33,538 nucleotides of DNA from Kordiimonadaceae bacterium (GTDB lineage Bacteria; Pseudomonadota; Alphaproteobacteria; Sphingomonadales; Kordiimonadaceae), in the NCBI GenBank assembly GCA_030148905.1, contig JASBSO010000219.1:1-33538 (forward strand), read 5' to 3'. The notes beneath the pieces were generated by a model. The model ran no database searches, had not been told where the DNA came from, and worked only from the letters and a program-made list of their open reading frames with translations. Positions within the stretch are counted from its first letter, which is position 1. The number at the start of each line of letters is the position of its first letter. Positions 1 through 33,538 of the stretch are shown here, piece by piece. A program made the position numbers and the translations under genes.

Positions 1-620
1 TCGAGAACCAGCCCTTCGCCCGGCTTGCCGTAATGCAGGACATTCGGCGCATCGTGGAACACCTGACCCAGCCCGTGACCACAGAAATCACGCACCACCG
101 AAAAACGCTCGCTTTCGGCATAGGACTGGATGGCATAGCCAATATCGCCAAGGGTTGCGCCCGGCTTAACGGCATTGATGCCGCGCCAAAGCGACTCATA
201 GGTCACATCAACAAGACGCTGGGCCATCACCTTCGGTGTGCCGGCGATATACATGCGCGACGTATCGCCATACCAGCCATCAAGAATGACCGTGACATCG
301 ATATTGAGATTGTCGCCCTCGCGCAAAACCTTGTCCCCCGGTATGCCGTGGCAAATCACATGGTTGACCGACGTGCAAATCGACTTGGGAAAGCCTTTAT
401 AGTTGAGCGGCGCGGGCGTCGCCCCGTGATCAAGTATAAAATCATGGCAGAGCGTGTTAAGCGCTTCTGTCGTCACACCCGGCACCACATGCGGGGCTAT
501 AAAATCCAAAACCTCAGCGGCCAGGCGCCCGGCCTTGCGCATGCCGTCAAAGGCTTTGGCGTCGTGCAACTTGATATTGCCGTTGCGAAGATCGGGCGCG
601 GTTGCGGCATTTTCGTACAT
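1..620 (-). CDS. map: methionine aminopeptidase type I, partial (C-terminal end off window)
   Basis: Cytosolic metalloprotease that removes the initiator methionine from new proteins. The visible 207 residues carry the family's landmarks: SVNHVICHG (His91), the metal-binding aspartates in NIDV (Asp108) and YGDTS (Asp119), and CGHGLG (His182). The last two metal-ligand glutamates lie beyond the left edge. I chose the ATG at 620 because the following NGNIKLHD region matches the usual start of alphaproteobacterial MetAP. A purine-rich AAAGGA lies about 13 bases upstream, which is rather far. An in-frame ATG at 659 would add 13 residues and cannot be excluded. It lies downstream of sfsA on the same strand, an arrangement common in alphaproteobacteria, with a 134-base gap holding a good -10 box. 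Identity is secure; only the start is uncertain. Confidence 0.95.
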   Translation of the reverse strand, partial: MYENAATAPDLRNGNIKLHDAKAFDGMRKAGRLAAEVLDFIAPHVVPGVTTEALNTLCHDFILDHGATPAPLNYKGFPKSICTSVNHVICHGIPGDKVLREGDNLNIDVTVILDGWYGDTSRMYIAGTPKVMAQRLVDVTYESLWRGINAVKPGATLGDIGYAIQSYAESERFSVVRDFCGHGLGQVFHDAPNVLHYGKPGEGLVL

Positions 621-689
621 AGGCGTCTGGTCATCCTTTTGTGCTGGTTGCCCCCGCATTTTGGGCGGCAACCATAAATCTTGCCTTCA

Positions 690-718
690 ATTATAGGCGT
701 AACGCGCATGAAGGAACA
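690..718 (-). promoter_or_regulatory. candidate promoter of map
   Basis: Read on the minus strand, a perfect TATAAT lies at 695-690, about 70 bases upstream of the map start. The -35 side is poor (TTCCTT or TGTTCC at 15-17 bases). The gap between sfsA and map is long enough for a separate promoter, so map may be transcribed independently of sfsA. This is a consensus match only. Confidence 0.4.
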
Positions 719-754
719 GCTAATCACGAAATTTTTGATCGCGGCCCGGCGATA

Positions 755-1456
755 TCACCCCGCGAGAGAGAGCGGAACCGGCCGACGAATAGCGATATGC
801 GTTGGCGTCACGTCGCAGTCATAGGTCAGCACCTCAACGCCGCTGCGCGCAACCTCTACCAGCGCCTTGCCATAGGCCGGGTCGATGTCGGTGGCCGGGG
901 CAAAGCGTACACAGTCCCCCCGGTTGATGAGGAAAAACAACACCGCGCGCTTGCCCGCCGCAGCCATATCGCGCAGCTCAAAAAGATGTTTCAGCCCGCG
1001 CGCCGTCACTGCGTCGGGAAAGCGGGCCTCGTCCCCCACCCGCAAGGTGACGTTTTTAATTTCCACATAAGTCTCAATCGGACCGTCCAGCAACAGGTCA
1101 ATACGGCTGTTTTGGCCGTATTTGACCTCGCGCCGGATAGTATCAAAGTCTACAAGCTCGGGGATGGTGCGTGCGGCAATCGCCGCCTCCACAATGCGGT
1201 TGGGACGTGCGGTGTTGATGCCAACCAGATGCCCGTCTACCTCCACCAGCTCCCAGCGCCAATCGAGCTTGGCCTTGGGGTTGGTATTGGGCGACAGATA
1301 CACCCGCGCGCCAGGCGCGGCACAGCCCAGCATCGAGCCCGAATTGGCGCAGTGCGCGGTGACAACCGAACCGTCCGCCAGTTCCACATCGGCCAAAAAC
1401 CGTTTGTATCGTTTGATCAGGCGTGCCTCGACCAAGGGCTCGTCAAAGGTGATCAC
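755..1456 (-). CDS. sfsA: SfsA family protein (sugar fermentation stimulation homologue)
   Basis: A 233-residue SfsA-family protein. In E. coli the homologue binds nucleic acid and influences maltose metabolism; the structure resembles nuclease folds, and the function elsewhere is poorly known. Family blocks visible in order are KRYKRFLADVEL near the N-terminus, CANSGSMLGC, GQNSRIDLLL, EIKNVTL, then FPDAVTARG followed by KHLFEL, and a final DPAYGKAL. I chose the GTG at 1456 because AAGGA sits 8 bases upstream and the resulting ITFDEPLVEARL matches the usual N-terminus. An upstream TTG at 1480 would begin inside the T-tract of a terminator and is unlikely. The terminator of the upstream receptor gene ends only about 17 bases before this start, so sfsA either uses a promoter inside that gene's 3' end or depends on read-through. 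Confidence 0.93.
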   Translation of the reverse strand: MITFDEPLVEARLIKRYKRFLADVELADGSVVTAHCANSGSMLGCAAPGARVYLSPNTNPKAKLDWRWELVEVDGHLVGINTARPNRIVEAAIAARTIPELVDFDTIRREVKYGQNSRIDLLLDGPIETYVEIKNVTLRVGDEARFPDAVTARGLKHLFELRDMAAAGKRAVLFFLINRGDCVRFAPATDIDPAYGKALVEVARSGVEVLTYDCDVTPTHIAIRRPVPLSLAG

Positions 1457-1473
1457 AGGGCCGGTCCTTGCTG

Positions 1474-1502
1474 AAAACAAAAGGGGAGGCCAAAGCCTCC
1501 CC
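1474..1502 (-). terminator. rho-independent terminator of the first TonB receptor gene
   Basis: A perfect 8-bp stem, GGGGAGGC with GCCTCCCC (1502-1495 and 1490-1483 on the minus strand), has a 4-base loop. It is followed on the minus strand by TTTTGTTTT. It lies 22 bases past the receptor stop codon and directly before sfsA. Confidence 0.9.
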
Positions 1503-1524
1503 TCGCATGTTTATCCCAAGGCGC

Positions 1525-3708
1525 TTAAAGGCCAAAGCGTTTGGTGAACCGCAAGCCAAATTCGCTGCGATCGTTCGACAGCACGATACCAACAAAGCCA
1601 TGGAAGGTGTTGATCAACCGGCCCTGGTCATAGACGGTGTCAAAGATGTTTTCGCCATAAGCCTGCAGGTCCCAGCTGCCGTCTTCGCTGGTGTAGGTTA
1701 CGTTGAAGCCGACAAGACTGCGGGCGTCGATCCGCTCGGCCTCGTTCAAGGTTGGCTGACCTTGCAGGCTGTCACGGAAGCTGTAATTCGCCTGCGCGCG
1801 GACAGTGCCGCCGTCGAGGTCAAATTCATAGCCGGTGTTGATGGCAATCGTCACCTCGGGCGACAGCGGCAAGGGCGCCCCTTCTTCCAAACCGATGGTG
1901 CCGGGCAGCAGGGAGGTGATTTCATTGTCGTTATAGCCAAAGGACGGATTGAGGAAGAACCCATCCGCCGTCACGCTGGCTTCCACCTCGATCCCGCGGG
2001 CACGCGCACCGCCGGCATTTTCGGTGATGGTGACAAAGCCGCCCGCTTGCGGGTCGGAAAATGGCAGGGCCAAATCGTCATATTCGGTCCAGAAGAACGA
2101 GGTCGAGATCGCCAGATATTCGTTGATGATCCCTTTGAAGCCGACCTCATAGTTGATCGCCGTGGTCTCATCGAACACATTAAACTGGTCCGGCCCGCCG
2201 AATGGACGCGGCGGGAAGCCGCCGGTTTGATAGCCGCGCTGGATCTGACCGTACACATTGAAATTTTCGGCAAGCGCATAGGTGACGTTGACGTCCCAAG
2301 TGACCTCGTCAAAATTGCCGCTTTCGCTATCGGGCACACCGCCAAAGGACGGGAAGAGCGCCACCGCGTCCTTTTCATCCTCGGAATAGCGTACACCACC
2401 GCCAATGGTCAGGTCTTCGGTGACCGCATAGCTGGCATTGGCATAAACCGCATAGCTTTCGGTTTCCTGCTCCAGGGTGAAAAAGTCGTTTGGCCCCGCA
2501 AGGTTAAACGGGTTGAAGGTGAACGGACCGGAGAAGTTTGAGCCTTCCTCGGTGAAATAATACACGCCCGCAACTACATCAAAGCCGCCAATCTGGCCGT
2601 TCAACTGCCATTCGAGCGAGAATTGATCAGCCTCGCCCTCTTCCGGAAATTCAGACAGGTTGAACGCGGTGATGTCATCATCGAGGCCGCCGGTATATTC
2701 GCTTTCGCGGTAACTGCCCAACACCTTGGTCGACCAGTTTTCATTGATCTCATAGTCCACCGTGACCGACACACCGAAGGTGGAGTTGGAGGTGGATTCG
2801 AGCCCCGCCACGGTCGAGGCCGAATCGTCGCGGAACGGCACATCATCATCCGACAGGAACGGCAGGCCAAAGCCCGGCACCGGACCGCCAATGATATCAA
2901 TGGTATAGGGGGATTGGCCATTGTCACCCGACGTCCCGTCGATGGTCGCCAGAACGCTGAGTTTCTCGTTCACGTCCCACTGCAGGGCGGCGCGACCGAA
3001 AAATTCATTGATCTCGCCGATGCGCGCCTCGGGGTTGGCGATATTGATCGCGTCACCCACGCCGTTACGCGAGGTCCAGCCTCCCGTCACCGACAGGCCA
3101 ACATTGTCAGCAAGCTTGGTGTTGCCGTAAAAATTGGCGGCCACCCGCTCGCGCGTGCCCAACTGCGCGGTAAACTGAAAGCCTTCTTCCTCGCCGGGTT
3201 TGCGGGTGACAATGTTCACCGCTCCGCCGAGGGTATTTCGGCCGTAAAGCGTGCCCTGCGGGCCGCGCAGCACTTCGACACGCTCGACATTGGCGAGGTT
3301 GAGGTTGTTGCCAAGCTGACGGCCAAGGTAAACACCGTCCAGATACACGCCGACACCCGGGTCGGTGGTGATCAGATGGTCGCCAGTGCCGATGCCGCGA
3401 ATAAACACCGCCGCCTGCGCCGGGTTACCAACGCCAAAGCGCGTAACCGCGACGTTGGGCACATATTTACCCACATCTTCAACGGTGTTGACGCCGCGGT
3501 CGGTCAGAACCGCCGAATTGAACACCGTCAGGGCCGCAGGCGTTTCATAGACCGTTTCCTCGCGCTTGCGGGCGGAGGTGATCAAAATTTCTTCGACGTC
3601 CGTATCGTCCTGCGCGGCCAGGGGCGCGGTCACAGCGACCGCTGTAAACGCCACACTGCCCATCAAAAAAGACCGGACAGCACGCCCGGTATGCACCCAT
3701 GCATTCAT
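1525..3708 (-). CDS. TonB-dependent outer-membrane receptor
   Basis: A 727-residue outer-membrane active transporter energised by TonB-ExbB-ExbD. The N-terminus is a signal peptide (basic start, hydrophobic stretch about residues 14-28, cleavage expected near APLAAQ). A TonB-box-like EEILITSARKRE follows, then a plug domain (about residues 45-160) with VFIRGIG, VYLDGVYLGR and the hallmark RVEVLRGPQGTLYGRNT. The rest is a beta-barrel ending in the weak aromatic pattern LRFTKRFGL. There is no N-terminal signalling (STN) domain, so it is not a FecA-type transducer. The substrate cannot be told from sequence; relatives in this receptor-rich lineage serve siderophores, sugars, lignin-derived aromatics or other nutrients. 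The ATG at 3708 has a strong GGGAGG 6 bases upstream. It lies downstream of a second receptor but has its own leader and terminator. Confidence 0.95.
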   Translation of the reverse strand: MNAWVHTGRAVRSFLMGSVAFTAVAVTAPLAAQDDTDVEEILITSARKREETVYETPAALTVFNSAVLTDRGVNTVEDVGKYVPNVAVTRFGVGNPAQAAVFIRGIGTGDHLITTDPGVGVYLDGVYLGRQLGNNLNLANVERVEVLRGPQGTLYGRNTLGGAVNIVTRKPGEEEGFQFTAQLGTRERVAANFYGNTKLADNVGLSVTGGWTSRNGVGDAINIANPEARIGEINEFFGRAALQWDVNEKLSVLATIDGTSGDNGQSPYTIDIIGGPVPGFGLPFLSDDDVPFRDDSASTVAGLESTSNSTFGVSVTVDYEINENWSTKVLGSYRESEYTGGLDDDITAFNLSEFPEEGEADQFSLEWQLNGQIGGFDVVAGVYYFTEEGSNFSGPFTFNPFNLAGPNDFFTLEQETESYAVYANASYAVTEDLTIGGGVRYSEDEKDAVALFPSFGGVPDSESGNFDEVTWDVNVTYALAENFNVYGQIQRGYQTGGFPPRPFGGPDQFNVFDETTAINYEVGFKGIINEYLAISTSFFWTEYDDLALPFSDPQAGGFVTITENAGGARARGIEVEASVTADGFFLNPSFGYNDNEITSLLPGTIGLEEGAPLPLSPEVTIAINTGYEFDLDGGTVRAQANYSFRDSLQGQPTLNEAERIDARSLVGFNVTYTSEDGSWDLQAYGENIFDTVYDQGRLINTFHGFVGIVLSNDRSEFGLRFTKRFGL

Positions 3709-3888
3709 AAAAGCCTCCCATGAATGGCGTGCTGAGCACGCTTGTCTTGCCCCTTCTGTGAGGGTTGCGTGGGAGTCTGGCGAATCCTGACCGAAAAATC
3801 AAAAAAATGGCGTGTATGTTAACGGTGCAGAATTCTAGAAAACCTTCATATGTTGCATTTATGCTGCTAAAAACAGACATTTTGTTAT
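3709..3888 (-). promoter_or_regulatory. leader and promoter region of the first TonB receptor, with palindrome
   Basis: AT-rich 180-base stretch between the terminator of the second receptor and the first receptor's start. It contains a perfect 15-base palindrome at 3727-3741 (arms GCGTGC and GCACGC around a TGA centre) just upstream of the GGGAGG ribosome site. A smaller GCAT-TT-ATGC lies at 3855-3864. I could not assign a convincing -35/-10 pair. The larger palindrome resembles one in front of the second receptor. Confidence 0.5.
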
Positions 3889-3917
3889 AAAAAAGGCGGC
3901 GCTTGCGCACGCCGCCT
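3889..3917 (-). terminator. rho-independent terminator of the second TonB receptor gene
   Basis: An 8-bp perfect stem, AGGCGGCG with CGCCGCCT, around an 8-base loop. It is followed on the minus strand by a run of six T. It lies about 50 bases past the receptor stop, after another hairpin. Confidence 0.88.
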
Positions 3918-3930
3918 AAACTTTTGATGG

Positions 3931-3952
3931 CTGGCGGGGCATGCCCCGCCAG
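3931..3952. repeat. 22-base perfect palindrome downstream of the second receptor
   Basis: CTGGCGGGG and CCCCGCCAG flank a CATG centre, forming a 9-bp hairpin 13 bases past the receptor stop codon. It has no T-tract of its own and precedes the T-tailed terminator by about 13 bases. Together they look like a tandem 3' end structure that stops transcription or protects the mRNA end. Confidence 0.75.
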
Positions 3953-3965
3953 ATGGTTGAGCGCC

Positions 3966-6152
3966 TTAGAAGTTTGCGCCGAGCGATACGCCGATGATGC
4001 GCGGCTCGTTGACAAAGGCAGTGTTGTTATTGAAGTCGATAATGCCTTTGATGTTGTCCTCACCTGTGAGGTTGCGGGCAAAGGCGGCGACTTCATACTG
4101 GCCGTCATTCCAGCGGTAGCCGATGCGCAGGCCCAGCTCGAAGGTGCCGTTGGTGAAGAACTCTTCGGCCTCATAGAGGAAGAAGTTCGTCCGCCCCTGC
4201 AGCGCCCAGTCTGCCAGCAGGAAGATTTCTTCGCTGTCGCCAACCGGATAATGATAATCGATGGTGGCGTTTGCGGTCCATTCCGGCGCCTGCGGCAACG
4301 GGTTGCCGTCCACAATGGCAAACCCGTCAGCGGTCAGTTCGTCCAGCGGCGTACACTGCCCCGATCCACAGACCGGTACCAACAGGTCAGGGTCGTTGAT
4401 CTGGGTGTTGTTCCACGCCAAACCGGCGGTGAAGGTCAGGTTTTCGTTCACCAGCCATTCGACATCGGTTTCAAAGCCAATGCCGACGACTTCCTCGATG
4501 CTGACCAGCTGCACGCTGTTGTCGATACCGCCAACGGCCGTCACCTGCTGGTCGGACACGTCGTAGTAATACACCGCGCCGTTCCAGCGGATGCGGTTGC
4601 CGAGGTTCGCCTTAAAGCCCGCTTCATAAGAGGTGATCACTTCTTCCGGTGCGGTGGTGGGCACACCAAAGAACGCCACATCGCGGCTTTGGATACTGGG
4701 GGCGCGGAAGCCTTCAGCAACGCGCGCGTAAATCGACAGGCTGTCGTCCAGAATATGGTTGATCGACACGTCCCAGCTGACCCGGTCGCCTTCGAGTTCG
4801 ATGGTCGGCAATTGCGCGCCAAACGCACCCGAGAACGCATCTGCCGAGCGCTCATCATCGGTGTAGCGAATACCCCCGGTCAGTGCCGTGCTGTCGTTGA
4901 TGTCATAGGTGAACTGACCAAAAACCGCCCAGGTCTGGTTTTCGTGGCGAACCGTTGAGTCCGGCACAAAGAACGGGCTGGTGCGGATGGTGAAATCGGA
5001 ATCAAAATAGAAGAAGCCAACCTGATAGAAGAAGTTATCCGCGGCTTCATGCGCCAGGCGCACTTCCTGGGTAAACTGATCCAGATTATCGAGACCGTCC
5101 TGCGTTGTGGACTGGAACGGAATAAAGCCCGGGCCGGTCGGATTACCGCCGTCGATATCCCCAAGACTGAAACCCTCTGCCCCTTCATAAGCCGAGATGC
5201 TGGTCAGGCTGACGGTATCGGTGACATCCCACTCCAGGCGGATCGAGCCCCCATAAGTATCATATTCCTGCGGGTTGCCGTCTGTATCGCCAAAGAAAAC
5301 GGTGTCGCGGTCGAAATTGTCATTCAACTCGTTCGAGCCGGTGTCGAGCACATTGGCACGGAACAGCGCCGACGTCCCGGTCAGGGTGCGGCCATGAATG
5401 TTCAAAAGCGCCGAGAAATCCTCGGTCAGGTCGAAATTGACCTGCAAGCGTGCCGCCAGTTCGTCAAAGCCGCCGGTGAAGCTGTTTTCACCGAGGAAAT
5501 CATTGTCAACGAAATCCCCGCGGTGCTGGAAAATTGCCGAAAACCGTGCCTGGATCCCATCCGCCAACGCACCGCCCACGGCGCCCTCGGCACCAAAGGT
5601 TTCGCGCTCGCCCGCATTGATGCGGAAATAGCCTTCCAGTTCCTCGGTCGGTTTGCGGGTTTCAAACTTGACAATACCGGCCGGCGTGTTGCGGCCAAAG
5701 AGCGTACCCTGCGGGCCGCGCAGCACTTCCACGCGCTCCACGTCGAAAACCGGGAAGCTTTTCAGAATCACATTTTCCTGCACGATTTCATCAAAGATGA
5801 TCGAAACCGGCTGCGATGCGGCCAGGTCAAAGTCGGTATTCCCAAGGCCGCGAATATAAAAGCGCGGACCCACCCGGCCATTGGACGATTCTGCGTTCAA
5901 GCCAGGAACGCGCGACGACAACAACCGGATGTCTTCACCGCCAGCGGCAAAGTTTTGCAGGCTTTCGCCCGCGATGGCCGAGATGGAAATAGCGACTTCG
6001 TCAAACGATTGTTCGCGTTTGTTTGCGGTCACAACGATTTCTTCAAAACCGAAGGACTCGCTGTCCTGATCTTGCGCGGCCAGTGCCGGTGCGACCGCCA
6101 ACAGCGATACACCCGCCCCAAAACGAACAGCCATGCCGAGGGTTTTTGTCAT
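3966..6152 (-). CDS. TonB-dependent outer-membrane receptor
   Basis: A 728-residue outer-membrane receptor, paralogous to but clearly different from the neighbouring 727-residue one. It begins with a signal peptide (cleavage expected near PALAAQ, about residue 26). Next come a TonB-box-like EEIVVTANKREQ, a plug with RFYIRGLGNTDF and RVEVLRGPQGTLFGRNT, and a long barrel closing with GVSLGANF, whose terminal phenylalanine is typical of outer-membrane insertion. There is no STN signalling domain. ATG 6152 is preceded by GGGAGG at 9 bases. The gene has its own 205-base upstream region with several palindromes and its own terminators. It lies downstream of the gcdH operon, which hints at a carboxylate or aromatic-derived substrate, but nothing in the protein proves this. 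Confidence 0.95.
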   Translation of the reverse strand: MTKTLGMAVRFGAGVSLLAVAPALAAQDQDSESFGFEEIVVTANKREQSFDEVAISISAIAGESLQNFAAGGEDIRLLSSRVPGLNAESSNGRVGPRFYIRGLGNTDFDLAASQPVSIIFDEIVQENVILKSFPVFDVERVEVLRGPQGTLFGRNTPAGIVKFETRKPTEELEGYFRINAGERETFGAEGAVGGALADGIQARFSAIFQHRGDFVDNDFLGENSFTGGFDELAARLQVNFDLTEDFSALLNIHGRTLTGTSALFRANVLDTGSNELNDNFDRDTVFFGDTDGNPQEYDTYGGSIRLEWDVTDTVSLTSISAYEGAEGFSLGDIDGGNPTGPGFIPFQSTTQDGLDNLDQFTQEVRLAHEAADNFFYQVGFFYFDSDFTIRTSPFFVPDSTVRHENQTWAVFGQFTYDINDSTALTGGIRYTDDERSADAFSGAFGAQLPTIELEGDRVSWDVSINHILDDSLSIYARVAEGFRAPSIQSRDVAFFGVPTTAPEEVITSYEAGFKANLGNRIRWNGAVYYYDVSDQQVTAVGGIDNSVQLVSIEEVVGIGFETDVEWLVNENLTFTAGLAWNNTQINDPDLLVPVCGSGQCTPLDELTADGFAIVDGNPLPQAPEWTANATIDYHYPVGDSEEIFLLADWALQGRTNFFLYEAEEFFTNGTFELGLRIGYRWNDGQYEVAAFARNLTGEDNIKGIIDFNNNTAFVNEPRIIGVSLGANF

Positions 6153-6357
6153 GGAGTGGTTCCTCCCAATTTACTTTTGAACCGGATCAAGGGTTTCTTG
6201 CGCCCCAATGCGTGCTGCACACCCATAGAATGAAACTATTCTTACGCTCTATGCCGATTCTTGGTGCAATGCACCCGCAAACGCTCATGTCGCACGCGCA
6301 TGTGGACAACATGCACGCACACACGCGGCATTTCTGCAACAGTGTATTGGGCTTAAG
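6153..6357 (-). promoter_or_regulatory. upstream region of the second TonB receptor with several palindromes
   Basis: This 205-base gap holds three inverted repeats: GCGTGC-T-GCACAC at 6210-6222, the perfect 13-base GGTGCA-A-TGCACC at 6263-6275, and GCATGT with ACATGC spaced by 5 bases at 6298-6314. These are candidate operators or leader hairpins. The first resembles the palindrome before the other receptor. No clear terminator for the upstream SDR gene and no confident -35/-10 pair was seen. Confidence 0.45.
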
Positions 6358-7149
6358 TTAGATCAGGCGGCTATGATGCCCGGCATCCACCGTCAGCGCC
6401 GCCCCGGTGGTAAAGGTCGAGCGCGGTGAGGCAAACATCAAAAACGCAGTGTCCAATTCCTCAAGACGGCCAGCGCGTTTGGCGGGGGTGCGCTTCAGCA
6501 TATCCTCGCCCGCCGACCCTTCCAGAAAGTCCTGGTTGATTTCGGTGACGAAATATCCAGGGCAAATGGCATTGACCCGCACGCCAAAGCGCTGAAATTC
6601 GAGCGCCATAGACCGTGTCATTTGAATGACAGCCGCCTTTGATGTGGCATAGCTGGTTTGCATGGGCGCAACACCAAGCCCCAAAATCGACGCGGTGTTG
6701 ATGATCGACCCGGGCTTGCCCGCGTCCTGCAAGTGCCGTGCGGCCGTATTGGCCACGCGCCATGCGCCCTTCAGGTTGGTGTTCATGACGGCATCAAAGT
6801 CGTCTTCGGCCTCCTCCAGCGCCCAGGCCACCCGCGCAATGCCCGCATTGTTGGCAATGATCGTCGGCACACCGACAGCCCCGATCGCTTCGTCAAAGCC
6901 TTTGGTGACGCTGGCGGTGCGGGTGACGTCCATGGCAACCGCATGGGCAGTGCGCCCGGTCTCGTCGGCGATTTGGGCGGCAAGGTCGGTAATCCGGTCG
7001 GTGCGCCGTGCGGCCAGCACCACATCGGCCCCGGCGCGGGCGAACACCCCCGCTATGTGCGCACCGATGCCGCTGGATGCGCCGGTGATCAGGGCAACTT
7101 GTCCCTCCAGCGAGAACATCCTATTCAAAAACTCAGACGAATTGGTCAT
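6358..7149 (-). CDS. SDR family NAD(P)-dependent oxidoreductase
   Basis: A 263-residue classical short-chain dehydrogenase. It has the Rossmann cofactor motif TGASSGIG (residues 22-29), the structural NNAG (100-103) and the catalytic Ser154, Tyr167 and Lys171 (YATSK). The C-terminal GAALTVDAGH is also typical. The start overlaps the stop of the upstream beta-oxidation gene by four bases (ATGA), so the two are translationally coupled and it is the third gene of the gcdH operon. By context it probably acts on a CoA thioester or related 3-hydroxy/3-keto acid. The SDR family is too broad to name the substrate. The ATG at 7149 is fixed by the overlap; an internal ATG 10 residues in is possible. 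Confidence 0.9.
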   Translation of the reverse strand: MTNSSEFLNRMFSLEGQVALITGASSGIGAHIAGVFARAGADVVLAARRTDRITDLAAQIADETGRTAHAVAMDVTRTASVTKGFDEAIGAVGVPTIIANNAGIARVAWALEEAEDDFDAVMNTNLKGAWRVANTAARHLQDAGKPGSIINTASILGLGVAPMQTSYATSKAAVIQMTRSMALEFQRFGVRVNAICPGYFVTEINQDFLEGSAGEDMLKRTPAKRAGRLEELDTAFLMFASPRSTFTTGAALTVDAGHHSRLI

Positions 7150-9236
7150 GCCTTTGCCTTTTCTGCGTCATAGGCGGCAAAGCTGCTGCCCGCTTTGGCC
7201 AGGCTTTCAATCAGGGGGGACACGGCCCAGTTTTGCGGCGTTTTACCGGCCAGGTCTTTCAGGCGGTCCAGCACCCAATCCAGCCCCTTTGCATCGGCCC
7301 AGTGCATCGGGCCGCCCTGATGCGCCGGGAAGCCGTATCCATTGACATAGACCACATCAATATCGCTGGCCCGAAGTGCGATGCCCTCGTCCAGAATCTG
7401 CGCGCCTTCATTCACCAGCGCCAGCATACAGCGCTCGACAATTTCGTCGGCGCCGATGCTGCGGCGGGTGATCTGTGCGGTCTCTGCCGCACGCTCGATA
7501 ATCGCATCCACCTCGGGGTCGGGGATGGGGCGTCGATTGCCGGGCTCGTAGAGGTAAATCCCCTTGCCGGTTTTTTGCCCCTTGCGCCCGGCTTCAACCA
7601 GCTCGTCGACCCAGTCATAGGCGCGGGTGTCGTAATTGGCGCGGCCAACCGACTGGCGGGTCATATAGCCGATATCAAGGCCGGCAAGGTCGCCCACGGC
7701 CAGCGGCCCCATCGCCATGCCAAAGCTGGTGAGCGCGGCGTCAACATCCTGCGGGGCAGCGCCTTCCACCACCATTAAATTGGCTTCGCGGCCATACCCA
7801 CGCAGCATCCGATTGCCGATAAAGCCGTGGCAATTCCCTGATACCACACCAATTTTCGAGATGCGCTTGGCAAGGTCGATCGATGTTGCCAGCACATCGG
7901 GCGCGGTGGCCTTACCGCGGACAATTTCCAACAACCGCATCACATTGGCGGGCGAAAAGAAATGCAGCCCGATCACATCCGACGGACGACTGGTCGATGC
8001 CGCGATGTCATCAATATCCAGATAAGACGTATTGGACGCCAGAATAGCGCCCGCGCGCGCGACTTTGTCCAGCTTTCCAAAGACCTCTTTTTTCACATCC
8101 ATGCGCTCAAAAACTGCCTCGATGATCAGGTCGCACGCGCTGAGATCAGCATAGTCCAGTGTGCCAGTGATCCGCTCCATCCGGTCTTCGACGTCGTCGG
8201 CGGTCATCCGGCCCTTTGCAGCCGAGGCGTCATAATTTTTGCGGATCGTCGCCAGCCCTTTGTCCAGCGCGTCGGCGTTCATCTCCAACAGCATCACCTT
8301 CAGCCCGCCATTGGCGCAGGCCATTGCGATCCCGCCGCCCATGGTCCCCGCGCCGATTACACCCACTCGGGTCACATCACGGCGCGGTGTGTCTTTGCTG
8401 ATCCCCGGCACGCGGGCAACCTGCCGTTCGGCAAAGAAATAATGGCGCAGGGCAGCCGACTGTGGGTTGGCCATGCAGTCCTGAAACAATGCGCGCTCGG
8501 TTTTCAGCCCATCCTCAAGCGGTAAGTCAAGCGCCGCCTCAACGCATTTGATGATTTGGGTGGGGGCAAACTGCCCGCGCATACGCTTGGCGGCGTTGGA
8601 CTTGGCGGCGGCAATCGCGTCGTCGGCACCGGCCTTGTCAACCGGGATATCGCCTGTCGGTCGCAGCGGCGCCGTTCGCGCCAGCGTTTTGCTGGCTTCC
8701 AGCAGATCGTCCTCAGTGATTTGGTCAATCACTCCCCATTTGGCGGCTTCAAGCGCCGCGACATGGCGGCCCGACAGCATCGCATCCAGGGCGTTTGCCA
8801 CCCCGGCAAGGCGCGGCAGGCGCTGCGTCCCGCCCGCACCGGGCAGCAGACCAAGCTTGACCTCGGGCAAGCCGATTTTGGCCGACGCCACCGCCACGCG
8901 GGCATGGCATCCCAGCGCCACCTCAAGCCCGCCACCAAGCGCGGTGCCGTGGATGGCGGCCACAACGGGCTTTGCCAGTCGTTCATACCGGGTCACAACC
9001 TCGGGCAGGTGCGGGGCTTGCGGGGGTTTGCCAAATTCGCGGATGTCGGCCCCGGCCATGAAGGTCCGCCCGGCGCAGATCAGCACCCCGGCCTTCAGGC
9101 CGTCGTCCGCCTCTAATGTGTCAGCAGCCTCCATCAGGCCCTGGCGCACCGCGTGGCTGAGGGCATTGACCGGTGGATTGTTGACCATGATGATCAACAG
9201 GTCGCCGTCGCGACTGGTGCTTACCGCCTGGGTCAT
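7146..9236 (-). CDS. bifunctional enoyl-CoA hydratase / 3-hydroxyacyl-CoA dehydrogenase (FadB/FadJ-like)
   Basis: A 696-residue two-step beta-oxidation enzyme. The crotonase domain (about residues 1-190) has the oxyanion-hole segment HGTALGGGLE and both catalytic glutamates, Glu105 and Glu125 (LPEVKLG). The dehydrogenase part begins at about residue 288 with the NAD motif GVIGAGTMGGG, then SNTS (Ser401), the catalytic GLHFFSPA (His425), Glu437 and GFIGNRM. Two helical 3HCDH C-terminal segments follow. It hydrates trans-2-enoyl-CoA to (S)-3-hydroxyacyl-CoA and oxidises that to 3-ketoacyl-CoA. Directly after gcdH (23-base gap) it would convert crotonyl-CoA to acetoacetyl-CoA; straight-chain fatty acids remain possible. 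SD GGGGAG is about 7 bases before ATG 9236. No thiolase gene is in the window. Confidence 0.95.
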   Translation of the reverse strand: MTQAVSTSRDGDLLIIMVNNPPVNALSHAVRQGLMEAADTLEADDGLKAGVLICAGRTFMAGADIREFGKPPQAPHLPEVVTRYERLAKPVVAAIHGTALGGGLEVALGCHARVAVASAKIGLPEVKLGLLPGAGGTQRLPRLAGVANALDAMLSGRHVAALEAAKWGVIDQITEDDLLEASKTLARTAPLRPTGDIPVDKAGADDAIAAAKSNAAKRMRGQFAPTQIIKCVEAALDLPLEDGLKTERALFQDCMANPQSAALRHYFFAERQVARVPGISKDTPRRDVTRVGVIGAGTMGGGIAMACANGGLKVMLLEMNADALDKGLATIRKNYDASAAKGRMTADDVEDRMERITGTLDYADLSACDLIIEAVFERMDVKKEVFGKLDKVARAGAILASNTSYLDIDDIAASTSRPSDVIGLHFFSPANVMRLLEIVRGKATAPDVLATSIDLAKRISKIGVVSGNCHGFIGNRMLRGYGREANLMVVEGAAPQDVDAALTSFGMAMGPLAVGDLAGLDIGYMTRQSVGRANYDTRAYDWVDELVEAGRKGQKTGKGIYLYEPGNRRPIPDPEVDAIIERAAETAQITRRSIGADEIVERCMLALVNEGAQILDEGIALRASDIDVVYVNGYGFPAHQGGPMHWADAKGLDWVLDRLKDLAGKTPQNWAVSPLIESLAKAGSSFAAYDAEKAKA

Positions 9237-9259
9237 TGGTCTCTCCCCGCTTGTGGTGC

Positions 9260-10465
9260 TTAGCTTGTAAAGGCCTGAATGCCGGTAATTCCGCGCCCCA
9301 AAATCAAGGCATGAACGTCATGCGTACCTTCATAGGTGTTGACCGCCTCGAGGTTCATGGCATGGCGGATGACGTGGTATTCGTCCGACACGCCGTTGCC
9401 GCCGTGCATGTCGCGGGCGATGCGGGCGATATCGAGCGCCTTGCCGCAATTGTTGCGCTTGACGATGCTGACCATCTCGGGCGCGAACCGGTCCTCGTCG
9501 ATCAAGCGCCCAACGCGTAGTGCTGACTGCAAGCCCATGGCGATATCGGTTTGCATATTGGCGAGCTTGAGCTGGATCAGCTGATTGGCGGCCAGGGGTC
9601 GGCCAAACTGCTTGCGCTCGAGCGTGTAGGTGCGCGCCGCCTCCATACAAAATTCGGCCGCCCCCATCGCCCCCCAGGCGATACCGTATCGCGCCCGGTT
9701 GAGGCAGCCAAAGGGCCCGCCCAGCCCCTCGGCGTTGGGCAGCAAATTCTCCTCGGGGACAAACACCTGATCCATCACGATTTCACCGGTGATCGAAGCA
9801 CGCAGCGAAAACTTGCCTTCAATTTTCGGGGCAGACAGGCCCTTCATCCCTTTTTCAAGAATAAAGCCGCGAATACGTCCACCGTGTTCGGCCGATTTGG
9901 CCCATACCACAAAGACATCGGCGATGGGGCTGTTGGTGATCCACATTTTGGCCCCGGTCAGCGCGTAGCCGCCGTCAACCTTTTCGGCGCGGGTGACCAT
10001 CGCCCCCGCGTCCGAGCCGTGGTCAGGCTCAGTGAGGCCAAAACACCCCACCCACTCGCCCGAGGCCAGTTTGGGCAGGTATTTCATCCGTTGCTCTTCA
10101 GAGCCGTAGGCGTAAATCGGGAACATCACCAAGGAAGACTGCACACTCATCGCCGAACGATAGCCCGAATCCACTCGCTCGACCTCGCGGGCCACAAGGC
10201 CGTAGGTCACATAATTCGCGCCCACACCGCCATATTGCTCGGGCACGGTCACGCCCAAGAGGCCCAATTCGCCAAATTCATGCACAATATCGCGGTCAAA
10301 GCGTTCGTGCCGGTTGGCGTCGAGGATGCGCGGCATCAATTTGTCCTGACAGTGCCGCCGTGCGGTATCGCGCACCAGGCGTTCGTCTTCCGCCAGTTGA
10401 CTTTCCAGATCAAAAGGGTCCTGCCAGTCAAAGGCAACCAGACCGCGTTTGTAATTCATGCTCAT
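9260..10465 (-). CDS. gcdH: glutaryl-CoA dehydrogenase (decarboxylating acyl-CoA dehydrogenase)
   Basis: A 401-residue flavoprotein that oxidises and decarboxylates glutaryl-CoA to crotonyl-CoA, passing electrons to ETF. It closely resembles human GCDH rather than general acyl-CoA dehydrogenases. It has [16 protein letters not shown] with the carboxylate-binding Arg103, [59 protein letters not shown], and NTYEGTHD with the catalytic base Glu379. This enzyme sits at the end of lysine, tryptophan, hydroxylysine and glutarate breakdown, and of some aromatic routes. SD GGAGG lies 7 bases before ATG 10465. It is the first gene of a minus-strand operon with the bifunctional beta-oxidation enzyme and an SDR. 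No CoA ligase or transferase making glutaryl-CoA is visible here. Confidence 0.95.
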
Positions 10466-10638
10466 GATACATCCTCCGCGTTGGGCCCGGCACAGTGGAC
10501 CGAATTGGCGGCTGCGATCAAGTCAAACCGGATGGTAGGAGACGATATTTCTCACCTTTTCATTGCAAGTCACGCATCAGCCGCTAGGCTCTGCCGCCAC
10601 ATTGAAACGGCTATATTGTCTTAAGGAGTTTACTGCCA
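10466..10638. promoter_or_regulatory. divergent intergenic region between gcdH and an SDR gene
   Basis: A 173-base gap that must hold promoters for both the gcdH operon (minus) and the SDR gene (plus). I found the two ribosome sites (GGAGG for gcdH, AAGGAG for the SDR) but no convincing promoter boxes or palindromic operator. Confidence 0.4.
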
Positions 10639-11553
10639 ATGCCTATCGGATTTGATGGACGGGTTGTCATAGTTACCGGCGCTGGCGGGGGCCTTGGCCG
10701 CAGCCACGCGCTCGAATTTGCCCGCCGGGGTGCCAAAGTGGTCGTCAATGACCTGGGCGGCTCGGTGGATGGGTCAGGCGGGTCTTCCGATGCGGCCAAT
10801 GCGGTTGTCGATGAAATCCGCGCGGCGGGCGGCACTGCGATCGCCAATGGTGCCTCGGTTGCTGACCGCGACGGCGTGGCTGGTCTTGTTAAACAAACCA
10901 TGGATGAATTTGGCCGCATTGATGTGCTCGTGAACAATGCCGGTATCCTGCGCGACAAGGCATTTCACAATATGTCGCTTGATGATCTGGACCTGGTGAT
11001 TGATGTGCATTTGCGCGGTGCGGCCTATTGCAGCCATGCGGTTTGGCCGATCATGCGCGAACAAAATTACGGGCGGATTATCATGACCTCGTCCTCCACC
11101 GGGCTTTACGGCAATTTCGGACAGGTGAATTACGGCGGTGCCAAGCTGGGTCAGGCGGGCCTGATGAACACGATGAAAATCGAAGGGCATAAATACAATA
11201 TCCGCGTCAATTCGCTGGTACCGATCGCCGCCACGCGCATGACGGAAGGGCTGTTTCCGCCCGAAGTGTTCGACATGTTCGTCCCCGAACACGTCACCCC
11301 GGCGGTGATTTTCATGGCCAGCGAAGACGCCCCTACGGGCGAGATTATCTGCGCAGGCGGCGGGCATTTTGCCAAGGCGCATATCGTTGAAACCAAAGGC
11401 GTAACGGTGGGCCTGGAAGCCCCCGCCGAAGCGATCGCAGACGCCTGGGCAGATATTCGCGACACCAGCGAGCAAGCTCCCTTCAACGCGGGCGGCGAGC
11501 AAAGCCAAAAATTTGCAGCGGCCGCCTATACGCTGCATCAGGCCAGTAAATAA
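10639..11553 (+). CDS. SDR of the (R)-3-hydroxyacyl-CoA dehydrogenase (MFE-2/HSD17B4) type
   Basis: A 304-residue short-chain dehydrogenase. It has TGAGGGLG (residues 13-20), VVNDLGGSVDGSG, which is characteristic of the dehydrogenase unit of peroxisomal multifunctional enzyme 2, NNAG (99-102) and the catalytic Ser152, Tyr165 and Lys169 (NYGGAKLG). The C-terminal tail of about 60 residues beyond the core fold is also seen in this subgroup. In eukaryotes this domain oxidises (R)-3-hydroxyacyl-CoA; bacterial stand-alone versions often sit in fatty-acid or steroid breakdown clusters. AAGGAG is 10 bases before the ATG. It is divergent from gcdH, so co-regulation is likely. The real substrate is unknown: it may serve a branch that the (S)-specific enzyme of the facing operon cannot handle. 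Confidence 0.9.
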   Translation: MPIGFDGRVVIVTGAGGGLGRSHALEFARRGAKVVVNDLGGSVDGSGGSSDAANAVVDEIRAAGGTAIANGASVADRDGVAGLVKQTMDEFGRIDVLVNNAGILRDKAFHNMSLDDLDLVIDVHLRGAAYCSHAVWPIMREQNYGRIIMTSSSTGLYGNFGQVNYGGAKLGQAGLMNTMKIEGHKYNIRVNSLVPIAATRMTEGLFPPEVFDMFVPEHVTPAVIFMASEDAPTGEIICAGGGHFAKAHIVETKGVTVGLEAPAEAIADAWADIRDTSEQAPFNAGGEQSQKFAAAAYTLHQASK

Positions 11554-11570
11554 CGCCGTTCAGCGCCGAC

Positions 11571-12365
11571 CTAAGCCGCGATTTTTGAGCGGAACCACTT
11601 GGTGATAATCGCCTTGAAGCCCTTCTGAACCGGAAGGGCTTCATGCTCGGTGTTCGGGTTCACTTCGCCGTTGTTATAGAGATTATTCCAGATGATCGCG
11701 GTGCCCGCTTTGGGCTGGAAGTCGCGGTGCAGGTGCACAAACCGCGTGCCCCCGCCCGCCTTGGTGGTGTTGAGATAGATCATGAAGGTATAGGTGCGCT
11801 GGCCGCGCTTGGGGCCATCATAATTGGTCAGGTCATCGCCGACGAAATAATCATGGTGCTGCTTGTAATACTCGCCCACATCATAATATTGCGCCTGTGT
11901 GGCCTCAGCGAGGCGCGCAGACAGCCCGAGCGCCTTGGCGATCCTCAAATCGATTTTGCGCAAAAACAGGTCGTGAAGATTGCCCAGGTCGCAGCTTTTG
12001 CTGGTGCGGTAGCTGGTGCCAACCTCGTCCTGGCGCACCACCGTTGACGGGCGCAAATGCGGGCGCATCGCTTCGATAATTTTGGCGCATTCGTCTTTGG
12101 TCAGAAAGTTTTTGTGGACATAAATCTCAGCCTTGTCGGTATTGACCCGCTCCGCCGGAGACAGATCGATATGGCTGCGCACCTGAAAGGGATTGACCTG
12201 TTCATCGCCGCCCAGAAACTGGGTCGCTTTGGCGTGTTGTATCGCGTCGGTAATCACCGGATTATCAAAGCCGCGCTCGCGCATGGTTTCGGCGATCCGC
12301 GTTTCTTCCACACCCAGAATCAAGTTTTCCTGTATCCAGCTAATCCATTCTGGTCCGGCCTGCAT
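11571..12365 (-). CDS. 2-oxoglutarate/Fe(II) dioxygenase, prolyl-4-hydroxylase-like
   Basis: A 264-residue protein with a prolyl-4-hydroxylase alpha-type catalytic domain (about residues 80-260). The double-stranded beta-helix shows the iron ligands His170, Asp172 (QHHDYF) and His241 (NTEHEALPV). The 2-oxoglutarate-binding Lys251 sits in GFKAIITKW, and a YRTSKSCDL substrate-side loop precedes them. The N-terminal 75 residues are helical and not part of the catalytic fold. Such bacterial enzymes hydroxylate protein prolines or small molecules; no partner here tells which. ATG 12365 has GGGGGGA 4 bases upstream. It stands alone: convergent with the SDR gene (17-base gap, no terminator seen) and divergent from the arsR-like gene. 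Confidence 0.88.
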   Translation of the reverse strand: MQAGPEWISWIQENLILGVEETRIAETMRERGFDNPVITDAIQHAKATQFLGGDEQVNPFQVRSHIDLSPAERVNTDKAEIYVHKNFLTKDECAKIIEAMRPHLRPSTVVRQDEVGTSYRTSKSCDLGNLHDLFLRKIDLRIAKALGLSARLAEATQAQYYDVGEYYKQHHDYFVGDDLTNYDGPKRGQRTYTFMIYLNTTKAGGGTRFVHLHRDFQPKAGTAIIWNNLYNNGEVNPNTEHEALPVQKGFKAIITKWFRSKIAA

Positions 12366-12646
12366 CGCTTCCCCCCTGTTCGCTCATCCGGTTTTGGGCC
12401 CCACTGCCTTTATCGGGCGTTCGCATGCCAAGCTCAAGACAAATCCCGCCCCGGCTTCGCGGCGATCAGGCCACCCTCCTTCGTGCCGCGGTTACGCGGT
12501 CTAACGCCGCGCATATCACAACTGCGCGACCACTTGCGCGACTGTGCCGGTTTTGATTGACACATATCGAATATTAAAATATGCAAATTTCTGAATATAT
12601 GAATATTCAAAGCTATAAATCTTAGAAACTGCCTTGGGAAAGCTAT
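12366..12646. promoter_or_regulatory. divergent region between dioxygenase gene and ArsR-type regulator
   Basis: A 281-base gap without a credible gene. The left two thirds are GC-rich with no recognised signal. The right third (about 12551-12625) is strikingly AT-rich and holds the regulator's promoter and repeated GAATAT half-sites. Confidence 0.6.
12557..12609 (+). promoter_or_regulatory. promoter and putative ArsR-type operator
   Basis: A perfect TTGACA lies at 12557-12562, with TATGCA 17 bases further on as a weak -10. Overlapping or just after them are GAATAT at 12569-12574 (within an ATATT-AA-AATAT inverted repeat), GAATAT at 12593-12598, and the perfect 10-base palindrome TGAATATTCA at 12600-12609. 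BigR/SqrR-type ArsR repressors are known to bind ATATTC/GAATAT repeats, so autoregulation by the next gene is likely. Confidence 0.6.
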
Positions 12647-13003
12647 ATGCCGAACCGCATGCTTGTCGCAAAAGAACTGGCCGACATCTTCAAGCTGATT
12701 GCGCACCCTGACCGTGTGCGCCTGATCGAAGAACTGCGGCAGGAAGAAAAGGACGTCAATACGCTGTGTTCTTCGCTTGACCTGCCAGGCCCGCGCGTAT
12801 CGCAGCATCTTAGCCTTTTGCGCGCGCACCGGCTTGTGGAAGAGCGCCGCGACGGACGGCACCACTATTATAGCCTTGTCCAACCAGAGATTGCCGAATG
12901 GATTGTTGAAGGCCTCACCTTTCTTGAAGGACGCCTTACCAGCCTCGGCGAACACAGTATCGAAGACGCCCGACGCCTATGGTCGGGCGGTGCCGCCGAA
13001 TAA
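12647..13003 (+). CDS. ArsR/SmtB-family winged-helix regulator
   Basis: A 118-residue DNA-binding regulator. The HTH runs from about residue 36 to 60 (VSQHLSLLRAHRLVEERRDG), followed by the beta-wing HHYYSL. It lacks the usual metal-site ELCVC motif; a single cysteine (Cys41, in NTLCSS) occupies that position. The C-terminal helix lacks the paired DxH and HxxE ligands, so a standard metal sensor is unlikely, and there is no second cysteine for a BigR/SqrR-type disulphide switch. It is the first gene of an operon with carbonic anhydrase and a SulP transporter, and presumably represses it through the GAATAT repeats upstream. A weak GGGA is 7 bases before the ATG. The signal sensed is unknown. 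Confidence 0.9.
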   Translation: MPNRMLVAKELADIFKLIAHPDRVRLIEELRQEEKDVNTLCSSLDLPGPRVSQHLSLLRAHRLVEERRDGRHHYYSLVQPEIAEWIVEGLTFLEGRLTSLGEHSIEDARRLWSGGAAE

Positions 13004-13037
13004 CACGAACCTCATATGTGAGACGGGGACCCAGATC

Positions 13038-13709
13038 ATGCCAAAATTTGCTGCCGGAGTGGTGAAATTTCAAAACGAAGTTTTTCCTGCCAAAAAAGAC
13101 TTGTTTGAACAGCTAAGCCAGGGCCAGGAGCCCGAGGCTTTGTTTATCACTTGCTCTGACTCGCGGATTGAAACCGCCATGATCACCCAAACAGCCCCAG
13201 GCGATTTGTTTATTGTGCGCAACGCGGGCAATATCGTGCCGCCGCACACCAATCATACCGGCGGGACAACGGCATCGATCGAGTTTGCCATCAATGGCCT
13301 CAAGGTGCCGCACATTGTTATCTGCGGCCATACCGAATGCGGAGCCATGAAGGGCGCACTGAACCCCGAGGGGCTCGATAGCCTGCCGCATATCAAAGAA
13401 TGGCTTGGCTATTCCAAGGCCGCAGTTGATGTGGTGGAAAGCGCCGCCGCCAAGGACCCCAAGACCGACAAAATCGATATGCTGCTGGAGCAAAATGTCA
13501 TCTTGCAATTGCAGCATCTGCGCACCCACCCCAGTGTGGCCGTTGCGCTGGCTGAAGGTGCCGTTCAACTGCACGGCTGGATTTACGACATCAAAACCGG
13601 CGCGGTGCGCGCCTATGATGAAGACGCAGGGAAATTTGTTCCCTTCGAGACTGCGTATGCCGAGCGTATCAAAGAACTGATCGGCGACAGCGGCTGCAGC
13701 GCTGCATAA
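13038..13709 (+). CDS. beta-class carbonic anhydrase
   Basis: A 223-residue zinc enzyme interconverting CO2 and bicarbonate. The zinc ligands Cys39, His98 and Cys101 (ITCSDSR and ICGHTECGAMKG) and the Asp41-Arg43 dyad are all present. RNAGNIVPP and GGTTASIEFAI are also family blocks. There is no signal peptide, so it is cytosolic. I chose ATG 13038, 34 bases after the regulator stop, with GGGGAC upstream; an earlier in-frame start would overlap the arsR-like gene out of phase and adds nonsense sequence. Placed between an ArsR-type gene and a SulP transporter, it likely hydrates or dehydrates carbon entering as bicarbonate. Confidence 0.96.
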   Translation: MPKFAAGVVKFQNEVFPAKKDLFEQLSQGQEPEALFITCSDSRIETAMITQTAPGDLFIVRNAGNIVPPHTNHTGGTTASIEFAINGLKVPHIVICGHTECGAMKGALNPEGLDSLPHIKEWLGYSKAAVDVVESAAAKDPKTDKIDMLLEQNVILQLQHLRTHPSVAVALAEGAVQLHGWIYDIKTGAVRAYDEDAGKFVPFETAYAERIKELIGDSGCSAA

Positions 13710-13745
13710 CAGTGGTGCGAAAGCAGCACGGATAGGACCAAAGCG

Positions 13746-15398
13746 ATGAAAAAGATATTCGACACCTCCAACCTTCGCGGCGACATTTATGGCGGCCTGA
13801 CCGCTGGTATTGTTGCGCTTCCTCTGGCGCTGGCATTTGGCGAAGCCTCTGGTGCCGGGCCGATTGCGGGCCTTTGGGGTGCGATTATCGTTGGGTTTTT
13901 TGCCGCCCTCTTTGGCGGCACCGGCTCGCAGGTCACAGGCCCGACCGGGCCAATGGTGGTGGTCTTTGCCGGGGTGTATGCCTCTCTGGACGGCAACCCG
14001 GAGCTGGTCTTTGCCGCGGTTGTCCTGGCGGGACTGCTGCAAATTGCCTTTGGGATTTTCAAGCTGGGGCAATATATCCGGCTGGTACCCTATCCTGTGG
14101 TGTCGGGCTTTATGAGCGGCATCGGCGTGATTATCATTGCGCTGCAAGTGTCGCGGCTATTTGGGCACGAACCCGACGGCGGCGGCACCATTCCGGCGCT
14201 TTCGGCGATCCCGGGGGCGGTGATTGACCCCAATGTGAATGCATTGCTGATTGGCCTTGTCAGCTTGGCGATCATTTTTACCTGGCCGAAAAGCCTGGGC
14301 AAATGGATCCCCTCACCGCTGATGGCCCTCATCGTGGGGACGTTTATGGCGTCTCTTCTTGGCGGCGTGCCGATCCTGGGTGATATTCCGGTTGGCCTGC
14401 CATCCTTTGTGGTACCGGAATTTACCCAAAGCAGTTTCGCCAGTGTTCTGGAGGCCGCATTTATTCTTGCGATCCTGGGCGCGATTGACAGTTTGTTGAC
14501 CTCGCTTGTCGCCGACAATATGACCCGCACACGCCACAACAGCGATCAGGAATTGCTGGGCCAAGGCATCGGCAACACCATTGCCGGGTTCTTTGGTGCC
14601 ATCCCCAGCGCGGGCGCAACCATGCGGACTGTCATCAATATTCGTACCGGTGGTCAAACCAAGATCTCTGGGATGCTGCACTCTGTTTTGCTGCTTTCGG
14701 TGGTGATTAGTCTCGCCCCTCTGGCGGCGCAAATCCCGCATGCTGCCCTTGCCGGTATTCTGATCAAGGTTGGCTATGACATTGTGGATGTGTCCTATCT
14801 GCGCAACGCGCACCGCGGCCCGCGATGGGATTTGGTGTTGATGGCGCTGGTGCTAGGCCTGACAGTCTTTGTCGACTTGATCACGGCGGTGGCCACCGGT
14901 GTCGTGCTGGCGGCGCTTGGTTTTGTCAAAAAAATCGCCGACGATCAGTTGAAAGACTTCCGTATCGGTGCCCCAAGCCCGATCTCTGCCGAAGAGGAAG
15001 ACATCCTGGCCAAGTTCAAAAACCAGATCACGGTGTTTGAATTTGGCGGCCCGCTAAGCTTTGGCGCGGCGGCCGATGTGGGGCATACCGTGCGCGAGCG
15101 CGTGCGCGAACACACCGAAGCCATCGTGCTGGATTTCAGCCGTGTGCCCTTCATCGATGTGTCCGCTGCCCGCGCGGTGGAAACCATTGCCTGCGATGCA
15201 CGCCGCGTACACAAATCGGTCTATACCTGCGGCATGAATGACGATGTCGCAAGCGACCTTGCCGGCCTGAACGCAGACCACTGTTTCAGCGCTGGAACCC
15301 AGTTCAAAACCCGCATCGAAGCCTTGCGCGCTGCCGCGCAAGAAATTGGCAGCGCCGGTGGCCCCGACGCCGATCCAACCCCTGTTGCCGCCACCTAG
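13746..15398 (+). CDS. SulP-family anion transporter with STAS domain (putative bicarbonate transporter)
   Basis: A 550-residue inner-membrane SLC26/SulP transporter. The N-terminal hydrophobic part (about residues 10-395, some 10-14 membrane segments) begins with the family's GLTAGIVALPLALAFGEASG and GLWGAIIVGF. GPTGPMVVV, PYPVVSGFMSGIG and DSLLTSLVADNMT also fit. A cytosolic STAS domain follows at about residues 425-525 (VLDFSRVPFIDVSAARAVE). SulP members carry sulfate, bicarbonate or other anions; cyanobacterial BicA is a sodium/bicarbonate symporter. The adjacent carbonic anhydrase favours bicarbonate, but sulfate cannot be excluded by sequence. AGGA is 8 bases before the ATG and the gap to the anhydrase gene is 36 bases. 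A strong terminator follows. Confidence 0.94.
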   Translation: MKKIFDTSNLRGDIYGGLTAGIVALPLALAFGEASGAGPIAGLWGAIIVGFFAALFGGTGSQVTGPTGPMVVVFAGVYASLDGNPELVFAAVVLAGLLQIAFGIFKLGQYIRLVPYPVVSGFMSGIGVIIIALQVSRLFGHEPDGGGTIPALSAIPGAVIDPNVNALLIGLVSLAIIFTWPKSLGKWIPSPLMALIVGTFMASLLGGVPILGDIPVGLPSFVVPEFTQSSFASVLEAAFILAILGAIDSLLTSLVADNMTRTRHNSDQELLGQGIGNTIAGFFGAIPSAGATMRTVINIRTGGQTKISGMLHSVLLLSVVISLAPLAAQIPHAALAGILIKVGYDIVDVSYLRNAHRGPRWDLVLMALVLGLTVFVDLITAVATGVVLAALGFVKKIADDQLKDFRIGAPSPISAEEEDILAKFKNQITVFEFGGPLSFGAAADVGHTVRERVREHTEAIVLDFSRVPFIDVSAARAVETIACDARRVHKSVYTCGMNDDVASDLAGLNADHCFSAGTQFKTRIEALRAAAQEIGSAGGPDADPTPVAAT

Positions 15399-15421
15399 TA
15401 CAGCCCGGCGGCAACCCCCTG

Positions 15422-15454
15422 AGCCCGGCGTCCCCCCAACGCCGGGCTTTTTTT
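15422..15454 (+). terminator. rho-independent terminator of the arsR-carbonic anhydrase-sulP operon
   Basis: A perfect 9-bp stem, AGCCCGGCG with CGCCGGGCT, a 9-base C-rich loop, then seven T. It lies 23 bases past the SulP stop. Confidence 0.95.
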
Positions 15455-15486
15455 ATGGATTTCCCGCAACAAAACCCTAAGCTCAC

Positions 15487-15499
15487 CGGCCTGAGGCCG
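15487..15499. repeat. 13-base palindrome in the leader of the Asp-box protein
   Basis: CGGCCT-G-AGGCCG is a perfect inverted repeat 23 bases upstream of the ATG at 15523. It could be an operator or a small leader hairpin. No promoter boxes were identified around it. Confidence 0.4.
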
Positions 15500-15522
15500 T
15501 TTGCATTGGAGGGGAAGAGACC

Positions 15523-18500
15523 ATGCGTTATCTCTTGATTGTGTTTGTCACCATGTGTGCGCTGAGCGTGCAAGCCACTGCACAAGGGGGCACGCACCCG
15601 TTTTCCGCGCTGAAAGCACGTCTGATCGGGCCGTCTTACACCTCTGGCCGTATTTCCGACTTCGCCTTTCACCCAACCCAGCGGGAGATTTTTTATCTTG
15701 CCACCGCATCCGGCGGCGTGTGGAAAACCGACAATAACGGCATCACCTGGCAGCCAATTTTCGACCGTGAAGCCTCCTTTGCGACGGGCGTGATCGAAAT
15801 GGACCCAAACGACCCGCTGACGCTGTGGGTCGGGACCGGCGAAAACAATGCCCAACGCAGTGTCGCCTACGGTGACGGTATTTACCGGTCGCAGGACGGC
15901 GGCAAAAGCTGGAAAAATATGGGGCTGAAAAACAGCAACCATATCTCGCAAATCTGGATCAACCCCGCCGACAGCAACCACATCCGTGTTGCGGCCCAAG
16001 GCTCGCTTTGGCAGTCGGACGAAGACCGCGGTCTCTTTGAAAGCACCGACGGTGGTGCGACCTGGACCAAAACGCTTTATGTCGACGAGCACACTGGCAT
16101 CAATGAATTTGTCGTCCACCCCGATAACCCCAACCGGATCGTTGCCAGCAGCTATCAGCGCCGCCGCCATGTGTGGACATTGATCAATGGCGGCCCCGGC
16201 AGTGGCATCCACATCACCGAAGACGGCGGCAAAAGCTGGACCCGTGTTTCGTCCGCCCTGCCCAAGGATCATATGGGGCGGATCGGCCTTGCCATGGCCC
16301 CATCCGAGCCAAACCGCATCTATGCCATTATCGAAGGCCAGCGCCACGAACAGGGCGTCTATATGACAACCGATTTTGGCCGCAACTGGGCCAAGCGTTC
16401 GGGCCATATCAGCACCAGCCCGCAATATTATAATGAACTTGTCGTTGACCCGAAAAACCCTGACCGGGTGTATTCGCTGGATACCTTTACGTCCGTGTCG
16501 GACGATGCGGGCAAAAGCTTTAAGCGCCTGTCCACCACCGGGCGGCACGTCGATGACCACGCGCTCTGGATCGACCCGGACAACACCGACCATCTGTTTA
16601 TCGGCGGCGACGGCGGCGTGTATGAAAGCTGGGACCGCGGCACCACGTGGCGACATTTTGAAAATCTGCCGATTGTGCAGTTCTACCGCATCACCCCCGA
16701 CAATGCCGAGCCCTTCTACAATGTCTGCGGCGGCACGCAGGACAACAATTCGCAGTGCGGCCCGTCGCGCACCACCTATATGCACGGCATCGCCAATTCC
16801 GACTGGCGGATCATTCTGGGCGGTGACGGTTATGAAGCGGTGTCCGACCCAGAAGACCCCAATATTGTCTACACGCAATTTCAATATGGTGGGTTGGCGC
16901 GCTATGACTGGCGCACACAGGAGCGGGTCTATATCGCCCCGGTCGCACCCAAGGGCGAGACCACCTATAAATACAATTGGAACACGCCCATCATCATTTC
17001 GCCGCACAGCCGCACCCGGCTGTATTACGGCGGGGAAAAGCTGCTGCGCTCTGACGACCGCGGCAACAGCTGGACCGTGGTCAGCCCCGATCTGACCCGC
17101 GGCGTTGACCGCGACTCGCTTGAGGTGATGGGCCGCGTCTGGTCGGTTGACAGCATCGCCAAAAATGCCAGCACCTCGATCTACGGCTCGCTGATCGGCA
17201 TTTCAGAAAGTGCGCTTGTGGAAGGGCTGATCATGGTCGGCACCGATGACGGTGTCATTTCGGTCACTGAGGACGGCGGCGACACCTGGCGCCGGGTTGA
17301 AACCGTGCGCGGCGTGCCCGAGATGACCTATGTGTCCGACATCGTCACCTCGCTGCACAGCGCCGATGTGGCTTATGCCACCTTCGACAATCACAAGCGC
17401 GGCGATTACAAGCCCTATGTCTACCGGTCCGACAATCGCGGCAAAAGCTGGAAATCGATTACCGGCAACCTGCCCGAACGCGGCAGCGTACACACCATCG
17501 TCGAAGACCATGTGGACCCCAGCCTGCTGTTTGTCGGCACCGAATTTGGTGTGTTTTTCACGCAGGACGGCGGCGAGACCTGGCACGCCTTTAAAAACGG
17601 GTTGCCGACCATCGCGGTGCGCGACCTGGCCATCCAGCGCCGCGAAAATGACCTGGTGATTGGCACCTTTGGCCGCGGGATTTATATTGTCGATGACTAT
17701 AGCCCCATGCGACAGAAGGCCGAGGCCATCACCACGGCCGATGCGGTGCTGTTCCCGGTTAAGGACGCGCTGCAATATATTGTGGGTGACCTTTACAGCG
17801 TGCGCAATCAAATCGGCCATCATGGCAGCCAGTTCTGGCAGGTGGACAACCCGCCCTTTGGCGCGATTTTCACCTACCATCTGAGCGACAGCGTCGAAAC
17901 CCAAGCCAAAGCCCGCCGCAAGGCCGAATTGAAGCGCGCCGCCGAGGGTGAGGATAACCCCTATCCAAGCTTTGACACGCTGCGCGAAGAGGCCCGCGAA
18001 CCCAAACCGCTGGTGCTGCTGACGGTGCGCGACGCTGACGGCAATGTGGTCCAGCGGGTCGAGGGTAAAACCGGCAAGGGAATGCACCGTGTCGCCTGGA
18101 ATTTGCGCTACCCCAGCCCCGATGCAGTGGACCTCAACCCACCCGGTTATAGCTACTTTCCGGCCGTTGGCGGGCCGCTTGCGCCCACGGGCACCTATTC
18201 GGTGACGCTCAGCAAGCGCGTGGACGGTGTTGAGACCCAGCTCGGCGACGCGCAAAGCTTTACGGTGAAGGCGCTAAACCATAGCCCCGAGATCACCACT
18301 GACCGGCAAGCCCTGCTGGCCTTCCAGCAACGCACAGCAGCGCTGAAGCGCGAGCTGGACGCCGCCACCGCCTTTGTGCGCGAGGCTAGGTCACGCATGG
18401 ATCATGTGGTGGTCGGCATTGATGCCATCGCGGGCGACGCTGCCCCTTATGTGGTGCGCGTTCAAGCGCTGCGCAACCGGTTGGCCGATATCAATATCGC

Positions 18501-18771
18501 GCTCAGCGGAGACAGGGTGCTCAGCGCCCGCCGCGTTCCGGTTGAAGCGTCGATTTCCGACCGCGTCAATTCGGTGATTTTCAGCACCTGGCGCAGCCAG
18601 TCAGACCCGGCGCAGCAGCATATCGATGCCATCGAACAGGCAGCAGACGACTTCGCCGGTGTTTCGAAAGACCTAAAGGCGCTCAGCGATGATCTGTCGG
18701 CGCTCGAAGGCGATATCGCGGCTGCGGGAGCCCCGGCAACGCCGGGGCGCATACCCAGTTGGCCGCGCTGA
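15523..18771 (+). CDS. secreted sortilin/VPS10-like beta-propeller protein with Asp-box repeats
   Basis: A 1082-residue exported protein. A signal peptide (MRYLLIVFVTMCALSVQATAQ) is followed by a large propeller region (about residues 35-740) carrying eleven Asp-boxes of the form SxDxGxxW, such as SQDGGKSW, STDGGATW, TEDGGKSW, SDDRGNSW and TQDGGETW. A GGTQDN motif with two nearby cysteines (about residues 403-412) also occurs in GH74/sortilin-like propellers. The last 340 residues hold a beta-rich segment (RDADGNVVQRVEG) and then a long helical, possibly coiled-coil region. There is no C-terminal membrane anchor or sorting signal. Proteins of this kind are annotated as glycosyl hydrolase-like or VPS10-domain proteins, and activity is rarely shown. 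GGAGGGG sits 8 bases before the ATG. It is monocistronic, flanked by terminators. Confidence 0.88.
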   Translation: MRYLLIVFVTMCALSVQATAQGGTHPFSALKARLIGPSYTSGRISDFAFHPTQREIFYLATASGGVWKTDNNGITWQPIFDREASFATGVIEMDPNDPLTLWVGTGENNAQRSVAYGDGIYRSQDGGKSWKNMGLKNSNHISQIWINPADSNHIRVAAQGSLWQSDEDRGLFESTDGGATWTKTLYVDEHTGINEFVVHPDNPNRIVASSYQRRRHVWTLINGGPGSGIHITEDGGKSWTRVSSALPKDHMGRIGLAMAPSEPNRIYAIIEGQRHEQGVYMTTDFGRNWAKRSGHISTSPQYYNELVVDPKNPDRVYSLDTFTSVSDDAGKSFKRLSTTGRHVDDHALWIDPDNTDHLFIGGDGGVYESWDRGTTWRHFENLPIVQFYRITPDNAEPFYNVCGGTQDNNSQCGPSRTTYMHGIANSDWRIILGGDGYEAVSDPEDPNIVYTQFQYGGLARYDWRTQERVYIAPVAPKGETTYKYNWNTPIIISPHSRTRLYYGGEKLLRSDDRGNSWTVVSPDLTRGVDRDSLEVMGRVWSVDSIAKNASTSIYGSLIGISESALVEGLIMVGTDDGVISVTEDGGDTWRRVETVRGVPEMTYVSDIVTSLHSADVAYATFDNHKRGDYKPYVYRSDNRGKSWKSITGNLPERGSVHTIVEDHVDPSLLFVGTEFGVFFTQDGGETWHAFKNGLPTIAVRDLAIQRRENDLVIGTFGRGIYIVDDYSPMRQKAEAITTADAVLFPVKDALQYIVGDLYSVRNQIGHHGSQFWQVDNPPFGAIFTYHLSDSVETQAKARRKAELKRAAEGEDNPYPSFDTLREEAREPKPLVLLTVRDADGNVVQRVEGKTGKGMHRVAWNLRYPSPDAVDLNPPGYSYFPAVGGPLAPTGTYSVTLSKRVDGVETQLGDAQSFTVKALNHSPEITTDRQALLAFQQRTAALKRELDAATAFVREARSRMDHVVVGIDAIAGDAAPYVVRVQALRNRLADINIALSGDRVLSARRVPVEASISDRVNSVIFSTWRSQSDPAQQHIDAIEQAADDFAGVSKDLKALSDDLSALEGDIAAAGAPATPGRIPSWPR

Positions 18772-18798
18772 AGCTAGTCAATCAAAAAGAACGCATTA

Positions 18799-18827
18799 CG
18801 GGTCGCCAATTGGCGGCCCGCTTTTGT
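18799..18827 (+). terminator. probable terminator after the Asp-box protein gene
   Basis: CGGGTCGCC and GGCGGCCCG pair around an AATT loop with one G-T wobble, followed by CTTTTGTT. It lies 27 bases past the stop codon. The T-tract is short, so efficiency is uncertain. Confidence 0.7.
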
Positions 18828-18855
18828 TGACAGCCCTACTCACACCTCCTATCGA
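18827..18855 (+). promoter_or_regulatory. candidate putA promoter
   Basis: A perfect TTGACA at 18827-18832, a 17-base spacer and TATCGA at 18850-18855 stand just upstream of the putA ribosome site. The -35 box directly follows the previous gene's terminator. A start near 18862 would give a very short leader. Consensus match only. Confidence 0.4.
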
Positions 18856-18881
18856 GGAGCGGCTTGGAGAAGGAGAGCAGA

Positions 18882-21800
18882 ATGACACTTTCGGCTGACA
18901 TGCGCGCTGAACTGGATGTGAAACGCACCATCATCCGCTCGAACTATCTGGCTGACGAAGTCAGCAGGATCGATGCCTTGCTTGCGACCAATGGCCTGAG
19001 CGACGATGACCTTGTCGAAATCTCCAAAAATGCCGAAACTCTGATCAAAACTATCCGTACGTCGGGCAAGACCGGGCTGATGGAACAGTTCCTTGCCGAA
19101 TATGGCTTGTCGACCAAGGAAGGCGTGGCCCTGATGTGCCTGGCCGAGGCGCTGCTGCGCGTGCCTGACGCCCGCACCATCGATCAGCTGATCCGCGATA
19201 AAATCGCCCCTGGCGAGTGGAGCCGCCATTTGGGCCGCTCGGCCTCGTCGCTGGTCAACGCCTCGACTTGGGCGCTGATGCTGACGGGCAAGGTGCTCAC
19301 ACCCGGTGAAGACCAGGGCGTTGCCTCGGTCTTGCATTCGCTTGTCAAACGTCTGGGCGAACCAGTGGTACGCGAGGCGACGGGTGTCGCGATGAAACAG
19401 ATGGGCCAGCAATTTGTGCTGGGCCGCACCATCGAAGAAGCGCGGCAAAATGGCTTGCTTAACCATGACCGCCGCTACCGGTATAGCTATGACATGCTGG
19501 GCGAAGCCGCACGCACCGACGAAGATGCCCAAAAATACTTCCGCGCCTATCATGATGCGATCACGCATCTGGCGGGATATTGCAAAGGCAGCGTGCGTGA
19601 CAATCCGGGTATTTCGGTGAAATTGTCAGCGCTCCATCCACGCTATGAATACACCCAGCGCGACAGGGTCATGGCCGACCTGTTGCCGCGCGCCCGCGAG
19701 CTGGCCCTTGCTGCGGCAAAGGCCAATATGGGCTTTAACATCGACGCCGAGGAAGCCGACCGACTTGACCTGTCGCTCGATGTGATCGAAGCGCTATTGG
19801 CTGATCCCAAGCTTGAAGGCTGGGACGGGTTCGGCGTTGTGGTTCAGGCTTACGGCCCGCGCGGCGAAGCGGTGATCGATTGGCTTCATAGCCTCGCTGA
19901 GGCCTATGACCGCCGCATCATGGTGCGGCTGGTGAAAGGGGCCTATTGGGATACCGAAATCAAACGTGCTCAAACGCTGGGCCTTGCAGGGTTCCCCGTG
20001 TTTACGCGTAAGATTTTCAGCGATGTCAGCTATCTCGTCTGCGCGCAAAAGCTATTTGCGGTAACCGACCGGATTTACCCGCAATTTGCCACGCATAACG
20101 CGCACAGCATCGCCGCCATTCAATATATGGGGCGCGGCAAGGAAGACCGTTTTGAGGTTCAACGCCTGCACGGCATGGGCGAATCGCTTCACGCCGCCCT
20201 TCTTGACGAAGGTAAAATTCCCAGCCGTATCTATGCACCGGTTGGCAACCACCGCGACCTGCTGGCGTATCTGGTACGGCGGCTTTTGGAAAACGGTGCG
20301 AACAACAGCTTTGTCAATCAGATCGTCAATAAAGACCTGCCCGCAGAAAATTTGGCGCGCTGCCCGATCACCGAATTAAAGGCGGCACCGGCGATCACGC
20401 CCAACCACAAAATCGTCCGCGCCGAGCACCTGTTCGGCGCCAGCCGGATCAACTCCAAGGGTGTCGACTGGACGGACCCGGTGACCATTGAGGCCTTGAC
20501 CCCAGAACTGGAGGCATTCAAAGCCAAGCGCTGGGCATCCGCCCCCACAGTGCGCGCGGCGCACGTGGCGACACCGCAGGATGTCGTCAATCCTGCCGAT
20601 CCAACGGATGTTGTTGGCACCGTTCTGCACGCAGATACGCAGGCGGTTGATGTTGCGCTCGACATCGCACAATCCGCAGCCCGCGACTGGGCTGATGAGC
20701 CCGTGGAAATCCGCGCCCGGCTTTTGGAGGCCGCCGCCGATAAATATGAGGAGATGTACAGCGAATTGATGGCTCTTGCCATCCGTGAGGCCGGCAAAAC
20801 CATCCCCGATGCGATTGCCGAAGTCCGCGAGGCGGTTGATTTTCTGCGGTATTATGCCGACCAGGCCCGCCAGCGTGAGGGCGGACGCCGCCGCGACGCA
20901 CGCGGTGTCTTTGTGTGCATTTCGCCGTGGAATTTCCCATTGGCGATCTTCACCGGGCAAATCGCAGCAGCACTCGTCACCGGCAATGCCGTTATTGCCA
21001 AACCGGCCGAACAAACCCCGCTGATCGCTGCACTCGCCGTTGATATTCTGCACGAAGTAGGCGTCCCGCGCGACGTGCTGACGCTCCTGCCTGGCGACGG
21101 GGCCTCGATCGGCGCAGCGCTTGTGTCAGATCCCAGAATTTCGGGTGTGTGTTTCACCGGGTCAACCATCACGGCACAGCACATCAACCGCGGCATGGCG
21201 AGCGCCGTTGCCCCTGAGGCGCCAATCATTGCTGAGACCGGTGGCCTGAACGCGATGATCGCCGACAGCACCGCCCTGCCCGAACAAGTGGTTCGTGATG
21301 TGGTGGCATCGTCTTTCCAAAGCGCAGGACAGCGCTGTTCGGCCCTGCGGATGCTTTATGTGCAGGAAGATGTCGCCGACACCATGGTGACGATGCTCAA
21401 AGGCGCGATGGATATGCTCCGCATCGGCGCGCCGCAGGATTTGTCGACCGACCTCGGCCCGGTCATCGACCAGGACGCTTACACAAAAATCACCGGCTAT
21501 ATCGACCAAGCCCGCACGGATGGCCGTCTGCTGAAAACGCTGGACGTACCCGAGGCCGGGTATTTTGTCCCACCGAGCCTGATTTCAGTGAACGGGATCG
21601 AAGACTTGGAGGAGGAGATTTTTGGCCCCGTTCTCCACGTTGCCACCTATAAGGCAAAAGATCTCGACAAGGTGATCGATGCCGTCAATGCCAAGGGCTA
21701 TGGCCTCACCTTTGGGCTGCACACCCGTATTGATGACAAGGTGCAACATGTTGTGGACCGCGTGCATGCAGGCAATGTTTATGTGAACCGTAACCAGATC

Positions 21801-22559
21801 GGAGCCATTGTCGGATCGCAGCCCTTTGGCGGCGAAGGCATGTCGGGCACCGGGCCCAAGGCTGGCGGGCCCTTTTACCTACAACGCTTTACCATTTTGG
21901 CAGAGCATGAAAGCGGCCCACGCCAGCTGAACGAAGTCCCAACCACCGACACCGCCGAAACCGAAACCATTCAGACAGCACTTGATGCGCTGCACAAGGA
22001 CGGTCCGGTTATAATGCCCAACAGCATCGCCGTACTGGACGAAATATCGGGCGGTGCAGGCACGGCGGCAGCCGATGTTTTGGACGCGGTGCGCCATATC
22101 CTCAGCATTAGACTGAACTTGCCTGGCCCAACCGGCGAAAGCAATCGTATGCGGCTTGGCCCGCGCGGGATGATATTGTGCACGGGGCCCGATCTTGAGT
22201 GGATCAACGCACAAATTTTGCAGGGTCTGGCGCTTGGCAATTCGATGCTGATTGCCGCGCAAGATGCCCAAAGCCTGGTGGCCCCTTATAAGGAGGCTGG
22301 TTTCCGCATTGACGCCGTGGACGGGTGGCTGACACCGGCGAGCCTGACCGAGCTTAAAGGTATTGACGCCGTCGCTTGCGCGGGCACCGACAGCTATTTG
22401 AGCGCGGTGCGCAAAAGCCTGGCCGAGCGCGACGGCCCAATTCTGCAGTTGATTACCGAGCGGATTGCGCCCACGCGCTATATTTGGGAGCGGCATGTTT
22501 GTGTCGACACCACCGCCGCTGGTGGCAATGCCAGCTTGCTTGCGGCAAGCGACGGCTAA
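18882..22559 (+). CDS. putA: bifunctional proline dehydrogenase / glutamate-5-semialdehyde dehydrogenase
   Basis: A 1225-residue two-step enzyme oxidising proline to glutamate with FAD and then NAD. The PRODH barrel shows SVKLSALHPRYE (about residue 245), RLVKGAYWDTEIKRAQ (about 348), FATHNAHS and PVGNHRDLLAYLVRR (about 452). The aldehyde dehydrogenase part shows ISPWNFPLAIF (about 680), FTGSTITAQ, AETGGLNAMI and the nucleophile Cys819 in GQRCSALR. A further 220-residue C-terminal domain ends in CVDTTAAGGNASLL, the flap seen in long PutAs. There is no N-terminal ribbon-helix-helix, so unlike E. coli PutA it is not its own repressor. ATG 18882 is chosen for AAGGAG 7 bases upstream; a TTG 18 bases earlier overlaps that site. 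Transcribed alone, with no regulator gene beside it. Confidence 0.96.
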   Translation: MTLSADMRAELDVKRTIIRSNYLADEVSRIDALLATNGLSDDDLVEISKNAETLIKTIRTSGKTGLMEQFLAEYGLSTKEGVALMCLAEALLRVPDARTIDQLIRDKIAPGEWSRHLGRSASSLVNASTWALMLTGKVLTPGEDQGVASVLHSLVKRLGEPVVREATGVAMKQMGQQFVLGRTIEEARQNGLLNHDRRYRYSYDMLGEAARTDEDAQKYFRAYHDAITHLAGYCKGSVRDNPGISVKLSALHPRYEYTQRDRVMADLLPRARELALAAAKANMGFNIDAEEADRLDLSLDVIEALLADPKLEGWDGFGVVVQAYGPRGEAVIDWLHSLAEAYDRRIMVRLVKGAYWDTEIKRAQTLGLAGFPVFTRKIFSDVSYLVCAQKLFAVTDRIYPQFATHNAHSIAAIQYMGRGKEDRFEVQRLHGMGESLHAALLDEGKIPSRIYAPVGNHRDLLAYLVRRLLENGANNSFVNQIVNKDLPAENLARCPITELKAAPAITPNHKIVRAEHLFGASRINSKGVDWTDPVTIEALTPELEAFKAKRWASAPTVRAAHVATPQDVVNPADPTDVVGTVLHADTQAVDVALDIAQSAARDWADEPVEIRARLLEAAADKYEEMYSELMALAIREAGKTIPDAIAEVREAVDFLRYYADQARQREGGRRRDARGVFVCISPWNFPLAIFTGQIAAALVTGNAVIAKPAEQTPLIAALAVDILHEVGVPRDVLTLLPGDGASIGAALVSDPRISGVCFTGSTITAQHINRGMASAVAPEAPIIAETGGLNAMIADSTALPEQVVRDVVASSFQSAGQRCSALRMLYVQEDVADTMVTMLKGAMDMLRIGAPQDLSTDLGPVIDQDAYTKITGYIDQARTDGRLLKTLDVPEAGYFVPPSLISVNGIEDLEEEIFGPVLHVATYKAKDLDKVIDAVNAKGYGLTFGLHTRIDDKVQHVVDRVHAGNVYVNRNQIGAIVGSQPFGGEGMSGTGPKAGGPFYLQRFTILAEHESGPRQLNEVPTTDTAETETIQTALDALHKDGPVIMPNSIAVLDEISGGAGTAAADVLDAVRHILSIRLNLPGPTGESNRMRLGPRGMILCTGPDLEWINAQILQGLALGNSMLIAAQDAQSLVAPYKEAGFRIDAVDGWLTPASLTELKGIDAVACAGTDSYLSAVRKSLAERDGPILQLITERIAPTRYIWERHVCVDTTAAGGNASLLAASDG

Positions 22560-22572
22560 AACACGCCTTTGC

Positions 22573-22603
22573 GACACAGAACTGATGTGTCAGGGCGGCC
22601 CTG
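22573..22603. repeat. two adjacent palindromes after putA
   Basis: GACACA and TGTGTC, spaced by 7 bases (22573-22591), touch a perfect 13-base palindrome CAGGGC-G-GCCCTG (22591-22603), starting 14 bases past the putA stop. Neither has a T-tract. They could be a weak or Rho-assisted 3' end for putA or an operator for the next operon. Confidence 0.5.
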
Positions 22604-22612
22604 TGCGCCACA

Positions 22613-22666
22613 CCTGCCGATTGCACCACGGATAAGATTTGGTTAGGTCTTGTAGCAATCGGCAGG
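22613..22666 (+). promoter_or_regulatory. 12-bp perfect inverted repeat overlapping the ribosome site of the deacetylase gene
   Basis: CCTGCCGATTGC (22613-22624) and GCAATCGGCAGG (22655-22666) are perfect complements separated by 30 bases. The second arm includes part of the only Shine-Dalgarno-like stretch (AGGGA, 22664-22668), 8 bases before the start codon at 22675. In RNA the pairing would partly hide the ribosome site. No T-tract follows, so it is not a terminator. Confidence 0.6.
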
Positions 22667-22674
22667 GACACCAC

Positions 22675-23691
22675 ATGTCAGACCTTGATACCATATGCGG
22701 AACACCATGCGATCAGTCGCGGTTTCAGCGCCCTCGGCTGTTGGTGCTGATCCACGCCGAGGAAGAATTTGACTGGTCTGCGGGCTTTTCGCGCGACGCC
22801 ACAGACATGACGCATGCTGAGCGCCTGCCGACTGTGCAATCTGTTATCGAAGATGCTGGCTTTCGGGCCACCTATTTGTGCGATGTTCCGTTTGCACGCT
22901 CGCAGATTGCGGCAGATTTTGTGCGAACATGCATGGCACGCGGCACAGCCAATATGGGGGCACAGCTTCACGCCTGGGTCACTCCACCCCACAACGAAAC
23001 AGTCTCGGACCGCAACAGTTTTCAATGCAATCTGTCCGCTGATTTGGAGCGGGCGAAAGTTGCTGCCTTAACAGATTTGCTGCATGCGGAATTTGACACG
23101 GCACCTGCGACCTTTCTGGCCGGACGCTATGGATACGGCGCGCGCACATCACAGGCACTGGCCGACCTCGGATATCAGATCAATGTCAGCATTGATCCGG
23201 GCCGTGACCACAGCCCCCAAGGCGGGCCGAATTACCGCGACTTCACCGCCAAACCCTTTTTTGACAAAGCCTCCCCCGCTCTTTTGCATATCCCCCACAG
23301 CGCCGGATATGTCGGCTGGCTGGCGCGCTCAGTCTATGACGGCACGCCGCAGTCGCGTGCGATCAAAGAGATATTTGACGCCGTGCGATTGACCGCGCGC
23401 CTTGGTGCGCTCAGCCAGCTCAGGTTAAGCCCTGAAGGGTTTCAATTGGGTGATTTACAGGCTTTGACCAAAGCGCTGTACGCGGCGGGACAGCGGGTTT
23501 TTACATACAGCTTTCATTCTCCCACCATCGCGCCGGGGCTGACACCCTATACCGAAAGCGAAGGCGACGTTGCCGCTTTTTTGCGGTCTATTCGGGACTA
23601 TCTGATCTTTTTTCGCGACGAATTGGGCGGGATGAGTGCCCTGCCAGAAGACATTTATGCGCGCTTTTCGACCGACAAGGCGGCACCATGA
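22675..23691 (+). CDS. polysaccharide deacetylase-like protein (WalW/NodB-type)
   Basis: A 338-residue protein related to WalW-like proteins of exopolysaccharide and lipopolysaccharide clusters, in the carbohydrate-esterase-4 superfamily. The first conserved block is LVLIHAEEEFDW (about residues 23-34), in place of the usual TFDD. GAQLHAWVTPPHNE corresponds to the metal-histidine block and AGRYGYGART to the third motif. Because the standard metal triad is altered, deacetylase activity is not certain. There is no signal peptide, so it acts in the cytosol. I chose ATG 22675; an in-frame TTG at 22639 would translate through the inverted repeat. Its stop overlaps the next gene's ATG by four bases, so the two are translationally coupled and probably work together on a sugar precursor. 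Confidence 0.8.
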   Translation: MSDLDTICGTPCDQSRFQRPRLLVLIHAEEEFDWSAGFSRDATDMTHAERLPTVQSVIEDAGFRATYLCDVPFARSQIAADFVRTCMARGTANMGAQLHAWVTPPHNETVSDRNSFQCNLSADLERAKVAALTDLLHAEFDTAPATFLAGRYGYGARTSQALADLGYQINVSIDPGRDHSPQGGPNYRDFTAKPFFDKASPALLHIPHSAGYVGWLARSVYDGTPQSRAIKEIFDAVRLTARLGALSQLRLSPEGFQLGDLQALTKALYAAGQRVFTYSFHSPTIAPGLTPYTESEGDVAAFLRSIRDYLIFFRDELGGMSALPEDIYARFSTDKAAP

Positions 23692-25421
23692 GCCTGGCGG
23701 TTCTTGTCTTTGGGGACGACCTGAGGGCTGCGCTGGCGGTGATCCGTTCGCTTGGCCGGGCAGGCTACCGCGTTCATATTGCAAGCTCGGATGCGACCGC
23801 ACCCGCCCTCTCATCGCGGTATATTGCGGCTATTCATCATATCGCGCCTTATTGGGCCGGGCCCGAGCGGTGGTGCGAGCATGTTCGAACCCTGATTGCG
23901 CGCGAGGCAATCGACGTGCTCTTCCCCATTGATGATCGAAGCGTCCTGCCGCTTAGGCACCATTGCGCCTTGTGGCCGGATACGGCGATAGCAGCGGTGG
24001 ACGGCAAGGCGCTGGACACGTTTTTTGACAAACACCTGACGCGGGAATTGGCGAAAAGCTGTGCTGTGCCAGTTGCCCCGGGCCGCCTGTTGCGCGAGGA
24101 CGATAGCGGCGTCGCACTCGCCCAAGACTTTGGCGTGCCGTTTTATATCAAATCCCGGCGGAGCTATGATCTGACCGACCTGCGGTCGCGCGGGCGGGTT
24201 TACAAGATTAGCAGTGCGAATGAGGCAGAGGACGTCCTTGCCCGGCTTGAAACGCGGTCGGACTTTTTGGTGGAGGGGGAAGCCCCAGGCATAGGTGCCG
24301 GCCTGTCCATTTTGGCAAAAAACGGAAATATTCTTGCCGCCTTTCAACATCGCCGCTGCCGCGAGGCCCCGCTGGGGGGCAGTGCCCTGCGCGAAAGTAT
24401 AGCGGTCAACCCGGCGCTTTTTTCCGCTGTAGTGGAGATGGCGCGCGCGACCGATATGACCGGGCTGGCCATGACCGAATGGCGTCTTGACTCTGAACGC
24501 GGGCAATACGCCCTTTTGGAGGTAAACGCCCGGCCTTGGGGCTCGCTACCGCTCGCCATAGCCGCCGGAGTTGATTTTCCTGCCTTGCACCTTGAAGCAA
24601 TGAAGAGGGGCGGTTCCTCTCCGCTGCAAATGAATGACACAACCGGCATCAAACGACGGGCGCTGAGCCTTGACCTAAACGGTGTGCAAAGAGCGGTGCA
24701 GTCAGCCTTAGGGCGCCGCAACGTCTTGGCACTTGGTCGCGCTGGTATGCATGCGGTCGGCTTTTGTTTTGCCGCGCTGTCGGGTGTGGGCGTTGATTCT
24801 TACGCCAGCGATGACCCTATGCCGTTTCGCCGGGAACGCGCCCTGATCGTGCGGCAAAAATGGCAGGCCGTTTTGCGCCTTATCCCAGGATACAGGCAGC
24901 GTAAAGCCATAGAGAATCGAGAGACTATTGCGCATATGGTGCATGCAGGCGCGGTAAACCGGGTGATTTTTCTATGCCGCGGTAATCAGTTTCGCAGCGC
25001 TTTTGCACAGCATCTGATGCAGAAAGAGCTCGCGCTCAATAGCATGCAGGCAGAGCATGACATTCTTTCGGCGGGGACCCGCACGATCAGCGGTCAGAAA
25101 ACCAGTGATGCTGCGATCAAGGCGGCGGAGGCTTTCGGTGTCGACCTTAACGTGCACCGCACGACATCGATTTGGGACCTGCCCCCGCAAGCTGGCGACC
25201 TTTGGCTTGGCTTTGACCCCATCATAGACGAAGAAATTGCACACGCTTACCCCATCATGCCGAGTGGGAGTGCCTATATCAATCTGACCATGCTGGACCC
25301 CCTCCCCCCAAGAGATATGAGCATCCACGACCCTGTTGATATGGCAGGCCGCGGTCAGCACGTTATTTTCGCGCAGATCCAACGCAGTCTCTACAATCTT
25401 ATGACTATGCTGGAGGGTTAA
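23688..25421 (+). CDS. ATP-grasp ligase fused to a low-molecular-weight protein tyrosine phosphatase
   Basis: A 577-residue cytosolic fusion. Residues 1 to about 110 form a pre-ATP-grasp domain (LVFGDDLRAALAVIRSLGRAGY). Residues 110-310 form a carbamoyl-phosphate-synthase-like ATP-grasp domain, with YIKSRRS as the nucleotide lysine block and the metal ligands Glu278 and Asn280 in LLEVNARPWGS. After a linker, residues about 425-577 are a low-molecular-weight phosphatase: the P-loop is CRGNQFRS (Cys430 to Arg436, the C-x5-R signature) and the general acid is probably Asp548 in HDPVD. Free-standing phosphatases of this type regulate polysaccharide tyrosine kinases; no such kinase is present here. 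ATP-grasp enzymes ligate a carboxylate to an amine or thiol, substrate unknown. The start is set by the ATGA overlap. The stop codon overlaps that of the opposing flippase gene. Confidence 0.88.
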   Translation: MSLAVLVFGDDLRAALAVIRSLGRAGYRVHIASSDATAPALSSRYIAAIHHIAPYWAGPERWCEHVRTLIAREAIDVLFPIDDRSVLPLRHHCALWPDTAIAAVDGKALDTFFDKHLTRELAKSCAVPVAPGRLLREDDSGVALAQDFGVPFYIKSRRSYDLTDLRSRGRVYKISSANEAEDVLARLETRSDFLVEGEAPGIGAGLSILAKNGNILAAFQHRRCREAPLGGSALRESIAVNPALFSAVVEMARATDMTGLAMTEWRLDSERGQYALLEVNARPWGSLPLAIAAGVDFPALHLEAMKRGGSSPLQMNDTTGIKRRALSLDLNGVQRAVQSALGRRNVLALGRAGMHAVGFCFAALSGVGVDSYASDDPMPFRRERALIVRQKWQAVLRLIPGYRQRKAIENRETIAHMVHAGAVNRVIFLCRGNQFRSAFAQHLMQKELALNSMQAEHDILSAGTRTISGQKTSDAAIKAAEAFGVDLNVHRTTSIWDLPPQAGDLWLGFDPIIDEEIAHAYPIMPSGSAYINLTMLDPLPPRDMSIHDPVDMAGRGQHVIFAQIQRSLYNLMTMLEG

Positions 25422-26932
25422 GCCGTCAGGTCTTCCACGTCCGTGGTTTTTGGAAACAGCTTTTTCAAGCCCTGTGTTGCCTGATCAAACACGAGGGCTT
25501 CCGCGCCGTCGGGTCGACCAGACAGCCGCCAGACACCCCAAAGTGCTGCACCATATGCGCTGGCACCGACGACAACCTCCATCACCAATTGCCAAAATCC
25601 AGCCCCCTGGCCCAATTGCGGAAGCGACAAAACAGCAAAAACCATCACGGCGCCCGACAAAAGCGGGCGAAACATTGCGGCGATCAAGGGGCGGAACAGC
25701 CCCGGCAACATGCGGCAACAGATTGCTGTCAGAAGCATCAGGATCCCAGTTTCTATGGCGGCAATAGCGATGATGACCGTCTCACCGGCTGACCGCAAAT
25801 CAACCACTAACAACAGCCCAAGCAGAAGGACAAGAGCGATACAGTCAATAATGAAAGCCCCGCGCAGACGACTGCAAAACAACAAATAGCGCGTCAAAAT
25901 CGCTCGTCCCAGACTGACCCCAACAGGCAGAACTGCTAGGCTCAAGAGCGGGGCCGCGGCAATCCACTTGTCCCCAGCCAAAATGGTGATTGCCGCCTCT
26001 GCGGTCAGGCCCAGACCAAAAAGAGCACTTGTGAAAATAATCATGATGGAGCCCATTGCGGTGACCAGAACCTTGATCCGCAGGTCAGATATGGTTTTGG
26101 CCTTAACGAGTGCCGGTTGCACTGAGGCATGGATAGGGGCTGCGGCCTGACCACCGATCAATTCCGGAATATTCAAAGCCATGCTATAATACCCGATATA
26201 CTCAGATGGGTTTGCACGCCCCAGGAGCAACAAGCTGATACGGTGACGCATTGCGCCCACTAGGCTCCTCGAAACAACCAAGCCGCTGAAGGCCGCAAAT
26301 TTCCGCCACCGCGAAAGTGTAAACCTGACCGAAAACGGCTTGACCCAATAGGACTGCACGACACGAAAAATTGCTGTGGCAAACGTGCCCGCAACAAGCG
26401 CCCAATAGGACCCAGTCCACAAAGCCATGGACACCGATGTCAGGGCACCTGCCAAGCGCGCGCGAACATCAATGGCGATCACCTGCTTGAATGAAAATTC
26501 TTTGTAGAGATCAACAAGAGCGACGTTCTCCAGCCCATTTACCAGGGGCAGCATAGCAATCACCAGCAAAACCGGCGCAACGCGGGGGTCATCAAAAAAA
26601 TCGGCCGCCGGATACGCCGCAAGCATCACCAGTAGGGCAACGGTTAGATTGGCGAGTAAATTAATGGACCAGCATGTGCGGTAGTCCTCAATGTCAGCAT
26701 CGCTCTCGCGCATTAAGGCGCTGCCGGTGCCGGTACTGCGCAGCACATCCGCTAGGGCAAAAACAGACATGGCGAGCGCAAAAATTCCGAAATCGCTGCT
26801 GTCCAGCAAGCGGGTTAACACGGCAACATTCACCAGCCCGATCAGGCGGGAGCCCAAGCGTCCACCAAAATGCCAGATGACGCCGTGGATGACCCGCATT
26901 TTGGTCGATTGGGGCTGGTCGGATTTGGTCAT
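25418..26932 (-). CDS. Wzx-like oligosaccharide flippase (MOP superfamily)
   Basis: A 504-residue membrane protein with 12-14 hydrophobic segments across its length. Its N-terminal half (GRLGSRLIGLVNVAVLTRLLDSSDFG reduced here to GLVNVAVLTRLLDSSDFG) is typical of lipopolysaccharide and exopolysaccharide flippases, which move undecaprenyl-linked repeat units across the inner membrane. YIGYYSMALNIPEL is also a family block. It lies downstream of the WcaJ-like initiating transferase on the same strand after a 93-base gap, and probably exports the lipid-linked sugar started by that enzyme. The ATG at 26932 has only a weak GAGACGG upstream. Its stop overlaps the stop of the convergent ATP-grasp gene, so no terminator separates them. 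Confidence 0.88.
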   Translation of the reverse strand: MTKSDQPQSTKMRVIHGVIWHFGGRLGSRLIGLVNVAVLTRLLDSSDFGIFALAMSVFALADVLRSTGTGSALMRESDADIEDYRTCWSINLLANLTVALLVMLAAYPAADFFDDPRVAPVLLVIAMLPLVNGLENVALVDLYKEFSFKQVIAIDVRARLAGALTSVSMALWTGSYWALVAGTFATAIFRVVQSYWVKPFSVRFTLSRWRKFAAFSGLVVSRSLVGAMRHRISLLLLGRANPSEYIGYYSMALNIPELIGGQAAAPIHASVQPALVKAKTISDLRIKVLVTAMGSIMIIFTSALFGLGLTAEAAITILAGDKWIAAAPLLSLAVLPVGVSLGRAILTRYLLFCSRLRGAFIIDCIALVLLLGLLLVVDLRSAGETVIIAIAAIETGILMLLTAICCRMLPGLFRPLIAAMFRPLLSGAVMVFAVLSLPQLGQGAGFWQLVMEVVVGASAYGAALWGVWRLSGRPDGAEALVFDQATQGLKKLFPKTTDVEDLTA

Positions 26933-27025
26933 GGCCGTCTCGGATCGTTGGACTTAGGCCATCTTATGAGAGAGCGACCAATGCGCAATGATAGATGTGT
27001 CAACAGGCCGCGCGCAGATCGGTGT

Positions 27026-28489
27026 TCAATACGCGTTTTTGCGGTCAAACAGCACGACAAAGGCTGTTTTCAGGATGATGAAAATATCAAGCCAAAGCGA
27101 CCAGTTGGCAATGTAATACAAATCAAATTCAATGCGCTTTTTGATTTTTTCCTCGGTGTCGGTTTCCCCCCGCCACCCATTGACCTGCGCCCAGCCGGTG
27201 ATGCCCGGTTTCATCCGGTGCCGTTCCGCATATTCGGCGACAACTTCATTATAAAGCTGGCCAGCGGCCTTAGCCTGGGTTGCGTGCGGCCGTGGGCCGA
27301 CAACCGACATCGAGCCTTCCAAAACATTAAATATCTGCGGCAATTCGTCGATGCTGGTTTTTCGTATAAAGCGCCCAATGGGCGTGATGCGGTCATCATT
27401 CTTGCTAGCAAGCTGGCTGGCATTGTCATCGGTTTTGTCCGCATACATCGAGCGGAATTTATACACTCGGATCAGCTCATTGTTGAAGCCATAACGGTTT
27501 TGCTTGAACAGAACCGGGCCTTTGGATGTGAGCTTGATGGCAAGCGCCGTGATCGCCAAAACCGGCCAAAGCGCCAGCAGAACCGCCAGGGCAACGCCGA
27601 TATCTTCCGCCCGTTTCAAAACGGCCGCCCATTCATTGATGGGGCGCTTGCTGAGTTTGGGGAACATATGGCTGCCCAAACGCAATTGCTCATATCGGTC
27701 AAAAGACCGACCCACCGTCTCCGTCGCCAGCACAACATCAAGGGCAAAGCGCGAAAGCTGCTTTTTGATCTGCTCGATCCGCTCATGCGCCGACCACGGC
27801 AACGCAACGATAACAAGATCAAGCGTTTCCTCGCTCAGCAACATGGGAAGGCTAGCAACACTGCCGACAACCGGCACATCGCCCACTTGGTTGGGCACGC
27901 GGTCCTTGCGGTCATCAAGGAAGGCAACCACCTGCAGGTCACTGTCGATATCATCCACAATGGCCCTGTAGACACGCTGCCCCTGATCACAGGCCCCAAT
28001 GATCACAACATTGCGGGTAATTTTGCCGCTGCGGATTTTGCGCTGAATCGTCCGCGACGTGAAAAACCGGTTGAGGACAAGCCCGCCTGTGAAGGTCAGC
28101 GCCCAACTAACGGCCCAAAGCCGCGAATAGTCCGATGTCACTTTCAGGGCGAACCCGGCAAACACCAAAACACCAAACATGAAGATCGCGGCCTTGAGTG
28201 CGCGCGAGGTCGACAAAAACTGATCGCGGATTGTGGCGCGCTGATAACAGCCTTCATAGGCCGCTGTGATGGTGAAAAACAGAACCGAAATTAAGTAAAC
28301 CGGCAAATAGGTGTCAAAGTGCCCCCACCCGACGTCGAACCAAAAGCGGCCCGCCCAGGTTAGCCAGAATGTCAGGCTGAGCAAAAGGATATCAAAGAGG
28401 GTCAGCGCCAGCGCATAATCCATAAGCCGACCATGCGTCTCCCCCCGAGATCGCTGGCTGGAAAAAACATCGCCCGTCCGCGTAACCAC
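27026..28489 (-). CDS. undecaprenyl-phosphate sugar phosphotransferase (WcaJ-like)
   Basis: A 487-residue inner-membrane enzyme that starts polysaccharide synthesis by transferring a hexose-1-phosphate from a UDP-sugar to undecaprenyl phosphate. The N-terminal half has about four membrane segments and a Rossmann-like CoA-binding-type domain (NVVIIGACDQGQRVYRAI). The C-terminal third is the catalytic bacterial sugar transferase domain: a membrane helix, then KFRSMYAD, the catalytic Asp-Glu in SIDELPQ, GSMSVVGPRPH and KPGITGWAQVNG. The length and layout match WcaJ/glucose-1-phosphate transferases. I chose GTG 28489 with GGGGGA 5 bases upstream. The longest open frame begins with a TTG at 28567 and adds unlikely sequence; ATG 28423 is also possible. 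The sugar, glucose or galactose, is not decidable. Confidence 0.9.
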   Translation of the reverse strand: MVTRTGDVFSSQRSRGETHGRLMDYALALTLFDILLLSLTFWLTWAGRFWFDVGWGHFDTYLPVYLISVLFFTITAAYEGCYQRATIRDQFLSTSRALKAAIFMFGVLVFAGFALKVTSDYSRLWAVSWALTFTGGLVLNRFFTSRTIQRKIRSGKITRNVVIIGACDQGQRVYRAIVDDIDSDLQVVAFLDDRKDRVPNQVGDVPVVGSVASLPMLLSEETLDLVIVALPWSAHERIEQIKKQLSRFALDVVLATETVGRSFDRYEQLRLGSHMFPKLSKRPINEWAAVLKRAEDIGVALAVLLALWPVLAITALAIKLTSKGPVLFKQNRYGFNNELIRVYKFRSMYADKTDDNASQLASKNDDRITPIGRFIRKTSIDELPQIFNVLEGSMSVVGPRPHATQAKAAGQLYNEVVAEYAERHRMKPGITGWAQVNGWRGETDTEEKIKKRIEFDLYYIANWSLWLDIFIILKTAFVVLFDRKNAY

Positions 28490-28698
28490 AACAGTCCCCC
28501 ATAACCACAATTGGTTGGTTGACAGGATACATTTTGCATTGTGCACCGCCCACAAAAAATTGATCAATGCGTGAAATGCGCGTGATATCGCGGGCCAGAC
28601 ACAGCGACATATCGGCGGATTTTCTGGAAAAGGTTAAGAATTTGTAAACACTTATGCGGTGTTGCATAGATCGCACACAGACTTGCACATTTTCCGCG
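28490..28698 (-). promoter_or_regulatory. upstream region of the WcaJ-like gene
   Basis: A 209-base gap, partly AT-rich, between the pseudokinase/FGE gene's stop and the sugar transferase start. It must carry the transferase promoter. TTTACA (minus strand, near 28645) is the best -35 match but lacks a clear -10. No terminator for the upstream gene was recognised. Confidence 0.35.
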
Positions 28699-31470
28699 TT
28701 AAGACCCCAAATCCATTGCGACTCTAAAGCCACTGACCGCGAATCGGTCCGTTGGCCGGAAGTGCAGGCGCGCGGCGGAGCGCAAATCAGCGGCCAAAAA
28801 CCCCCACGCGCCGCCGCGTGCAACCCGGCGCTCGCACAAACCCGACGCGGCCGATGACCACGGCCTGTTGCTGGCTGGGATGTCGGCATAGCTGTCGCGC
28901 CAGCAGTCTTCGACCCACTCCTGAACATTGCCGTGCATATCAAATAAGCCGAAGCCGTTCGCGGCAAAACTACCGACAGGGGCGGTGCCGTAATTGCCCG
29001 GATCGCAGGGTCCGCGGAACCGACCCAAACGATTTTGACGCAGATTGATGGCCCCGTTCCCGTGCCGGCACAAATCGCTGAGCCGGTTGCCAAAGCTGTA
29101 GGGCGCAGTCGACCCAGCCCGGGCGGCATATTCCCATTCGGCCTCGCTTAAAAGGCGGTAACGCTGACCGGTTCTTTGGCTGAGCCACACCACATAATTT
29201 TTCGCATCGTGCCAACTGATATAAATCACCGGGCGATCCTCGCGCCCCCAGCCATGGTCGCTGGGGCGGTGTTGGGCGCACCCACCTTCCCCTACGCAAT
29301 GCGCCCACTGCCGGAATGTGACCTCGTATTTGCCAATCGCAAACGGGCGCGGAATGACAATTCGCCTTTGCGGCCCCTCATCGGACCGCCGCGCACGCTC
29401 GGTCGCTGCACTCCCCATAATGAAAGAGCCTGCAGGCAGCACAATCATCTCCGGGCAGTCCAGACAGTCACGAAATTCTTGCCCCACGCCCGGTAGGGGT
29501 TTGGTGTCGGTGTCTTGCAAAGCGTTCAATAGGCTGGCCGTCACGCGGCCAAGTTCTTGTCGGCCAGTCCAGCGTTCAAAAGACTGTATGGCAATGCTGG
29601 TGGCTTCATCGGCGATGCCCGTCACGGTCACACCGGCATAGTTCAACCGCTCCAGCTCGGCTTGCACACCGCGCACAAGCGCTGTGCGGGCCTCGGTACG
29701 GCTCTGCTGGGCCCGAATGCGGGCAATACCGTCGCGGGCTTGTACCCGGTACGCACCTTCCGACTGGCGGTCCAGATACTGTTCATAGCCATCCACCGTC
29801 CCTAGCCGCTGCGCCTGCGACCAGGCGGCATCATCGGTTGCTTTTTGCTGCGCGAGAACAGCGTCGATATAGCTTTGCTTGACAGCCTCAACCTCGCTGA
29901 CATGTCGGCCCGCCGGAAAGGCTGCGACATATTGATCCAGAGCCTCGTCAGTTCTTTGCTCGCGCGCCCACAGCCACGCCGCATCGTCCAATTCTTCCAG
30001 ATGGCGTCCATTCGGCCACTGCTGCCGGTAAATCAGCAAGGCCTCAAGCGTGCCGGTGCCTTGCGCGCGGGCAAAGGCCAGATCGTCGCGGCGGGCCTGT
30101 ATTTCGGCGATGTATTTTCCGTTCGGAAATTCAGCGGCATAAATGCGGTAGGCCACGTCTGTGTTCAGCGCGAGCGCCTGCTGCCATGCCGCTTCGTCAC
30201 GCAGGGCTTGCTGGCGCTCCTCTTCCACTGCGCGCGCGGCGTCAAGGGCCTCTTGCTGGCGAATGGCCTCAATTTCGCTTTGCGCCTCTTGTCCGTAATC
30301 GCTGTCGGGCCAGGCGTCTTGGAAGGCGAGCAAAGCCTCTTGCGTGCCAAGCGCCAAAGCATCCTCAAAGGCCCGCTGCTCTTGAAGCTGGGCCAAGACC
30401 GCAGGGTCCAACGGCTCGGGCCGTGTCAGCTGATACACCCCGAACCCGATCAGCGATACAACAAGGATCGCAGCAGCAGCCGTCGCATAGCGCCCCCGGC
30501 CTGTCGTGGCTTTCTTTACAAAGGCGCTGACGATTTCTTTTGCGTCGGCTGCATCGGCCGAGCCAAGGGAAAACCGCACACTGCCTTTGTGTTCGCGGCG
30601 CTCGGCAATATCCAGCTCGCTGGTCTGGTCACCGCGCGCGAGGGCCGAAAAATCGCGGTCCCGTGGTTTGGGTTTCATGCCAGAGTCAACCAACGCCGCA
30701 TCGAACGCGTCCAGCATAGCCGCCGCGTCATGATATCGGTCACCCGGTTTGGGGGATACGGCTTTCAGAATAAAGGCTTGCAGCGGATCGGTCACCTTAC
30801 GGCCAAATTTCAAAGCCTCCTCAAGGCTGCTTTTGCTGGCGTCCACCTTGCCGCCCAACAGGCGGTGCGCCAAAACCCCAAGCGAGAACACATCCGCCCG
30901 GCGGCTAAAGCGCCAGTCGGGCCCGCGTTGTTCGGGTGCGATATACACATCCGAGCCCTGCCCAAAAAGGCCGTCGCCCATATCCAGCGTGCGCGGCAGG
31001 CACGGCGAGCCAAGGCCTGAAAGCTCCAGTCCACCATCCGGCGATAGACAGATATTCGCTGCCCGAATATCCCCGTGCACAACACCGCTGTCGTGAAAGG
31101 CCGCAACGGCGTGTATCAAATCGCCAACCTGGCTGATGTCGGGCTTTGCCGCGCCCCGACTGGCCATGGTTTTGGTCCGGTAGGCCATCGCATACCAGGG
31201 GTGCATATCCTCGGTACGACCATGGTTAAAGGCTTCGATAATATAGCGGCTGCGCCCAAACCGCCTGAGCGCATTGGCGGCGGTTTGAAACCGGTCTTGC
31301 GCGCCCGACAGGCTCCCTGGGTGCAGGTCCAACACCGACAGGGTTTCCGCGTCGGGGTCAAGCACCTTGATAGCAACCGACTGCCCCGATGCATCCCGGC
31401 CTAAATACAGGGTGCTAAATCGTGCCCGCCTCAGTGTCTTGACGATTGTGTACTGACCGATCTGATCCAC
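28699..31470 (-). CDS. kinase-like / repeat / FGE-sulfatase-domain membrane protein, both domains apparently degenerate
   Basis: A 923-residue single-pass membrane protein. Residues 1-265 are a Ser/Thr-kinase fold that keeps Lys35 (VAIK), Asp134 and Asn139 (HGDIRAAN) and APE (178-180). It has lost all three glycines of the P-loop (LRRARFSTLYLG) and the DFG aspartate (SGLGS, residues 151-155). A membrane helix lies at about 328-348. Five repeats of roughly 35-45 residues (about 367-585) share patterns such as FPNGKY, WPNGRH and FPAGRH. A peptidoglycan-binding-like segment (about 597-650) follows. Residues about 665-923 are a formylglycine-generating-enzyme-like domain (PAGSFIMGS, YRLLSEAEWEYAARAG, DMHGNVQEWVED, RGGAWG) without the catalytic cysteine pair. 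Its eight cysteines suggest disulphides in the periplasm. It starts with GTG, and GGGGA precedes it. The role is unknown; it is probably a scaffold or envelope sensor. Confidence 0.85.
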   Translation of the reverse strand: MDQIGQYTIVKTLRRARFSTLYLGRDASGQSVAIKVLDPDAETLSVLDLHPGSLSGAQDRFQTAANALRRFGRSRYIIEAFNHGRTEDMHPWYAMAYRTKTMASRGAAKPDISQVGDLIHAVAAFHDSGVVHGDIRAANICLSPDGGLELSGLGSPCLPRTLDMGDGLFGQGSDVYIAPEQRGPDWRFSRRADVFSLGVLAHRLLGGKVDASKSSLEEALKFGRKVTDPLQAFILKAVSPKPGDRYHDAAAMLDAFDAALVDSGMKPKPRDRDFSALARGDQTSELDIAERREHKGSVRFSLGSADAADAKEIVSAFVKKATTGRGRYATAAAAILVVSLIGFGVYQLTRPEPLDPAVLAQLQEQRAFEDALALGTQEALLAFQDAWPDSDYGQEAQSEIEAIRQQEALDAARAVEEERQQALRDEAAWQQALALNTDVAYRIYAAEFPNGKYIAEIQARRDDLAFARAQGTGTLEALLIYRQQWPNGRHLEELDDAAWLWAREQRTDEALDQYVAAFPAGRHVSEVEAVKQSYIDAVLAQQKATDDAAWSQAQRLGTVDGYEQYLDRQSEGAYRVQARDGIARIRAQQSRTEARTALVRGVQAELERLNYAGVTVTGIADEATSIAIQSFERWTGRQELGRVTASLLNALQDTDTKPLPGVGQEFRDCLDCPEMIVLPAGSFIMGSAATERARRSDEGPQRRIVIPRPFAIGKYEVTFRQWAHCVGEGGCAQHRPSDHGWGREDRPVIYISWHDAKNYVVWLSQRTGQRYRLLSEAEWEYAARAGSTAPYSFGNRLSDLCRHGNGAINLRQNRLGRFRGPCDPGNYGTAPVGSFAANGFGLFDMHGNVQEWVEDCWRDSYADIPASNRPWSSAASGLCERRVARGGAWGFLAADLRSAARLHFRPTDRFAVSGFRVAMDLGS

Positions 31471-31618
31471 AAAATCCCCATCCGCACCATGATCCGTTCA
31501 ACACACGGCCCCATGCAAATGCGGTGCCGCTTGCCCGGAATGTTGCAGCGATCAGCTTATAGAGAGAGGCTTTGTTTTCAAGTCGCGTTTGGTGGCGCCG
31601 GAGCCCCACCAAAATCAA
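31471..31618. other. short gap between the kinase/FGE gene and kbl, with a stem-loop
   Basis: This 148-base gap must carry the kinase/FGE gene promoter (minus strand), which I could not pinpoint. TTTGGTGG (31588-31595) and CCACCAAA (31606-31613) form an 8-bp stem 6 bases past the kbl stop. Read on the minus strand, no T-tract follows, so it is at best a weak terminator. Confidence 0.4.
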
Positions 31619-32803
31619 TTACCCAAGAGCTGTCTTCACCTTGGCAAAGGCCGCCAGAGCAAAATCGAGGTCGTCGCGGGTCAGCGCCGCCGACATCTGC
31701 GTGCGGATGCGGGCCTTGCCCTTGGGCACAACGGGGTAGGAAAAGGCGATGACATAGACCCCTTCCTCCGCCATCGCGTCGGCAAAGCGTGCCGCCAAGG
31801 CGGCATCATATAGCATGATGGGAACAATCGGATGTTCGCCTGGCAACAGGTCAAAGCCAAGTTCGGTCAGCCCCGCGCGAAAATAGGCCGTGTTCTCGCG
31901 CAGCGTGCCAATGATACTGGCGTCGCTTTCGATCAATTCCACCGCCTTGAGGGCACCCGCCACCACAGGCGGAGCAACGGTATTGGAAAACAGATAAGGC
32001 CGCGAGCGCTGGCGCAACAGGTCAACAATTTCCTGACGCGCCGTGGTGTAGCCGCCGCTGCCACCCCCAAGCGCCTTGCCGAGCGTGCCGGTGATGATAT
32101 CGACCCGGTCCATGCACCCGCGAAACTCGTGCGTGCCGCGCCCTTTTTCGCCGACAAAGCCGGTGGCATGGCAGTCGTCAAAATGCACCAACGCATCATA
32201 TTTCTCTGCCAGATCGCACACCTCATCAAGGCGGGCGACAAAGCCGTCCATGGAAAACACACCGTCGGTGGTAATGAGGATATAGCGCGCGCCTGCTTCG
32301 CGCGCCGCTTTCAGCTGCGCCTCCAGATCGGCCATATCATTGTTTTTATACCGGTAGCGCTTGGCCTTGCAGAGCCGCACCCCGTCGATGATGCTGGCAT
32401 GGTTCAACTCGTCAGAGATCACCGCATCTTCGGGGCCAAGCAGCGTTTCGAACAATCCACCATTGGCGTCAAAACAGGACGGATATAAAATCGTATCCTC
32501 GCCGCCCAAAAAGCTGGTCAGCTTGGCTTCAAGCCTTTTGTGTAAATCCTGCGTCCCGCAGATAAAGCGCACCGACGCCATACCGTATCCCCAGTCATCC
32601 AGCGCGGCTTTCGCCGCGGCGGCAACATCAGGATGCTGCGCCAAGCCCAAATAATTGTTGGCACACATATTCAGAAGCTTTTGACCGCCCACCTCGACAT
32701 AGGCCCCTTGCGGCGAGGTGATGTTGCGCTCGTTTTTGTATAGCCCGTCAGCCTTGATGCCTGCGAGTTCGGTGCGCAGATGATCGCGAAACTGTCCGTA
32801 CAT
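31619..32803 (-). CDS. kbl: glycine C-acetyltransferase (2-amino-3-ketobutyrate CoA ligase)
   Basis: A 394-residue PLP enzyme of the alpha-oxoamine synthase family that cleaves 2-amino-3-ketobutyrate with CoA into glycine and acetyl-CoA. Visible landmarks are the N-terminal [36 protein letters not shown] (His135), FDDCHATGF (Asp209 and His212) and the PLP lysine Lys243 in [11 protein letters not shown]. The length equals that of E. coli Kbl. It follows tdh by four bases. Its ribosome site (GGGAG) lies in the last codons of tdh, so the two are translated together as the threonine-to-glycine pathway. Confidence 0.97.
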
Positions 32804-32807
32804 GGCC

Positions 32808-33538
32808 TTACTCCCAGTTCAAAACAACTTTGCACGCTTCGCCGCGCGCCATGGCCTGAAAGCCCTCGTCAAAATCAGCGTAGGGCAATCGGTGCGTAAT
32901 GATCGGGCTGATATCGAGGCCCGACTGGATAAACACCGACATTTTGTACCAGGTTTCAAAAATTTCGCGCCCATACACGCCTTTCAGCGTCAACATGCTG
33001 AAAATCACCTTGTGCCAGTCGATCGCCATATCGCCCGCCGGCAAGCCCAAAATCGCAACCTTGCCGCCGTAGCACATATTGTCCACCAGCGCGTTGAAAC
33101 CCGCCTCATTGCCCGACATTTCAAGACCCACATCAAAGCCTTCGACCATGCCCAGCTCTTTTTGAACATCGGCAAGCGTTTCGCGTGTAACATTGACCGC
33201 GCGTGTCACCCCAAGGCGGCGCGCCATATCAAGCCTTGTGTCGATCACGTCGGTAATCACCACATGCCGCGCACCGGCCTGTCGGCAAACGGCAGCCGCC
33301 ATCAGGCCAATCGGCCCTGCCCCGGTAATCAACACATCCTCGCCAAGCAGCTGGAATTGCAGCGCGGTGTGCACGGCATTGCCAAAGGGGTCGAACAGCG
33401 CGGCGATATCCAAATCGATATCGTCCTGATGCACCCAGATATTGGCGGCAGGCAGGCTGATAAATTCAGCAAAGGCTCCAGACCGGTTGACGCCGATGCC
33501 GCTGGTGTGCGCGCACATATGCCGCCGTCCCGCCATGC
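32808..33538 (-). CDS. tdh: L-threonine 3-dehydrogenase, partial (N-terminus off window)
   Basis: The last 243 residues of a zinc-dependent medium-chain dehydrogenase oxidising threonine to 2-amino-3-ketobutyrate with NAD. It matches E. coli Tdh closely: GRRHMC at the edge is the end of the structural zinc loop, and [12 protein letters not shown], the NAD motif [40 protein letters not shown] and SPIITHRL follow. The methionine nearest the edge lies inside the zinc loop, so it is not the start; about 100 residues lie beyond the window. Operon with kbl, whose start is four bases after this stop. Confidence 0.97.

What the first reader, a model, noticed from the sequence alone, without database searches (positions are those of the whole stretch)
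23688..25421. ATP-grasp ligase fused to a low-molecular-weight tyrosine phosphatase, coupled to a WalW-type deacetylase
One 577-residue frame carries an ATP-grasp domain with its metal ligands (Glu278, Asn280) and a phosphatase domain with an intact C-x5-R loop (Cys430-Arg436) and an HDP acid motif. These two activities are not usually joined. The four-base overlap with a deacetylase-like gene suggests a small precursor-modifying system: ligation onto a sugar or amino acid, and removal of a phosphate from the product or from a regulatory protein. No polysaccharide tyrosine kinase is present for the phosphatase to oppose, so its target may be small-molecule or intramolecular.
Basis: partly seen in the sequence, partly recalled or inferred. 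Interest (0 to 1): 0.6.

Follow-up and report, generated by a model that had tools for sequence, protein, structure and literature searches.

The report
Fused glycan-decorating ligase and phosphatase
The gene is a real fusion of an ATP-driven ligase and a small phosphatase, and together with a neighbouring sugar deacetylase it belongs to a widespread but uncharacterised gene set that probably attaches a chemical group to an amino sugar in bacterial (and some archaeal) surface polysaccharides.

Summary
In detail: 23688-25421 is one intact 577-aa frame, ATP-grasp (PF15632) plus low-molecular-weight phosphatase (LMWPTP, PF01451), overlapping a deacetylase-like gene by ATGA. The claim that these activities are "not usually joined" is wrong. 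One scan of public genomes gave 47 full-length fusions, mainly from Pseudomonadota and Acidobacteriota, with Planctomycetota, Nitrospirota and others. Related unfused ATP-grasps often sit beside a separate LMWPTP, in haloarchaea too. Elsewhere the LMWPTP is fused to a GT4 glycosyltransferase or an acyltransferase.

Of 50 fusion loci, 34 have a polysaccharide deacetylase within 400 bp, always on the same strand, 14 with 4-bp overlaps. The gene beside the window's fusion (WalW-type) is predicted to have the deacetylase fold. So this is a conserved deacetylase + ATP-grasp + LMWPTP set in exopolysaccharide clusters.

Most likely (about 0.4), the deacetylase frees an amine on a glycan precursor, ATP-grasp acylates it, and the LMWPTP removes a phosphate from the intermediate. 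No enzyme activity is shown. A Wzb-like regulatory role remains possible: a tyrosine kinase exists elsewhere in the genome. Two haloarchaea with the pair lack Wzz kinases, and the window's phosphatase has lost the Wzb-type phosphotyrosine-pocket residues. No description was found in the papers searched.

The parts
23688..25421 (+). ATP-grasp ligase - LMWPTP fusion protein, 577 aa
23688..24827 (+). ATP-grasp part with its C-terminal extension (about residues 1-380; K115, K155, E264, E278, N280, R282 invariant in 43 homologues; conserved D370 and D376 just after the catalytic domain)
   Evidence: fold match 2pn1, TM (target) 0.80
24948..25418 (+). LMWPTP domain (about residues 421-577): P-loop C430-RGNQF-R436-S437, D-loop D548-P549; pocket residues R431, Q434, V550 unlike the YIY of most relatives
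22675..23691 (+). WalW-type deacetylase-like protein, 338 aa, predicted CE4/NodB-type fold; overlaps the fusion gene by 4 bp; position 97 is Gln where 11 of 12 relatives have His
25418..26932 (-). Wzx-type oligosaccharide flippase, convergent with the fusion gene
   Evidence: flippases also neighbour the fusion in Vibrio, Alishewanella and others
27026..28423 (-). initiating sugar-phosphate transferase (Bac_transf, CoA_binding_3), start of polysaccharide assembly

Best explanation
The fusion and its overlapping deacetylase form the core of a conserved gene set for decorating surface polysaccharide. Shown here: the genes are linked, the three activities recur together in fused and unfused form, the catalytic residues of both fused domains are conserved, and the context is exopolysaccharide clusters. 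Inferred mechanism: (1) the CE4-type deacetylase removes an acyl group from an amino sugar of a precursor and exposes an amine; (2) the ATP-grasp domain activates a carboxylate, probably an amino acid or another small acid, as an acyl-phosphate and joins it to that amine; (3) the LMWPTP domain removes a phosphate ester carried by the intermediate, for example one left by a phosphorylated acceptor or donor, which pulls the sequence forward. The decorated unit is then exported by the flippase/polymerase machinery. In this reading the phosphatase is a pathway enzyme and not primarily a regulator of a tyrosine kinase.
For: 34 of 50 fusion loci carry a deacetylase (22 NodB PF01522-type, 12 WalW-type) within 400 bp, all 34 on the same strand, 14 with a 4-bp overlap. 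Deacetylases make up 27 of 96 directly adjacent genes against 20 of 556 other genes in the same loci (odds ratio 10.5, p about 1e-12; near-copies among loci make the p-value too small). Unfused versions keep the link: NodB>LMWPTP>ATP-grasp (L099, L107, L108), LMWPTP>ATP-grasp with NodB alongside (L111), GT4>LMWPTP>ATP-grasp>NodB (L081), NodB>ATP-grasp>GT4>LMWPTP (L089), NodB>ATP-grasp>GT4-LMWPTP fusion (L085). LMWPTP is also fused to GT4 (L075, L085) and to an acyltransferase (L033) beside the same kind of ATP-grasp. Two haloarchaea with the linked pair have no Wzz protein and no BY-kinase above cut-off, and their LMWPTPs score higher on the fusion profile (166 and 158 bits) than E. coli Wzb (125). 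WalW has the CE4 fold by model and NodB partners keep DDG and HxxxH. Precedents: mycothiol synthesis uses a glycosyltransferase, a phosphatase, a deacetylase and an ATP-dependent ligase (PMC9736012); C. jejuni HS:2 capsule uses an ATP-grasp amidoligase followed by a phosphatase (PMC12409886, PMC11800379).
Against: No substrate or activity is shown. 16 of 50 fusion loci have no recognised deacetylase within 400 bp (some carry a GDSL esterase or GINT1-like gene instead). WalW is far more widespread than the fusion (53 of 101 related genomes), often in exosortase-A clusters without it, so it is not specific to this ligase. The nearest solved relatives of the LMWPTP domain by profile are Wzb and AmsI, and 31 of 43 fusions keep an aromatic/hydrophobic pocket (Tyr-Ile-Tyr) compatible with phosphotyrosine. 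Two close relatives (L031, L042) have the ATP-grasp without an LMWPTP, so the phosphatase is dispensable in some. In the window's WalW a likely metal-site His is Gln.
Confidence: 0.4

Rival explanations
1. Wzb-like regulator: the LMWPTP domain dephosphorylates a BY-kinase (Wzc type) that controls polysaccharide polymerisation, and is fused to the ATP-grasp decorating enzyme to couple decoration with export.
For: Best solved matches of the profile are Wzb and AmsI. The genome has a BY-kinase with a tyrosine-rich tail. Most fusions keep the Ile and DPY residues that line the phosphotyrosine pocket in Wzb (pocket described in PMC7948962). Attachment to several different decorating enzymes (ATP-grasp, GT4, acyltransferase) could be a regulatory add-on.
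Against: A BY-kinase lies within 1.5 kb in only 4 of 50 loci. Two haloarchaea with the linked pair have no Wzz and no BY-kinase above cut-off. In the window's own protein the pocket is R431/Q434/V550 instead of hydrophobic/Ile/Tyr. The genome also has a separate LMWPTP on contig 139 that could serve the kinase.
Confidence: 0.22
2. Campylobacter-type amidation: the ATP-grasp domain joins a phosphorylated amine (such as ethanolamine phosphate or serinol phosphate) to a uronic-acid carboxylate of the glycan, and the fused LMWPTP then removes that phosphate so that the next sugar can be added. The deacetylase acts on another residue of the same polymer.
For: Exactly this order of steps, by an ATP-grasp amidoligase (Cj1438 C-terminal domain) and a phosphatase (Cj1435), is reported for C. 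jejuni HS:2 (PMC12409886, PMC11800379). It explains why ligase and phosphatase are the pair that becomes fused (separate fusions at L073 and L101). Linkage to GT4 and GT2 genes fits addition on a growing chain.
Against: Cj1438C is described as a TupA-like ATP-grasp, not the PF15632 type; its phosphatase is of the HAD family (title cited). No uronate-forming or amine-phosphate-forming enzyme was found as a constant neighbour. The strongest constant partner is a deacetylase, which this scheme does not need.
Confidence: 0.2
3. No common pathway step: the genes are independent parts often found together because exopolysaccharide clusters are rich in deacetylases, ligases and phosphatases; the fusion is an expression or localisation convenience.
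For: WalW and NodB genes are common in such clusters without the fusion. Two close relatives lack the LMWPTP.
Against: Strand and 4-bp overlap bias (34 of 34 on the same strand), over-representation next to the fusion against the rest of the same clusters, and at least two separate fusions plus unfused adjacency in distant clades are hard to get without a shared function.
Confidence: 0.13

Closest known systems
Mycothiol biosynthesis (MshA glycosyltransferase, MshA2 phosphatase, MshB deacetylase, MshC ligase)
   Same: Same set of activities: glycosyltransferase (GT4 in several unfused loci), phosphatase, amino-sugar deacetylase, ATP-dependent ligase onto the freed amine (scheme in PMC9736012).
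   Different: The ligase here is ATP-grasp and the phosphatase LMWPTP; by general knowledge MshC is an aminoacyl-tRNA-synthetase-like enzyme and MshB is of the LmbE type. The genes sit in exopolysaccharide clusters, and the window itself has no GT4. A likeness of logic only, not a member.
C. jejuni HS:2 capsule amidation (Cj1438C amidoligase, Cj1435 phosphatase)
   Same: ATP-grasp amidoligase plus phosphatase acting in sequence on a surface polysaccharide.
   Different: Different ATP-grasp subtype (TupA-like) and a HAD phosphatase; no dedicated deacetylase described in the passages read; the fusion there is GT2-amidoligase and not amidoligase-phosphatase.
Wzb/AmsI low-molecular-weight tyrosine phosphatases
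   Same: Same fold and catalytic P-loop and D-loop; nearest solved relatives by profile.
   Different: Fused to a ligase and rarely beside a BY-kinase; pocket residues changed in the window's copy.
PF15632 ATPgrasp_Ter and related ATP-grasp carboxylate-amine ligases (L-amino acid ligase, PylC)
   Same: Same fold and nucleotide/metal residues.
   Different: No tellurite-resistance (Ter) gene was recognised near the gene; the partner set is glycan genes.
Exosortase-A/PEP-CTERM exopolysaccharide clusters
   Same: The Vibrio fusion and several WalW genes lie in such clusters, and the window's genome encodes an exosortase.
   Different: No exosortase or PEP-CTERM gene was identified in the window; most fusion loci were not tested for one.

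Membership tests
LMWPTP (PF01451) | score above curated cut-off | tested here: met
   35.9 bits against 23.2
LMWPTP (PF01451) | C-x5-R-S P-loop and D-P general acid | tested here: met
   C430, R436, S437, D548, P549 invariant in 43 fusions
Wzb-type regulatory tyrosine phosphatase | hydrophobic/aromatic phosphotyrosine pocket (Wzb-type V10, I13, Y121) | tested here: not met
   R431, Q434, V550 in the window protein; Tyr-Ile-Tyr in 31 of 43 relatives
Wzb-type regulatory tyrosine phosphatase | encoded beside its BY-kinase | tested here: not met
   none in the window; 4 of 50 fusion loci have one within 1.5 kb; one elsewhere in the genome
Wzb-type regulatory tyrosine phosphatase | dephosphorylates BY-kinase tyrosines | not testable with these tools
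   needs an assay
ATP-grasp ligase | fold and nucleotide/metal residues | tested here: met
   K115, K155, E264, E278, N280, R282 invariant; 2pn1 TM (target) 0.80, PylC and L-amino acid ligase among hits
PF15632 ATPgrasp_Ter, Ter-operon pathway | Ter operon context | tested here: not met
   domain match above cut-off, but no Ter gene was recognised in the window proteins read or among the recurrent neighbours
CE4/NodB polysaccharide deacetylase (WalW gene) | CE4-type barrel fold | tested here: met
   pLDDT 90.9 model; Foldseek best 3rxz, HP0310, ArnD, E down to 1.5e-8
CE4/NodB polysaccharide deacetylase (WalW gene) | metal-binding D-H-H motif (DDG, HxxxH) | tested here: inconclusive
   no canonical motif; conserved EEEF and HLHxW instead, with Gln for the first His in the window; no Pfam hit at E up to 1
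Mycothiol-type pathway | GT4, phosphatase, deacetylase and ligase encoded together | tested here: inconclusive
   met in L081, L085, L089; the window lacks the GT4
Mycothiol-type pathway | ligase of MshC family | tested here: not met
   the ligase is ATP-grasp
C. jejuni-type CPS amidation | TupA-like ATP-grasp amidoligase and HAD phosphatase | tested here: not met
   PF15632-type ATP-grasp and LMWPTP found instead

The most novel reading that the evidence does not exclude
A widespread, unnamed biosynthetic module shared by bacteria and haloarchaea installs an amide-linked group on an amino sugar of surface glycans, and in it a low-molecular-weight 'tyrosine' phosphatase works as a metabolic enzyme on a glycan intermediate rather than on proteins.
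Probability: 0.35. Interest if true: 0.65.

Novelty: new variant of a known kind. Interest (0 to 1): 0.45.

Why it matters
LMWPTPs in polysaccharide clusters are routinely read as Wzb-like regulators. A conserved deacetylase + ATP-grasp + LMWPTP set, with repeated fusions of the phosphatase to ligase, glycosyltransferase or acyltransferase, suggests many of them may be biosynthetic enzymes, and predicts an undescribed amide decoration of surface glycans in many phyla. It gives a concrete testable set of genes where annotation now says only 'ATP-grasp domain-containing protein'.

Tried and rejected
Frameshift or assembly join: rejected (47 independent fusions, plus a complete plasmid record of Vibrio alfacsensis at full length). 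Defence-system membership: no PADLOC hit. Ter-operon pathway despite the Pfam name: no Ter genes recognised. YwlE-type arginine phosphatase: these proteins scored well below Wzb in the profile search; by general knowledge arginine specificity goes with Thr in the P-loop, where Ile is found in 41 of 43. WalW as a strictly dedicated partner: rejected, it is widespread on its own. Single-protein scan of genome contigs found nothing; the alignment query was needed. Haloarchaeal plasmid hits inspected have no annotated LMWPTP next to the ATP-grasp, so linkage in archaea is partial (seen in L088 and L092). A literature search for 'WalW' was useless (one search matched surnames and place names).

Full report
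What was checked. The frame 23688-25421 is intact and encodes 577 aa. Pfam places an ATP-grasp domain (PF15632, 37.2 bits against a cut-off of 29.1) and an LMWPTP domain (PF01451, 35.9 against 23.2) in it. A model from 43 homologues is confident along its whole length (mean pLDDT 92.6, pTM 0.89). It matches ATP-grasp enzymes (2pn1 with TM 0.80 by target; biotin carboxylases, PylC, an L-amino acid ligase). The profile's C-terminal part matches Wzb, AmsI and other LMWPTPs.

The architecture is not rare. An alignment-based scan of 84,980 species genomes returned 80 loci, of which 47 are full-length fusions. Record titles name Alpha-, Beta- and Gammaproteobacteria, Acidobacteria, Planctomycetota, Nitrospirae, Calditrichota, Bacteroidales, Lachnospiraceae and Myxococcota. 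Many of these records are MAGs, but named isolates are included (Alishewanella, Vibrio, Alteromonas, Pseudomaricurvus, Sphingomonas, Thiomonas), and a Vibrio alfacsensis plasmid carries the same order of domains inside an XrtA/PEP-CTERM exopolysaccharide cluster. In all 43 aligned fusions K115, K155, E264, E278, N280, R282 and C430, G432, N433, R436, S437, D548, P549 are invariant, so both active sites are under selection.

The deacetylase partner. In the window the upstream gene overlaps by ATGA; in Vibrio its homologue (35% identity) overlaps downstream. Over 50 fusion loci, 34 have a deacetylase within 400 bp: 21 NodB upstream, 1 NodB downstream, 4 WalW upstream, 8 WalW downstream, all on the same strand, 14 with exactly 4 bp overlap. 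Two further loci have WalW 1.3 kb away. Deacetylases are 27 of 96 adjacent genes but 20 of 556 others in the same loci; some loci are near-copies, so the p-value is only indicative. NodB partners keep DDG and HxxxH. WalW has no Pfam match at E up to 1 but folds as a CE4-type deacetylase (weak profile support). Its motif differs (EEEF, HLHxW), and the window's copy has Gln at the first His, so its activity is not assured. WalW is also common without the fusion (53 of 101 related genomes), including exosortase-A clusters.

Unfused relatives keep the link. Related ATP-grasps without the fused domain often have a free LMWPTP next door, in several orders: NodB>LMWPTP>ATP-grasp (L099, L107, L108), LMWPTP>ATP-grasp with NodB alongside (L111), divergent (L072, L082, L091, L095), GT4>LMWPTP>ATP-grasp>NodB (L081), NodB>ATP-grasp>GT4>LMWPTP (L089). 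In L075 and L085 the LMWPTP is fused to a GT4 glycosyltransferase, and in L033 to an acyltransferase. On an ATP-grasp tree the 47 fusions need 5 changes of state, at least 4 of them forced by well supported branches: one large clade (with losses at L031 and L042) and two separate fusions (L073, L101) (quick tree, SH-aLRT support only). The main clade splits roughly into WalW-associated and NodB-associated groups, as if two deacetylase types fill one slot.

What the phosphatase acts on. For a Wzb role: closest solved relatives, a BY-kinase in the genome on contig 153 with Wzz, GNVR and AAA_31 domains and a tyrosine-rich tail, and a Tyr-Ile-Tyr pocket in 31 of 43 fusions. Against it: BY-kinases are rarely close (4 of 50). 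Two haloarchaea with the linked pair have no Wzz at all and no BY-kinase above cut-off, while their LMWPTPs score above E. coli Wzb on the fusion profile. The window's protein has R431, Q434 and V550 at positions that in Wzb contact the phenyl ring (PMC7948962). Fusion to GT4 and acyltransferase is easier to read as a pathway enzyme, though a regulatory tag is not excluded. The archaeal argument rests on two genomes only, and the LMWPTP there is adjacent, not fused.

Mechanism. The combination deacetylase, ATP-dependent ligase, phosphatase and, in several loci, GT4 is the set used in mycothiol synthesis (PMC9736012). An ATP-grasp ligase followed by a phosphatase is used in C. jejuni capsule amidation (PMC12409886, PMC11800379). 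The best-supported reading is that the deacetylase exposes an amine, ATP-grasp acylates it, and LMWPTP removes a phosphate from the intermediate. Linkage, conservation and context are shown; every substrate is inferred. Neither precedent's protein families are met, so the module is like them in logic and is not a member.

Context. The window also carries a flippase and an initiating sugar transferase on the other strand, and the genome has an exosortase. The organism is probably a relative of Kordiimonadaceae: genome G029, listed as the same family, has a 7,292-base contig matching record JAESQS010000338, a Kordiimonadaceae MAG. This is inferred, not stated by the tools.

Literature. Eight usable full-text searches of an open-access library found no description of the fusion or the module. 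Subscription papers are missing from that library, so absence is weak evidence. PMC4000134 reports ATP-grasp amino-acyl ligases in other modified-carbohydrate neighbourhoods.

Noticed in passing
window 28699-31470 (-): A 923-aa protein joins a protein-kinase domain, a peptidoglycan-binding repeat and a formylglycine-generating-enzyme (FGE-sulfatase) domain.
   Followed up: no
G000 contig 153, L027:3537-5810 (+): Wzz-GNVR-AAA_31 BY-kinase of the same genome, outside the window, with a tyrosine-rich tail.
   Followed up: partly
G000 contig 145:4413-5099: Exosortase (8TM_EpsH, 139 bits, above cut-off), so the organism has an exosortase system.
   Followed up: no
L033:9739-11331 (-): LMWPTP fused to the C-terminus of a membrane acyltransferase (Acyl_transf_3), convergent with an ATP-grasp gene.
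   Followed up: partly
L128:12145-13131 (+): A 328-aa protein joins an LMWPTP-type arsenate reductase to a glutaredoxin-dependent ArsC: two unrelated arsenate reductase families in one chain.
   Followed up: no
L126:6222-7454 (+): Sugar-1-phosphate nucleotidyltransferase fused to a HAD histidinol-phosphatase/GmhB-like domain, overlapping a WalW gene by 4 bp.
   Followed up: no
L047 and L078: Alteromonas portus and a MAG labelled Rhodospirillaceae share the same upstream gene layout at the fusion; either transfer or a mislabelled MAG.
   Followed up: no
L054, L055, L056, L041, L057, L073: Fusions without a recognised deacetylase nearby often have a GINT1-like glucosamine-transferase gene next door, and in three loci a GDSL esterase overlapping by 4 bp, possibly a replacement for the deacetylase.
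   Followed up: partly
L119 (Nitratidesulfovibrio vulgaris plasmid): Related ATP-grasp without LMWPTP sits in a row with a decarboxylase annotated as diaminopimelate decarboxylase, a GNAT protein and an acyl-CoA-ligase-like gene, next to prsK.
   Followed up: no
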